A stretch of DNA of 64,000 bases, taken from contig JAUXWS010000095.1 of NCBI GenBank assembly GCA_030685015.1, forward strand, positions 1 to 64,000. The letters are read 5' to 3'. The DNA is from a bacterium (GTDB lineage Bacteria > CAIWAD01). The position numbers and the translations under genes are program-made. Of this stretch, positions 1 to 64,000 are shown piece by piece. Below the pieces are notes generated by a model, which saw nothing but the letters and a program-made list of their open reading frames with translations, was not told the DNA's origin and did not search any database. The first letter of the stretch is position 1; each line of letters starts with the position of its first letter.

Positions 1-1
1 C

Positions 2-133
2 TTTGCCTTGTTCCAATACCGGTTCAACCGCCGCATGAATCTGGTCTGCCTCATCACCGGCACTCTGCGCCTGGCAGCAAGATCGGCACAGCGACCCCTG
101 AGGACCCTACGACTGGCTGATTCTCCTGCGTAA
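2..133 (+). CDS. C-terminal fragment of an IS1595-like transposase
   Basis: An open frame enters from the left edge and ends with TAA at 131-133. It encodes 43 residues beginning FALFQYRFNRRMNLVCLITG. The YRFNRR motif followed by a hydrophobic helix resembles the extreme C-terminus of ISXO2/IS1595-family DDE transposases. The rest of the gene lies outside the window, so I cannot tell whether it is intact. Its GC content is closer to the host than to the AT-rich sequence that follows. Identification rests on one short motif. Confidence 0.45.
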   Translation, partial: FALFQYRFNRRMNLVCLITGTLRLAARSAQRPLRTLRLADSPA

Positions 134-273
134 TCGGGAATTTGTTTAGTTGAAAGAAAAATATAAATCAATTTCAAAATGAATAAGTTTTGGTTTTTTA
201 CTGTCATTCCGTCACCAACCCCTCTATCTCTATAGTTATCAAAAAGATCCACCACTTTGAAAACTGTCACCAG

Positions 274-295
274 ACCGTCACCAGTGACGGTTTTT
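274..295 (+). terminator. Inverted repeat followed by a T-run
   Basis: ACCGTCAC (274-281) pairs with GTGACGGT (284-291) and runs directly into TTTTT at 291-295, the pattern of an intrinsic terminator for rightward transcription from the transposase side. The minimal loop is short, so the functional stem is probably 6 bp with a 6-nt loop. The same bases are part of the GTCAC motif cluster, so a protein-binding palindrome is an alternative. Confidence 0.35.
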
Positions 296-338
296 CCGTC
301 ACCTTTTTGCATCTGGCGGGGATTTTAGGGTACAAGAA

Positions 339-359
339 GGGGAAGGCGAAGCCTTCCCC
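339..359 (-). terminator. Hairpin downstream of the primase-helicase gene
   Basis: GGGGAAGGC (339-347) and GCCTTCCCC (351-359) form a perfect 9-bp stem with a GAA loop, about 30 bp past the stop codon of the primase-helicase gene on the minus strand. The minus-strand sequence after the stem has only scattered T residues, so termination efficiency is uncertain. Confidence 0.4.
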
Positions 360-387
360 CCACACCAAACATCACATTGGTGACGAT

Positions 388-2679
388 TTATCTGTCATCG
401 GTGACGGTTTGGAAGCGTAAAACTGCCACCAGATCCTGGGCCTCCTGGGCCGTCAACATCAGTTGATACCCCAAACGCTTGCCTTTGTCGCGGACTTCTT
501 CCAATCCCAACTTCCCCTTCTGTTGCAGGTAGGCGATGACCTGGTTGCTGGTGGATGACAAGCCCATCTGCTTCACCATCGTCCGCAAGGTGGACGGTTG
601 CACGTGGACTTCCTGGCCCTTGGTGCGATAGCTGATGGACCCTACAGTGCATAGATCCCCGAAGCGTGGATCCGCCTTGATGTAGTGGCCTTCCTTCAAA
701 CATTCCCAAAGGTCCAAGGCTTCCCGTTCCACCACTGTCTGGGACAGGTTATACAATCGTCGTTCTTCATCCGTCACCGGCACGCGGATCCCGTAGCGAT
801 ACTTGCCATAATCGGGATCTTGTTGTAATGCTGTGAAGACCGCCTGTAGTTCTGTCCGCACGTAGTGGCCCAGGCGTTCCTTGACCAAGTCGGGAAAGTT
901 TCGCGTCCTGGTGGGCAGGGGCTTCAGTTCCATCACAAAAAACTGATTATTGGTTTCGTCCAGTTGCAATTCGTCGGCTTCCATTTCCATCGGCTTCAGG
1001 TTGTTTGTGGTCAGAATCACGGACAGGTTGCGATCCACCTGATGCTTCAATCCATACTTGTTGTTCACGACCAGTTTGTTGTTCCCACCGATCTGCTTCA
1101 CGGCCTGATACAACTTCTTGCCGTCCGTCGATTGTTCGTCGATATACCAAAGCTTGCCCTTGAACGCTTCGGTGAAGTGTTCGTAGTCCGTGTCCCGGCT
1201 GTGCAAGGGTTCGTAGATACTACACACAGCCTCGGCGAAAACGTTCTTGCCCGTCCCACGTTCCTTGGAATACAGGATCAGCACGGGCAGGGGGATGTAG
1301 TTCGTGTAGCAATACATCGCCAGCCACTGCTTGATGAAGGTCGTGTGGGGACCGAACAACTGGACCAGCCAGGCATCGATGAAGGCGTTGTCTTCCTTGC
1401 CGGCACGCAGTGCTGGATTGCGACCGATCAACACATCCCCCTTCCACAGGTAGTCCGGGGTGTCGATGTCTGGGTTACCTTCCTGATTGAAGCGAAGTTG
1501 ACTGATGGTGTGGGCTTCCCTGGCCAGTTCACCCAGCAGGGGTTCCCGGATCTGCGGTAGTTCATCGATGGCCCGTGGGCACACCTTGCCGATGGACACA
1601 CTGTAGGGTTCGACATCCTGTTGGATGGTCACCCGTGCCAGCTTGTCTTCCAAGTAGAAGTAGTCGGCGTATTGGATACGCAGGCGATCCCGCACAAACA
1701 ACCACGTGTCGTTTTTGGTGATGTTGTAGACGCCCTGCAAGGACGTTCCCCCGCTGGAGTTGGCCTTGCAGGAACTGCAGAAGACGATCGGCAAGCCTTG
1801 GGGGTTTAACTGGAATGTGGCGTTGGCCTTCCCAGGATTTCCGCGGTGCGGATCCTTCCCGCAACAGGGGCACAGGAAACGTTCAGCGTCTTCAGGATGT
1901 AATGAACCCAATGACGCAACCCGTCCATCTTCAAACTCCACCAGCGTCGCCTTGGGCAAGTAGACGGGTTTGGTTGTTTTTCCAAGCTTGTTGTTGTTCA
2001 CCTTCACCGTGGCAAGGTCGCGGACTATCCGCTTGGCCTGGGTTTCCAGCAATGCTTGGTGGGCCAGGTTCAGCAGGTCATCCACCTTCAAAGGTTGGCC
2101 TTCCTGGAACACCGTGGGAAAGTCCAGCCTTCCAGGTAGAATGCATCTGGCACGGTCCCCAATGTTGTCGGAACCGGCAAAGTGGGTGTCTTGCAGGTAG
2201 TTATAGATCAGGTCGAACTGCTGGGGATCGGTGACCTCCCGGTCCAACAGGAAGAAGGCGTGGAACTTGTGTTTGTTGGTGTTGGGATCGTGCCCCCGCG
2301 AATGGTGTAGATAGTAGGTAGGCTTCCGATCCTTCCAGAAGGCACCTTCCCGAAGACGTAGCCGTAGACCATCCACGGTGGTGACTTCTTGACCTTCCTT
2401 GTTGTCGAAGTCGAAGGCCAGGATCTGGCAGGAAAGCCAGTTTGCTTTGTCGCGGATCCCGTCCTTGTAGATATGGGGACTGATCAGGCAAGGACCGCAG
2501 GTGTGCTGGTCCAGGGATGCCTGGGTCCACAGTAGGTCGATCGTTTGGAATGGGTCTTTGCCTTTGCTGTGGTGCTTGACCACGTCTGATTTCGTTTGTT
2601 TGTCTAATTTGTGCGGGGTATTCTTCAGAATATTATCATAAACACTTGACAATTTCGATTTTAATTCGTATAATTTCAT
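388..2679 (-). CDS. Primase-helicase (AEP-like primase plus SF3-type helicase)
   Basis: A 763-residue replication protein of a type common in plasmids, satellites and integrative elements. The N-terminal part has DFD at residues 90-92 and HKFH near 137-140, consistent with an archaeo-eukaryotic-type primase core. A Cys cluster (C270, C272, C273, C301, C304) looks like a zinc-binding module. The C-terminal half carries a Walker A-like SKERGTGKN (471-479), a Walker B-like LWYIDEQ (510-516) and a later ILTTNN sensor-type motif, as in DUF5906/SF3 helicases. It would prime and unwind the element's DNA. Codon use is less GC-rich than in host genes. The primase assignment is motif-based inference; the ATPase assignment is firmer. 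Confidence 0.75.
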   Translation of the reverse strand: MKLYELKSKLSSVYDNILKNTPHKLDKQTKSDVVKHHSKGKDPFQTIDLLWTQASLDQHTCGPCLISPHIYKDGIRDKANWLSCQILAFDFDNKEGQEVTTVDGLRLRLREGAFWKDRKPTYYLHHSRGHDPNTNKHKFHAFFLLDREVTDPQQFDLIYNYLQDTHFAGSDNIGDRARCILPGRLDFPTVFQEGQPLKVDDLLNLAHQALLETQAKRIVRDLATVKVNNNKLGKTTKPVYLPKATLVEFEDGRVASLGSLHPEDAERFLCPCCGKDPHRGNPGKANATFQLNPQGLPIVFCSSCKANSSGGTSLQGVYNITKNDTWLFVRDRLRIQYADYFYLEDKLARVTIQQDVEPYSVSIGKVCPRAIDELPQIREPLLGELAREAHTISQLRFNQEGNPDIDTPDYLWKGDVLIGRNPALRAGKEDNAFIDAWLVQLFGPHTTFIKQWLAMYCYTNYIPLPVLILYSKERGTGKNVFAEAVCSIYEPLHSRDTDYEHFTEAFKGKLWYIDEQSTDGKKLYQAVKQIGGNNKLVVNNKYGLKHQVDRNLSVILTTNNLKPMEMEADELQLDETNNQFFVMELKPLPTRTRNFPDLVKERLGHYVRTELQAVFTALQQDPDYGKYRYGIRVPVTDEERRLYNLSQTVVEREALDLWECLKEGHYIKADPRFGDLCTVGSISYRTKGQEVHVQPSTLRTMVKQMGLSSTSNQVIAYLQQKGKLGLEEVRDKGKRLGYQLMLTAQEAQDLVAVLRFQTVTDDR

Positions 2680-2785
2680 ATGGTAATCCTAACAATTTCA
2701 TATAGATTTCTTTCAAGTAAGTAGTTTGGGGTATTAGCCTACCCCGATCCCAGATCGCAATGTCACTAATAGGTAAAATATTCAT
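2636..2785 (-). CDS. Possible small protein (49 residues) upstream of the primase gene
   Basis: A short AT-rich frame opens with ATG at 2785, just after the stop of the upstream HTH gene (GGAATAG could act as a weak ribosome site). It overlaps the first 44 bp of the primase-helicase gene in another frame. It encodes MNILPISDIAIWDRGRLIPQ followed by an Ile/Leu/Lys-rich tail. I recognise no family. It may only be the untranslated spacer between two element genes. Confidence 0.25.
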   Translation of the reverse strand: MNILPISDIAIWDRGRLIPQTTYLKEIYMKLLGLPYEIIRIKIEIVKCL

Positions 2786-2789
2786 CGTG

Positions 2790-2987
2790 CTATTCCATCC
2801 GTCCCCCCTTTCCCTGCACGTGGTCAACCAGCAAGTTGACTTGTTGCCAGTTCAGGCCAAGTTTTCGTCCAATGGCACGCTTGGATGCCCCAAGCAACAC
2901 GGCCATCTGGACGTGTGTTAGAAGAAGCTGATCGTTCAGCAAGGTTCTTGTGGGACGATGTGGATAAATGACGGTTTCTGATAACAT
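2790..2987 (-). CDS. Small helix-turn-helix protein
   Basis: A 65-residue protein whose central part (residues 26-50, beginning HVQMAVLLGASKRAIGRKLG) reads as a helix-turn-helix: a hydrophobic helix, a turn at GAS and a recognition helix around KRAIGRKLGL. A clear ribosome site, AAGGAA, lies about 8 bp before the ATG. It heads the leftward set that leads into the primase-helicase gene, so a role as replication or excision regulator of the element is likely by position. The exact family is not recognised. Confidence 0.5.
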   Translation of the reverse strand: MLSETVIYPHRPTRTLLNDQLLLTHVQMAVLLGASKRAIGRKLGLNWQQVNLLVDHVQGKGGRME

Positions 2988-3072
2988 AAAATATTTCCTT
3001 GATTGTGGCTTGATGCCATTTTATCAAATTATAATAACAAATTGTCATATTGTCAATAGCGGAAAATATAAA

Positions 3073-3273
3073 ATGCAAAATATTATAATAAAACATCGAA
3101 AGCCCCATCTGCGTTCAATGGGGTTTCATCACCATAACCCCGAAACACCCACCAACGACGCATCACGGCACGCCCCCAGTTCCCAAGACAAGCCCTTCCG
3201 CGATCTGGCGGAATACGATCGGGCCTGCGAGCAATTCTATCGGGACCACGCCTTCAGCACCAGTCGGGATTGA
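3073..3273 (+). CDS. Small hypothetical protein (66 residues)
   Basis: The frame continues upstream to 2968, but ATG 3073 is preceded by a GGAAAATATAA stretch and starts where the composition becomes coding-like. The C-terminal half is polar and regular (DLAEYDRACEQFYRDHAF), suggesting a short amphipathic helix. It diverges from the HTH gene, so the AT-rich stretch around 2990-3070 probably holds divergent promoters. No family recognised; the first residues are uncertain. Confidence 0.35.
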   Translation: MQNIIIKHRKPHLRSMGFHHHNPETPTNDASRHAPSSQDKPFRDLAEYDRACEQFYRDHAFSTSRD

Positions 3274-3476
3274 TCTGGGTCTGCCCCACCTCGGCGAATT
3301 GGGTAACTTTCGATGTCCCCAAGTGTCGGAAGTAGCACAGGCTGGGCACTTCCTCTCCTATTCCACATAACTTATCTACCTAATCCATATGCCTTTCCAT
3401 CTTTGGCGTAATTTTTGCATTCTATAGGAACGTCGCGTCCAGCTTATTCAAATGATCAACACAACAGGGGGTCCAA

Positions 3477-4682
3477 ATGAGAACCGTGGCAAAACTCTGT
3501 TTTTACACAACAACAATGTTATTTTTGACTGTTTGCTGTTCTTTCGCTCAATCGCAAGCTGGAAGTGTAGTGATTTGGGGTTCCAATACTTATGGACAAT
3601 TAAATGTGCCTCATCCAAACAGAGATTTTATATCTATCAGCACAAGTGGTGCACACGTAATTGGCTTAAAATCAGATAACACTATTGTTGCTTGGGGCGA
3701 AAATTCGTGGGGTCGTGCTACTGCTCCCGCTGATAATGCAGACTTCGTAGCAATTTCTGCTGGGCATTGTCATAATTTGGCATTAAAATCTGATGGTAGT
3801 ATTGTTGCGTGGGGATATAATGCATATGGGCAATGTAATGTCCCTGATCCTAATTCAGATTTTATTGCAGTAGCTGGCGGTGGTTATCATTCACTTGCTT
3901 TGAAGAGTGATGGATCAATTGTAGCATTTGGGCAAAATTATAGTGGATGCAATGATGTCCCAAATCCAAATTCAGGATTTGAGAAAATCTCGGCAGGATG
4001 GGCACATAGTGTGGGAAAGAAATTAGATGGTACAATAGTTGTTTGGGGTGACAACACATATGGTGAAAATAATATCCCAGATCCAAATAACTACATTTCA
4101 ATGGCAGGTGGTGGAGGTCATTATTTAGCTTTACGTAATGATGGATCTATTGAGGCTTGGGGAAATAATGATTGTCTGCAGAGCATTGTCCCATCCCCAA
4201 ACCAAAATTTCGTTGCATTAGATGCAGAGGGCCGTGGATCGATAGCATTAAAGCACGATGGGACAGTAATTTATTGGGGTTGTTATGAGGCACACCCAGA
4301 TATGCCAACAGGTGTACCAGCCGAAGCCAATGGAGCTTTTCTTGTTACAACTGGACTGGAATGCAGTGCGGTTTTAGTGCCATTCCAAGGAGGTACTGTA
4401 GAGGCTAATTATACTCCTTCAACTATTGACCTGAAACCCGCCTATCCCAATCCCTTCAACCCTTCCACATCCATCGACTTCACCCTGGAGCAGACGGACA
4501 AGGTCAAGTTGATCATTCACAACATCAACGGTCAGCAGGTTGCTGTCTTGCAGGATGGATTGATGGAAAGGGGCTCCCACACCGTGGACTTCACTGCGTC
4601 TGGATTGGCCAGTGGTGTGTATACATACACGCTGGAGGTGGGTAGTTTCAAGCAAACCAAGTCGTTCACCTTGGTGAAATAG
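3477..4682 (+). CDS. Secreted RCC1-repeat protein with C-terminal sorting domain
   Basis: A 401-residue protein with an N-terminal signal peptide (hydrophobic TTTMLFLTVCCSFAQ) and about seven RCC1-type repeats of roughly 40 residues, recognisable by the recurring ALKSDGSIVAWG pattern and N-T/A-Y-G turns. These should fold as a beta-propeller. The last 80 residues start with AYPNPFNPSTSIDF and end with SFTLVK, the FlgD-like C-terminal module used for type IX-type secretion and surface attachment. The repeat region is AT-rich, whereas sequence from about 4430 on is GC-rich like the host, so the tail may have been recombined onto foreign cargo. The following small gene starts 3 bp after its stop. 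Ligand and function are unknown. Confidence 0.75.
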   Translation: MRTVAKLCFYTTTMLFLTVCCSFAQSQAGSVVIWGSNTYGQLNVPHPNRDFISISTSGAHVIGLKSDNTIVAWGENSWGRATAPADNADFVAISAGHCHNLALKSDGSIVAWGYNAYGQCNVPDPNSDFIAVAGGGYHSLALKSDGSIVAFGQNYSGCNDVPNPNSGFEKISAGWAHSVGKKLDGTIVVWGDNTYGENNIPDPNNYISMAGGGGHYLALRNDGSIEAWGNNDCLQSIVPSPNQNFVALDAEGRGSIALKHDGTVIYWGCYEAHPDMPTGVPAEANGAFLVTTGLECSAVLVPFQGGTVEANYTPSTIDLKPAYPNPFNPSTSIDFTLEQTDKVKLIIHNINGQQVAVLQDGLMERGSHTVDFTASGLASGVYTYTLEVGSFKQTKSFTLVK

Positions 4683-4684
4683 GT

Positions 4685-4987
4685 GTGATATACAAGAAAA
4701 TCACCTATAATGAGTTCGTCTTAAGGGCGAAGCTGTATTTGTTCCAAAGATCTGGAATGTTGTTAGGTAAAGGAAGATTAGAAGATTGGGATGATGAGTA
4801 CGATTTGATGGTGCAGAAATTGTTCGGTTCGACCAAGATTAACTTCGACTGGTTCTTGGATGTGTTTGAAGATATCTTAAGGATTAGGGATGAAGGCATA
4901 CCTGAAAAACTTTTGATAAAAGTTCTACAAGAACGCAATGACAAATTTCGCCAACTAATGATAGATATTATTAAGGGAGATGCATAA
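4685..4987 (+). CDS. Hypothetical protein (100 residues) following the RCC1 gene
   Basis: A GTG start lies two bases after the TAG of the RCC1-repeat gene, so the two are probably co-transcribed. The protein is predicted helical and charged, with aromatic-rich segments (FDWFLDVFEDILRIRDEG) and no signal peptide or membrane segment. Its AT-rich composition matches the RCC1 repeat region rather than the host. No family is recognised. Tight coupling to a secreted protein suggests a cytoplasmic partner or immunity-type protein, but that is speculation. Confidence 0.55.
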   Translation: MIYKKITYNEFVLRAKLYLFQRSGMLLGKGRLEDWDDEYDLMVQKLFGSTKINFDWFLDVFEDILRIRDEGIPEKLLIKVLQERNDKFRQLMIDIIKGDA

Positions 4988-4989
4988 AT

Positions 4990-5011
4990 AAGGGGGCCAA
5001 TCGGCCCCCTT
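4990..5011. terminator. Intrinsic terminator between convergent genes
   Basis: AAGGGGGCC (4990-4998) pairs perfectly with GGCCCCCTT (5003-5011) around an AATC loop, directly after the stop of the 100-residue gene. A short pyrimidine stretch (TCCCTTAT) follows on the plus strand. It sits between convergent genes and could serve both directions. Confidence 0.6.
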
Positions 5012-5078
5012 CCCTTATCGCCTCCCCCTTGTCAGGATCCACACCAGCACATCCAGAACCGTCGACCAGAAATCGTTC

Positions 5079-5789
5079 TTATGCTTCACCATTGGTCGCA
5101 TCCCCCGGATCTTGGTAGTCGTCCTTGACCACCGTGGCCAACGCATCCTGCCAGGTCTCCCGCACGGCTTTGATCTGGGCCAGTTCTTCCTGGGTGATCA
5201 GGCGATCCACACTCATCAAGACCTCTGCGTAGCGATAGGGCGGGCGTTGGATGTCCTTCAACTCGAACCGCGTCCTCACAGCCAAGTAGGGCACCTTGCT
5301 TCTGGCGAGCCGTTGCACGTAGCGGTGCCACTGCTTGATACTGGTGGGTGACAGAGGAAAGACCCACAGGGCAGGCTCCCCGTCTTCACCAGGGGCCAGC
5401 ACCAGCAAGCGAACCTTGGGCTTGCACTTGCTACCAAAGCCGTTCAAAGGGCATTGGTCGCAGGCAGAGGCTTGTGGGACATCTACCGTGGGCTGGCCAT
5501 TGACGGATGCACACACGGGCAGGGTGGAGCCTTCTTCGAAGACTGCACGGATGTGCTGGTGGGCGACGACAATCCCCGACAGGCTGTTGCCTTCCAATGG
5601 AACAAGCAGATCGTCGTCATCGATGGTCGGCCCAAGATCCAAGAACAACCTGTGTTGGCCACTGGGGCTGTGTTCGACGCGAACCCTGGGCAAGGGCATA
5701 TGCACACCCTCGGTCATTCGATCCAGTTCGGCCTGCAGATCAAGGTCCAGTGCAGGCAGGTTTTCGGTGATGGTGGCTGGCGTATTCAT
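5079..5789 (-). CDS. Element protein with a Cys cluster, in nuclease operon
   Basis: A 236-residue protein. The start at 5789 is chosen because AAGGAAG lies just upstream and the ATG overlaps the stop of the nuclease gene by 4 bp (ATGA). The N-terminal third is acidic. The middle has ACDQCPLNGFGSKCKPK, a C-x2-C-x8-C cluster that could bind zinc or an iron-sulfur cluster; the C-terminal third is helical. The family is not recognised, though phage and plasmid recombination modules often contain similar single-copy Cys-cluster proteins. Translational coupling to the Cas4-type nuclease suggests joint action on the element's DNA. Confidence 0.6.
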   Translation of the reverse strand: MNTPATITENLPALDLDLQAELDRMTEGVHMPLPRVRVEHSPSGQHRLFLDLGPTIDDDDLLVPLEGNSLSGIVVAHQHIRAVFEEGSTLPVCASVNGQPTVDVPQASACDQCPLNGFGSKCKPKVRLLVLAPGEDGEPALWVFPLSPTSIKQWHRYVQRLARSKVPYLAVRTRFELKDIQRPPYRYAEVLMSVDRLITQEELAQIKAVRETWQDALATVVKDDYQDPGDATNGEA

Positions 5790-6682
5790 ATGGCTTCCTT
5801 CAGTTGTGTCACGAGTGCTTCCAGGCGGGCGTGTGATACACGGGCGTCGGATGCGGATCCTCGGCAGGTGTCTGCGAAGGGGCAAGTGCCACACTTCAAC
5901 GGATCAGGTGACCTGGGGAAACATCCTGACTTGATCATCTTGGCCACGGCAGAAACATCGTCCTTCAAGGCCCGCAATTGCTCCAGGGATCGTGTGGTGC
6001 TGATGCGGGGATCGCCCCTCTCTTCCCCAGCAGACTTCCCATTAGTCGCCCGCTTGTAAGGGATGTGGTGACGCAGGAAGTAGACAGTCAGGCGATCAGG
6101 CAGGAGATGGGGTTGTTGCAGGCTCCCGTCCACCAGGAGCGTTCCAAACCGCAGGGCATAGGCGTAGATGGATAGCTGGTAGTCGATCGCCACAAAGGCG
6201 TCTGGTGGCGTTGTACGCCCTGTCTTGAAGTCCACCAATTCGATGGATCCATCCTGGTTCTCACGCACCTGGTCAATGGTGCCCGTCAGGGTCTGCCTGC
6301 CCATCTTCACCGTGAACTTGGCCTCGGCCATCAGCACCCGGCACGACCGATTGTAGTCCTTGGATCGATAACCCTCCAGCATCGCCACAGCGTCTGCCAG
6401 GAAGGCTTCCCGTTCTTCGACATCATCCTTCCAACGCACAGGCAGGTTGTTGTTCTGGCCGTGTGACACCTCGTGATCGAAGGCCTCCGCGTAGGCTTCG
6501 CGGACATCCATCTCCCACTCCCCCGCGTGCAGACGCCGGATCAGCTGATGGATCACGGTGCCGTGAATGGCGGAGGGATGCCGGAAGGTCTGGGTGCTTG
6601 GGTCGGTGGTCTTCAGCAAGTGTTGGTAGGGACAGCGTAGGTAGGAGTAGATGGTGGATTGTCGCAGGGGTTCCATCGTCAC
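5786..6682 (-). CDS. PD-(D/E)XK exonuclease of Cas4/RecB type
   Basis: A 298-residue nuclease. The core is GTIDQVRENQDGSIELVDFKTG: the D of TGTID, the D of LVDFKTG and the K two residues on form the PD-(D/E)XK site, followed by a QLSIYAYAL helix (motif QxxxY). An early Cys (RCPYQ) and a C-terminal CGTCPFADTC fit the four-Cys iron-sulfur cluster of Cas4 and AddB nucleases. No cas1, cas2 or repeat array is near, so this is an element recombination or end-processing enzyme rather than CRISPR adaptation. The start is GTG 6682, overlapping the DUF932 stop; ATG 6676 is an alternative. Confidence 0.75.
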   Translation of the reverse strand: MTMEPLRQSTIYSYLRCPYQHLLKTTDPSTQTFRHPSAIHGTVIHQLIRRLHAGEWEMDVREAYAEAFDHEVSHGQNNNLPVRWKDDVEEREAFLADAVAMLEGYRSKDYNRSCRVLMAEAKFTVKMGRQTLTGTIDQVRENQDGSIELVDFKTGRTTPPDAFVAIDYQLSIYAYALRFGTLLVDGSLQQPHLLPDRLTVYFLRHHIPYKRATNGKSAGEERGDPRISTTRSLEQLRALKDDVSAVAKMIKSGCFPRSPDPLKCGTCPFADTCRGSASDARVSHARLEALVTQLKEAI

Positions 6683-7452
6683 CCCCTCGCCCGGTCAAGA
6701 AAGTACTGCGTGACCCTGCGGTTCGTGTGCTCCGCACCAAAGGTCTCCTGCCTCGTCAGCACGTGGGTGAAGGCGTTGTAAAGATCCCACGCCCGGTTGC
6801 CCTCCAGTTCTTGGAAGACATCGGCAACCAGTGGGCGTGGGGTTTCCAGCTCGTGGAAGACACGCTGGATGCCTTGGATGGACAACTTCTGGCGGGTCAT
6901 CGCCTGGAACTTCGGGGCCAGCAGGTGGACGTTGGTTGCCAGGGCCATCAGGCGTTCGACGGCCTGTTCCACTTCCTCATCGAAGATGTCGCCGTGGCTG
7001 TGGTTGTGCTTGAAGCGGAAGCCCCCCAACAGTTGATCAACAACCATCCCGTTGGAACAGATCAGACGCTGGAGATTGAAGGACAAGCCGAACCGCGTGG
7101 AGCCGTCGTAGGAGTTGGTGGCATCCAAGGTCAAAGCAACGATGTCCTCCGGTTGCACGTCGAAGGACTGCTGGGGAAGGATCCAGCGTTGGCGAAATCG
7201 CCTGCCGTCGAAAAGAACCTTGTCGGGAATGGCCTGCAGGGATCCAGCTTGTATCACACGCTCGGCGGTTTCGACGACCTCCCGGTTTTCCACCAGGTTG
7301 TAGTCTTCAGTGACAATCCCCGCTTCTTGGGCTTCCCCAGTTGGATCCAGCACAATGGCGTAGCGACTGGATTGCAGGCCTTGGGGCGTCAGCAGGGGAT
7401 GCTTGGCAATGGGGGTGAAGGGATCCGTCACAGTCAGGGTTCGTGGTCGCAT
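6679..7452 (-). CDS. DUF932 (phage/plasmid-like) protein
   Basis: A 257-residue protein resembling the DUF932 family found in phages, plasmids and integrative elements. Characteristic features are the N-terminal YAIVLDPTGE strand, the VTEDYNLVENREVVETAE segment, and a central block with LTLDATNSYDGS and LQRLICSNGMV. The family's biochemical role is not established; members are usually expressed with recombination and repair genes, as here, where the stop overlaps the nuclease start (GTGA). It is the first gene of this overlapping trio and probably carries the promoter, in the roughly 80 bp gap after the integrase gene. Confidence 0.75.
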   Translation of the reverse strand: MRPRTLTVTDPFTPIAKHPLLTPQGLQSSRYAIVLDPTGEAQEAGIVTEDYNLVENREVVETAERVIQAGSLQAIPDKVLFDGRRFRQRWILPQQSFDVQPEDIVALTLDATNSYDGSTRFGLSFNLQRLICSNGMVVDQLLGGFRFKHNHSHGDIFDEEVEQAVERLMALATNVHLLAPKFQAMTRQKLSIQGIQRVFHELETPRPLVADVFQELEGNRAWDLYNAFTHVLTRQETFGAEHTNRRVTQYFLDRARG

Positions 7453-7533
7453 AGGAATGTCCTTTCCGGTTGAACAAGGGATGTGATCATCACCTGTTCT
7501 TATGCCAGAAAGGCGGAGGAAATCACGCTGTGG

Positions 7534-8670
7534 TCAGGGGTCGATTAAGCCTGTCAGGCGATCCACGACCTGCTTCAGGTGATATGGGGCGAGGTGGGCA
7601 TACTTCTTCGTCATCTCGATGGACGCGTGCCCCAGCAACTTGCTGACGTTTTCGATGCCCACCCCATCCATCACCAAGTGGGACGCAAACGTGTGACGCC
7701 ATCTATGCACATCACCGACCAAGCCCACTTTCTTCAGCGTCCGTTGCAAGGCCTGATAGATGCGATCCTCGTCCACCATCGCACCCTTGGGGCCACTGAA
7801 CACATATGGATGCTTCGCAGACTTGGGCTGTCGTTGTAGAATGTCGATCGCTCGTTGGTTCAAGGGCACATTGCGGATCTGCTTGGTCTTGGGTCGCCAA
7901 TCTGCTTTTGCACAAATGCTGATGCTGGGAGGATTTGTGTCCAGGTGGACATCGTCCCAGGTCAGGTGGATCAGTTCACCCTTGCGAAGGCCAGTGTGGT
8001 AGAGAAACTCGAACAGATCCCGCCAACCCGCTTCCGCTCTGCCTAAAATGCTCTTGACTTCGTCCTTCGTCCAGTATGGCTGGGTCTTGTCCTTGGGTCC
8101 CTTAAACGCCTTCAGCCGTACGGCTGGACTGGAAGGCAACCACCCTTCGGTTACCGCCTCATTGAACAAGGCTTTGGTGAACTGGATCTGACCGTTCAAG
8201 GTCTTGGGCTGTTGGGGCGATGTTCCACGCTGGATCGTGCGGGTTGACTTATTCTTGGCCGTGGCCTTTCCCGGTTCCTTCCGCAAGGCCGTGATGCATT
8301 CGTCCAGGTGTGCCTTGGTGATCTGGTCGATGGTTTTCACTGTGGGCAGGTGGGTGACAAAAAAATCCACAAGGTGCCTGGCGTAGATCCTATAGCGTCG
8401 GATCGTGGCAATTGATACGTGACCATCCAAGCCTTGCAGGAAAGCGTCCACCAGGGCCTTGAGGGACATCGCCGGGGGCTTGGGCTTCAGACCCGCCTGT
8501 TGGTTCTGCAGGTCGTTGAAAATCTTTGAAACCTGCTTTTCCGCCAGGTCCTTTCGCGGGCCAAGTGTCAAGCGTTTTCGTTTCCCATCGACGGTGAAGT
8601 CGGCGAAGTAAGTCCATTTTCCGCTGGGGAGCTGGCGTTTTCGCAGGGCGGGGACTTTGGTCAGTGGCAT
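7534..8670 (-). CDS. Tyrosine integrase of the element
   Basis: A 378-residue phage-type integrase. The N-terminal part has an AP2-like/arm-binding segment (WTYFADFTVDGKRKRLTLG), then a SAM-like core-binding domain. The catalytic domain shows R in YHTGLRKGELIHL, HRWRHTFASH (HxxR), GHASIEMTKKY with the His/Trp position and the nucleophilic Tyr. Start 8670 (MPLTKVPALRKRQ) is preferred over the longer frame from 8718, whose extra residues lack a ribosome site and abut the tRNA terminator. The gene lies about 100 bp from the 3' end of tRNA-Ser, the likely attachment site. Confidence 0.9.
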   Translation of the reverse strand: MPLTKVPALRKRQLPSGKWTYFADFTVDGKRKRLTLGPRKDLAEKQVSKIFNDLQNQQAGLKPKPPAMSLKALVDAFLQGLDGHVSIATIRRYRIYARHLVDFFVTHLPTVKTIDQITKAHLDECITALRKEPGKATAKNKSTRTIQRGTSPQQPKTLNGQIQFTKALFNEAVTEGWLPSSPAVRLKAFKGPKDKTQPYWTKDEVKSILGRAEAGWRDLFEFLYHTGLRKGELIHLTWDDVHLDTNPPSISICAKADWRPKTKQIRNVPLNQRAIDILQRQPKSAKHPYVFSGPKGAMVDEDRIYQALQRTLKKVGLVGDVHRWRHTFASHLVMDGVGIENVSKLLGHASIEMTKKYAHLAPYHLKQVVDRLTGLIDP

Positions 8671-8724
8671 CGGCGTGTGCCCGTTTCTGTCAGGATCCTG
8701 GGCACATAATAGGCACACGTGCTG

Positions 8725-8766
8725 AAAAACAAAAGCGGATCGTCCTGAAGTTCAAGATGATCCGCT
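8725..8766 (-). terminator. Terminator of tRNA-Ser
   Basis: On the minus strand, AGCGGATC and GATCCGCT (8759-8766 with 8734-8741) form an 8-bp stem with an inner TGAA/TTCA pairing. It is followed by TTTTGTTTTT (8734-8725). It sits just after the tRNA 3' end and before the integrase start, insulating the integrase from tRNA transcription. Confidence 0.7.
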
Positions 8767-8773
8767 AATCTAA

Positions 8774-8858
8774 CGGAGAGGGTGGGATTCGAACCCACGG
8801 TAGGTTTCCCTACACACGCTTTCCAAGCGTGCACCATCGGCCACTCGGTCACCCCTCC
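8774..8858 (-). tRNA. tRNA-Ser (anticodon GGA)
   Basis: The minus strand reads a complete 85-nt class II tRNA. The acceptor stem GGAGGGG pairs with CCTCTCC (one G-U pair) with discriminator G. The anticodon stem CACGC/GCGTG encloses TTGGAAA, giving anticodon GGA. There is a long variable arm (TAGGGAAACCTA) and the T-loop GGTTCGAATCC. CCA is not encoded. It is the apparent insertion target of the element to its left. Confidence 0.95.
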
Positions 8859-8988
8859 AACAATACAGACCCGGGCTCCTTTGGGCAGCCAAAAGTTTAG
8901 GGAACCGTCAGGGCTGATGCAATGGAAGCGGCCGCCCGGCGGGGCCAATCCTGTTGTCTGGTTGGGGCTGGGGTGATATGCTTGGTCC

Positions 8989-10296
8989 ATGAAGGAAACT
9001 GCTGTAGCCCGCCCGGCGGCGGAGTTGCCGGCGGATTGGTTGCGTTGGCGCCACGCCCTGCTGGGCCGGGCCGATCCCCGCTCCATCCACGAGTTCCGCC
9101 GCTGCAGCCAACGCCTGCTGGCCACCCTCGACCTGATGGCGGCGGACGGGGAGCTGATCCGGCTTGTCCGGCGCGCCGCCCGGCGGGCGGCCCCCCTGCG
9201 CGACGCCCATGTGCTGCATCTGCTGGCCGCGGAGCTGCTCTCCGGCTGGCCCTCCCTGCCGGATTTCCAGCGATGGCTGCGCCCGGGCCGGAAGAAGGCG
9301 GCCGCCCTGACCGCCGCCCTGCGCCTGATCCCTCCCTGGCAGGTGGCGGACGGGCTGGATCCATCCCACCTCCTGTCGCCCGGCGCGGCGGCCCGATTGG
9401 AGCAATGGCGTGATCATTTGGCGCTCGGTTTGTCCACCGGCCTGCCCATGGAGATGGAGGCCCTGCACCAGCTGCGGCTTGCCCTCAAGCGCTGGCGCCA
9501 TGCCCGCGACCGGCTCGCTGCCGCGGGCGCAGTCGTCACGCCGGCCCCGGACAGCGCGACCCGCCTCCAGAGCCTGCTGGGCGCCCTCCACGACGGCGAT
9601 GTGCTGCAATCACGCCTGGATGCCTTCCTCGCCCGCCAGGGTGGCCCGGCACCCGACCTGAGGCCCATGACCAAGCGGCGGCAAAACTTGCTGGCGGAGG
9701 CCCGCGCCACCGCCGTCATCCTGGCGCGGGAACTGGCTGAGCCTGTCGTCGGCCCACCCGTGTCAGTGGAGAAGGAGGTTTTTATCGTGGAGTGGATCCT
9801 GCTGCGTCACGGTCCTGCCGGCAAGGCGGCGGCGGACCCGGGCGCCGATGACCGGGAGCGGCCCCTCACCCGCCCGGGCCTTCAGGTGGTGCGCCAAGTG
9901 TGCCGGAAAGCCGTGCGCCAGGGCTGGAGGGCGCCCCTCGTCCTCACCAGCCCCCTGGCCCGCGCCCTGCAGACGGCGGAAGCGGCGGTGGAGGCGCTGG
10001 GACCGGGCACGCGCCTGGAGCTGCTGGCGGAGCTGGAACCGGACGGGGGTCTGCCGGAGCTGGTGGCCGCCCTGGCCGGCATTTCGCGCCGGGAAAAGGC
10101 GGAGCGCCTGTGGCTGGTGGGGCACGAGCCCCAGCTCAGCCGCCTCGCCTCGCTCCTCATCTCGGGCACGGTCCACGCCGGCATCGAGCTGCGCAAGGGC
10201 GGACTCATCCGGCTGGCGGCGGAGGACCTGCAAGCCCGGAAGTGCGCGCGTCTCCTGGCCCACTGGGAGCCCCGCGGGCGGTCGCGCCGCGTCTGA
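8989..10296 (+). CDS. CHAD domain fused to SixA-type histidine phosphatase
   Basis: A 435-residue two-part protein. Residues 1 to about 250 are a helical CHAD domain with paired basic His motifs (SIHEFRRCSQRLLATLD near residue 33 and LHQLRLALKRWRHARD near 160) that bind polyphosphate or phosphoproteins. From about residue 262 (EWILLRHGPAGK) the protein is a histidine phosphatase of the SixA/phosphoglycerate-mutase superfamily, with RHG, TSPLARALQTAE and the second catalytic His in VGHEPQLSRL. The joined domains suggest a phosphatase recruited to polyphosphate or a phosphohistidine target; substrate unknown. It stands alone, convergent with lpdA (5 bp apart). Confidence 0.8.
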   Translation: MKETAVARPAAELPADWLRWRHALLGRADPRSIHEFRRCSQRLLATLDLMAADGELIRLVRRAARRAAPLRDAHVLHLLAAELLSGWPSLPDFQRWLRPGRKKAAALTAALRLIPPWQVADGLDPSHLLSPGAAARLEQWRDHLALGLSTGLPMEMEALHQLRLALKRWRHARDRLAAAGAVVTPAPDSATRLQSLLGALHDGDVLQSRLDAFLARQGGPAPDLRPMTKRRQNLLAEARATAVILARELAEPVVGPPVSVEKEVFIVEWILLRHGPAGKAAADPGADDRERPLTRPGLQVVRQVCRKAVRQGWRAPLVLTSPLARALQTAEAAVEALGPGTRLELLAELEPDGGLPELVAALAGISRREKAERLWLVGHEPQLSRLASLLISGTVHAGIELRKGGLIRLAAEDLQARKCARLLAHWEPRGRSRRV

Positions 10297-10300
10297 GGTC

Positions 10301-11725
10301 TTATCGCCGGCGCGGCGTGTGGAAGTGGGTGGCGTGACCGTAGAAGACCTCGGCCGCCTCCATCACCGTCTCGGCGCAGGTGGGGTGCGGATGGATGCTG
10401 CGCGCCACGTCGGAGGCCAGCGCCGCCATCTCCACGGCCAGCACCCCCTCGGCGATCATCTCCCCCGCCCCCTTGCCGGCGATGCCCATGCCCAGGACGC
10501 GCTCCGTCTCCGGATCGATCAGCAGCTTGGTCAGGCCGTCGGTGCGGTCCATGGTGAGGGCGCGGCCACTGGCCTGCCAGGGGAAGCGGGCCACCGCCAC
10601 CTTCCGTCCCTGCGCTTTCGCCTCCGTCTCCGTCAGCCCGCACCAGGCCAGCTCCGGATCGGTGTAGACCACGCTGGGCATGGCGGCCGGGTCATAGCCG
10701 GCGCCCTTCTGCCCCGCCATGTCCTCCACCGCGACGCGGGCCTCGGCGCTGGCCTTGTGGGCCAGCATGGGCTGGCCGGCCAGATCGCCGATGGCCCAGA
10801 CGGCGGGATCGGCCGTGCGCCGGCGGGCGTCCACCTGGACGAAGCCGCCCGTGTCCAGTTCCACCCCCGTGTGCTCCAGGCCCAGGTCCTCGCTGTTGGG
10901 ACGCCGGCCCACCGAGACGAGCAGCTGGTCGAAGCGCTCCTCGCTGGCCTGGCCCGCGGCATCCTCCAGCGTCACCTTGAGGCCGTTGCGGTTCTCCGTC
11001 ACCTGGGTGACCCGTGTCCCCGTGCGCACGGCGGCGAAGCGCGGCAGCAGCCTCTTCTCCAGGACGCGCACCAGGTCGCGGTCGGCGCCAGGCAGGATCC
11101 CGGGCAGCATCTCCACCACCGAGACCTGGCTGCCCAGGCTGGCATAGACGCTGCCCAGCTCCAGCCCGATGATGCCGCCGCCCACCACCAGCAGGCGGCG
11201 CGGCACCCGGGGCAGCTCGAGGGCGCCCGTCGAGTCCCAGACCCGGGGCGAGACCGGCAGGAAGGGGAGGACCACCGGCCGCGATCCGGTGGCGAGCAGA
11301 AGGCGCTCGAAGCCCAGCTCCGTCTCGCCGCCCTCCTCCAGGCTGACGCGGACACGACCCGGCGCCACCACGCGGCCGCGGCCGCGCAGCTGCGTCACTC
11401 TGCGCTTGGCCCGCAGGTCGCCCAGGCCCTCGGTCAGGCCCGCCACCACCTCGTCCTTCCAGGCGCGCAGACGGTCCAGGTCCAGGCGCGGCTCGCTGAA
11501 GGTGAGTCCCCAGCGCTGCGCCTCGCGGGCTTCGTTGAGCAGGGCCGCCACGTGAAGCAGGGCCTTGGAGGGGATGCAGCCGACATAGAGGCAGACGCCG
11601 CCCGGATTGGCCTCGGGCGCCACCAGGGTCACCTCGAAGCCCAGGTCCGCCGCGTAGAAGGCGGCGGCGTAGCCGCCCGGGCCGGCGCCCAGGATCAGCA
11701 AAGGGGTGCGGGTGGTCTCGCTCAT
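10301..11725 (-). CDS. lpdA: Dihydrolipoyl dehydrogenase (E3)
   Basis: A 474-residue flavoprotein disulfide reductase that reoxidises dihydrolipoamide in the pyruvate dehydrogenase complex, passing electrons to NAD. The FAD fold is GAGPGGYAAAFYAA at the N-terminus, and the redox disulfide is in GGVCLYVGCIPSKALLH (usual family spelling GGTCLNVGCIPSK). The NAD fold is VVGGGIIGLELGSVYASLG, and the C-terminal interface has HPHPTCAET, where the active-site His sits. It is the last gene of the aceE-aceF-lpdA set, about 120 bp after aceF. Confidence 0.95.
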   Translation of the reverse strand: MSETTRTPLLILGAGPGGYAAAFYAADLGFEVTLVAPEANPGGVCLYVGCIPSKALLHVAALLNEAREAQRWGLTFSEPRLDLDRLRAWKDEVVAGLTEGLGDLRAKRRVTQLRGRGRVVAPGRVRVSLEEGGETELGFERLLLATGSRPVVLPFLPVSPRVWDSTGALELPRVPRRLLVVGGGIIGLELGSVYASLGSQVSVVEMLPGILPGADRDLVRVLEKRLLPRFAAVRTGTRVTQVTENRNGLKVTLEDAAGQASEERFDQLLVSVGRRPNSEDLGLEHTGVELDTGGFVQVDARRRTADPAVWAIGDLAGQPMLAHKASAEARVAVEDMAGQKGAGYDPAAMPSVVYTDPELAWCGLTETEAKAQGRKVAVARFPWQASGRALTMDRTDGLTKLLIDPETERVLGMGIAGKGAGEMIAEGVLAVEMAALASDVARSIHPHPTCAETVMEAAEVFYGHATHFHTPRRR

Positions 11726-11848
11726 CTCAGGATCCCTTCACGCATGGTTGACGACCGTGCTGGGCGACCCGACGGGTCCGGGTCGATTGGAATGGCCCGC
11801 CACCTTCCCCCTCCTGCCTCTTCCATCCACGCCGACAGGTCTCTTCGT

Positions 11849-13204
11849 CTACATCACCAGCAGGATGGGGGACTCCAGCGCCTGGCAGATCCAACGCGTG
11901 AAGCGCGCCCCGTCCGCTCCGTCGATGATGCGGTGGTCGTAGGAGAAGGAGAGGGGGAGCATCAGGCGCGGCTCGAAGCATCCCTTCGCCTCATTCCAGA
12001 CCGGTTCGCGCCGGGCCCGCGACACGCCCAGGATGGCCGCCTCGGGGTGGTTGACGATGGGCGTGAAGGCCGTGCCGCCGATGCCGCCCAGGTTGGTCAG
12101 CGTGATGCAGGCCCCCTGCAGCTCCTCGGGGCCGGTCTTGCGCTCGCGGGCGCGGGCGGACAGCTCTCCCAGCTCGCGGGCCAGCTCGAGCACGCCCTTG
12201 CCGTCGGCGTCCCGGATGACGGGCACGAGCAGGCCGCGCTCGGTGTCCACCGCCACCCCCACGTGGCAATAGTGCTTGCGGATGAGCCGCTCGCGGCCCA
12301 GGTCCAGGCTCGTATTGACTTGGGGAAAGGCCCGGAGCGCCTGGGCCAGCACGCGGATGAGCAGGGCCGTCATGGTGAGGCGCGGGGCGCCGGGGTCCTG
12401 CTTGTCCAGCGCCTTCTGCTGGCGCAGGCGGAAGGCCTCCAACTCCGTCACGTCGGCCTTGTCGAACTGGGTCACCCGCGGCGTCAGCAGCCAGGCCGAG
12501 GCCAGATGGCGGGCCGTCACGCGGCGCACGCCGGTCAGCGGCGCCTCCTCCACCTCGCCCCAGCGGCTGAAGTCGGGCAGCTCCACCTCCAGGATCCCGG
12601 CGGCGGCCGGGTGCCGCGAGCCGGCGGCCGATCCCACCTGCGCTTCGAGCAGGGCCTTGACGTGGGCCTTGACATCCTCGCGCGAGATGCGGCCGCCGGG
12701 GCCGCTGCCCGCCACCCGGCGGATCTCCACGCCCAGCTCGCGGGCCAGGCGGCGCACGGTGGGGGAGGCGGGCACGGGCGTGCCGGGATCCGGCTCCCTG
12801 GGGGCTTCCACGGAGGGGAGGGGGGGAGTCGATCCCGATAGCGATCCCGATCCCGATAGCGATCCCGATTCGATTTCACGTTCTGGGTTCGACTCCGCGG
12901 CGGCAGCGGATGGCGGCGCCGGAAGGGTTTCTGGTTGAGGCACGGTGGGCGCGACGGAGGCGGGGCTCTCCTCCTCCAGGCGCAGGATGGCCGCCCCCAC
13001 TTCCAGGCGCTCACCTGGCTTGGCCAGCACGTCCGTCACACGGCCCGCCTTGCCGGCGGGCACCTCGATCACGGCCTTGTCCGTCTCCAGCTCCAGGACC
13101 GGCGTGTCGGCGCGGACCAGGTCGCCGGCCTTGACGAGGACGGCCGTGAGATCGCCCCCCGTGATGTTCTCGCCCAGGTCGGGCAGGGTGATGATGATCG
13201 CCAT
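11849..13204 (-). CDS. aceF: Dihydrolipoamide acetyltransferase (E2)
   Basis: A 451-residue E2 of the pyruvate dehydrogenase complex. A single lipoyl domain carries the lipoylated Lys in ELETDKAVIEVPAG near residue 43. A flexible linker of Pro, Ala, Ser and Gly follows, then the E3-binding domain (SPTVRRLARELGVEI with GSGPGGRISREDV), and the catalytic core ending in DHRIIDGADGARF with the HxxxDG site. GGAGGAG precedes the ATG. The linker contains SGSLSGSGSLSGS, encoded by GATC-type hexamers like those between the two vertex-protein genes at 49.6 kb. It is 11 bp downstream of aceE. Confidence 0.95.
   Translation of the reverse strand: MAIIITLPDLGENITGGDLTAVLVKAGDLVRADTPVLELETDKAVIEVPAGKAGRVTDVLAKPGERLEVGAAILRLEEESPASVAPTVPQPETLPAPPSAAAAESNPEREIESGSLSGSGSLSGSTPPLPSVEAPREPDPGTPVPASPTVRRLARELGVEIRRVAGSGPGGRISREDVKAHVKALLEAQVGSAAGSRHPAAAGILEVELPDFSRWGEVEEAPLTGVRRVTARHLASAWLLTPRVTQFDKADVTELEAFRLRQQKALDKQDPGAPRLTMTALLIRVLAQALRAFPQVNTSLDLGRERLIRKHYCHVGVAVDTERGLLVPVIRDADGKGVLELARELGELSARARERKTGPEELQGACITLTNLGGIGGTAFTPIVNHPEAAILGVSRARREPVWNEAKGCFEPRLMLPLSFSYDHRIIDGADGARFTRWICQALESPILLVM
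12831..12866. repeat. Hexanucleotide repeats inside the aceF linker
   Basis: Six tandem 6-bp units read GATCCC, GATAGC, GATCCC, GATCCC, GATAGC, GATCCC on the plus strand. In the coding direction they are mixed GATCGG/TATCGG/GATCGC units and encode alternating Gly-Ser and Leu-Ser pairs in the flexible linker. The same unit family forms the longer array at 49563-49652. Confidence 0.85.
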
Positions 13205-13215
13205 GGCTCCTCCGC

Positions 13216-15933
<2,718 letters not shown>

Positions 15934-16128
15934 GCCCGCCTCGCTCGCTTGGATTCCGGCCGGACCCCCGGTCCTGGCCGCCTCAAGGTAGGGAAAGAAT
16001 CGGCTCCGGGCAGTGGCGCCATTAATTTGCCGCTAATCTGAACGAATTCACCATTCCGCCCAGTGCCCACGTGATACTTTGATGGAATTCTGATCAATAT
16101 TGCTGAAAACATGATGCTCGCCCGCAGG

Positions 16129-16157
16129 AAAAAGCAAGGGCCTCCCAGGGGAGGCCC
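16129..16157 (-). terminator. Terminator of the yceI-family gene
   Basis: On the minus strand GGGCCTCC and GGAGGCCC (16150-16157 with 16138-16145) form an 8-bp stem. The strand continues TTGCTTTTT, placing the T-run at 16133-16129, a standard intrinsic terminator about 27 bp beyond the stop codon. Confidence 0.7.
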
Positions 16158-16183
16158 AACGCATGTCGGTGGGGGTTGGGCAT

Positions 16184-16774
16184 TTACTGCTTGACCGCCT
16201 CCAGGTGGATCTCGATGGTGACGTCATTGCCCACCACCAGGCCTCCCCCGTCCATCATGTTGCTCCAGCTCAGGCCATAATCCTGGCGGTTGATGGTGAG
16301 GCCGGTCTCGATGCCGATGCGCGTGCCGCCCCAGGGATCCTTGATGGGACCGCTCAGGGTGAAGGGCAGGTCGATTGACTTGGTGACGCCGTGCATGGTG
16401 TAGTCGCCGGTGGCCACCCACTGCTCGCCCTTCTTGGCGATCTTCCTGCTGGTGAAGGTGATGGTCGGGTACGTGTCCGTCTCGAAGAAGTCGGCGCTGC
16501 GCAGGTGCTCGTCACGCTTCTCGTTGGTCGTGCTGATGGAGGCGGCCTGGATGACGGCGCTGACGGAGGACTTGGCCAGGTCGGCGGCGTCCAGCTTGAT
16601 GTCAACCTGGAAGTCCTCGAAGGAGCCGCGAACCTTGCTGATCATCATGTGGGACACGGTGAAGTTGACATCGCTGTGACTGCCGTCCAGCGTGTAGGAG
16701 TCGGCGGCGGGGGCGACGCCGACCAGGACGGCGATCAGGGCGAGGGCGGACAGGGCCTTCAAAATGCGCTTCAT
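16184..16774 (-). CDS. YceI-family periplasmic lipid-binding protein
   Basis: A 196-residue exported protein of the YceI-like family, lipocalin-type beta-barrels that bind isoprenoids or other lipids. The start is ATG 16774 with AAGGAG 8 bp upstream; the upstream extension has no signal function. A signal peptide (MKRILKALSALALIAVLVGV) is followed by SYTLDGSHSDVNFTVSHMMI, the conserved first strand, and later TGDYTMHGVTKSIDLPF and GLSWSNMMDGGGLVVGNDV. It is monocistronic with its own terminator and divergent from carA. Confidence 0.9.
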   Translation of the reverse strand: MKRILKALSALALIAVLVGVAPAADSYTLDGSHSDVNFTVSHMMISKVRGSFEDFQVDIKLDAADLAKSSVSAVIQAASISTTNEKRDEHLRSADFFETDTYPTITFTSRKIAKKGEQWVATGDYTMHGVTKSIDLPFTLSGPIKDPWGGTRIGIETGLTINRQDYGLSWSNMMDGGGLVVGNDVTIEIHLEAVKQ

Positions 16775-16812
16775 GGCGGTCTCCTTGTCTGTGGTTGATT
16801 GATCCAACGAAT

Positions 16813-16852
16813 CAAGTTTGCACAAACGAACTTGGACTGGCAAGGTTCCTTG
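16813..16852. promoter_or_regulatory. Two inverted repeats in the yceI-carA divergent region
   Basis: CAAGTT (16813-16818) and AACTTG (16829-16834) flank an inner GTTTG-CA-CAAAC, and CAAGG-TT-CCTTG lies at 16841-16852. They sit 40-80 bp upstream of the yceI-family start, on the side facing carA. They could be operators for either gene, but no known binding consensus is matched. Confidence 0.3.
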
Positions 16853-16978
16853 ACCCCATCAAGTATTTATCTCCAAACAAGTCGCCACCAACTGGTGGAC
16901 AACTGGAATCCAGGGTAGGAAGTGCTGGGTGGGCGTGGTAGGTTGCCGTCCCGAGGGCCATTCAACCCAAGGGACACC

Positions 16979-21328
<4,350 letters not shown>

Positions 21329-21341
<13 letters not shown>

Positions 21342-22090
21342 CTGGCGCCGTTGAGGTCGATGGTGCCGCCCGTCAGCCAGTCGGCGCGCCCGGAGACGAC
21401 AAAACACACGGTCTGCGCGATCTCCTCGGCGCGGGCCACCCTGCCATGCGGGCTCTGGGCGCGGGTGGCGACACCGCGCTCCCCCTGCAGGGCCTCGCGC
21501 GCCATCTCCGTCTCCACGAAGCCGGGGGCCAGGTTCATCACATAGATGCCGTCCGGGGCCAGGGCCTGGGCCATGTACTGCCCCAGTCCATGCAGGCCGG
21601 CCTTGCTGGCGCCGTAGGCGGGGGCGGTGGGCTCGCCGCGGAAGGCGCCGCGGCTGCCGATGTTGACGATGTGGCCGCCGCCCGCCTCCGCCAGGAAAGG
21701 CCGCGCCGCGTGGATGAGCAAGGCGGGGGCCAGCAGGTTGACGGCCAGGATCTCCTTCCAGCGGGCCGCCCAGGTGGCGGCGTCCACTTCACGCACGGGA
21801 TGGTCGCGGAAGATGCCGGCGTTGTTGACCAGGATGTCCAGCCCGCCCAGGGCCGCCGCCGCCCGCCCCGCCAGGCGGGCGGCCTCCTCCTCCACCGCGA
21901 GATCCGCCTGCAGCAGGGCATGGCCCGTCCCCGGGAGCGCGGCCAGCACCGCCTCCGCCTGTTCCCGGCTGGCGCCGTAGTGCAGGGCCACCCGCGCCCC
22001 GTCGGCGGCCAGCGCCAGGGCGATCTCCCGTCCGATGCCGCGCGACGCTCCCGTCACCAGGGCGCGCCGACCGGCCAGGGCTTGTCTCAT
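21329..22090 (-). CDS. Short-chain dehydrogenase/reductase, FabG-like
   Basis: A 253-residue NAD(P)-dependent reductase. It shows the Rossmann motif [16 protein letters not shown], the NNAGIF motif, the catalytic Ser in NIGSRGAF and YGASKAG with Tyr and Lys of the YxxxK pair. It ends [13 protein letters not shown], typical of FabG-type 3-oxoacyl-ACP reductases. Many paralogs share this fold, so the substrate is open; it is away from fatty-acid genes. ATG 22090 overlaps the original stop (TGA, 22087-22089) of the upstream GNAT gene in an ATGA junction, so the two form an operon. Confidence 0.85.
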
Positions 22091-22137
22091 CGCTCGTCCT
22101 CCTCTGCCAGGATCCGCTCCACCAACACCACGTCCAG

Positions 22138-22593
22138 CTATCGGCCGAACTTGCGTCCCACTTCGCGCATGACGCCCACTTGGCGGTAGCCGGCCCGGGC
22201 GAAGAGGGCCAGGCTGGGCGCGTTGGCCGCCTCGATGCGCCCCAGGATGACATGATGGCCGGCGCGCCGGGCGGCCTCCTCCAGGGCGGCCACCAGTACC
22301 CGCCCCGCCCCCCGACGACGGCGCCTCCCATCGACGAAGACGGAGGCCTCCACCGTGCCGCTGTAGGCGCCGCGGGGCGACCAGGCGGACAGGCTGGCCC
22401 AGCCGGCCACGCGCCCGTCCACGTCCGCCACCAGCACCGGGTGTCGTCCTGGACTGTGCCCGGCGAACCAGGCCAGGGCGGCCGTCCCGTCCCGCGGCTC
22501 CGTGTCGAAGGTGGCGGTGCCGCGGGACACCTCCTCGTTGTAGATGGCGGTGATGATCGCCAGATCGGTCTCGCGGGCGGCCCGCACCTGCAT
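22138..22593 (-). CDS. GNAT acetyltransferase (phosphinothricin type), truncated by TAG
   Basis: A 151-residue N-acetyltransferase of the Pat/phosphinothricin subfamily, starting MQVRAARETDLAIITAIYNE with a strong GGGGAGGAG site, and carrying the acetyl-CoA loop VFVDGRRRRRGAGRVLV. It stops at VGRKFGR with TAG at 22138-22140. In this family the sequence normally continues FGRWLDVV, and here the bases after TAG encode [16 protein letters not shown] before a TGA that overlaps the start of the next gene. The TAG therefore replaces the conserved Trp codon TGG by one base change. The encoded protein lacks only its last strand and may or may not be active. Confidence 0.75.
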   Translation of the reverse strand: MQVRAARETDLAIITAIYNEEVSRGTATFDTEPRDGTAALAWFAGHSPGRHPVLVADVDGRVAGWASLSAWSPRGAYSGTVEASVFVDGRRRRRGAGRVLVAALEEAARRAGHHVILGRIEAANAPSLALFARAGYRQVGVMREVGRKFGR

Positions 22594-22717
22594 GTCTCCT
22601 CCCCGCTGTCCGCTCCCTGCGCCCCAACCCAATCTGACAAAGCGCCGCGGGAGAGGCAGGGCCCCGCTCGCCGGGCGAAGGGGGATGCTGCCACACACGA
22701 CACGGGTGAAGGAAAAG

Positions 22718-22864
22718 TCACGTGATGATGCGGACAGGGGTCACGGGATTGAAGGGAATGGGGCAGGCCGCGCCCAACTCCCTGCCGCCCGCCTTGGGCA
22801 GGTTGCGCTCTACCGTCTGGAAGGCCTGCTCGACGGTGTCGGTGCCGGCCACCACGACCTGCAC
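22718..22864 (-). CDS. Possible small protein after the RND operon
   Basis: The 430 bp between the RND operon and the GNAT gene hold one minus-strand frame with strongly coding-like third positions. It would start at GTG 22864 and encode 48 residues beginning VQVVVAGTDTVEQAFQTVER and ending NPVTPVRIIT. GAGGA lies about 10 bp upstream. The frame is open further upstream into the RND gene without a better start. No family recognised. It may be a remnant of a longer gene. Confidence 0.25.
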   Translation of the reverse strand: MQVVVAGTDTVEQAFQTVERNLPKAGGRELGAACPIPFNPVTPVRIIT

Positions 22865-23024
22865 GTGTAGGTGGTCCTCTTCACCGGTGGAACAGGCACG
22901 GTGGGTCGCGAGGCTCTCCTGGCGGGCCTGGGCATTCGCCGCCTGGCCCGCCAGGACGACCTGCGCCAGGCCCTGCCCGCCCTGCGCTGGGCAGCCGGCG
23001 CGCCGCCGCGGGCCGGAAAATGGC

Positions 23025-26000
23025 TCAGGCGCCGCGGCGCCGGGCGAATCGGCTGCGAAAGAGGGCGCCCAGGTAGAGGCGGGCGTCGTCCACCCAGAGG
23101 TAGACCAGCGGCACCACGATGAGCGTGAAGAAGGTGCTGGCGACAAGGCCGCCCGCCATGGCGCGGCCCATGGGCGCATAGGGCATGCCCACCAGGGAGG
23201 CGTTGCCCACGGCCATGGGGATGAGGCCGCAGACGGTCGTCAGCGCCGTCATGATGACCGGTCGATAGCGCCGGCCCACTGCCTCCAGCAGCGCCTCCTC
23301 CCGCGGCACGCCTTCCCGCCGCAGGCGGGCCACCAAATCGATGAGCACGATGGCGTTGTTCACCACCACCCCCACCAGGATGATCAGGCCGATTCCCGCC
23401 ATGATGTCGAAGGGTGTGCCGCTGAGGAGGAGGGTCCACCAGGCGCCGAAGAAGGCGAAGGGCACGCTGGCCAGGACCACCAGCGGCATGCTGAAGGACT
23501 CGAAGAGCATGCCCATGAGCAAGAAGACGAAGGCGAGGGCCAGCAGCAGGGCGAAGTTCTGCTGCTCCTCCTGTTCCTGGAAGCGGTCGAAGCCGCGGCC
23601 CAGGCCCCAGCTGTAGCCGGGCGGCAGGGCCAGGTCGGCCAGGGCGGAGCGCAGCCGGCCCTGGAAGGCATCGTCCCGGCCGCCCCTGTCGTAAACCTTG
23701 ACGCGCATGAAGGTCTGGCCCTGGCTGCGCTTGACGTTGCCCATGCTGCGCCCGTGCCGCACGGTGGCCACCTGGCCCAGGGGGATCTTCCCCGTGGCGC
23801 CCGTCTGTTCCAGCTCCAGGATCTTGTGCAGCTGGTCGCGGTCCGTCTGGGCCAGGCGCAGTTGGATGGGCACGTCGCGGTCGGCCCGTTGCATCCAGCC
23901 GATCAGGTTTCCCGCCAGCGCCGTGCGCACGGTGCCGGCCACCTGGGAGGCGCTCAAGCCGTGGCGGGAGAGCTGGTCGCGGTCCAGGACCAGCACCAAC
24001 TCCTCCTGGCCGCGCTCCGCGTCCAGCTCCGCGTCGATCACGCCCTCGACGAAGAGGAGGCGGCGCCGCACCTCCTCGGCCAGCTCCTTGAGGCGGTCCG
24101 TATCCGGTCCTCGCACGACGATGGTGGTGCCGGTCTCTTCGCTGAAGTCCCGCCAGCCCATGCGCAGTTCCACCCCCGGCACCTTGGGCAGCCGCTGGCG
24201 CAGGTCCTCCACCGCCTCGTCGCGGGTCAGCCAGTCCCGCCCGCCCAGGCCCAGGCGTCGCCCCAGCTCGTGGAGGGCGTGGGCGTACCAGCTCTGCCGG
24301 GCGTCCGTCTCCACCCAGACGTGGACCTGGCCCCAGGCCCGCGAGAAGCCGCTCGTCACGGTGCGGATGCGGTAGCGCTCCTCCTGGGCGTAGACGATCT
24401 CCTCCAGTCGGCGCACGAGGCTGTCCGCGTCGGTCAGCGTGTAGCTGGCCGGCATGTCGAGGATGACGCGGAAGTCGCCCACGTTGCCCTCGCCCTCCCC
24501 CTTCTTCTCCACCCGCTGCATGGGAATGGCGGTGGAGAAGAGGACGAGGAGGGCGACCAGGGTGGCGTCCCGCCGGTGGCGCAGGCAGAAGGCGAGCAGA
24601 GTGCGGGCATGCCGTCGCCCCATCAGGACCAGGCGAGGCTCCCGGTTGCTGATCTCCAGCGGCAGGCGGGCCGCCAGCTGCGGAATGAAGAGCAGGGCGA
24701 CGAGCAGGGAGGCGACGAGGGCCGCCACCACGGGCATGCCGATGCGGGTCAGGAAGAAGGAGAGGGTGTTGTCGCCGCTCATCAACATGAGGGGCAGGAA
24801 GACGACGATGGTGGTGGAGGTGGCCACGATGACGGCCAGGCTGACCTCGGCCGTGCCGCGCACCACCGCCTCCCGCCTGGACAAGGGGTCGGCCCCCTTG
24901 GCTCCCTGCGCCGTGATGGCGATGCTCTCCATCACGACAATGGCGTTGTCCACCACCAGCCCGACGGAGATCATCATGCCCATCATCGTGATCACGTTGA
25001 GCGACCAACCCGCGAAGTAGATCACCGTCATGGTGATGAGCATGCAGAAGGGGATGGCCGCCGTGATGAGCAGGGTGGCGGACCAGCGGCGCAGGAAGAA
25101 GAAGAGCACACCCAGGGCGAAGAGGCCGCCCCACAGCGCGCTCTCCTTCAGGTTGTCGATGGATTCCCGGACGACGCGCCCCTGGCTGAACAACGTGCTG
25201 ATGCGCAGCTCGCTCAGGGCGGGGTCGGCGGTGGCCCGGGCCAGCACCTCGTCCACCTGGCGGCAGAGCTGCTCCGTGTTGGCGGTGGACTCCCGGGAGA
25301 CGCCCAGCATGAGCGCGCCCTTGCGGTCCACCCGTTGGACCCAGTCCGTGACCGGCACGTCCAGGTGGACGCGGGCCAGGTCGTCCAGGCGCAGGACCTG
25401 GCCGGCGCTGCGCACGGGCAGGGCGGCGATCTCCTCCAGATTCCGCCAGCGGGCGTCGGTGCGCAGGGCCAGACGCCGGTTCCCTTCAGAGACGGGACCC
25501 AGGGAGAGGGAGACGTTGTCCCGGGAGAGCGCTTGCATGAGGGTCCAGGCGTTCACGCCGTGGCGTCCCAGCGCCTCCAGGTCGAGGTCGATCAGCACCT
25601 CCTTCACGCCCCGGCCCCATAAATCGACCTTGGCCACGCCGTCCAGCCGTTCCAGCGGCTTCTGCAGCTTCTCCTCGACCAGGGCCCGCGCCTCCGACGG
25701 ATCCAGCAGGGTGCTGATCCCCAGCCAGTAGACCTCCTCGTCGTCCATGCCCATGCGGCGCAGGACGACGCGCTCGATCTCCACCGACGATTCAGCCAGG
25801 CTTCGATCGATGCAGTCGCGCACCTGGCTCCAGGCCTGGTTCATGTCCGTGCCGTCGCGAAACTGCATCCACATCCAGCAGCCGTGGGCCTGGCTGTTGC
25901 TCTCCAGGTGCTTCAGGCCATGGACGGTGCGCAGGTTCTCCTCGAAGGGCCGGGCGATCAGCTCCTCGATCTCCTCGGGCGTGGAGTCCGGGTAGGGAAC

Positions 26001-26162
26001 CCAGAAGCCCATGTAGGGCGACGAGAAGCCCTGGGGCATCATCTCGTAGGAGATGCGCTGCAGGGCGATGCCGCCCAGGGTCGCCAGCGCCGTGAAGAGC
26101 ATGAGCACCGTGACGGGACGGCGCAGCGAGAGCTGCGGCAGCCAGCGGTGGAGATCCATCAC
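23025..26162 (-). CDS. RND efflux pump subunit (second of two)
   Basis: A 1045-residue inner-membrane proton-driven exporter of the AcrB/HAE family, at the family's usual length. TM1 follows the N-terminal RPVTVLMLFTALATLGGIAL; TM4 carries MISVGLVVDNAIVVMESIAI with the proton-relay Asp (the second relay Asp is Asn); TM10-TM12 include GIGLIILVGVVVNNAIVLID. Two large periplasmic loops are present. The start GTG 26162 overlaps the preceding RND gene's stop (GTGA), with ATG 26159 as alternative. Two different RND subunits in one operon suggest a heteromeric pump as in MdtBC. No outer-membrane channel gene is nearby. Confidence 0.9.
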   Translation of the reverse strand: MMDLHRWLPQLSLRRPVTVLMLFTALATLGGIALQRISYEMMPQGFSSPYMGFWVPYPDSTPEEIEELIARPFEENLRTVHGLKHLESNSQAHGCWMWMQFRDGTDMNQAWSQVRDCIDRSLAESSVEIERVVLRRMGMDDEEVYWLGISTLLDPSEARALVEEKLQKPLERLDGVAKVDLWGRGVKEVLIDLDLEALGRHGVNAWTLMQALSRDNVSLSLGPVSEGNRRLALRTDARWRNLEEIAALPVRSAGQVLRLDDLARVHLDVPVTDWVQRVDRKGALMLGVSRESTANTEQLCRQVDEVLARATADPALSELRISTLFSQGRVVRESIDNLKESALWGGLFALGVLFFFLRRWSATLLITAAIPFCMLITMTVIYFAGWSLNVITMMGMMISVGLVVDNAIVVMESIAITAQGAKGADPLSRREAVVRGTAEVSLAVIVATSTTIVVFLPLMLMSGDNTLSFFLTRIGMPVVAALVASLLVALLFIPQLAARLPLEISNREPRLVLMGRRHARTLLAFCLRHRRDATLVALLVLFSTAIPMQRVEKKGEGEGNVGDFRVILDMPASYTLTDADSLVRRLEEIVYAQEERYRIRTVTSGFSRAWGQVHVWVETDARQSWYAHALHELGRRLGLGGRDWLTRDEAVEDLRQRLPKVPGVELRMGWRDFSEETGTTIVVRGPDTDRLKELAEEVRRRLLFVEGVIDAELDAERGQEELVLVLDRDQLSRHGLSASQVAGTVRTALAGNLIGWMQRADRDVPIQLRLAQTDRDQLHKILELEQTGATGKIPLGQVATVRHGRSMGNVKRSQGQTFMRVKVYDRGGRDDAFQGRLRSALADLALPPGYSWGLGRGFDRFQEQEEQQNFALLLALAFVFLLMGMLFESFSMPLVVLASVPFAFFGAWWTLLLSGTPFDIMAGIGLIILVGVVVNNAIVLIDLVARLRREGVPREEALLEAVGRRYRPVIMTALTTVCGLIPMAVGNASLVGMPYAPMGRAMAGGLVASTFFTLIVVPLVYLWVDDARLYLGALFRSRFARRRGA

Positions 26163-29100
26163 GCCCCTCCGCCCGGCCCGCGCAGGACTGGCCGCAACCG
26201 GTCGAGGAGGCGCTCGACTCCCTCGTAGAGCACGGGGATGATGAAGAGGGTGAGCAGGGTGCTGGTGGAGAGGCCGACGATGACGGTGAGGGCCATGGGG
26301 CGGCGCAGTTCGGCGCCGTCGCCCAGCCCCAGGGCCAGGGGCAGCAGCCCCAGCACCGTGGTGAGCGTGGTCATGAGGATGGGCCGCAAGCGCTGGGCGC
26401 CCGCCTTGACCACGGCCTCGCGCCGCTCGAAGCCCTCGCGCCGGAAGAGCTTGATCGTGTCCACCAGCAGGATGGCGTTGTTGACGACGATCCCCACCAG
26501 GAGGATGGCGCCTAGGAAAACCAGGATGGAGACGGGCACCTGCAGCAGGGCCAGGACGGGCACCACGCCCAGGAAGGCGAGCGGCACGGCCGCCAGGATG
26601 ACGAGGGGGTGGACGAGGCTCTCGAACTGGCTGGCCATCACCACGAACACCAGGAAGATGGCGAGGGCGAGGGCCAGGTAGAGGCTGTCCAGGCTGCGTT
26701 TCATCTCGGCGCTCTGGCCCGTGACCTCCCAGCGCTGACCCTCCGGCCAGGGCAGCCTGTCCAGCCTGGCGCGGATCAAGGGCAGGGCCCGGCCAAGGTC
26801 CAGCCCGCCCAGATTGGCGCGCAGCAGGGCCGTCCGCTCCTGCTCCAGGCGGCGGATCTCGCTGGGACCCTCGTTCAGGCCGACCTCGGCCACCGCCCCC
26901 AGCGGCACCGGCACGGGTCCGCCCGGATTGACCACCAGGGCGCGGATGTCCTCCAGCCCCAGCAGGTCCTCCGGCCGCAGCCGCACGCGGATGTCGATGC
27001 GCTGCTCCACGTCGCGGAACTCCGTCTCGACGCCGCCCAGCACCTTCTGACGCAGCAGGCGGGCCACCTCCTGCAGGTCGAGTCCCAGCCGGGCCAGCTC
27101 CTCGCGCCGGAAGCGCACATGGATCTCGGGATTGCCGCCGCCCGAGCTGGTGTGCAGATCGGTCAGGCCGGGCAGGTCGGCCAGGGCCTCCGCGGCGCGG
27201 CGGGCGCTCTCGCGCAGGTCGGCCAGGTCGTGCCCCATGATCTGCACCTCGATGGGCGTCTTGTAGCTGAAGAGGACGGGATGGCCGACCCGGCTCTTGA
27301 CGTCGGGCAGATCGGCCAGCCGCGGCCGCAGGCGGGCCAGCACCGCCTCCTCCACCCGCCGCGGATCCCGGCTCTCCTTCAGGCGGACCGTCAGGCGGGC
27401 GACATGATCGCCCCCCTCCGTGTCGATGCCGCCCTGGGTGTCCGCCCCCGCCACCAGGGCGACCCCGGCCACCTCCGGCTGGGCGCCAAGGAAGGCCTCG
27501 ATGCCGGCCAGCTGCGCGGCCGTCCGCTCCAGGGGCGTTCCCACGGGCAGCTCCGCCTCCACGTAGAACTCACCCTGATGCAATTGCGGGATCAGCTCCT
27601 GCCCCAGGCGCGGCGCCAGCAGGGCGGCGCAGAGCAGGAGGAGGAGGACGATGGCGAGAGGGCGACCCGGCCGCTCCAGGGCATGGCGCAGCAATCTAGA
27701 GTAGCGCTCGCCCAGGTTGCGCCGTCCCCCCACTTTTCCCAACAGGCCCCCCAGGCGATCCAACAGCCGCCCCAGCCGCCGGGCCAGCCAGGCCGCTCCG
27801 ACGACCAGGATCCAGATCAGGAGGAGCAGCAGGCGGCGCGACAGCTCGAGGACCAGCGTCACCGGCAGGCGCAGCAGCAGCAGCAGCCAGGCCCCCAGCC
27901 AGCCGGGCAGGCGCCGCCAGGGCCGGACCGGCTCCCGCCTGCGCCACGCGGCCAGGGCGCGCGCCGAGTCGCGCAGCTGCCCCAGACTCTCCAAGCGGTG
28001 GATGAGCAGGCGGCGCAGCCCGGTATCCATCCGGTCGGTGGCCGGGTCCGCCCCGGCGCCTGGCTCCACCGTCGCGTCGCGGGCCCCCAGGGCGGCCAGC
28101 ATGGGAATGAAGGTGAGGGCGAAGATGAGGGAGGCGGCCAGGGCGAAGACCACGACCAGGGCCAGATCCCCGAAGACCTGGCCGGCCACGCCCTCGACGA
28201 AAACCATGGGAAAGAAGACGGCCATGGTCGTGAGGGTGGAGGCGATCACCGCCTGGGCCACCTCGCCCGTGCCGCGGATGGCGGCCTGTCGGCGGTTGTC
28301 CCCTTCGGAGCGGCACCGGTGGATGGACTCCAGCACGACGATGGAGTTGTCCACCAGCATGCCGATGCCCAGGGCCAGCCCGCCCAGGCTCATCACGTTG
28401 AGGCTGAGGCCGCTCAGCTGCATGGGTCCGAAGGCCGAGATGATGGAGAGGGGGATGGTCAGGGCGATGATGGCGGTGGGAGCCACGCCTTGCAGGAAGA
28501 GAAAAAGGACCAGCACGGCGAGGAGGCCTCCCAGGATGGCGCTGCCGCGCAACTGGCGCAAGCTCCCCTCGATGAAGATGCTCTGGTCGGCCAGCAGCGC
28601 GGTGCTGACGCCCAAACCCGCCAGCTGATCCGCCAGGGATGTGGGCAGGGAAGGGCCCGGGCCGTGCCCTTGCGGCCGGGTGGCGGCGGTCTGGCCGCTG
28701 CTGTCGGCCTCTCCCGTGGCGGGCGGCTGGCCGGTTGGCCCGAAGAGCCTGGTGCGCAGGCGTTTGGCCACCTGCACGATGTTGGCATCCGCCTCCTTGT
28801 GGATCTCGATCTCCACGGCGGGCAGGCCGTTGACCCGGGTGAGGGTCACCGCATCCCGCCCGGCGCGCTGGATGCGCGCCAGGTCGCCCAGGGCGATGAA
28901 GGTCCCGTCGGCGGTGCGCAGGCGGGTGGCGGCGATCTCCTCGAGGCTGGCGAACTCCGAGAGGACGCGCACCACGTACTCGGAGCGGCCCTCCTTCAGG
29001 TTGCCGCCCGCCAGGTTGATGTTCTCCGCCGCGAGCTGGCGGCTGATCGAGCGGATGTCCAGGCCGCGCAGGGCCAGGTCCGACTCGTCCAGCTCGACGC

Positions 29101-29701
29101 GGATCTCCTCCTGCAGGCCGCCCTTCACCTTCACCGCGGCCACGCCGGACAGCTTCTCCAGCTCCAGTTTGACGCGGTCCTCGGCCAGCCGGCGCAAGCG
29201 ACGCAGGGAGGCCTCGTCGCCGGCCTCGCTGCGCCAGGCCAGTCCGATGCGCAGAACCGGGTCCAGCGCCGGATCGTAGCGCAGGATGAGCGGCCGCTGC
29301 GCCCCCTCGGGCAGTCGCACCATTTCCAGCTTCTCGCGCAGGTCCTGGATGGCCAGATCCATGTCGCTGTCCCAGCCGAACTCCACCACCACATCGGACT
29401 GGCCGGCCCGCGACAGGCTGGCGATGGAGACCTTGCCGGCGACAATGCCCATCGCCTGCTCGATGGGCCGCGTCACGAACTGCTCGACCTCCTCGGGGGC
29501 GGCGCCCTCCACCACCGTGCGCAGCGTGATGCTGGGATAGCTGATGTCCGGCATGAGGGTGAGCGGCAGTCGCCGGCTGGAGATGAGGCCGAAGACCATC
29601 ACGGCCAGCACCATCATCGTGACGGCGACCGGCCGCTCCGTGATGAAGGCGACTAGGCCGTGTCGCCGGACCGGATCCGGCAAGGCGGAGGGATGGGTCA
29701 T
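26159..29701 (-). CDS. RND efflux pump subunit (first of two), enlarged
   Basis: A 1180-residue RND exporter, well above the usual 1020-1050. It has the N-terminal RPVAVTMMVLAVMVFGLIS helix, the TM4 motif GGLALGIGMLVDNSIVVLES and a C-terminal LVGIVVNNAILLVDTIKLF segment. Two insertions explain the length: a Gly/Pro/Gln-rich stretch before TM2, and a segment of about 150 residues between TM6 and TM7 with two extra hydrophobic stretches (GAWLLLLLRLPVTLVLEL and LLLLLIWILVVGAAWL). A GAGGA site precedes ATG 29701. It lies 21 bp after the adaptor gene. Confidence 0.9.
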   Translation of the reverse strand: MTHPSALPDPVRRHGLVAFITERPVAVTMMVLAVMVFGLISSRRLPLTLMPDISYPSITLRTVVEGAAPEEVEQFVTRPIEQAMGIVAGKVSIASLSRAGQSDVVVEFGWDSDMDLAIQDLREKLEMVRLPEGAQRPLILRYDPALDPVLRIGLAWRSEAGDEASLRRLRRLAEDRVKLELEKLSGVAAVKVKGGLQEEIRVELDESDLALRGLDIRSISRQLAAENINLAGGNLKEGRSEYVVRVLSEFASLEEIAATRLRTADGTFIALGDLARIQRAGRDAVTLTRVNGLPAVEIEIHKEADANIVQVAKRLRTRLFGPTGQPPATGEADSSGQTAATRPQGHGPGPSLPTSLADQLAGLGVSTALLADQSIFIEGSLRQLRGSAILGGLLAVLVLFLFLQGVAPTAIIALTIPLSIISAFGPMQLSGLSLNVMSLGGLALGIGMLVDNSIVVLESIHRCRSEGDNRRQAAIRGTGEVAQAVIASTLTTMAVFFPMVFVEGVAGQVFGDLALVVVFALAASLIFALTFIPMLAALGARDATVEPGAGADPATDRMDTGLRRLLIHRLESLGQLRDSARALAAWRRREPVRPWRRLPGWLGAWLLLLLRLPVTLVLELSRRLLLLLIWILVVGAAWLARRLGRLLDRLGGLLGKVGGRRNLGERYSRLLRHALERPGRPLAIVLLLLLCAALLAPRLGQELIPQLHQGEFYVEAELPVGTPLERTAAQLAGIEAFLGAQPEVAGVALVAGADTQGGIDTEGGDHVARLTVRLKESRDPRRVEEAVLARLRPRLADLPDVKSRVGHPVLFSYKTPIEVQIMGHDLADLRESARRAAEALADLPGLTDLHTSSGGGNPEIHVRFRREELARLGLDLQEVARLLRQKVLGGVETEFRDVEQRIDIRVRLRPEDLLGLEDIRALVVNPGGPVPVPLGAVAEVGLNEGPSEIRRLEQERTALLRANLGGLDLGRALPLIRARLDRLPWPEGQRWEVTGQSAEMKRSLDSLYLALALAIFLVFVVMASQFESLVHPLVILAAVPLAFLGVVPVLALLQVPVSILVFLGAILLVGIVVNNAILLVDTIKLFRREGFERREAVVKAGAQRLRPILMTTLTTVLGLLPLALGLGDGAELRRPMALTVIVGLSTSTLLTLFIIPVLYEGVERLLDRLRPVLRGPGGGA

Positions 29702-29722
29702 GCGGGAGTCCTCGGCAGCGGG

Positions 29723-30880
29723 CTATTTCTTGGTGCCTGACGCGGCATCGGCGCCGTCCGCGGTCTCGACGGGGGGTGCCACCTCACGACCGTCCGCCTT
29801 GATGATGCGGATGGGGCTGCCCGTCTTGAGGGCGCTCTGCCCCACCGTCACCAGCCGCTCGCCGGGCGCGATGCCGGACAGCGCCTCCAGGCGCTCCTCG
29901 TCCTCGTAGCCCCGCACCAGGGTGCGGCGCTCGACCGTGCTGTCCTGCGCCACCCACACGTAGGTCAGATCCCGATCATAGACCAGGGCCCGCTTGGAGA
30001 CCAGCACCGCCTCGTCCTTGGTGTCGGTGATGACCAGGAAGCGGGCGTACATGCCGGCCCGCAGGCGGCGGGAAGGATCCTCGATCCCAACCGTGACGCG
30101 CACGGTGCCGCTGGCGGGATCCACCACCGGGCTGATCCGCTTGATCCAGCCCACCACCGGCTCCGCCGCGGCCGCCACATCCAGGCGGACGGTCTGCCGC
30201 AGGCGCAGGCGGGTCAACTCGCGCTCCGGCACATCCAGCACCGCGATGAGGCGGCTGTCATCCACCAGGGTGAACAGCTGCGTGCCCGTGGCGACGAAAT
30301 CCCCCTCCTGGACCAGGCGCCGGCCCACCACCCCCGAGATGGGAGCCGCCACCCGGCTGCGCGCCACGGTGAGACTAGCGCTTTCCCAGGACAGGCGTGC
30401 CCGACGGGCAGCAAAATCGGCATCGGCGAGGTCCTGGTCAGAGACAAGGCGGGAAGAGGCCAACTGGCGGATGCGGGCCAGGTCGGCCTCTGCTTTTTCC
30501 ATCTCCAGGCGCATGCGGCGCTCATTCAACAGGATCTCCGCATCCTCCAGGACGAGGAGCGTGTCGCCGCTTCGTACCCGGGCGCCCTCCTCCACCAGAA
30601 CGCGGCCCACGTGACCGGATACCAGGGGGAAGACCTTGATCTCCGCCTCCGAGCTCAGCATGCCGTTCAGTTGAAGCCGGGCGGTGATGGCGCCGGTGCC
30701 CACTGTCTCCACCTCCACCGGCACGGGCGTCGTGCTGGAGCTGTCCGCGGCACCCGGGCGCCCGGGTCGGCCGGCCTGCACCTGGCATCCCAGGTGCCCG
30801 GCCAGGGCCAGGATCATCAACCAGTGCACACCCGGCCGGCCGGAAGACCGGTGCCGGCACGTCGTCCTGTCCATCGCCAT
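29723..30880 (-). CDS. RND pump periplasmic adaptor (membrane fusion protein)
   Basis: A 385-residue adaptor that links the RND pump to an outer-membrane channel. After an N-terminal export signal (LMILALAGHLGC, a weak lipobox) it shows the lipoyl-like half motif GHVGRVLVEEGARVRSGDTL, a short alpha-hairpin (LNERRMRLEMEKAEADLARI), the second half motif VAAPISGVVGRRLVQEGDFV, the beta-barrel and a C-terminal membrane-proximal domain. It is the first gene of the operon with the two RND genes. Substrate not predictable; no regulator adjoins it apart from an HTH remnant upstream. Confidence 0.9.
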   Translation of the reverse strand: MAMDRTTCRHRSSGRPGVHWLMILALAGHLGCQVQAGRPGRPGAADSSSTTPVPVEVETVGTGAITARLQLNGMLSSEAEIKVFPLVSGHVGRVLVEEGARVRSGDTLLVLEDAEILLNERRMRLEMEKAEADLARIRQLASSRLVSDQDLADADFAARRARLSWESASLTVARSRVAAPISGVVGRRLVQEGDFVATGTQLFTLVDDSRLIAVLDVPERELTRLRLRQTVRLDVAAAAEPVVGWIKRISPVVDPASGTVRVTVGIEDPSRRLRAGMYARFLVITDTKDEAVLVSKRALVYDRDLTYVWVAQDSTVERRTLVRGYEDEERLEALSGIAPGERLVTVGQSALKTGSPIRIIKADGREVAPPVETADGADAASGTKK

Positions 30881-31021
30881 TCCCCCTCAAAGCTATGCCG
30901 CTGGTGGCCGCACCCGTCCGCCGACGCCGCGAAAGTGCCATAAACCAGAGAGGAAGAGAAAGGTTTCTCCCGACTCCCCACGAATCATGTCAGGTTGGCT
31001 TGCCGTGGAGTGTGGTGGGGC

Positions 31022-31110
31022 TTACATGATCTGGACTTCCTGTCGAATCCAGGCGGAAATCTTGTGCCGGGTCATGCCCATGAACTGGCCTGCTTCTTGC
31101 CAAGAGATGC
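31022..31110 (-). pseudogene. Remnant of an excisionase/MerR-type HTH domain
   Basis: The 370 bp between the adaptor gene and the glycosyltransferase gene contain no intact gene. One minus-strand frame encodes SWQEAGQFMGMTRHKISAWI followed by RQEVQIM and a stop at 31022-31024. This matches the pattern of the HTH_17 domain (EAA-x4-V-S-x2-T-V-x2-W-I). In frame, a stop codon lies just upstream and no start codon precedes the domain, so it looks like a broken gene end. The remaining bases of the gap show nothing convincing. Confidence 0.35.
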
Positions 31111-31250
31111 ATGGAGTTCAGGTTGGCGGGATGTCGCGCGGTTCCCCGGCGCAGCCCCTTCGGCGTCCTGGCGCCGCCGCCTCCCGCTTTGGCCCCAGGC
31201 CACCCGGCGCCCCCGGATCCTCCATCGGGGGCGCCTGCGTTGGAGGCCGC

Positions 31251-32180
31251 TCAGCCGAGGCGCTCGCGCACCTGGTAATCGGGTTCCTTCTGTCCCCGGG
31301 AGATCATTTCCCCCACCAGCCCCAGCGACACCAACTGCAGCCCCAGGATCATCAGGAGGATGCCCAGGAAGAGAAGGGGCCGGTTGGACAGGGCGCGACC
31401 CTCGAAGAGCTTCTGCCAACTCAGCCAGAGGTTGATCAGGGCGCCGGCCGCTCCAAAGAGCAGGCCGGGGGCGCCGAAGAAGTGCAGGGGCTTCTTGAAG
31501 TAGCGGGTGGTGACAACCACCGTCATCAGGTCCAGCAGGCCGCTGACCAGGCGACGGGCCCCGTACTTGCTGCGGCCGAAGGGACGGGCGTGGTGCTCGA
31601 CCGCCATCTCGGTGACGCGGAATCCCTTGAGATGGGCGATGGCGGGCAGGAAGCGGTGCAGCTCGCCGTAGACGTGCAGGGCCTCCGTCACCTCGCGCCG
31701 ATAGCCCTTGAAGCCGCAGTTGAAGTCATGCAGACGCAGCCCGGCGACCCGGCTCGTCACGGCATTGAACAGCTTGCTGGGAAGGGTCTTGCTCCACGGA
31801 TCGCGCCGCACGCGCTTCCAGCCGGACACCAGGTCCCAGCCCTGGCCCAGGGTCTCGACGAATCGCGGGATCTCGCGTGGATCGTCCTGCAGGTCGGCGT
31901 CCATCGTGATGATGATGTTGCCCCGGGCGGCGCGGAAGCCGGCATCGAGGGCGTCGGCCTTGCCGAAGTTGCGCCGGAAGGAGATGATGCGAATGCGCGG
32001 ATCCCGGCTGCGCAGCCGCTTGAGCACGTCGAGCGAGCCGTCCGTCGAGCCGTCGTCCACGGCGATGATCTCGCAGGGCAGGCCCAGGGGGGCGCAGGCC
32101 TGCAGGATGCCCGTGCAGAGCTGCTCGAGGGACTCGCACTCGTTGAACAGCGGCACCACGACGCTGATCTGCGCCACCAT
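31251..32180 (-). CDS. Family 2 glycosyltransferase, DPM1/ArnC-like
   Basis: A 309-residue polyprenyl-phosphate-type sugar transferase. The N-terminal GT-A domain starts ISVVVPLFNECESLEQL and has VDDGSTDGSLDVLKRL and the DAD/QDD motif TMDADLQDDP. The middle has HDFNCGFKGYRREV. The C-terminus carries two membrane segments (HFFGAPGLLFGAAGALINLW and LLFLGILLMILGLQLVSLG). Such enzymes load a sugar from a nucleotide donor onto a lipid carrier for envelope glycan synthesis. ATG 32180 overlaps the stop of the lipoprotein gene (TGATG), so it is translationally coupled. Confidence 0.85.
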   Translation of the reverse strand: MVAQISVVVPLFNECESLEQLCTGILQACAPLGLPCEIIAVDDGSTDGSLDVLKRLRSRDPRIRIISFRRNFGKADALDAGFRAARGNIIITMDADLQDDPREIPRFVETLGQGWDLVSGWKRVRRDPWSKTLPSKLFNAVTSRVAGLRLHDFNCGFKGYRREVTEALHVYGELHRFLPAIAHLKGFRVTEMAVEHHARPFGRSKYGARRLVSGLLDLMTVVVTTRYFKKPLHFFGAPGLLFGAAGALINLWLSWQKLFEGRALSNRPLLFLGILLMILGLQLVSLGLVGEMISRGQKEPDYQVRERLG

Positions 32181-33004
32181 CACTTGCCTCCCTGTGTCAC
32201 ATGGACGCGTCGGCCCCGGTTCTGCAGGGTCAGGCGTCGCGCCCCGTCCGGTGTGCCGAGCCGCAGGCGCCCCGCCAGCCAGATGCCGTCCGTCCGCTCG
32301 AACTCGTCCAGCTCCATCACCCAGCCCTCGCGCTCGGCCCGTTCCACCAGCCCGACGCGGGGATGGACGCGCCAGGGGGCCGCCTGGACGAACTGACGAT
32401 CGGCGGGCCGCCACACCGCTTCCGCCGGCGGCAGCCATTCGCCCCACAACCAGGGCGCCAGCGACTCGCGGCGGCACAGGCCGCCCGCCAGCAGGTGTCC
32501 GGGCAGCTGGGCGCCAATCAGGGCCAGGAGGGGGGCCAGGGCGGGATCCTTCAGGTCCACCTCGACGCCCGCTCCCCGGCTGTCGGCCAGCCAACCGGCG
32601 CCCAGGTCCAGCAGGCCACCCAGGTCCTCGTCCTCCAGCAGGCGGGCCGCCCGCGAGAGCCAGCCTCCCAGCGAGGCGCCGGGCGCGGCGCCCACCGCGT
32701 CCGGCCGGCAGCGCAGGACGGCCAGCTCTCCGCCAAAGGGACTGAGCAGGCTGAGCCGCGTGCTGTCGGCGTTCCACCAGAGGTCGAGCCGGAAGGGGAT
32801 GCGCTGCCCGCCCTCCTCGTACACGCCGCGCCAGGACTGCTCAAGTCCCTCCAGCGCGGCGAAGTTGTCGCCGATCCAGGCGCGCATGTCCGCCTCGTCC
32901 AGGCGTTCCGGTCGCACCATGGTCCGGCGGCAGCCCAGCGTGCCGATCATCAGGCAGATCAGCAAGCCCTGGACGAGGTCCGGCCAGCGGCGCCGCGCCC
33001 TCAC
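32180..33004 (-). CDS. Hypothetical outer-membrane lipoprotein (LolB/DUF4292-like)
   Basis: A 274-residue lipoprotein with the signal LLICLMIGTLGC and mature Cys near residue 25. The mature part has a block, FRLDLWWNADSTRLSLLSPF, resembling the half-barrel strands of LolB/LppX/DUF4292 proteins that carry lipids or lipoproteins in the periplasm. The C-terminal part is beta-rich. The GTG start overlaps the stop of tex by 4 bp, and the stop overlaps the glycosyltransferase start. Family placement is by pattern only. Confidence 0.6.
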   Translation of the reverse strand: MRARRRWPDLVQGLLICLMIGTLGCRRTMVRPERLDEADMRAWIGDNFAALEGLEQSWRGVYEEGGQRIPFRLDLWWNADSTRLSLLSPFGGELAVLRCRPDAVGAAPGASLGGWLSRAARLLEDEDLGGLLDLGAGWLADSRGAGVEVDLKDPALAPLLALIGAQLPGHLLAGGLCRRESLAPWLWGEWLPPAEAVWRPADRQFVQAAPWRVHPRVGLVERAEREGWVMELDEFERTDGIWLAGRLRLGTPDGARRLTLQNRGRRVHVTQGGK

Positions 33005-35385
33005 GGCTTGCCCCGCCGCGCTGGATGCCAGTGCTCCGCCAGACTGCCGGGGGCCGGCTTCCCTTCGCGCCGGGGCTGGCTGGCCGCGCCTGGCCGCTCC
33101 CGCTGCGACCCGCGCGTGGCCCGCGGATTCTCCTCCAGTGCTTTGAGGGACAGGGCGAGGCGTCCCCGGGCGAGGTCCACCTCCAGCACGGCGGCCCGCA
33201 CCCGCTGCCCCACCTTGAGCAGGTCCATGGGATGGCGCACCCGTGTGTGGCTAAGCTGGGAGACGTGGATGAGCCCCTCCGTCTTCACGCCCACATCGAC
33301 GAAAGCGCCGAAATCCACCAAGTTGCGCACCGTCCCCTCCACCACCATGCCGGCCTTCAAATCCTCCAGGCGCAGGATGCCGCCCCGCAGCAAGGGGGGG
33401 TCCAAGTCCTGGCGGGGGTCGCGCCCGGGCTTGCGCAGCTCGGCCAGGATGTCGACCAGGGTGGGCAGGCCCAGCTCCAACTCGCCGGCCAGGCGTTGCA
33501 GGCCCTCACTGTCGCCGAATTCCGCCTCGACCGAGGCGGCGAGGGCGGCGGGATCCTCCAGGGGCACCTGTTGCCGGGCAAAAAGACGGCGCACCGCCTC
33601 GTAGCTCTCGGGGTGCACGCCCGTGTTGTCCAGCGGATCCAGCCCGTCACGGATGCGCAGAAAGCCGGCGCATTGCCGGAAGGCGGCCGGGCCGATGCCG
33701 GCCACTTCGCGCAGCTGCTCGCGGCGGCGGAAGGACCCATGGGCCGTCCGCCACGCCACCACCGCCCGGCTGGTGCGGGAGTTCAAGCCCGAGACATGGC
33801 GCAGGAGGCTGCCCGAGGCGGTGTTGAGATCGACTCCCACGGCATTGACGCAGGATTCCACCACCGCGTCCAGGCGTTCGCCCAAGCGGCGCGGATCCAC
33901 GTCATGCTGGTACTGGCCCACCCCCAGACTGCGGGGATCGATCTTGACCAGTTCGGCCAGGGGATCCTGCAGGCGCCGCGCGATGCTGATGTTGCCCCGC
34001 TGGGCGGCCTCCAGCCCGGGAAACTCGTCCCGGGCCTCCGGGCTGGCCGAGTAGACGCTGGCGCCGGCTTCGCTCACCACGGCATAGCGGATGGACAAGC
34101 GGTTCTCGGCGATCCACTCCGCCACCAGTTCCTCCGTCTCGCGGCTGGCTGTGCCGTTGCCGATGGCCACCACCTCCACGCCATGGCGCCGGGCCAGCTC
34201 AAGGAGGGTGGCGCGCGCTTCGGTCTGCTTGAGCAGCGGGGCATGGGGATGGATCACCTCGCCGGCCAGGAGGGCGCCCGTGGCGTCCACCACCGCCACC
34301 TTGCATCCGCTGCGGTAGCCGGGATCGATGCCCATCACCCGGCGCCCCGTCAGCGGCGGCTGCAACAACAATTGGCGCAGGTTGGCGGCGTAAAGGTCCA
34401 GGCTGTGCCCCTCCGCCTCCCGGGTCTTCTCCTCGCGCAGCTCCCGGGTGAGGGAGGGCAACAGCAGGCGCTCGAGACCGTCGGCCAAGGCGCCCAGGAC
34501 CTCCTGCCGCCAGGCCGAGGCGGGCTTCTTGAGCAGGCGGGCGGCGATCCGGTCCAGGGGCGAGGCGGCTGTCCAATCGAGGGTCAGCTGCAGGGCGCCC
34601 AGCTTCTCCCCCCGGTTGAGGGCCAACACGCGGTGGGGGGGCAGGTCGCGCAACAGCTCGGCAAAGGCGGCATAGAGGCGGAACTTGGGTGCCTCCGGAT
34701 GGGATTCGTCGCGCAGGCGGGAGCGCAGCACGGCGTGCCGTGCCCCGGCATGGCGCAGGTCGGTGCGCAAGGGCGCCTGCTCGGTCAGCCACTCCGCCAG
34801 GATGTCCCGGGCGCCGGCCAGGGCCTCTGCGGCGCCCGGCACTTCCGGTCCCCCGCAGAAGGCGGCCACCTGCGCGTCTCGACCGGCCTGGCGCAGCAAG
34901 CGCGCCTCCTCCAGGCCCAGGGTCCGGCCAGCCACCTCTTCGTCCGCCCCAGGGGTCCGGCAGAAGGCCTCCAGCCACCCGTCCAGTCCGGTGGCGTCAG
35001 CCAGCATCAAGCCGGCCAGCGGCGCCAGGCCGCGCCGCCGCGCCTCGCTGGCGCGGGTCTTGCGGCGGGGCCGGAAAGGCAGATAGAGGTCTTCCAGCTC
35101 CACCAGGCGTGTGCAGGCCTCCAGCGCCGCCCGCAGCTGGTCGTCCAGCAGGCCTTGCTCCGCGATGCTGCGCAGGATGACCTGCCGCCTGTCATCCAAC
35201 CCGCGGAGGGACGCTTCAAGCTCCTGGATGCGGCGCAGCTCCTCCTCGTCAAGTCCCCCGGTCGCCTCCTTGCGGTAGCGGGTGATGAACGGGACGGTGT
35301 TGCCTTCAGCCAGGAGGGCCAGGGCCTGCTGCACCTGTTGGAGTTTCAGGCCAAGTTGATCGGCGATGTGGCCGATGATGTCCAT
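33001..35385 (-). CDS. tex: Tex-family RNA-binding transcription accessory protein
   Basis: A 794-residue Tex/YhgF protein. Order: N-terminal helical domain (NTVPFITRYRKEATGGLDEE near residue 30), YqgF-like domain (MGIDPGYRSGCKVAVVD), helix-hairpin-helix segments with VNAVGVDLNTAS and LLRHVSGLN, and a C-terminal S1 domain (GTVRNLVDFGAFVDVGVK). It binds nucleic acid and influences transcription. The start at 35385 (MDIIGHIADQLG) fits the family N-terminus, though no good ribosome site is visible; a longer frame opens at 35445. First gene of a coupled tex - lipoprotein - glycosyltransferase set. Confidence 0.92.
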   Translation of the reverse strand: MDIIGHIADQLGLKLQQVQQALALLAEGNTVPFITRYRKEATGGLDEEELRRIQELEASLRGLDDRRQVILRSIAEQGLLDDQLRAALEACTRLVELEDLYLPFRPRRKTRASEARRRGLAPLAGLMLADATGLDGWLEAFCRTPGADEEVAGRTLGLEEARLLRQAGRDAQVAAFCGGPEVPGAAEALAGARDILAEWLTEQAPLRTDLRHAGARHAVLRSRLRDESHPEAPKFRLYAAFAELLRDLPPHRVLALNRGEKLGALQLTLDWTAASPLDRIAARLLKKPASAWRQEVLGALADGLERLLLPSLTRELREEKTREAEGHSLDLYAANLRQLLLQPPLTGRRVMGIDPGYRSGCKVAVVDATGALLAGEVIHPHAPLLKQTEARATLLELARRHGVEVVAIGNGTASRETEELVAEWIAENRLSIRYAVVSEAGASVYSASPEARDEFPGLEAAQRGNISIARRLQDPLAELVKIDPRSLGVGQYQHDVDPRRLGERLDAVVESCVNAVGVDLNTASGSLLRHVSGLNSRTSRAVVAWRTAHGSFRRREQLREVAGIGPAAFRQCAGFLRIRDGLDPLDNTGVHPESYEAVRRLFARQQVPLEDPAALAASVEAEFGDSEGLQRLAGELELGLPTLVDILAELRKPGRDPRQDLDPPLLRGGILRLEDLKAGMVVEGTVRNLVDFGAFVDVGVKTEGLIHVSQLSHTRVRHPMDLLKVGQRVRAAVLEVDLARGRLALSLKALEENPRATRGSQRERPGAASQPRREGKPAPGSLAEHWHPARRGKP

Positions 35386-36060
35386 GGGGATGTCCAAGTG
35401 CTTGTGGGTCCGCGCCTTCGAGGCATCGACCTGTTTCCGCCACAAGGTAGCAGATGGGAGCGCCCGGACGAGGGCCTGGTGAGCGCGGACAGGGCGTCAA
35501 CCGGTCCCATGCCGGGAAGGCGGACGCTACGACGCCTGACCTGTCCGGCCCCGCTCCCATCACCGGCACCCCTTCGTCCATGGGGGCCTGCAGCTGTCGG
35601 ACCTGCCCGCTGGGCTCTTCACTCCATCCCACTCGGCCCGCTCTGCGCAGCGCTCGGACACATGCCACCATGTCTCGCTGCGAAAAGTCCACGAATCCCA
35701 TCTCGACCTGGGCGCGACGTCCAGCAAAGGCCCAGGCCCGATTGGCGGCAGAGGATTGTCATGCCGAATTCCGAAATGATGGTGTCTCCCTCCCACCACC
35801 CCCCTCCCGCCCGGGGCCAATGCTGGTTGCTCTCAAAAGATCCCTGAACACGCTGCCATTTTCGCGGAAAGGAGGAAGCCCGTGAGAAAAAGCTGTCGAA
35901 GGCCGCCCCTCCCCGCCCTTGCACCCCTCATCGTCAACAACTTCTGACTGGCACAGCCCCCTGTCCGGCATGGGCCAGCCGTGGCAGGACTTTGCCCCGG
36001 CTTCACCATGTTTCCAGCAGCCGATTGCGATGAGCCCAGGCAAATGGAGGAGTCGAGACC
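35386..36060. other. Long intergenic region with a possible 21-residue leader ORF
   Basis: About 675 bp separate divergent tex and the selenoprotein gene. No convincing full gene is seen in either strand. One short frame stands out: GTG 35882 to TGA 35947 encodes VRKSCRRPPLPALAPLIVNN and a final Phe, and is preceded by a strong AAAGGAGGAAGCCC site. It may be a leader peptide or chance. The thioredoxin gene's own ribosome site GGAGGAG lies at 36046-36052. The promoters of both flanking genes should be here. Confidence 0.4.
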
Positions 36061-36447
36061 ATGCGCTTCCTGAAAAAGCTGATCGGCCTGGACGGCCGCC
36101 CGGACGAGCTGCGCGACGGCATGCTGGAGCTGGTGGTTGAACAGGAAAGCAGGCCCGTCATCGCCGAGTTCTATTCCAACACGTGAAGCGGCTGTCGGAC
36201 CGTGTCCGGTCTGCTTTACCAACTGCGCGACGACTTCCCCGACCGCCTGCGCCTGGCGCGGGCCAATGCCCAGACCAACGGCGGCACGGTCAGCCAGTTC
36301 AAGGTGCGTGGCACGCCCACCGTCCTTCTCTTCCACAAGGGGCGACTGCTCAAGCGCTGGAGCGGACAGGTCGACCTCGACGAGCTTTACGCCCAGGTGG
36401 AGGGGCTGGTGGCGGCGGGTGACAACGAAGCCAAGGGCGGGCGGTAG
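36061..36447 (+). CDS. Thioredoxin-like selenoprotein (UGA = Sec42)
   Basis: A 128-residue thioredoxin-fold protein if the in-frame TGA at 36184-36186 is read as selenocysteine. The active site reads EFYSNT-Sec-SGCRTV, aligning residue by residue with the usual EFYATWCGPCR, so the UGA replaces exactly the first catalytic Cys, giving a UxxC redox centre. Downstream in the same frame is the cis-Pro loop VRGTPTVLLFHKG and a normal thioredoxin C-terminus. GGAGGAG lies 8 bp before ATG 36061. A hairpin of SECIS type follows the UGA. Role: thiol-disulfide reduction in the cytoplasm (no signal peptide); partner unknown. Naive gene calling would split it into a 41-residue and an about 80-residue piece. 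Confidence 0.85.
36184..36213 (+). promoter_or_regulatory. Candidate bacterial SECIS element
   Basis: Nine bases after the UGA, CGGACCG (36196-36202) pairs with CGGTCTG (36207-36213), seven pairs with one G-U, around the loop TGTC. The apical loop starts 17 nt after the UGA and has G as its second base, which fits the general bacterial SECIS rules (stem-loop shortly downstream, G near the 5' side of the loop). It would recruit SelB with Sec-tRNA. selA, selB, selC and selD are not in this window. Confidence 0.65.
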
Positions 36448-36617
36448 AGCCTGCGTCGGAAAATCTGCGAAAGGGCCTCAAGCTTTTTTCCCAGGTTCCG
36501 ATAGTGGTCTCGAATCGAGGGCCGAAGCCTTTGGCCGAAGGCGACGGTGGCGATTCGCCCCGTGGTGGGCCAACCGCGGGATAGCGCGAAGACCTCCACG
36601 ATTCGCGCGGCACTCTG

Positions 36618-36653
36618 GGCGCGGCAGTCGCGACTGTCGCGCCTAGATTTTGT
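36618..36653 (+). terminator. Strong hairpin between selenoprotein gene and ispDF
   Basis: GGCGCG-G-CAGTC (36618-36629) pairs with GACTG-T-CGCGCC (36632-36643), a 12-bp stem with one G-U. On the plus strand it is followed by TAGATTTTG, a modest T-run, so it may end rightward transcription from the selenoprotein gene. It also abuts the ispDF stop codon in the opposite direction. Confidence 0.4.
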
Positions 36654-37920
36654 CCGGGGCGGCTGGCGACAGCAGGACGACGGCCTGGGCGGCGATCCCC
36701 TCGCCCCGTCCGGTGAAGCCCAGTCCCTCCGTGGTCGTGCCCTTGACATTGACACACTCCACCGCCAGGTCCAGGGCGGCGGCGATGCGGACCCGCATTG
36801 CCCCGACGTGGGGCCGCACCTTGGGCCGCTCGCAGATGACGGTGGCATCCACGTTGACCGGCCGGAAGCCCGCGGCCCGCACCCGCTGTCCGACCTCCCG
36901 CAACAAGTCCCAGGAGTCCGCCCCCCGCCACTGCTCGTCCGCATCCGGGAAGTGGGAGCCGATGTCGCCCAGCGCCGCCCCCCCCAGCAGGGCGTCGGTG
37001 ATGGCGTGCAGCAGCACGTCGGCGTCGCTGTGCCCGGCCAGGCCCCGCTCGCCGGGCAGGGGCACTCCACCCAGGACGAGGGGAGGCCCGTCGGCGAAGG
37101 CGTGGACATCAAAACCCTGGCCGACGCGAAGGCCGGGGCCGGAATCCTTGTCCTCACGCAGCCAGCATTCGGCCATGGCCAGATCCTCCCGGCGGGTGAT
37201 CTTCAGGTTGCGCCGTCCGCCCTCGACCGCCAGCACCGTCCGCCCGGGCGCATGCCGCTCGGCCAGCGAGGCGTCGTCGGTCCCCGTGAAGCCCTCCCGC
37301 GCGGCCAGTCGATGCCACTCCAGCAAATCGGGCCAGCGGAAGAGCTGGGGCGTCTGCACGGCCACGACCCGCTCTCGATCCACCGTGCGCGCCACGCGGA
37401 GACAGCCGCCGCCGGCCTCCACTTCCTTCAGCGTATCGTCCGAGACGCGCAGGGGCACGGCACCCACCGCTTGATCCTCCCGGCGCAGGGCCTCCCACAG
37501 CCGATGATACAGGGCGGCGGTGGCCAGGGGACGAACACCGTCATGCACGAAGACGGCATCCAGATCGGCGGGCAGCGCCTCCAACGCGAGCCGCACGCTT
37601 TCCTGGCGTGTGGCACCGCCGGCCAGGCAGCGGGCTTGGAAGCCCGGGGCCAGGCACCGGTCCGCCCTCAGAACCTCCTCCATCACCTGCCGAGTGGGTT
37701 CCCCATGGGCGGGCGGATGGGTCAACAAGAGGGAGACAAGCTCCACCGCGGGATGGGCCTCCGCTCCGAAGTCCAGGGCGGCGGCGAGGGAGTGGGCCAG
37801 CACGGGGCGGCCGGCCAGGGGTTGGAACTGCTTGGGTCCATTGCCCCCCATGCGGCGGCCGCTGCCCCCCGCCGTCACCACGATGGCGACGCGGGCGGGT
37901 CTGCCCGGGGCGCCGCTCAC
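36643..37920 (-). CDS. ispDF: Bifunctional IspD-IspF (MEP pathway)
   Basis: A 425-residue fusion of two non-consecutive steps of isoprenoid synthesis. The IspD half (about residues 10-250) makes CDP-methylerythritol from MEP and [22 protein letters not shown] and [14 protein letters not shown]. The IspF half (from [13 protein letters not shown]) forms the cyclic diphosphate: [18 protein letters not shown] holds the metal-binding Asp and His, with [12 protein letters not shown] later. The start is GTG 37920, overlapping the queA stop (GTGA). The fusion is known in other bacteria; here it is coupled to queA. Confidence 0.95.
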
Positions 37921-38951
37921 CGGATGAGCATGGCGTCGCCATAGCTGAAGAAGCGGTACTTCTCCTTGATGGCGGCCTTGTAGGAGGCCATGATCTGGTC
38001 CCGCGTGGCGAAGGCCGAGACCAGCATGAGCAGGGTGCTGGAGGGCAGGTGGAAATTGGTGATGAGCCGGTCCACCACTTTGAATTCGTAGGGCGGGTAG
38101 ATGAACTTGTCCGTCCAGCCCTTGTCCGGATTTATGCCGCCGTTGAAGCGCGCCACGGTCTCCAGGGTGCGGGCCACGGTGGTGCCCACCGCCCACACCT
38201 TGCCGCCCAGTTTGATGCGGTCGTTGACCGCGCGCGCCGTCTCGCGGGTCACGATGTAGTGCTCGCTGTCCATGCGATGGCGGGTGAGATCCTCCACGTT
38301 GACAGGCCGGAAGGTGCCCAGGCTGACATGGAGGGTGATGGGAACGACGGCCACGCCCTTCCTCTCCAGGCGGCCCAGCAGGCGTTTGGTGAAATGCAGT
38401 CCGGCCGTGGGGGCGGCCACCGCTCCCACCCTCTCCTCGTTGGCGAAAAGGGTCTGGTAGTTCTTCTCGTCCTTCTTGTCCGGCGTGCGCTTGATGTAGG
38501 GCGGCAAGGGCACGGTGCCGTACTTGTCGATGATCTTGTGGAAGTCCCCGTCATAATTGACGCGCACCACCCGGCCACCGGAGGTGGTGTTGTCGATGAT
38601 GTCGCAGGTGATCCCCTCCTGGAGGGTGATGGTGTTGCCCATGCGCACCTTGCGCGCCGGCTTGACCATGATCTCCCACATGTTCTCGTTCAATTCGCGT
38701 AGCAGGAAGACTTCAATCTCGGCGTCGGTCTTCTCCTTGTAGCCCGTCATGCGGGCCTTGACCACGCGCGTGTCGTTGACCACCAGCACGTCGTGCTCGC
38801 CGAAGAACTCCACGATGTCCTTGAAGAGGCGGTGCTCCACTTGTCCGCTGGCGCGGTCCAGCACCAGCAGGCGGGACTTGTCGCGCTCCTTGAGCGGCTC
38901 CTGGGCGATCAGCTTCTCAGGCAGGGGGTACTTGAAGTCGGAGAGACGCAT
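37917..38951 (-). CDS. queA: S-adenosylmethionine:tRNA ribosyltransferase-isomerase
   Basis: A 344-residue enzyme that transfers the ribosyl part of SAM to preQ1 in tRNA to make epoxyqueuosine. The start is ATG 38951 ([20 protein letters not shown]) with AAGGAAG upstream; the longer frame is not supported. Conserved blocks include [39 protein letters not shown] (here [13 protein letters not shown]), [10 protein letters not shown] and the C-terminal [16 protein letters not shown]. Length is normal for the family. It is coupled to ispDF. Confidence 0.95.
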
Positions 38952-39190
38952 GGCTGCTTCCTTGCTTGGCTCCTCCCGCCCCGACACGGGCGGGCAAAGC
39001 GCGCCGGACGGCCTCCGGCAGGCGAACAACGGCGGATCAAGGTAAGGATTGCGAAGCGGCGTGAAGTGAATGGTCGATTTGTGGATCCTACAAGCCGTCA
39101 CATACAGTGCTAAAGCATTTATCCCAAAGACTCCCCCAACAGCGAGCCGCCGACCGCCCGCGGCCGCCCATTCCGTCCGGGCCGGCCGTC

Positions 39191-40228
39191 TCAGAAGGGC
39201 AGGAGCGCCTCGCCGGACGAGGGGCGGGGGCCGAGACCCAGGTGGGTCCAGGCCTTGGGCGTGGCCACGCGACCGCGCGGCGTGCGCTGCAGGAATCCCT
39301 CCTTGACCAGGAAGGGCTCCAGCACTTCCTCCAAGGTGTCCTCCTCCTCGCCCAGGGCGACGGCCAGGGTGCCCAGGCCCGTCGGCCCGCCCTGGAAGTG
39401 CTCCATGAGGATGCCCAAGAAGCGCCGGTCCAGGCGGTCGAGACCGGCCTCGTCCACCTCGAGCCGCTCGAGGCCGTAGCGGGCGATGTCCAGCGTGACC
39501 CGTCCCTCCCCCTTCACTTGCGCGAAGTCCCGCAGGCGGCGCAGCAGGCGGTTGGCGATGCGGGGGGTTCCCCGGCAGCGGCCGGACAGCTCCAGGGCCG
39601 CTTCGGGCGCCAGGTCGATCTCGAGCAGGCGGGCGCTGCGGGCCAGGATGGTGGCCAGCTCCTCCTGCGAATAGTGCTCCAGGTGGACGACGATGCCGAA
39701 GCGGGCCATCAAGGGGCTGGAGAGCAGGCCGGCGCGGGTGGTGGCGCCCACCAAGGTGAAACGGGGCAGGCCCAGCTGCACGCTGCGGGCGGCGGCGCCT
39801 CGATCGAGCAGGATGTCCAGGCGGAAGTCCTCCATCGCCGGGTAGAGGTACTCCTCCACCACCTTGCCCAGGCGGTGGACCTCGTCGACGAAGAGGATGT
39901 CGCGGTCGTTCAGGTTGGTGAGGAGGCCGGCCAGGTCGGCCGGCTTCTCAAGGACGGGACCGCTCGTCACACGGATCTGGCTGCCCAGTTCGCGGGCCAG
40001 GATGTGGGCGAGGGTGGTTTTGCCCAGGCCGGGCGGACCATGGAAGAGGCAATGGTCGAGGGCCTCGCCGCGCTGGCGGGCCGCCTCGATGAAGACGCGC
40101 AGGTTTTCCCGGTGCCGCTCCTGGCCCACGAAATCGTCCAGGCGCTCCGGGCGCAGGGCGCCCTCCTGGTGGTCCTCCGGGGCGAGGGCGGTGGAGATGA
40201 TGCGGGAGTCATCCTCGAAGTCGGCCAT
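39191..40228 (-). CDS. ruvB: Holliday junction helicase motor RuvB
   Basis: A 345-residue AAA+ ATPase that drives branch migration with RuvA. Walker A is [16 protein letters not shown], Walker [11 protein letters not shown], sensor 1 LVGATTRAG, and the winged-helix C-terminus ends near [20 protein letters not shown]. The N-terminus has [19 protein letters not shown]. Nine bases separate it from ruvA, in the order yebC-ruvC-ruvA-ruvB. Confidence 0.97.
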
Positions 40229-40237
40229 GCCATGCCT

Positions 40238-40858
40238 CTATTTTTGCAGCACCAGCCGCAGCCAGGCCTCCACCGCCGGCTCGCCCTCGCCGCCACCTGA
40301 CTGCCAGCGCGCCAGGGCCTTGCCCAGCTCCAGTTCAGCCGGGGCCGGCTTGAACCCAAGGGCGAGGAGGGCCTCCAGGGCCTGCCGCCGCGGCTCATCG
40401 GCCCCGGCCGGGGAAGCGGGCAGGGCGACTATGCCCCCGGCCCCGGCGGGACCGTGGCGCTTCTCGAAGCGATCCTTCAATTCCAGCAGAAGGCGCTCGG
40501 CGATCTTGCGTCCGATCCCCGGCACGCGGGTGAGCCGCTCCACCTGGCCGCTGCGCACGACTTCCAGCAGATCCTGCTCCTCCAGGCCGGACAGGACGGC
40601 GAGGGCGACCTTGGGACCCACCCCGGCCACGGAGATCAGGTCGCGGAAGAGTTCGCGCTCACCCTTGCTGTGGAAGGCGACCAGGGCAAGCAGATCCTCG
40701 CGCACCAACAAATGGACCCAGAGGCGCGCTTCGGCGCCCCGCTCCAGGCGGCGGCTGGTGTTGAGGCTGCAGGCCAGGTCCCAGCCCACGCCGCCCGCCT
40801 CCAGCACCACCTGGGTGGGGGTCAGCTGCTCGACCCGGCCGCGCAGGTACTCGTACAT
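40238..40858 (-). CDS. ruvA: Holliday junction DNA-binding protein RuvA
   Basis: A 206-residue tetrameric junction binder. The N-terminal OB domain starts MYEYLRGRVEQLTPTQVVLE; two helix-hairpin-helix motifs follow (LISVAGVGPKVALAVLSG and LTRVPGIGRKIAERLLLEL); the C-terminal domain that contacts RuvB ends the protein. Its ATG lies one base after the ruvC stop, so the two are translated in tight sequence. Confidence 0.95.
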   Translation of the reverse strand: MYEYLRGRVEQLTPTQVVLEAGGVGWDLACSLNTSRRLERGAEARLWVHLLVREDLLALVAFHSKGERELFRDLISVAGVGPKVALAVLSGLEEQDLLEVVRSGQVERLTRVPGIGRKIAERLLLELKDRFEKRHGPAGAGGIVALPASPAGADEPRRQALEALLALGFKPAPAELELGKALARWQSGGGEGEPAVEAWLRLVLQK

Positions 40859-40859
40859 G

Positions 40860-41345
40860 TCAGCGTCCCGCCGGCAGCGGACGGCCGGCGCGGTTGAGGT
40901 GGCAGATGGCGGCGGCCAGGGCGTCGCTGGCGTCCAGGGGGCGGGGGGGCTGGCCCAGTCCGAGCACCTGGGTGATCATGAAGTTGACCTGGGTCTTGTC
41001 GGCGCCGCCGTGGCCGGTGACGGCCCGCTTGATCTGCATGGGCGTGTACTCGGCGACGGGCAGCCCCCGCTGGCCGGCGGCCAGGATGGCCGCGGCGCGG
41101 GCATGGGCGAGCTTGACCAGGGAGAGCACATTGGGACCTTTGAAGACCTGCTCGATGGACAGGGCGTCGGGGGAATGGAGGGCCACCAGTTCGGACACGC
41201 GCCGAAACAACTGGACCAGGCGGTCCGGGAAGTCCCCCGCCGTGGTGATGACCCCGTAATCAATGCTGCGCAGGCGGCCGCCGATGCCGTCCACCAGGCC
41301 GTAGCCCGTGCGGGCCAGGCCCGGGTCGATGCCCAGCACGCGCAT
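40860..41345 (-). CDS. ruvC: Holliday junction resolvase RuvC
   Basis: A 161-residue endonuclease that cuts junctions processed by RuvAB. All four acidic residues are visible: Asp in MRVLGIDPGLARTGYGL, Glu in ALSIEQVFKG, and the Asp pair in PLDASDALAAAICH. The start at 41345 is set by the family N-terminus; the open frame upstream belongs to the shadow of yebC. It follows yebC by 8 bp. Confidence 0.95.
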   Translation of the reverse strand: MRVLGIDPGLARTGYGLVDGIGGRLRSIDYGVITTAGDFPDRLVQLFRRVSELVALHSPDALSIEQVFKGPNVLSLVKLAHARAAAILAAGQRGLPVAEYTPMQIKRAVTGHGGADKTQVNFMITQVLGLGQPPRPLDASDALAAAICHLNRAGRPLPAGR

Positions 41346-41353
41346 GCCGGCGC

Positions 41354-42100
<747 letters not shown>

Positions 42101-42210
42101 GCTTCCTCCTTCACGCGCCCTCGCTTTCCCGGCAGGCCTGAGAGTAGCGAAATCGGCCTCCGTGAACAAGCTGGCTGTGATACAGGGATGGTCCGCCCGG
42201 CGTCGGCCCT

Positions 42211-42519
42211 TCAGCTGGGCAGCCCCTGCTGGCGGGAGTGCAGCCAGCCCAGGGCCTGGCTGACAACGGACAGCAGGTCGAAGAACTCGACCTGGGTCAG
42301 GCGGAGGACGAAGGTGTCCCCGTGGATGTAGACACGGCCGTCCCGGGCGTGGCGCTCGAAGTCGCGGGCGACAGTCAGCATCAGCTCGGAGAGCCGTCCG
42401 AGGGAGCGCTGGGTCAGGGGCAGCATGACCTGGCCAAGTCCCAGCACCAGGCGGCGATCGTCGAAAAAGATGATCTGGTTCGCGCCCGAGGCATGGGATA
42501 TGACCTGTCGAGTTTCCAC
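42211..42519 (-). CDS. Hypothetical protein (102 residues)
   Basis: A small soluble protein with a GTG start at 42519. It has alternating hydrophobic strands (VLGLGQVMLPL, GRVYIHGDTFVLRLTQVEF) and amphipathic helices, without signal or membrane segments. Codon use is like its neighbours, supporting a real gene, but the ribosome site is weak and I recognise no family. It lies between yebC and sppA, with about 100 bp on each side. Confidence 0.5.
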   Translation of the reverse strand: METRQVISHASGANQIIFFDDRRLVLGLGQVMLPLTQRSLGRLSELMLTVARDFERHARDGRVYIHGDTFVLRLTQVEFFDLLSVVSQALGWLHSRQQGLPS

Positions 42520-42624
42520 GGCCGCCCCGCATTTGCTCCCCCGGCCCCGCTAGTCCTCCCTGGCCGGCGGCGGCGTCGGGTCTCATATCGACAGGCGCGA
42601 AAAAGTCTTGATCCCCTTCGCCCC

Positions 42625-44391
42625 CTATTCCAGGCGCAGGGGCAGCTCGGCGCGCAGGCTCCAGCGCGGATCGGCCAGGCGGGCCGGTTCCCGCTCCAGG
42701 ACGCTGACCAGGTCGCCGCCGCCCAGCGCCTGCACGGCAGGGCCGAGGGCCGCTCCCGGCAGGAGGTCGCGCGGCCGCAGGCTCCCCTCCATCAGCAAGG
42801 TCAGCAAGGATTTCTGCCGGGGATAGTGGCGCACGGGCAGGTCCCGGCCTCCCAGCTCGGCCTGGAGGGAACCCAGGCAATCCTGGAGGTTGCCCAAGTG
42901 GTCGGCCAGGCCCAGCTCCACGGCGCGACGGCCCGCCCAAACTCGTCCACCGGCCAGTGGCGCCAACTGCTCCTCGCTGAAGGGACGGTGCGCCAGCACG
43001 CGGGAGCGGAACTCGCCGTAAATGAGCGCCATGCGGCTCTCCATGGCGGCCAGGGTGGCAGCCTCCACCGGGTGTCCCAGGTTGCCCAGGCGGGCGGCGG
43101 GCAGCGGTGCGACGACCTGGGGATTGAGGCCCAGGCGCTTGGCGCCGGCGGACAAGTCCGGCAGCAGGCCCACCACGCCGATGGATCCCACCACGCTGAA
43201 GGGGCTGATCCACAGCTGACGCCCCGGCACGGCCAGATAATAGCCGCCAGAGGCGGCCACCGGTCCGGCGGACACCCAGAGGGGCTTGCGCTCCCCCAGC
43301 TTCACCAGCTCCTGGTAGATCTCCTCGGCGGCCAGGGCGCTGCCGCCGGGCGATTCCACGCGCAGGACGACGGCCTGCACGGCGTCCGCCTCGGCCAGGG
43401 CGCGGATCGCCTCGATCATGGCGCGGGACTGGATCTGGACCTGGGCGCTCTCGGAGATCCCGGGCACGATGCTCCCCTCCGCCCAAAGGACGGCGATGTG
43501 GTTGTCCACGTCAGGGGTGAGGTCGCGGCCGGGGGTGGGCATCATCCGGCGCGAGGAGATCCAGCTGCTCAGGGAAAGCCGGCGCGCGCCAGGGAATCGT
43601 TCCTCCAGCCGATCCTCCCAGGCCGGGCGGCTGAGCAGCGTGTCGGCCAGACCCAACTCGACCGCTTCCTGGGGCGTCAGCCAGAGGCGCTCCGGCCGGA
43701 CCAGCTCCGCGTGCAGCAGGGCGGCGTCCACTCCGCGCCGGCTGCCCACCCAGCGCAGCTCCTCGGCCAGCAGATCGTCCACCAGCCCGCCCAGGTTCTG
43801 CCGCACGGGGGCGCTCATCTCCTGCCGGGCGTACTGTTCGCCGAAGCCCTTGGCCTCGCCCTGATGGAGGACGTGGACCTTGATGCCCAGTTTGGCCAAG
43901 CCATCGGCCATGTAGGTCAGGCTGACGCGGGGTCCGGGCAGGACGAGTCCGCCCGAGACGGAGGGGCTGAGCGCCACCTCGTCCGCCAGACAGGCCGCCA
44001 GATAGGAGGTGCCGATGCCCAGCTCGCTGTGGGCGAGCACGGGCTTGCCCTGGCGGCGGAACTCCGCCACGGCGGCATCCAGTTCGGACAGGTATTCGCG
44101 GGGCAATTCGAGGTGGCGGTCGATGAGGAGGGCCTGGATCTCGGGCCGCGACGCCGCCTGGCGGATCGCCTCGGTCACCCGGCTGAGGGTGACCGGCGTG
44201 CCCAGGTTGGCGTCCATGGGGCTGATCTGATGCCCTGGCAGGGAACCGCTCCAGTCCAGGACGAGGAGGGCCTGGGACGGCACCTCCAGCTCGCCGCGGC
44301 CGGCCAGGCGCACCAGCCCCCAGATGCCGCCCACCAGCAGGCCCAAGGCCAGCAGCAGGCCGATGAAGATGCCCAGGATCACGCGCTTCAT
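42625..44391 (-). CDS. sppA: Signal peptide peptidase SppA, long form
   Basis: A 588-residue membrane protease that degrades cleaved signal peptides. One N-terminal membrane helix (VILGIFIGLLLALGLLVGGI) anchors two tandem ClpP-fold domains. By alignment with E. coli SppA, the general base Lys is K181 in HQGEAKGFGEQY and the nucleophile is S351 in LRVESPGGSALAAEE; both are present. ATG 44391 overlaps the stop of the ABC-F gene by 4 bp, so the two are coupled. Confidence 0.92.
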   Translation of the reverse strand: MKRVILGIFIGLLLALGLLVGGIWGLVRLAGRGELEVPSQALLVLDWSGSLPGHQISPMDANLGTPVTLSRVTEAIRQAASRPEIQALLIDRHLELPREYLSELDAAVAEFRRQGKPVLAHSELGIGTSYLAACLADEVALSPSVSGGLVLPGPRVSLTYMADGLAKLGIKVHVLHQGEAKGFGEQYARQEMSAPVRQNLGGLVDDLLAEELRWVGSRRGVDAALLHAELVRPERLWLTPQEAVELGLADTLLSRPAWEDRLEERFPGARRLSLSSWISSRRMMPTPGRDLTPDVDNHIAVLWAEGSIVPGISESAQVQIQSRAMIEAIRALAEADAVQAVVLRVESPGGSALAAEEIYQELVKLGERKPLWVSAGPVAASGGYYLAVPGRQLWISPFSVVGSIGVVGLLPDLSAGAKRLGLNPQVVAPLPAARLGNLGHPVEAATLAAMESRMALIYGEFRSRVLAHRPFSEEQLAPLAGGRVWAGRRAVELGLADHLGNLQDCLGSLQAELGGRDLPVRHYPRQKSLLTLLMEGSLRPRDLLPGAALGPAVQALGGGDLVSVLEREPARLADPRWSLRAELPLRLE

Positions 44392-46418
44392 GCCATCCCC
44401 CTTGATTGATCCACTCCCGGCCGCGCCACCTGCTCCGCCTCCAGCACGGCGCGGACCTCCTCCAGTTCGGCCAGCGCCTTCTCCCAGCGCGGATAAAGCC
44501 CCTTGACGATCTCACGGACCCGGGCGTACTCGGTGGAGGCCTGTTTCATTTTCTCTGAATCGTTCCAGATCTCCTCGCGGGCCAGGGCCTGCTCCAGCTC
44601 CAACAGGCGGGCCTCGCGGCGGGCAATCTCCGCCTCCAACTCCTCCGCCCGGCCGGCCGCCTCGCGCAGCAGGCGGCCCCGGCGGATCTTCTCCTCGGTG
44701 GCCGCCTTGCGCTCCTCGCGGCCGCGCGGACGGGCGGCCGGGCTTCCCTCGGAGGCCGCCTGCGTCGCGCGCGCGCCCGCCCGGCGCGCCGTCTCCCCCG
44801 CCTCCTGCCGCTCCAGCTCGTCGCGCCAAGCGACAAACTCGCTGTAGCTGCCGGGCCGGTCCAGCAGGCGGCCCTGGCGCAGCTCCAGCACCCGCGTGAC
44901 GACCCTGTCCAGGAAGTAGCGGTCGTGGCTGACCACCAGGACCGTCCCGGCGAAGGAGGAGAGGGCCTGCTGCAGCATGTCCTTGGCCTTGAGGTCCAGG
45001 TGGTTGGTCGGTTCGTCGAGCACGAGGAAATTGCACTTGTCAAGCAGGATGCCCGCCACCGCCAGGCGGCTCTTCTCGCCGCCGGACAGGACCTCGACCC
45101 GCTTGAAGACGGAGTCGCCGCCGAAGAGGAAGGCCCCCAGCAGGCTGCGCAGCTCCGTCTGGCCCAGACCCTGGTTGTGGCTGGCCAGCTCCTCCAGGAC
45201 CGTGCGGCGGGAGTCCATCTGGTCCTCCACCTCCTGGGTGTAGACGTCCAGCTGGACCTTGTGTCCCAAGCGGACCTGGCCGGCGGAGGGTTGCTGCAGC
45301 CCGGAGATGATGCGGGCCAGGGTGGACTTGCCCGCCCCGTTCGGCCCCGTCAGAGCCACGCGTTCGCCCCGCTTGAGGAGCAGGTCCAGGTCGCGGAAGA
45401 CAGGTCCCTGGCCGTAGTCCATGGCCAGGCCCCTCAACTCCAGCACCACGTCGCCTGATCGCTCGCAGGCCGGGAAGCGGAAGTGGACGCCCCGCTCCTC
45501 CCGCTCCACCTCGGGCAATGCCAGCTTCTCCAGCTGCTTGACGCGGCTCTGCACCTGGCGGGCCTTGGTGGACTTGTAGCGGAATCGCTCGATGAAGTGC
45601 TGCATCTCCTCGATCCGCCCCTTCATCCGCTCCGCCTCGGCGGCGCGCCGGGCCTGCTGCTCCTCCTTCAGTTCGCGGTAGCGGCTGTAGTTGCCCTGGT
45701 AGAGGGTGAGCCGGCCGCGGGCGATCTCGGCCACCTGCGTCACCGTGCGGTCAAGGAAGAAGCGGTCGTGGCTGATGGTGATGACCGTGCCGTCGTAGGA
45801 GCGCAGGAAGCGCTCCAGCCATTCGAGGGCGTCCGTGTCCAGGTGGTTGGTGGGTTCGTCCAGCAGCAGCAGGTCGGGGGCGGCGAGGAGGAGGCGGGCC
45901 ATGGCGGCGCGCATCTGCCATCCGCCGCTGAACTGGCTGAGGGGCCGCTCGGCGTCCAGGGGAGTGAAGCCCAGGCCCTGCAGGATGCGGCGCGCCTCGG
46001 AATCCAGGCGCCAGCCGTCCGCGTGCTCGAAGCGCTCCTGCAGATGGCCCAGGTGGGCGAGCAGGGCGGGCTGATCCTCGTCATCATCCCCCAGGCCGGC
46101 CAGGGCCAGGCGGGTCTCGGCGATCTCCCGCTCAACTTGGCGGACGTCGCCGGCCGCCTCCAGCACCAGTTCCAGCAGCGGCAGGTCCGAGGAGAAACTG
46201 AAGGTCTGCGAGAGGTAGCCGACACGCATGCGGGGCGCCAGGTGCAGCTGCCCCTCGTCCGCTTCCCGCTCGCCGGCCAGGATGCGCATGAGGGTGGTCT
46301 TGCCCACCCCGTTGTCCCCCACCAGGCCGATGCGCTGGCCGGGCAGGATGCGCCAGCTGAGGTCCTCGAAGAGCACCTTGTCGGGGAAACGGACGGCGAG
46401 GCGGGTCAACTGGATCAT
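44388..46418 (-). CDS. ABC-F family ATPase (ribosome-associated)
   Basis: A 676-residue soluble protein with two ABC domains and no membrane part. Walker A motifs are GDNGVGKTTLMRIL and GPNGAGKSTLARII; signatures are LSQFSGGWQMR and LSGGEKSRLAVAG; Walker B sequences are LLLLDEPTNHLDTDALEW and FLVLDEPTNHLD. The linker between domains (ERMKGRIEEMQHFIERFRYK) is the P-site-tRNA interaction motif typical of ABC-F proteins, and a charged coiled coil follows at the C-terminus. Such proteins rescue or tune ribosomes; closest in outline to Uup/YdiF. Antibiotic protection cannot be judged. Confidence 0.92.
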   Translation of the reverse strand: MIQLTRLAVRFPDKVLFEDLSWRILPGQRIGLVGDNGVGKTTLMRILAGEREADEGQLHLAPRMRVGYLSQTFSFSSDLPLLELVLEAAGDVRQVEREIAETRLALAGLGDDDEDQPALLAHLGHLQERFEHADGWRLDSEARRILQGLGFTPLDAERPLSQFSGGWQMRAAMARLLLAAPDLLLLDEPTNHLDTDALEWLERFLRSYDGTVITISHDRFFLDRTVTQVAEIARGRLTLYQGNYSRYRELKEEQQARRAAEAERMKGRIEEMQHFIERFRYKSTKARQVQSRVKQLEKLALPEVEREERGVHFRFPACERSGDVVLELRGLAMDYGQGPVFRDLDLLLKRGERVALTGPNGAGKSTLARIISGLQQPSAGQVRLGHKVQLDVYTQEVEDQMDSRRTVLEELASHNQGLGQTELRSLLGAFLFGGDSVFKRVEVLSGGEKSRLAVAGILLDKCNFLVLDEPTNHLDLKAKDMLQQALSSFAGTVLVVSHDRYFLDRVVTRVLELRQGRLLDRPGSYSEFVAWRDELERQEAGETARRAGARATQAASEGSPAARPRGREERKAATEEKIRRGRLLREAAGRAEELEAEIARREARLLELEQALAREEIWNDSEKMKQASTEYARVREIVKGLYPRWEKALAELEEVRAVLEAEQVARPGVDQSRGMA

Positions 46419-46587
46419 CGCCCCGCCACTCCCTGCCGCCCCTGGTCAAAGCGGCGGGAGTCAGGCCCGCCGCAGCCGGACGCCATCCCGGCCGGCAAGG
46501 GCCCCGGCCGGAATTCCGCCCCGCGACAAGGTGCCATCCAGGTCATGCTCCGTACTCCGTCCCTGTTTCTGATCGACATGGTCTGGT

Positions 46588-48774
46588 TCAAGGCAAGGTG
46601 AGGGCCACCACCCGGTAGCAGCGGCGCTCCTGGACCGGCGCCTCCTGCCACACCGTCCCCGTCGTCTCGCCCAGGCTTTGCCAGAGCTGGGGCCAGGGCT
46701 CGTCGGCGGCCTCCACCCGATAGGCCCAGGCGCCGGGGACAGCCGCCCACTCCAGGCGCAGGCCTGCCGCCGTCCACGTCGCCGTCGTCACCGGCGCGGC
46801 CAGGGTCTGCAACTGGCGCAGGCCCAGATCCTGCCAATCAGAGCTGCCGGGCGCCAGGGCGAAAGCGAGCCGCTCGGCGGGTCGGCCCGGGTCCAGGCCC
46901 TCCAACTCGATCCACAGACTGTCGCCGTCGTTCCAGGCGGGGGCCAGCTCCCGCAGTTCCAGCGCCACCACGCCCTGCTCCTGGCCAGGCCGCCAGTCGC
47001 CGGCGCCGGGGCTTGTCCCGCAGCGCGCCCGCACCAGGCCCGGGGCGGGAACGGCACCGTCGGCGTGGCGGGCCAGCAAGGCGAGGTGCCGCAGGGCCCC
47101 GTTCCAGTTGGCCAGACCCTTCGTCTCCAGGATCCAGTCGTCGGGATCCAGCTGGACGGCGCTGGGCGCCTGCCCCGTCACCACCACATGGCCCTGCAGG
47201 CGCAGGTGGTTGCGCACCTGGCGATCCAGGCTCCCGCCCGCCGTGATGCGCCAGGGCAGCCACAGGTCGAAGGGCGGCTCCGCCTGGTTCTGCCGCACAC
47301 GCAGCTCGCAGACGGGCAATCCGCCCACAGTGCGCGCCCGCCAGTCCCATCGATAGTTGGGGCGGTTCGTACCGTAGAGGTAGCCGTTCCACAGCCCCGT
47401 CAGATCGCGCCCGGTGTAGGCGGCGGCATGGGCCGTGAAGTCGGCCACGTGGGCCGAGCCATAGGAGAAGGGCCCCTGCGCCCAGTCGTGCAGCAGGGGG
47501 AGGAAAGCGCTGTCCCCCACTTGGCCGCGCAGCATGTGCAGCAGCCAGGCACCCTTGCGGTAGACCGTGTTGGCGTTGAAAGTGGAGGGCGGATCATAGA
47601 TGGGGCCGCTGGGATCAGTGACAAAGCAGCGGGTGGTCATGTGCTGGACGAGGGCGGCGTGCCCGCCCAGGTGTTCCTTCCACAGCGCCTCCGCGTAGGT
47701 GGCGAAGCCCTCGTTGAGCCAGATGTCCTCCCAGGCGGCGCAGGTGACCTGGTCGCCGTACCACTGATGGGCCAGCTCGTGGGCCACGATGTAGTCGTAG
47801 GCATGGTCGCCACGGATGAGCACTTGGCCGTAGCTCGTGTTGCACTGGTGCTCCATGGCGCCGCCCCAGGTGAAGATGCTGTGGCCGTACTTCTCGTCGA
47901 GGAAGGGGTACTCGCCGAAGCGCGAGGCGAAGAAGCCGATCATGGGCACGGTCACGTTGAAGTCCTCGGTGGCGTTGGCCAGATGCTCGGGCCACACGTA
48001 GTGCACGACCGGCATGGGGCTGCCGTCCAGCCCCATGTACTGGTCGTGGATGGCGACGAAGTTGGTGACCGTCATGCACAGGAGATAGGTGGCGATGGGG
48101 TGCCGTTCCCGCCAGCGCCAGGTGAGCTGCGTCCCCAGCGTGTCCACCACCTCCAACGTGCCGTTGGAGGTGGCCGTGAAACCCAGCGGCACGGTGATGC
48201 GCACCTGGGCCGAGTCGGCCTTGTCCGCGGGGTCGTCCTTGGTGGGCCACCACGACGGGGCGCCGTTGGGTTCGCTCAAGGTGGAGAGGATGGGCACCCC
48301 GCCGTGGCTGCCCAGACTGTAGGAGCCGAAGCCGACGCTGGCGGGGTTGCCCGCGTAATGAATGGTCAAGCAGACCTGGGCGCCGCTGTCCAGGGGCTGG
48401 GGCAAGTGGCAGAGCAGAAGATCGCCGGCGTGGCTGTAGGAGGTGGCGCCCTCCACTTGGGAGACAGCCAGGTTGTCGTGCAGGTCGAAGGCCACCTCCT
48501 GCAGTCCGGCCTCCCGGCTGCGCAGGCAGAGGGTGGCCTCGCCCGCCAGAAAACCCGTGACAAGATCGGGCGCCAGGGCGAGGTCGACCCAGGCCAGATC
48601 GATGCGGTCGTCCAAGCGGGCGGTCCGCTCCGGCCGGAGCCGGCCCTGCCAGGCCGCCAGATGGGACTTCATCCAGGATTCCTCGTCAAATCCGTCCGGC
48701 GGGGCGGCGGAGGACGCGGCCGCGGACAGGGCCGCCAGGGCCAACAGGATGAACTGGAAGATCCGCATGATCAC
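46588..48774 (-). CDS. Secreted M1-family metallopeptidase
   Basis: A 728-residue exported zinc aminopeptidase-type enzyme. A signal peptide (FILLALAALSAAASSAA) precedes the N-terminal beta domain. The catalytic domain has GGAMEHQCNTSYG, the substrate-anchoring GxMEx motif with His in place of the classical Asn, and the zinc site HELAHQWYGDQ with the distant Glu in WLNEGFATYAEALW. After residue about 500 a beta-rich extension replaces the usual helical C-terminal domain. Likely periplasmic or extracellular peptide digestion. Single gene, divergent from the RsbW-like gene. Confidence 0.88.
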   Translation of the reverse strand: MIMRIFQFILLALAALSAAASSAAPPDGFDEESWMKSHLAAWQGRLRPERTARLDDRIDLAWVDLALAPDLVTGFLAGEATLCLRSREAGLQEVAFDLHDNLAVSQVEGATSYSHAGDLLLCHLPQPLDSGAQVCLTIHYAGNPASVGFGSYSLGSHGGVPILSTLSEPNGAPSWWPTKDDPADKADSAQVRITVPLGFTATSNGTLEVVDTLGTQLTWRWRERHPIATYLLCMTVTNFVAIHDQYMGLDGSPMPVVHYVWPEHLANATEDFNVTVPMIGFFASRFGEYPFLDEKYGHSIFTWGGAMEHQCNTSYGQVLIRGDHAYDYIVAHELAHQWYGDQVTCAAWEDIWLNEGFATYAEALWKEHLGGHAALVQHMTTRCFVTDPSGPIYDPPSTFNANTVYRKGAWLLHMLRGQVGDSAFLPLLHDWAQGPFSYGSAHVADFTAHAAAYTGRDLTGLWNGYLYGTNRPNYRWDWRARTVGGLPVCELRVRQNQAEPPFDLWLPWRITAGGSLDRQVRNHLRLQGHVVVTGQAPSAVQLDPDDWILETKGLANWNGALRHLALLARHADGAVPAPGLVRARCGTSPGAGDWRPGQEQGVVALELRELAPAWNDGDSLWIELEGLDPGRPAERLAFALAPGSSDWQDLGLRQLQTLAAPVTTATWTAAGLRLEWAAVPGAWAYRVEAADEPWPQLWQSLGETTGTVWQEAPVQERRCYRVVALTLP

Positions 48775-48834
48775 CTCCGCGGTTGGGGGCTGCCCCGGGG
48801 CCTGCCCCCGAAAAGAATGCTATTCTTGCCCATC

Positions 48835-49251
48835 ATGGAGCGCAGCCTGTGCATCCCCTCGGACCCGGCGGCCATCGATCTGGTCGAGGCCTTCCTCAGC
48901 GCCATCGCCAGCGACCTGGGCCTCACCGACGATCAGGCCGGGGATCTCATCATCGCCGGCACGGAGGCGGCCAACAACGCCATCCTCCATGGCAACCAGC
49001 AGCGCCGGGACCTGAGCGTCCGCCTCCATGCGCGCGTCGCCCCCTGCCGGCAAGGCCGCTATCTGGAACTCAGCGTCAGCGACGAGGGCCACGGCCTGCC
49101 CGACACGCCTCAGGCTGATCCCACCGAGCCGGAACACCTGCTGGACATCTCCGGCCGCGGCCTGCTCATCATCCGCCACTTGATGGACGAGGTGCGGGTG
49201 GAGACTAGTGAACGCGGCATGCGCATCGTCCTGGTGAAGACCATCACCTGA
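48835..49251 (+). CDS. RsbW-like anti-sigma serine kinase (HATPase)
   Basis: A 138-residue GHKL ATPase of the RsbW/SpoIIAB type, which phosphorylates an anti-sigma-factor antagonist or binds a sigma factor. N-box: LIIAGTEAANNAILHGN; G1: VSDEGHGLPD; G2: GRGLLIIRHLMDEV. ATG 48835 gives a family-like start (MERSLCIPSDP); in-frame ATG 48817 would add six residues. No ribosome site is clear for either. TGCTATTCT at 48818-48826 resembles an extended -10, so a leaderless or very short 5' end is possible. No cognate antagonist or sigma gene adjoins it. Confidence 0.85.
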   Translation: MERSLCIPSDPAAIDLVEAFLSAIASDLGLTDDQAGDLIIAGTEAANNAILHGNQQRRDLSVRLHARVAPCRQGRYLELSVSDEGHGLPDTPQADPTEPEHLLDISGRGLLIIRHLMDEVRVETSERGMRIVLVKTIT

Positions 49252-49269
49252 GCCGGACGGCCGCCGTCC

Positions 49270-49533
49270 TCAACGATCCACGTGATCCACGATCCCGACG
49301 ATGGTGGCATCCACCGGTGTCAATGCGTGCGGCAAGGGCAGGGCCGCCTCCTTGGAAGCCACGAAGTAGACCCATTGGCCGCGGGCGGACCCCATCAGGT
49401 CCACCGCCGCCAGGAGGGCGCCCTCGGGGCGGCCATCTCCGTCCACGGGCTGGATCACCAGGAGGGCAGCCTGTTCCAGCCCGGGCGCCTTGCGCGTGGC
49501 CCAGACCCTGCCCACCACTCTCGCCAGATTCAT
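49270..49533 (-). CDS. Microcompartment vertex protein (EutN/CcmL family), copy 1
   Basis: An 87-residue single-domain BMC-P protein. The family pattern is clear: MNLARVVGRVWATRKAPGLE at the start, LLVIQPVDGDG, AVDLMGSARGQWVYFVASKE in the middle and PVDATIVGIVDHVD at the end. Such proteins form pentamers that cap the 12 vertices of protein-shelled organelles. It is the last of a leftward set (deoB, deoxyhypusine-synthase-like, copy 2, copy 1), about 130 bp after copy 2 across a hexamer repeat. Hexagonal shell (BMC-H/T) genes are not in the window. Confidence 0.9.
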   Translation of the reverse strand: MNLARVVGRVWATRKAPGLEQAALLVIQPVDGDGRPEGALLAAVDLMGSARGQWVYFVASKEAALPLPHALTPVDATIVGIVDHVDR

Positions 49534-49562
49534 GGCTCTCCCATCGTCGCCATCAGGATCGC

Positions 49563-49652
49563 TACCGTTACAGTTACCGCTATCGCTATCGCTATCGGGA
49601 TCGGGATCGGGATCGGGATCGGGATCGGGATCGATATCGATATCGATATCGA
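49563..49652. repeat. Hexanucleotide array between the two vertex genes
   Basis: Fifteen 6-bp units run without gaps. On the plus strand they shift in blocks: TACCGT, TACAGT, TACCGC, TATCGC twice, TATCGG, GATCGG five times, GATCGA and TATCGA three times. Most fit (T/G)ATCGN. It fills most of the intergenic space between copy 2 and copy 1. The same units occur inside aceF at 12831-12866. Confidence 0.95.
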
Positions 49653-49663
49653 AAACTAATCTT

Positions 49664-49957
49664 TCATCTCCCGCCCGCCGCCATGGCCGGGCCGTCCAAG
49701 TCCACGCGGTCGACGATGGCCATGATCACGGTGTCCACCGGCGTGCCGTCGGTGGAGATGGTCAGGCGCGCGCTGGAGCCGGCGGCCATCAGCACCACCT
49801 CGCCCACGCCGGCCCCCACGCTGTCCACCGCCACGGTGTGGGCCTCCTTCTCCCGGTAGTCGAAATCCAGGTGACGCACCACCAGGAACTTCATGCCGGT
49901 CAGCTTGGGGTCCTTGCGCGTGGCCCAGACCGTGCCGATCACCCTGCCCAGCTGCAT
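49664..49957 (-). CDS. Microcompartment vertex protein (EutN/CcmL family), copy 2
   Basis: A 97-residue BMC-P protein starting MQLGRVIGTVWATRKDPKLT, with VAVDSVGAGVGEVVLMAAGS and PVDTVIMAIVDRVD. It is closer to the family consensus than copy 1 and has a short Gly/Ala-rich C-terminal tail (LDGPAMAAGGR). It begins 9 bp after the deoxyhypusine-synthase-like gene, so they are co-transcribed. Two divergent vertex proteins are common in organisms with multi-paralog shells. Confidence 0.9.
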   Translation of the reverse strand: MQLGRVIGTVWATRKDPKLTGMKFLVVRHLDFDYREKEAHTVAVDSVGAGVGEVVLMAAGSSARLTISTDGTPVDTVIMAIVDRVDLDGPAMAAGGR

Positions 49958-49965
49958 GGCCGCTC

Positions 49966-50943
49966 CTATTGGTTGAGGACGAGGGCGAAGATGAGGGGCG
50001 CCACGATGGTGGCGTCCGACTCGATGATGAAGCGCGGCGTGTCCAGCCCCAGCTTGCCCCAGGTGATCTTCTCGTTGGGCACGGCGCCGCTGTAGCTGCC
50101 ATAGCTGGTGGTGGAGTCGCTGATCTGGCAGAAGTAGCCCCAGAGCGGCGTGCTCTCCTCCGCCATGTCCTGTTCGAGCATGGGCACGACGCAGATGGGG
50201 AAGTCCCCGGCGATGCCGCCGCCGATCTGGAAGAAGCCCACGCTGTGCTCGTAGGCGGTGCGGCGGTACCAGTCGGCCAGGAAAGTCATGTACTCGATGC
50301 CGGTCCGCACGGTGTGGACCCGCTTGACGTCGCCCTTCATGCAGTGGGCCGCGTAGATGTTGCCCAGGGTGCTGTCCTCCCAGCCCGGCACGATGATGGG
50401 GAGGTCGCGTTCGGCGGCGGCCACCAGCCAGCTGTCCCGCGGGTCGATCTGGTAGCGGTCGGCCAGCATGCCGCTGCGGATGAGGCGGTACATGAACTCG
50501 TGCGGGAAGTGGCTGCGCCCCTCGCGGTCGGCGCCCTGCCACTCCTCCAGCACGGCCCGCTCGAGGACGCGGATCGCCTCCTCCTCGGGAATGCAGGTGT
50601 CCGTCACGCGGTTGAGGTGCCGTTCAAGCAGGGCCTGCTCGTCGGCGGGAGCCAGGTCCCGGTAGTGAGGCACCCGCACATAGTGACGGTGCGCCACCAG
50701 GTTGAAGAGGTCCTCCTCAAGGTTCGCCCCGGTGCAGGAAATGATGTCCACCTTGCCCTGGCGGATCATCCCGGCCAGGCTGAGCCCCAGCTCGGCCGTG
50801 CTCATGGCGCCGGCCAGGGAGACCAGCATGCGCCCGCCCTGATCGAGGTGGGCCGTGTAGCCGTCGGCGGCGTCGATGAGGGCCGCCGCGTTGAAGTGGC
50901 GGAAGTGGTGGCGCAGATGGGCCGAGACGGGACCGAGGGTCAT
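49966..50943 (-). CDS. Deoxyhypusine synthase-like protein
   Basis: A 325-residue member of the deoxyhypusine synthase family. NAD-binding blocks IISCTGANLEEDLFNLVAH and GWEDSTLGNIYAA are present, and ITWGKLG near the C-terminus carries the Lys that forms the enzyme-intermediate in the eukaryotic enzyme (WGK). Bacteria lack eIF5A, and bacterial members have been linked to polyamine chemistry such as homospermidine formation, so spermidine or a related amine is the likely substrate. Its coupling to two microcompartment vertex genes and deoB is unusual. Confidence 0.85.
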   Translation of the reverse strand: MTLGPVSAHLRHHFRHFNAAALIDAADGYTAHLDQGGRMLVSLAGAMSTAELGLSLAGMIRQGKVDIISCTGANLEEDLFNLVAHRHYVRVPHYRDLAPADEQALLERHLNRVTDTCIPEEEAIRVLERAVLEEWQGADREGRSHFPHEFMYRLIRSGMLADRYQIDPRDSWLVAAAERDLPIIVPGWEDSTLGNIYAAHCMKGDVKRVHTVRTGIEYMTFLADWYRRTAYEHSVGFFQIGGGIAGDFPICVVPMLEQDMAEESTPLWGYFCQISDSTTSYGSYSGAVPNEKITWGKLGLDTPRFIIESDATIVAPLIFALVLNQ

Positions 50944-51053
50944 GATGCTTCTCCTGCTGGTTGCCGGTCAGGAATGTGCCACAGCCCACCGCCCGCTGCA
51001 AGCTGTGACCGAGCGGCAGCCCCGCCATGAACGGCGCGGGGGCGGGACCGGGT

Positions 51054-52241
51054 TCAGGCCATGTCGCCCAGGAAGGAGACTCCCGCGTCCGCAGCCGCCA
51101 GTCCGAACCACTCCCGCAGGGTGGCGCCCACGTCGGCGAAGGAGGCGCGCCGGCCCAGGGGCCGGCCTGGCCGAGCGGCCCGATAGGCAAGGAGGGGCAC
51201 GTACTCCCGGCTGTGGTCGGTGGAGCTGCCGGTGGGATCGTTGCCGTGGTCGGCGGTGATGATCAGCAGGTCTGCTTCACCCAAGCGCCCCAGCAGGTCG
51301 GGGAGGCGGCGGTCGAAGGCCTCGAGCCCGCCCCGGAAGCCCGCCGGATCCAGGCGGTGGCCCCACAGCATGTCGAAGTCCACCAGGTTGAGCAGGATGA
51401 GTTGCCGCCGGTCGCCGCCCTGGTCCAGCAGCTCCTCCAGGCGGTCCAGCCCCTCATCGTTGCCCTTGGCGCCGAGGGCGCGCTCGATGCCCACTCCGGC
51501 GAAGAGGTCCCGGATCTTGCCGATGGAGACCACCTCCACCCCGGCCGCGGCCATCGCGTCGATGGCGGTGGGCGCCCAGGGCGGCAGGCTGAAGTCGCGG
51601 CGGTTGGGCGTGCGGGCGAAGGAGCCGGCGGAGCCGAGGAAGGGACGGGCGATCACCCGGGCCACCGCGTGCTCGCCCTGCAAGAGGTCGCGGGCGATGC
51701 GACACGCCGCCAGCAGGCGCTCCAGCCCGAAAGCCTCCTCATGGGCCGCCACCTGGAAGACGCTGTCGGCGCTGGTGTAGAGGATGGGCCGACCGGTGGC
51801 GAGGTGCTCGGCGCCCAAGCGCTCGATGATCTCCGTGCCCGAGGCGACGCAGTTCCCCAGGACGCCGGGCAGGCCGGCCGCCCGGCACCAGGCGGAGACC
51901 AGTTCCCCCGGGAAACCCTGAGGGTAAGTGGGCAGCGCCGTGGACGTCACCAGGCCCATCAGCTCCCAGTGCCCCAGGGTGGAATCCTTGCCCATGGACT
52001 TCTCCGCCATCCGCCCCCAGGAGGCGAGGGGCGCGGCCACCGGTGGCACGCCTTGCAGCTCGAGGATCTTGCCCAGTCCCAGCGCCTGCAGGTTGGGCAG
52101 GGCCAGTCCGCCCTGATGGCGGGCCAGATTCCCCAGGGTGTTGGCTCCCGCATCGCCGAAGAGGGCGGCATCCGGCAATTCACCGGCACCCACCCCGTCC
52201 AGGACGAGCAGGATGAATCTCTTCCGACTCATCAGCTCCAT
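51054..52241 (-). CDS. deoB: Phosphopentomutase
   Basis: A 395-residue alkaline-phosphatase-fold mutase that interconverts (deoxy)ribose 1- and 5-phosphate in nucleoside breakdown. Metal-site blocks: LVLDGVGAGELPDA, LNLVDFDMLWGHRLD, TADHGNDPTGSSTDHSREYV. The segment GKDSTLGHWELMG has Ser where characterised enzymes have the phosphorylated Thr (GKDT), a conservative change. ILYTSADSVFQVAAHEE and NRRDFSLPP are typical. An in-frame ATG nine bases in (52232) is an alternative start. It heads the set running into the deoxyhypusine-synthase-like gene, about 110 bp away. Confidence 0.93.
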   Translation of the reverse strand: MELMSRKRFILLVLDGVGAGELPDAALFGDAGANTLGNLARHQGGLALPNLQALGLGKILELQGVPPVAAPLASWGRMAEKSMGKDSTLGHWELMGLVTSTALPTYPQGFPGELVSAWCRAAGLPGVLGNCVASGTEIIERLGAEHLATGRPILYTSADSVFQVAAHEEAFGLERLLAACRIARDLLQGEHAVARVIARPFLGSAGSFARTPNRRDFSLPPWAPTAIDAMAAAGVEVVSIGKIRDLFAGVGIERALGAKGNDEGLDRLEELLDQGGDRRQLILLNLVDFDMLWGHRLDPAGFRGGLEAFDRRLPDLLGRLGEADLLIITADHGNDPTGSSTDHSREYVPLLAYRAARPGRPLGRRASFADVGATLREWFGLAAADAGVSFLGDMA

Positions 52242-52403
52242 TCCAGTCCCGCCAACATCTTGCCAATAAACCCATTAGATCTTGGAATCAACATCTGATA
52301 ACCGATGTAACCCACAAAGGTCGACCAACTGAATCGATGTCTGTCAACTCAACCTCTCTTGTAAGCAAACTTGTTGAATTGCAATGGGAAGACCTCGCTG
52401 ATC

Positions 52404-52429
52404 GAAAAAAAGGGCCTGTCTCCAGGCCC
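52404..52429 (-). terminator. Terminator of the 50-residue protein gene
   Basis: On the minus strand GGGCCTG and CAGGCCC (52423-52429 with 52412-52418) form a 7-bp stem with a 4-nt loop, followed by a run of seven T (plus-strand A at 52405-52411). It lies about 25 bp after the stop of the small Lys-rich gene. Confidence 0.8.
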
Positions 52430-52454
52430 GAACACTCGAACGATAAGGGCCGGA

Positions 52455-52607
52455 TCAGCCGAGAATGTCCTTCTCGTTGTCCTTGGTCACGTAGACGATC
52501 TCCTTCTTGACCTTGAAGGTGCCCTTCTCGGTCTTCTCCATCGTCACCTTGAGCACCGGCCGATCATGCGCATCCGCCTTGGCGACGAACTTCTGGACCT
52601 TGGCCAT
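52455..52607 (-). CDS. Small Lys-rich protein (50 residues)
   Basis: A compact gene with a strong GGAGGAAGCGGAG site, an ATG at 52607 and its own terminator, so it is well supported despite its size. The protein starts MAKVQKFVAKADAHDRPVLK and is rich in Lys, Glu and Val in alternating pattern (GTFKVKKEIVYVTKDNEK), suggesting a small beta-sheet protein, perhaps nucleic-acid binding. No family is recognised. It is monocistronic between deoB and the 900-residue secreted protein gene. Confidence 0.75.
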   Translation of the reverse strand: MAKVQKFVAKADAHDRPVLKVTMEKTEKGTFKVKKEIVYVTKDNEKDILG

Positions 52608-52765
52608 CTCCGCTTCCTCCAGTTATGCCAGTCGCCCCGCGCCAGGAACCCGACCTCGGGGGAATCCGGACAAAAGGGGAGCCAAAGAGTAGGGTTCGTC
52701 CAGCGAAGATGCAAGGCCGCCCAAAGCAAAGCCGCCGACCTGCGCCCGAGCAGGCCGGACGCTTG

Positions 52766-55468
52766 TCATCGGCTGTCCTCAGGCAGCGACGGACCGGGCG
52801 GCAGGTAGGGCCGGGGCGCCCAGGCGGCCTGCAGGACCGTCGATGGCGCCTGGTCGACCTCGGCGGCGCTCTGGGCCGCCACCTGGAAGAGCAGGTCGGC
52901 CGTCACCCGGAAGAAGCGGCCCGGCATGAGACCGGCAATGGGCAGCGTGGCCTGCGGCTCAAGCGTGAACAAGAGGCGCGTGCCATCGTCCGGCCGTTGC
53001 CAGGGATCCTCCACCTGGTGCAGCCACCACCCGCTGACGGTCATGCCCGGCCGCAGCGCCTCCCACTGCCAGCTGAGCTGGAGGGTGGGCATCTGCAGGC
53101 TGGCGCTCAAGGTCAGATCCAACCAGCTGCTCGAATAGTAGCGGAAGGCGAGGGTCGCCGAGCCGGCGCCCAGGTTGCCGGCCGCGTCCACGGCGCGGGC
53201 GCGGATCCACAGGCTGTCGCCCGGCCAGGGTTGGGGGGGCAGGCTGATGCCCGTGATGGCCGGCTGTCCCAAGGTGGAAAGCTGGGTGCGCGTGTAGCGC
53301 ACGGCGGCATCATTGAAGCTGGAGAAGGGGGCGGGGGCCAGGGCGATCTCGTAAGTGAGGAAGGTGCTGTCCGGATTCTGGGCCGGCCAGGAGAGGATGA
53401 TGTTCCCCGTGGCGGGCAACCCGGCCAGGGCCAGCCCGGTGAAGAGGGCCGGCGCCGTGCCGTCCACGCCCACCCGCCAGTCGTCGCCGATGCCACAGGT
53501 GTCGTCCGACCCCGAACACCCATAGATGGCGTGCTGGTTGTCGTGGGCGCGGAACTCCAGCCGCTTGATGCCCGTCCCCGAGACTGGAACGACCACGGTG
53601 ACCGTCGTGTCGGCGGAGAAGCCACTCTGGACAGCGGACATCCACGACTCCGTCCCGTCGTAGGAACCGTTCCCGTTCTGGTCCACCCGCACCTGCAGGC
53701 TTGACAGGTCCACCAGATGATGCTCGTCCCAGACACGCACCTGGACCGGACCGCCGCCCGGCTGGACCCAGAAACGGCTGTGGCCGGCCGGGTAGCGGGC
53801 TTGGAAGAGGGGCGGCTCCAGATCGTCGGGCATGCCCGTCGCCACATTGCTCAAGTTGGAGATCCGCCCTTCCTGGTCGCGCCCGCGCAGGGCCAGGGCA
53901 TAGGTGGTCTGGTAATCCAGGCCGCCCACCCAGACCGAGTTCAAGGGCGCCCAGCAGAAGGCCTCGAACTCCTCCTGATCGAAGACCAGGGCGTCGGGAG
54001 TGATCACGCCCGACGGATCGGCCAGCAGCTCGTAGGTCTCGAAGTTTGAACTCCAAAGCGGTGTCCAGGTCAGGCGCAGGGCGTCCACCGCCACTTCCGC
54101 CACCGCCAGGTTGGCCGGATCGGTGGGCGCCGCCGTGGGCAAGCTGGCGGCCAGGCTGTCCTCGGCCTGGGCCAAGGCTGCGAACATGGGCGCGAAGTAG
54201 GTGCGGCTGCGGCTGAAATTTTCCCAGGTGACCGGTGTGCCGCTGCTGGTCTGGTACCAGAAACTGAAACCACGGGTGTGGCTGATGGTGGGCAGCTCGT
54301 CGAACTCCGCGTGGATCCACGCCTCGTCCGTGTGGCAATCGGGAAAGCCGGCGGGATGGGAATCCACCTCCTGGCAGCTGTTGGGCCAGCCCCAGAGGTC
54401 GGGGGAGATGCTGAGCGTGATTTCCTGCCCCGCCTGGCCCCCGTCCACGCGGATGGTGTTGAGGGACTGGGTGGACACATAGTCGGCCAGGGCCACCGCG
54501 TTGTGGGTGAAGCCGAAGCTGTTGGCGGCGTGGACGGGGTGGAGCAGGTTGTTGAGCAGGCCGGTGGGGCCATTGCCCGTGTCGTAGATGGGGGCGTGGT
54601 TGAGGCGCCGGGTGCGCCCGCCCGAGAGGACCGCGCTCTTCAGGTCCCGGTGGGAGAGGTCGTCGTAGGTGTGCACCTGGATGGTGCGCTCCAAAAGGTC
54701 CTGGCCGCGCCAGTGGAGCACGGTCCGCTCATGGATGGTGGCGAAGGGGGTCAGGCAATTGCGGGAGGGATCGGAGAGGGAGGCGCCGTTGGTGTAGGCG
54801 CCGGGATTGCCCGTGTAGGCCACCTCGCGGCCGGCGCCGTTGATCATGAGCAGGCCGGCCCCATGTTGCAGGAACACCTCCGTGGCGATGTAGGGGCTGG
54901 GATAGTCGTCGTTGGGGTGGGGGGCCTGGACCATCCAATGGGGCCGTGGCGCGTCGATGGCGAAGACGAAGATGCCCCAGCCATGGTGGAAGGATCCTGC
55001 CACGTCATCCGCCGTGCCGGTGTTGTTGGCATCGAAATAGCTGAGGTCCAGCAGCTCCCGCAGGACGTGGAAACTGCGGCCCGTCTCCGTGTCCTGGAAG
55101 AGGACCAGCTCGTAGTCGACGGTGGGTTCCTCCTGAAGGCGGGCCAGGGCACCCTCGCCCCGCCCCTGCAGCAGGCTGTCCGCCAGGTCGGCGAAGAGCT
55201 GCAGCACGGCGTTGCCGTGGGCATTGTCCAGCAGCACCTCGAAGGAGCCGAAACCGGTGGTCTGGGGATCCAGGGTGCTGGGCGCGTAGACGTTGTAGCC
55301 CGGCCGGGCGATCCCCTCCGAGATGTGGGAGATCCAGTTGTCGTAAGCGCAGGCTGCCTCCACGCCTCCCATGAAATTGCGGAAGGATCCTGTCTCCACC
55401 GGAAGCTGCCCCAGGGCCGGGCCCGCCAGGGTCAGCACCAGCAAGAAAAGACGGAAGCTGTGAGTCAT
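52766..55468 (-). CDS. Large secreted protein with FN3-like domain, unknown function
   Basis: A 900-residue exported protein; start 55468 gives the signal peptide MTHSFRLFLLVLTLAGPALG. Residues about 20-430 are an unrecognised domain rich in aromatic, Asp and His residues (for example FMGGVEAACAYDNWISHISE, HGAGLLMINGAGREV). Around 470-560 a fibronectin type III-like segment follows (ANLAVAEVAVDALRLTWTPL), then further beta-sandwich repeats to the end. No C-terminal sorting motif is seen, unlike the RCC1-repeat protein. Peptidase or adhesin roles cannot be decided. Single gene. Confidence 0.7.
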   Translation of the reverse strand: MTHSFRLFLLVLTLAGPALGQLPVETGSFRNFMGGVEAACAYDNWISHISEGIARPGYNVYAPSTLDPQTTGFGSFEVLLDNAHGNAVLQLFADLADSLLQGRGEGALARLQEEPTVDYELVLFQDTETGRSFHVLRELLDLSYFDANNTGTADDVAGSFHHGWGIFVFAIDAPRPHWMVQAPHPNDDYPSPYIATEVFLQHGAGLLMINGAGREVAYTGNPGAYTNGASLSDPSRNCLTPFATIHERTVLHWRGQDLLERTIQVHTYDDLSHRDLKSAVLSGGRTRRLNHAPIYDTGNGPTGLLNNLLHPVHAANSFGFTHNAVALADYVSTQSLNTIRVDGGQAGQEITLSISPDLWGWPNSCQEVDSHPAGFPDCHTDEAWIHAEFDELPTISHTRGFSFWYQTSSGTPVTWENFSRSRTYFAPMFAALAQAEDSLAASLPTAAPTDPANLAVAEVAVDALRLTWTPLWSSNFETYELLADPSGVITPDALVFDQEEFEAFCWAPLNSVWVGGLDYQTTYALALRGRDQEGRISNLSNVATGMPDDLEPPLFQARYPAGHSRFWVQPGGGPVQVRVWDEHHLVDLSSLQVRVDQNGNGSYDGTESWMSAVQSGFSADTTVTVVVPVSGTGIKRLEFRAHDNQHAIYGCSGSDDTCGIGDDWRVGVDGTAPALFTGLALAGLPATGNIILSWPAQNPDSTFLTYEIALAPAPFSSFNDAAVRYTRTQLSTLGQPAITGISLPPQPWPGDSLWIRARAVDAAGNLGAGSATLAFRYYSSSWLDLTLSASLQMPTLQLSWQWEALRPGMTVSGWWLHQVEDPWQRPDDGTRLLFTLEPQATLPIAGLMPGRFFRVTADLLFQVAAQSAAEVDQAPSTVLQAAWAPRPYLPPGPSLPEDSR

Positions 55469-55552
55469 GGCATGCACCCCAGGCCTGTGGCGGTTGATGG
55501 AGGATGGCGGGCGGTTCGCCTGTTGACAAGCAAACATGCGGAGTGCGGTGGA

Positions 55553-56224
55553 TCAAGCCAAAGGCAGGGGCTCCGCTCCTTTTTCCCAGGGCAGGCGGAA
55601 GCTGCGGCGGTGGATGGGCAGGCGGCCCCTCTCCCGCAGAAGGGCCAGATGGACGGAAGTCCCGTATCCCTTGTGGCGGGCGAAACCCCAGCCTGGGAAG
55701 AGGAGGTCCAGGCGGCGCAGCTCGCGATCCCGCTCCTCCTTGGCCAGGATGCCCGCCGCCGCCACGCAGGCGCTCAAGCCGTCCCCTTTGACGATGGCCC
55801 GTCCCGGACGCGGGTGGAAGGGATAGTCCCGCCCGTCCACCAGCAGGAAACCGGGCTCCCGGTCCAGGGCGGACACGGCCCGCCGCATGGCCAGGAAGGT
55901 GGCGGGCAGGATGCCCAGCCGGTCGATCTCCTCCACCTCGGCGCGGCCGGTGGCCCAGGCCGCTGCCCGCCCGCGGATGAGACCCTCCAGACGCGCCCGC
56001 TCCGGCTCACTCACTTTTTTCGAGTCGTTCAGGCCGGCGGGTCGGCAATCCCCTCCCAAGATGACGGCGCCGGCCACGACGGGTCCGGCCAGGGGACCGC
56101 GGCCCGCCTCATCCACCCCGCACAGGCCGGCCGCCACGACCGTCGATCCCATCTTACGGCACAGGTCCTCGTCATGGACCCACAAGGCCGGGAAGGAATC
56201 CCTCCGCCTCGCAGGTGGCTTCAT
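55553..56224 (-). CDS. rnhB: Ribonuclease HII
   Basis: A 223-residue enzyme that removes RNA from RNA-DNA hybrids and misincorporated ribonucleotides. The catalytic carboxylates are visible: Asp and Glu in GVDEAGRGPLAGPVVAGAV, Asp in LLVDGRDY and Asp in VKGDGLSACVAAAGILAKE. LNDSKKVS and the C-terminal GRLPIHRRSF are family signatures. A GGGGAGGAGACACC site precedes ATG 56224. It follows the UDG-superfamily gene by about 55 bp. Confidence 0.95.
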   Translation of the reverse strand: MKPPARRRDSFPALWVHDEDLCRKMGSTVVAAGLCGVDEAGRGPLAGPVVAGAVILGGDCRPAGLNDSKKVSEPERARLEGLIRGRAAAWATGRAEVEEIDRLGILPATFLAMRRAVSALDREPGFLLVDGRDYPFHPRPGRAIVKGDGLSACVAAAGILAKEERDRELRRLDLLFPGWGFARHKGYGTSVHLALLRERGRLPIHRRSFRLPWEKGAEPLPLA

Positions 56225-56280
56225 GGTGTCTCCTCCCCATCAGCGCCCATGGACCAACCCCCTGGTGTCCGGAACCGCCA

Positions 56281-56916
56281 TCAGCCCAGCAGCGCCAGCA
56301 AGCCCGCCCGGCAGGCGGGAGCCCCCCCGTTGGCGGGATGGCGCACGGCCTGGTGCGCGATGCCCAGATCCCCCAGCAGGCCTTCCGCCTTCCGCCCCAC
56401 CGCCACCACCTGCTCGATGGGGAAAAGGGACAACATGATAGGCAGGATGTGGGCGCAGGCGGCCAGCTCGGCGGGCGTGGGGGTGCGGTTGCTGGCCGGC
56501 CGGTCGGCATGAAAGGGATGAAGGGGAAAGGCATTCCAGACAAAGGGCACAACAGGCAACTCCTCGATGATGCCCCAGAGGATCGTGCCCGAGGCTTCGC
56601 TCTCCCCCCGCGGGTGGCTGCTCGTCCAGCGGTAGCCCTTGTCCGGCCCGAAGAGGCCGTGGCGGGCCAGTCCGCGGGTCAGGAGCCGCTCCCCCATGAA
56701 GGGTACGCCCGTCCAGTGGCAACCGTGGATGCCGGGCGCCTCGCCCACCAGGGCGGCGACGGGACGACGCGCCATCATCTCCCCCAGATAGCTGCGCAGA
56801 TTGGCCCGGCGAAGGGCATCGCGCTCCTGGTCGCCGCTGGCGTATGGATGAAAGCAGTGGGGCAGGCCGGGCAGCGCGGCCAGCAGCGCCACGACAGCGT
56901 CCAGGGGGTCGGACAC
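56281..56916 (-). CDS. Uracil-DNA glycosylase superfamily protein
   Basis: A 211-residue protein of the UDG fold. Motif 1 is VGEAPGIHGCHWTGVPFMGE, motif 2 reads HPANGGAP near the C-terminus, and VVPFVWNAFPLHPF is the central block with Asn where several families have it. It should remove uracil or another damaged base, but it is not a clear family 1 or family 4 enzyme (the Cys set of family 4 is absent). GTG 56916 is chosen because GGAGGA lies directly upstream and the longer frame from 57048 would overlap the divergent methyltransferase promoter. Confidence 0.7.
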   Translation of the reverse strand: MSDPLDAVVALLAALPGLPHCFHPYASGDQERDALRRANLRSYLGEMMARRPVAALVGEAPGIHGCHWTGVPFMGERLLTRGLARHGLFGPDKGYRWTSSHPRGESEASGTILWGIIEELPVVPFVWNAFPLHPFHADRPASNRTPTPAELAACAHILPIMLSLFPIEQVVAVGRKAEGLLGDLGIAHQAVRHPANGGAPACRAGLLALLG

Positions 56917-57080
56917 GCGTCCTCCAAATTGTCCGATGGAAAGGTAGGGGTCGGCGGCGGGAGTGGCCTGTCCGCCCGATGTGGACGAGGCACCGACAGA
57001 CGGCGGGAGGGCGCGCAGCTCCAGGCGGCCCCACCAGCGCCCCGGCATTGAGATATTGGCGGCCAGTCAAGGGAAGGATC

Positions 57081-57845
57081 ATGCGCGACGAGTTGATCGA
57101 CCAGATGGAGCGCGTGCAGCGGGAGCATTTCTGGTTCCGGGCCCGCGCCGCCATCCTCCACCGCCTGCTGCGGCCCTGGCTGCGGACCGGGTTGCGGGTG
57201 CTGGATGCCGGCTGCGGCACCGGCCTGCTGCTGGCCGGGCTGCCGGCGGGATTGCGCCTGGCCGGGCTGGACAGCAGCCCGCGGGCCCTGGCGCATGCCG
57301 CCGCCCGCCTGCCCGGGGCCGACCTGCGGCTGGGGGCCCTGCCCGGCCCGCTCCCTTTTCCACCCGGCGGCCAGGACCTCATCCTGCTCACCGACGTGCT
57401 GGAGCACATTGCCGACGATGGCGCCGCCCTGGCCGCCCTGGCCGCCCTGCTCGCCCCCGGCGGCCGCCTCCTGCTCACCGTTCCCGCCCACCCCGCCCTC
57501 TGGACGCGCCATGACGAGGAGCACGGCCACCAGCGCCGCTACACGCGCCGGACCCTGCGCCGGGTCATCGACCAGGCCGGCCTGCGTGTGGAGCGGCTCA
57601 CCGGCTTCAACTGCCTCCTCCTCCCCGCCGTCCTGGCCGTGCGCCTGCTCAAGCGCCTGACCGGCCGCGACGGGGACGACATGGAGCCCCCCCCCGCGCC
57701 GCTCAACGCACTCCTGCAATGGATCTTCGCCCTGGAGCGCTTCTGGCTGCCCCATGCCGGCTTTCCCGCCGGCGTGTCGCTCCTGGCCATCGCCCGGCGT
57801 CCGGATCCGTCCAGCGCGCTCCCTGCCACGCCGCGTCGGCCCTGA
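57081..57845 (+). CDS. SAM-dependent methyltransferase (class I)
   Basis: A 254-residue methyltransferase. The SAM pocket is VLDAGCGTGLLLAGL (motif I), LAGLDSSPRAL (acidic loop) and LILLTDVLEHIADDGAAL (post-motif), with a conserved HQRRYTRRTLRRVIDQAG block after the fold and a hydrophobic C-terminal segment. This layout matches methyltransferases of envelope sugar or ubiquinone-like chemistry, but no substrate is implied by neighbours. GGGAAGGA precedes ATG 57081. It is divergent from the UDG-superfamily gene and convergent with xerD. Confidence 0.8.
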   Translation: MRDELIDQMERVQREHFWFRARAAILHRLLRPWLRTGLRVLDAGCGTGLLLAGLPAGLRLAGLDSSPRALAHAAARLPGADLRLGALPGPLPFPPGGQDLILLTDVLEHIADDGAALAALAALLAPGGRLLLTVPAHPALWTRHDEEHGHQRRYTRRTLRRVIDQAGLRVERLTGFNCLLLPAVLAVRLLKRLTGRDGDDMEPPPAPLNALLQWIFALERFWLPHAGFPAGVSLLAIARRPDPSSALPATPRRP

Positions 57846-57896
57846 TTTTGCTCCGCCCCGCATGCCTCGCGGCACGGGGCGTGATGCAGGATTGGA

Positions 57897-58829
57897 TCAG
57901 CCCCGGGGATGGTGCGCCCGGTACTGGGCCTTGAGGAACTCGCGATCCACATGGGTGTAGATCTGCGTCGTGGCGATGTCGGCGTGGCCCAGCATCTCCT
58001 GCACGGCGCGCAGACTGGCTCCGCCCTCGAGCAGATGGGTGGCGAAACTGTGGCGCAGGCTGTGGGGATGGAAGTCCCCGCTCAGGCCGGTGGCCGCCAG
58101 GCGCTTCTGCAGGATCTTCCAGAAGCCCATGCGCGTCAGGGGTCCGCCCAGGTGGTTGAGGAAGACCCGCCAGGCGCCCTGCCGCCCCCGCTCGGCGCTG
58201 CGCGAGCGGGCGGCGAGGAAGGCGCGCGCCTCCCCCAGATAGTGGCGCAGGGCCAGCCAGCCCGGGTCGCCCAGGGGCACCACCCGCTCCTTGGCCCCCT
58301 TGCCGAAAATGCGGAGCAGGCCCTCCTCGGGCAGCATGTGCTGGTAGCCCAGGCCGCACAGCTCGCTGACCCGCAGGCCGGCGCCGTAGGCCACCTCGAG
58401 CAGGGCCTGGTCGCGCGCCGCCAGCCGCTCCTGCAAGCCGCCCGCCTTGACCGCGGGCGGCGTGAGCAGGCGCTCCATCTCGGGACGGGCGAGGGTGCGG
58501 GGCAGGCTGCGCACCAGGCGGGGCGTCTCCAACAGGCGGGCGGGGTCGCTGCCGCGCAGGTCCTCGGCCGTCAGCCAGGCGTGGAAACCGCGCAGCACGC
58601 TGACGGCGCGGGACTGGCTGCGCACGGAGAGGCCCAGTTCGGCGACCAGGGCCAGATAGCGCTCAAGACCGCGGATGTCCACGTCCAGGGGGCTTCGATC
58701 CTGCAATTCGAGCGCCTCGAAGTAGCGGAGCAGATCGTGCTCGTAGGCGGAGAGGGTGTTCTCGGACAGGCCGCGCTCGAAGCGGCAATGGTCCAGATAG
58801 CGACGCAGCAGGCGGCCGGTCTCCACCAT
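57897..58829 (-). CDS. xerD: Chromosome dimer resolution recombinase XerD/XerC
   Basis: A 310-residue tyrosine recombinase that acts at dif sites. The N-terminal SAM-like domain has LSENTLSAYEHDLLRYFEAL; the catalytic residues are Arg in YGAGLRVSELCGL, Lys in GKGAKERVVPLG, HSLRHSFATH (HxxR), GHADIATTQIYTHV with His and the nucleophile Tyr. Length and core match XerD rather than the element integrase at 7.5 kb; XerC cannot be excluded. It starts one base after the recJ stop. A GAGGGGGA site precedes it. Confidence 0.92.
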   Translation of the reverse strand: MVETGRLLRRYLDHCRFERGLSENTLSAYEHDLLRYFEALELQDRSPLDVDIRGLERYLALVAELGLSVRSQSRAVSVLRGFHAWLTAEDLRGSDPARLLETPRLVRSLPRTLARPEMERLLTPPAVKAGGLQERLAARDQALLEVAYGAGLRVSELCGLGYQHMLPEEGLLRIFGKGAKERVVPLGDPGWLALRHYLGEARAFLAARSRSAERGRQGAWRVFLNHLGGPLTRMGFWKILQKRLAATGLSGDFHPHSLRHSFATHLLEGGASLRAVQEMLGHADIATTQIYTHVDREFLKAQYRAHHPRG

Positions 58830-58830
58830 C

Positions 58831-60471
58831 TCAATCCCCCTCGATGAGGGGAGGCCGGGCAGGTCGCAGGGCCTCGATCACCAGCTGCAGCTCCGTGCGC
58901 CCGTTCCAGCTGTTGACCTGGGGCGCAAAGGCGAGGTCCACCTCCTGGCCGACCTGGTAGGAGGCGGCCGCCGCCCCCTGGCTCCACCACACCGCCTCCA
59001 GCCGGCGCCCCTCGGCCTGCACCCAGCACTTGAGATGCTTGCCGCCGCCGATCTCGAAGAAGCGCTCGACGCGGGCCTGGAAGATGCCCAGGCGCGGCCG
59101 CGGGTTGCCGGCCCCGCAAGGTTCCAGCGCCTGCAGGCGGACCGGCAGGGTGAGGTCCAGCTCAGCCGCCGCCACGGCGCTGTCGATGACGAGGGAGGGC
59201 GCCGGGATCCCGCTCCACGCCTCGGCCACGTCCTGGCCCAGCCCTTCAATGAAGGCGGGGAGCTGCTCCTCGCGGATGCTGAGGCCGGCCGCCTCGGCAT
59301 GGCCCCCATAGCTTTCCAGCAGGTGGGCGTGGCGGGCGATCGCCTCCGTGATGTGGAGACCGGGCACGCTGCGGGCGCTGCCCTTGACCAGACCCGTGCC
59401 CAGCACGCGGCTCATGACGAGGACGGGCCGTTCCGTGCTTTGACACAGGCGGCCGGCGATGAGGCCGATCACCCCCAGGTGCCAATCCCGCCCCACGAAG
59501 ATGAGGATGGCGGGCAGCTCGGCGCTTTCCCGCAGCACCTGTTCAGCCTGGCGCACCGCCTCGTCCTGGACGCGGCGGCGCTCCTGGTTGAGGGTGTCCA
59601 GCCGCTCGGCCAGGGTGCGCGCCTCTCCCGCCTCCGTCGCCTCCAACAGGCGCCAGGCGAGGTCGGCCTCGGCCAGGCGGCCGGCGCAGTTGATGCGCGG
59701 GCCCAGCTGCCAGCCCAGGGTGCGGGCGTCGACGCCCTCCCGCGTGGCGCCGGGCAGGGCGAGCAGGGCGGCCAGGCCCGGGCGCCCGCCCTGGCGGATC
59801 CGCGCCAGTCCCTCCCGCACCAGCAGGCGGTTCTCGCCCTTGAGGGTGGCCAGATCGGCCACGGTGCCCAGGGCCACCAGATCCAGGCCCTCCTCCAGGC
59901 CGGGCCAGTCCAGGGCGGCCAGCAGCTTCCAGGCCACGCCCACGGCCGCCAGGCTCTTGAAGGGATAGGGGCAGTCGGCGCGGCGCGGATTGAGCACGGC
60001 GACGGCGGGCGGCAGCTCCGCGGGACAGTGGTGGTGGTCGACCACGATGACGTCCAGGCCGGAGCGGGCGGCCAGGGCCAGGGCCTCGTGGGCCGAGGAG
60101 CCGTTGTCCGCGGTGATGAGCAGCTTGGCGCCGGCGGCGATGATCTCCTCCACCTGGGAGCCCTGCAGGCCGTAGCCCTCTCCCACCCGGTGGGGCAGGC
60201 GCACGGCGACGCGGGCGCCCAGGTCGGCCAGGCCCTGGCGCAGCAGGGTGGCCGCGGTGACGCCGTCGGCGTCATAGTCGCCGAACACGAGGATGCGCTC
60301 GCGCTGGTCGATGGCCCGGCGCAGGCGGCCCACCGCGTCGGCCATGCCGGCCATGAGGAAGGGGTCGTGTCGCTGCTCGAGGGCTGGATCAAGCCCGCGG
60401 CTGCGGGCGATCCGCCCGGCCACGTCCCCCTCCGACCAGGGTCCGCTGCGCACGACCCAGGGCCGCGTCAT
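58831..60471 (-). CDS. recJ: Single-strand DNA exonuclease RecJ
   Basis: A 546-residue DHH-family 5'-3' exonuclease for recombination and mismatch repair. Motifs: ILVFGDYDADGVTAATLLRQ (motif I), ITADNGSSAHEAL, VVDHHHCP (the DHH motif), GVAWKLL, then the DHHA1 domain with YGGHAEAAGLSI and a C-terminal OB domain. ATG 60471 begins the family sequence (MTRPWVVRSGPWSEGDVAGR), overlapping the NUDIX gene's stop (ATGA). The run glutaredoxin-like - NUDIX - recJ - xerD is tightly packed and probably one transcript. Confidence 0.95.
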   Translation of the reverse strand: MTRPWVVRSGPWSEGDVAGRIARSRGLDPALEQRHDPFLMAGMADAVGRLRRAIDQRERILVFGDYDADGVTAATLLRQGLADLGARVAVRLPHRVGEGYGLQGSQVEEIIAAGAKLLITADNGSSAHEALALAARSGLDVIVVDHHHCPAELPPAVAVLNPRRADCPYPFKSLAAVGVAWKLLAALDWPGLEEGLDLVALGTVADLATLKGENRLLVREGLARIRQGGRPGLAALLALPGATREGVDARTLGWQLGPRINCAGRLAEADLAWRLLEATEAGEARTLAERLDTLNQERRRVQDEAVRQAEQVLRESAELPAILIFVGRDWHLGVIGLIAGRLCQSTERPVLVMSRVLGTGLVKGSARSVPGLHITEAIARHAHLLESYGGHAEAAGLSIREEQLPAFIEGLGQDVAEAWSGIPAPSLVIDSAVAAAELDLTLPVRLQALEPCGAGNPRPRLGIFQARVERFFEIGGGKHLKCWVQAEGRRLEAVWWSQGAAAASYQVGQEVDLAFAPQVNSWNGRTELQLVIEALRPARPPLIEGD

Positions 60472-61031
60472 GGGGCCTTTGTCCGGTCCAGCCGGGCGAA
60501 GAGCCAGTACAGGGCGACCAGGGTCTTGCCGTCTTCGATCTCCCCCCGCTCCACCATGCCGCGCAGCTCGGGCAGGGCCAGCTCGCGCACCTCCAGGAAC
60601 TCGCCCTGATCCAGCCGCCGCTGGCCGCTCGTCAGCTCCTCCGTGTAAAGGACATGGATGACCTCGTTGGAGTAGCCAATGCAGGGCAAGAGGGTGAGGG
60701 CAGCCTCCAGTTGGCCTGCCCGCCAGCCGGTCTCCTCCTCCAGCTCGCGGCGGCCGCAGGCCTCCACCGCTTCGCCGGGATCGAGCTTGCCCGCCGGCAG
60801 CTCCCACAGGATGCGCCCCACCGGGTGGCGGTACTGCCGCACCAGCACGACGCGGTCCTCCTCCCGCCGGTGCGCGATCACGGCCACGGCGCCCGGGTGG
60901 CGGATCCACTCCCGCAAGCCCTGGCGGCCGTCGGGCAGGAGCACCGTGTCCTCATGGACCTGGAGCAGCTTGCCGTCCAGCAGCCGTCGGCTGGCCAGGA
61001 CGGTTTCGCGCAACCGGTCCTCGGCCGTCAT
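60468..61031 (-). CDS. NUDIX hydrolase, ADP-ribose pyrophosphatase type
   Basis: A 187-residue NUDIX enzyme. The Nudix box is GKLDPGEAVEACGRRELEEE followed by TGW, complete with the catalytic Glu residues. The N-terminal strand exchange segment and REWIRHPGAVAVI resemble ADP-ribose pyrophosphatases (NudF type), which clear ADP-ribose. Start 61031 overlaps the stop of the glutaredoxin-like gene in an ATGA; its stop in turn overlaps recJ. Confidence 0.88.
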   Translation of the reverse strand: MTAEDRLRETVLASRRLLDGKLLQVHEDTVLLPDGRQGLREWIRHPGAVAVIAHRREEDRVVLVRQYRHPVGRILWELPAGKLDPGEAVEACGRRELEEETGWRAGQLEAALTLLPCIGYSNEVIHVLYTEELTSGQRRLDQGEFLEVRELALPELRGMVERGEIEDGKTLVALYWLFARLDRTKAP

Positions 61032-61297
61032 CGGGGACCCGTTCCGCACAGGCCGCGCTCGGCCAGCCAGACGCGCAGGGCGGGCGGATCCAGGGGATAG
61101 GCCTTGTGGAAGGCGCCTTCCCATTTGAGATAGGGGATGCCGCGCTTGCCGGTGGCGGCCACCAGCTCGGCGGCGGCGGCGGGGTCGGCGTCGATGTCGA
61201 CCTCCTCCCAGCCGACGGCCTCGGCGGCCAGGAAGCGTTTGAGGACCCGGCAGTCCCCGCACCAGGAGGTGCTGTACATTTGCAGGCGGGACAACAT
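61028..61297 (-). CDS. Glutaredoxin-like protein
   Basis: An 89-residue glutaredoxin/NrdH-type protein. Start 61297 (MLSRLQMYSTSWCGDCRVLK) has GAGGAGAGC directly upstream. The redox site is WCGDC, and the cis-Pro loop is KRGIPYLKWEG. It would reduce disulfides or glutathionylated targets. It is the first gene of the chain with the NUDIX gene and recJ, and is divergent from the ECF sigma gene. Confidence 0.85.
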   Translation of the reverse strand: MLSRLQMYSTSWCGDCRVLKRFLAAEAVGWEEVDIDADPAAAAELVAATGKRGIPYLKWEGAFHKAYPLDPPALRVWLAERGLCGTGPR

Positions 61298-61364
61298 GCT
61301 CTCCTCGTCTAGTCCAGCGGGAAGGTAGCGAAGCGGACTCCGTCGGAGGCGTCCGCGAAAGCCT

Positions 61365-61391
61365 GGAATGACCCGCGAGCCACGGCCGTCC
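61365..61391 (+). promoter_or_regulatory. Possible ECF-type promoter upstream of the sigma gene
   Basis: GGAAT (61365-61369) and CGTCC (61387-61391) are 17 bp apart, matching the GGAAC-N16/17-CGTC shape of many ECF sigma promoters, about 75 bp before the sigma start. Autoregulation of the operon would explain it. A single match in GC-rich DNA is weak evidence. Confidence 0.3.
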
Positions 61392-61467
61392 AAGCGCCGT
61401 GACACCCGAGGCCGGCATCATCGAGCGGAGCCGTCCGCCGTCGTGACATTCAACACGGGTTCCAGCC

Positions 61468-62082
61468 ATGAGCCAATCCCAGCCGGCCGTCCCGCCCCGC
61501 CCCGCCGAGGAATGGCTGGCCATGGCCCGCGCCGGCGACGAAGAGGCCTTCCGCCGGCTGGTGGAAGCCCACGAGGGGAGGGTGGCGGCCGTGGTGCTGG
61601 GCATGCTGGGCGAGGACGAGGCCGAGGACGTGGCCCAGGAGGTTTTCATCCGCTGCCACCGGTCCCTGGACCAGTTCCGGGGCGAGGCCCAGCTTTCCAC
61701 CTGGCTGACCCGCATCGCCATCAACTTGTGTCTGGACCGCCTGCGGGCCCGCAAACGCTGGCACCTGCGTTTTCTCCACCTGGACACCGAGGAGGGGCGG
61801 GCAAGGGAACCGGCGCTGGACGGCGAGGCGGCGCTGGATGCCCGCGAACGCGGGCGGCTGGTGCGGCGGGCCGTGCACCGCCTGAAGCCGGAGTGGCGGG
61901 CCGTGGTGGTCCTGCGCTGGTTGCAGGGCCTGTCCACGGAGGAGACGGCCCAGCAGCTGGGCATTCCCTACGGCACGGTCCTCTCCAGGCTGTCCCGCGC
62001 CATGGAGGCCCTGCGGCGGGAGCTGGGGCCCTTGCTGGACCGGGGAGAGGGACGAAGACCTGCGCAGGAGGAGCGACCATGA
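61468..62082 (+). CDS. ECF RNA polymerase sigma factor
   Basis: A 204-residue extracytoplasmic-function sigma factor. Region 2 spans DEEAFRRLVEAHEGRV to AEDVAQEVFIRCHRSLDQFR, and WLTRIAINLCLDRLR ends region 2.4. Region 4 is LKPEWRAVVVLRWLQGLSTE followed by ETAQQLGIPYGTVLSRLSRAME, the recognition helix for the -35 element. The stop overlaps the next gene's ATG (ATGA), so it is coupled to the membrane partner. It likely answers an envelope or metal signal, judging by the downstream genes. Confidence 0.93.
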   Translation: MSQSQPAVPPRPAEEWLAMARAGDEEAFRRLVEAHEGRVAAVVLGMLGEDEAEDVAQEVFIRCHRSLDQFRGEAQLSTWLTRIAINLCLDRLRARKRWHLRFLHLDTEEGRAREPALDGEAALDARERGRLVRRAVHRLKPEWRAVVVLRWLQGLSTEETAQQLGIPYGTVLSRLSRAMEALRRELGPLLDRGEGRRPAQEERP

Positions 62083-62402
62083 CAAGCAAGCACGACGAGA
62101 CGGGCGGACTGGAGCGCCTGGTGGCGGAGAGCGCGATCCATTCCTTTCGCCCGGGCTTCGCCGGTCGCGTCTTGGCCCGCCTGGAGGCCGAGCGGCGGAC
62201 CGCCGCCGAGGTGAACCCCTTCTGGCAGTGGACCTGGCGCCTCTTTCCCGCCGCCGGCACCGCCCTCTTCCTGTTGGCGGCCGGCCTCGCCGCCTGGAAC
62301 CTGGCGGCCCAGCCCGAGGGCGTCTGGCTGGACCGCCTGCTCAACCTGCCCGCCGAAACACTGGAGAACGGCCTGGTGGCTCAACTGGAGGACTGGTCAT
62401 GA
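62079..62402 (+). CDS. Putative membrane anti-sigma factor
   Basis: A 107-residue protein with one membrane helix near the middle (LFPAAGTALFLLAAGLAAWN), a cytoplasmic N-terminal part (ERLVAESAIHSFRPGFAGRV) and a short periplasmic tail. No zinc-binding HxxxCxxC motif is present, so it is not a typical ZAS anti-sigma. Its position, coupled directly to the ECF sigma gene, and its topology support an anti-sigma role. GGAGGAG precedes the ATG. Confidence 0.65.
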   Translation: MTSKHDETGGLERLVAESAIHSFRPGFAGRVLARLEAERRTAAEVNPFWQWTWRLFPAAGTALFLLAAGLAAWNLAAQPEGVWLDRLLNLPAETLENGLVAQLEDWS

Positions 62403-62914
62403 ACCCGCGCACGCGCAGCCTGGCCGCCCTGGCCTTGACCCTGATCATCGGCCTGATCCTGGGTCTGCTCCTGGGTGGACGGCTGGCCGCCCGCCGCTTC
62501 GACCGCCTGGCGGCCATGGCCTACCCGCCCCACCTGATGACCCTGCTGCATGAATCGCTTGAGCTGGACGCGGGCCAGCAGAACTTCGTCGATTCATTGC
62601 TTGAGGCGCAGGCCGGACTGATGAGTGAGCGCATGCGGGAGCATCGCCGCTACCTGCGCGGACAGGTGGACAGCCTGCTGTCGGCCCTGCGTCCCCATTT
62701 GTCGGAGGAGCAGTGGGCGCGCTTGCAGGATCAGCTGGCCAAGCCGCCCCGGCGCGGGCGTCCCGGCTGGGGAAGGCCGGGTGGCGGCCCGCCCGACGGG
62801 CTTGGTCCGGATGGACCAGGACGACGACGCCACTGGAGACAACAGGCCGGACGCGACATCCCGCCCGACAGCCTGGACGTCCCGCCGCCCCCACCGCCCG
62901 GGGATCGGCCATGA
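62399..62914 (+). CDS. CpxP/Spy-like periplasmic sensor protein, membrane-anchored
   Basis: A 171-residue protein with an N-terminal membrane anchor (LAALALTLIIGLILGLLLGG). A helical periplasmic domain follows with LTLLHESLELDAGQQNFVDS-type packing, LLHESLELDAGQQNF and LRPHLSEEQWARLQDQLAK, resembling heavy-metal-sensor and CpxP/ZraP-like helices. The last 50 residues are Gly/Pro/Arg-rich and probably disordered, ending in a poly-Pro run. ATG 62399 overlaps the stop of the preceding gene (ATGA). It may modulate the anti-sigma partner. Confidence 0.6.
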   Translation: MNPRTRSLAALALTLIIGLILGLLLGGRLAARRFDRLAAMAYPPHLMTLLHESLELDAGQQNFVDSLLEAQAGLMSERMREHRRYLRGQVDSLLSALRPHLSEEQWARLQDQLAKPPRRGRPGWGRPGGGPPDGLGPDGPGRRRHWRQQAGRDIPPDSLDVPPPPPPGDRP

Positions 62915-63246
62915 GACAATGCGCCACAGGGGGCGCCATCCTGCGCCGGACAGGCCTGCTTCTCGCCTGCGCGTGGTGGGCGGCCGGCTGCCGCACGACA
63001 CTGGAGGCATCCCGCCTCGCCGCGGCGCCGCGCGTTTTCTGCCCCTGGCCGGCGCCGCCTCCCCGCGCTTGGCGGCGGGCGGGTCCATGGATGATTGGTT
63101 CCTGGAGTTGGAGCGGCCGACCAGGCAGTGGGCCGGGCTACAGGATGAGCGCGGCCGTCGGGGCGTCAGCGAGGTGGCAGCTCCAGGGGTCGGGGACCGG
63201 CTGCCCGCCCGGGTGGTTGGGGCGACGGCCCAGGTCCAAGTGGTGA
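62911..63246 (+). pseudogene. Lipoprotein gene with apparent frame disruption
   Basis: ATG 62911 overlaps the preceding stop (ATGA) and opens a convincing lipoprotein signal, RRTGLLLACAWWAAGC, with Cys near residue 27. Beyond about residue 45 this frame becomes Trp/Pro/Arg-rich and stops at 63246. Coding character then moves to another frame, which encodes RGAARFLPLAGAASPRLAAG followed by MDDWFLELERPTRQWAGLQD and continues to a stop at 63344. A frameshift around 62990-63080 would join the two. It is either a genuine mutation or a sequence error. No family recognised. Confidence 0.4.
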
Positions 63247-63420
63247 ATCTGGTGGCCCGCGAGGCCGTGACGCGCGCGGCACGTCCCCGAGCGGTTCCGC
63301 CGCTTCCGGCAGCGCGGAGCTGGATGGCCTGCCCCTGCGCCTGACCGTGCGTCCGCGACCCTGACGGAATCGGTCTGCCCGGAGCGCCGTCAGACGGGCA
63401 CAAAACACAAGGAGAAGGAC

Positions 63421-64000
63421 ATGCTGCACACGACGACCTCCGGCCTGCTGCGCTTGTCGCTGTTGGCCGCCCTGCTGGCCGCGACTCAGGCGCCGGCCAC
63501 CACCTGGCAGGAGCTGGATTCCCATCAGAAGAGTGAGCTGCGACTCATGCAGGCGCGCCACCTGGATGAGGGAACGGACGCGGTGCAAGCCCGGGCCGAG
63601 CGCGACGAATTGCTGCGCTCCTGGGGCCTGGCCGCGCCGGCGGCGGGCCAAGGCCTGGGACGGGGCCAGGGAGCCCGCGGCTTTTGCCAGGATCTGTCGC
63701 AGGAGCAGCGTCAGCAGCTCTGGCAGTTGCGCCAGCGCCTGGAGAGCGAGGGGGCCGGACCCGCCGCCATGCGTGCCGAGCACGACAAGCTGCTGCGTTC
63801 CTGGGGCCTGGAGCCGCCGGCGGCCGGCCGGGGCCGGGGTCCGGGTGCCTGTGGTGTGGGGATGGACCTGACGAAGGAGCAGCGCCAGCAGCTCTGGCAA
63901 CTGCGCCAGCGGCTGGAGAGCGAGGGGGCCGAACCCGCCGCCATTCGCACCGAGCACGACCAGCTGTTGCGCTCCTGGGGCCTTGAGCCGCCCGTCGCCG
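63421..64000 (+). CDS. Periplasmic 58-residue-repeat protein (partial, runs off the window)
   Basis: An open frame from ATG 63421 (AAGGAGAAGGAC site) continues past the right edge. A signal peptide (SGLLRLSLLAALLAATQAPA) is followed by at least three tandem repeats of 58 residues, each with a helix EQRQQLWQLRQRLESEGA, a second helix (AEHDKLLRSWGLEPP) and a Gly/Arg-rich linker with a Cys. The repeat helix resembles the LTxxQ motif of CpxP/Spy chaperones. It ends the ECF-sigma operon in view and may be a periplasmic chaperone or metal binder. Confidence 0.8.
   Translation, partial: MLHTTTSGLLRLSLLAALLAATQAPATTWQELDSHQKSELRLMQARHLDEGTDAVQARAERDELLRSWGLAAPAAGQGLGRGQGARGFCQDLSQEQRQQLWQLRQRLESEGAGPAAMRAEHDKLLRSWGLEPPAAGRGRGPGACGVGMDLTKEQRQQLWQLRQRLESEGAEPAAIRTEHDQLLRSWGLEPPVA
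63517..64000 (+). repeat. Tandem 174-bp coding repeats
   Basis: Equivalent codons recur at 63517, 63691 and 63865, exactly 174 bp apart; the third copy is cut by the window edge. Copies 2 and 3 are very similar at the DNA level, copy 1 is diverged, so the later copies arose by recent duplication. Confidence 0.9.

Follow-up and report, generated by a model that had tools for sequence, protein, structure and literature searches.

A thioredoxin-like gene with an in-frame TGA at its active site, a predicted UxxC selenoprotein of a sparsely sampled bacterial lineage

The thioredoxin-like gene and its product

The window analysed here, a stretch of 64,000 nucleotides, carries a short open reading frame that starts at the ATG at 36061, ends at the TAG at 36445-36447 and contains a single in-frame TGA between the two. 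With UGA read as selenocysteine (Sec), the product has 128 residues and the sequence MRFLKKLIGLDGRPDELRDGMLELVVEQESRPVIAEFYSNT-U-SGCRTV...VRGTPTVLLFHKGRLLKRW... The original prediction held that the thioredoxin frame continues intact past the UGA, and this was borne out for the 86 C-terminal residues, which include the second Cys and the GTPTV cis-Pro loop. Features of the locus are collected in Table 1.

Table 1. Features of the thioredoxin-like selenoprotein locus, with positions in the window.
Feature	Position	Strand	Basis
Shine-Dalgarno-like GGAGG	36046..36050	+	Sequence; 10 nt upstream of the ATG
Predicted thioredoxin-like selenoprotein gene	36061..36447	+	PF00085 match, orthologues with the same TGA, predicted thioredoxin fold
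TGA, codon 42, predicted Sec, first position of U-S-G-C	36184..36186	+	Aligned with the Cys of thioredoxin families and the TGT of the G004 orthologue
TGT, codon 45, resolving Cys of UxxC	36193..36195	+	Same in every orthologue
Putative bacterial SECIS hairpin CGGACCG-TGTC-CGGTCTG	36196..36213	+	Kept in G001 and G002; fits the bSECIS model (PMC13188914)
GTPTV codons, cis-Pro loop	36310..36324	+	Residues 84-88; Pro kept in every orthologue

The Pfam Thioredoxin model PF00085 spans the UGA (residues 24-113, E 9.6e-15, 54.9 bits versus a gathering cut-off of 23.5), and alignment with solved thioredoxins places codon 42 in the column of the first Cys of CxxC, in agreement with the position first proposed for the TGA. 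The product thus combines a PF00085 domain with a predicted Sec in the first CxxC position, which at sequence level is the mark of a thioredoxin selenoprotein. The AlphaFold model (five sequences; Cys in place of Sec) has a thioredoxin fold with a mean pLDDT of 77.6 and lower certainty at residues 1-12 and in the active-site loop, and a Foldseek search with this predicted structure returned thioredoxins as the best PDB matches. The score for the classical thioredoxin family TIGR01068 was 48.2 bits versus a curated cut-off of 96.8 and the W-C-G-P-C motif is absent; the active site reads T-U-S-G-C, with the Trp before the motif replaced by Thr (Gly in the G003 orthologue). Since the TIGR01068 score is half its cut-off and no Trp precedes the motif, thioredoxin-like is the correct term. 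No NCBIfam selenoprotein model reached its cut-off; TsoB alone gave a weak match (18.7 bits versus 805).

Conservation of the in-frame TGA

Among 60 genomes searched, the gene was found in all close relatives of the host (G000): two congeners, G002 (74% identity) and G001 (66%), and G003, from a different genus within the family (44%). Codon 42 is TGA in all four species, which represent two genera; the orthologue in G004, which belongs to a different family of the class, reads TGT (Cys) there. Homologues had been expected to carry Cys or UGA at residue 42; three species have UGA and one has Cys. The TGA is one base from both TGC and TGT and the window was drawn from a 105-contig draft assembly, so the TGA could in principle have arisen in the sequencing or assembly of an ordinary thioredoxin with Cys; however, because separate assemblies of three other species have TGA at this codon too, such an error is excluded in practice and we regard its probability as negligible. 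The concern that resequencing might reveal TGC or TGT falls with it.

Past the UGA, dN among the three congeners is 0.19-0.24 versus a dS of 0.45-1.16, and these codons are under purifying selection between the congeners; in comparisons with G003 the ratio is weaker (dN 0.66-0.70, dS 0.74-0.91). This bears on the possibility that the gene is a pseudogene or that the TGA is a true stop, with the downstream part either dead or translated separately from the GTG at 36202, where an open reading frame of 81 aa begins. Purifying selection among the congeners acts on both sides of the UGA, however, the thioredoxin domain crosses it, the TGA is kept in two genera and the product of the GTG start would have neither active-site residue, all of which makes this explanation very unlikely.

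G002 shares the gene order tex - trx - ispDF - queA with the host; in G001 it is conserved on the ispDF-queA side and in G003 on the tex side. A wider orthologue-profile search of 386 genomes, in which just five genomes of the class appeared, the host among them, yielded no further UGA at the motif among the best matches examined; there the motif position is Cys, and the other in-frame stops are either terminal or outside the motif. A scan of genome contigs retrieved just the two congeners known already, and plasmid records contained only ordinary thioredoxins with less than 60% identity.

Selenocysteine machinery and the putative SECIS hairpin

The host genome (3.6 Mb, 97% complete) encodes the Sec machinery, as had been anticipated from the window alone: selA (478.7 bits), selB (291.4 bits, 640 aa) and selD (340.8 bits, interrupted by one in-frame TGA) all score above their curated cut-offs, and ARAGORN identified a tRNA-Sec with the anticodon TCA. 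In the relatives, selA and a UGA-containing selD are present in G001, G002 and G003. G004 (67% complete) has a UGA-containing selD and tRNA-Sec, and selA was not found in this partial genome; tRNA-Sec was not found in the fragmented G002 assembly (91% complete, 280 contigs).

Other selenoprotein genes of the host were sought by family, and at least two more have UGA at known Sec sites. The host selD (G000:C37:12407-13327) carries it within YACSGG-U-AAK and is probably a selenoprotein gene too. A UGA-containing selD was also seen in all four relatives, G004 with its Cys-containing thioredoxin among them. A formate-dehydrogenase-type molybdopterin oxidoreductase gene (G000:C99:31492-32241, - strand), which scores below the TIGR01591 cut-off, has an in-frame UGA in HQARI-U-HSSTVASLAATYGRGAMT and is the probable third selenoprotein gene of the genome. 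We take the HQARI-U-HSST motif to be the Sec site of formate dehydrogenases. A gene of this type with HQARI-U-HSST and an in-frame UGA is also present in G002.

A changed code or read-through, by which UGA would be decoded as another residue such as Trp, is extremely unlikely. We found no point in its support; the ordinary window genes tex, ruvB and queA terminate with UGA, so the genetic code is not simply changed, homologues have Cys rather than Trp at this position and the Sec machinery in the genome is complete. On the sequence evidence, the active-site UGA is almost certainly a selenocysteine codon.

In the bSECIS model, the loop has 3-9 nt with a G in its first two bases, the stem has 4-16 bp, the distance from UGA to the loop is 16-37 nt and the minimum free energy is -7.5 kcal/mol or lower (PMC13188914). 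The hairpin in the window was found as first described, with 7 bp (one of them G-U), the loop TGTC and a start 9 nt past the UGA; its distance of 16 nt from UGA to loop and its energy of about -13 kcal/mol also lie within the model. The hairpins of G001 and G002 are the same except for an A-U in place of the G-U pair, so that the structure agrees with the model in three species. In G003 the best hairpin has a 7-bp stem and a GGT loop that lies 14 nt from the UGA, slightly under the usual 16-37 nt. The selD hairpins in the same genomes have loops of GGT or GGTC at a distance of 17 nt. Codons 47-52 are identical in the three congeners versus 23 of 60 comparable codons in 2-41 and 52-117, a post hoc observation on small numbers. 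A 7-bp stem with a loop G also arises in 4-7% of synonymous recodings, and the folding energy does not stand out; the hairpin is therefore consistent with a SECIS element and by itself not strong evidence for one. The Rfam search gave no match in the locus.

Relation to known selenoproteins and proposed function

A Sec-containing thioredoxin (PF00085, UxxC) is recorded as an experimentally verified selenoprotein (PMC9312934; PMC13188914; Kim et al. 2015). The protein described here shares with it the thioredoxin domain, Sec as the attacking residue, the UxxC motif and the existence of Cys-containing homologues, and the view that the gene is a further example of this already known kind of selenoprotein is well supported. 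Classical TrxA (TIGR01068) has the fold, the position of CxxC and the cis-Pro loop in common with it, but here Sec replaces Cys and the motif lacks its preceding Trp. Other UxxC thioredoxin-like selenoproteins, namely the Thioredoxin_2 thiol:disulfide interchange protein, SaoT and the HUIPC-motif protein (PMC13188914), have a thioredoxin-like fold as well but belong to other domain families. Two features set the protein apart: Thr/Gly-U-Ser/Ala-Gly-Cys replaces the Trp-Cys-Gly-Pro-Cys of the classical context (the verified Sec-thioredoxin being compared by description), and a conserved N-terminal extension, FLKKLIGL..RP.EL.DG, distinguishes it from the verified UxxC thioredoxin, again by description. 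The protein and its orthologues might form a lineage-specific branch of their own among the thioredoxin-like selenoproteins, marked by the T/G-U-S/A-G-C motif and the N-terminal segment, perhaps serving a dedicated substrate and not acting as a general thioredoxin; we consider this rather unlikely.

Judged from sequence, the gene product is very probably a small thioredoxin-like thiol/selenol:disulfide oxidoreductase, probably located in the cytosol, with Sec inserted at residue 42 by means of SelB and the hairpin. What we infer for the actual insertion of Sec, the catalytic cycle, the reductase partner, the substrates and the physiological role is as follows. During translation, SelB with Sec-tRNA-Sec would bind the hairpin immediately 3' of the UGA, and selenocysteine would enter at residue 42, where translation would otherwise terminate. 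The Sec42 selenolate would then attack a substrate disulfide to form a mixed selenenylsulfide, which Cys45 would resolve, and the resulting Se-S bond would be reduced, most likely by a thioredoxin reductase whose gene lies elsewhere in the genome. Catalysis by Sec42 and Cys45 with this reductase is the most likely scheme by analogy with the family, and a thioredoxin reductase gene is present in all five genomes.

The locus documents the use of Sec in a sparsely sampled lineage of bacteria, in which at least three genes probably encode selenoproteins, and provides a clean Sec/Cys pair of one protein within one class. As the Cys-bearing G004 keeps tRNA-Sec and a UGA-containing selD, loss of the Sec trait does not account for the Sec/Cys switch in this protein. 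The Cys orthologue in G004 (G004:C30:12246-12931) adjoins a second, ordinary thioredoxin gene (CAPC) and lies near a pyridine-nucleotide disulfide reductase-like gene, a neighbourhood that suggests a thioredoxin-system cluster.
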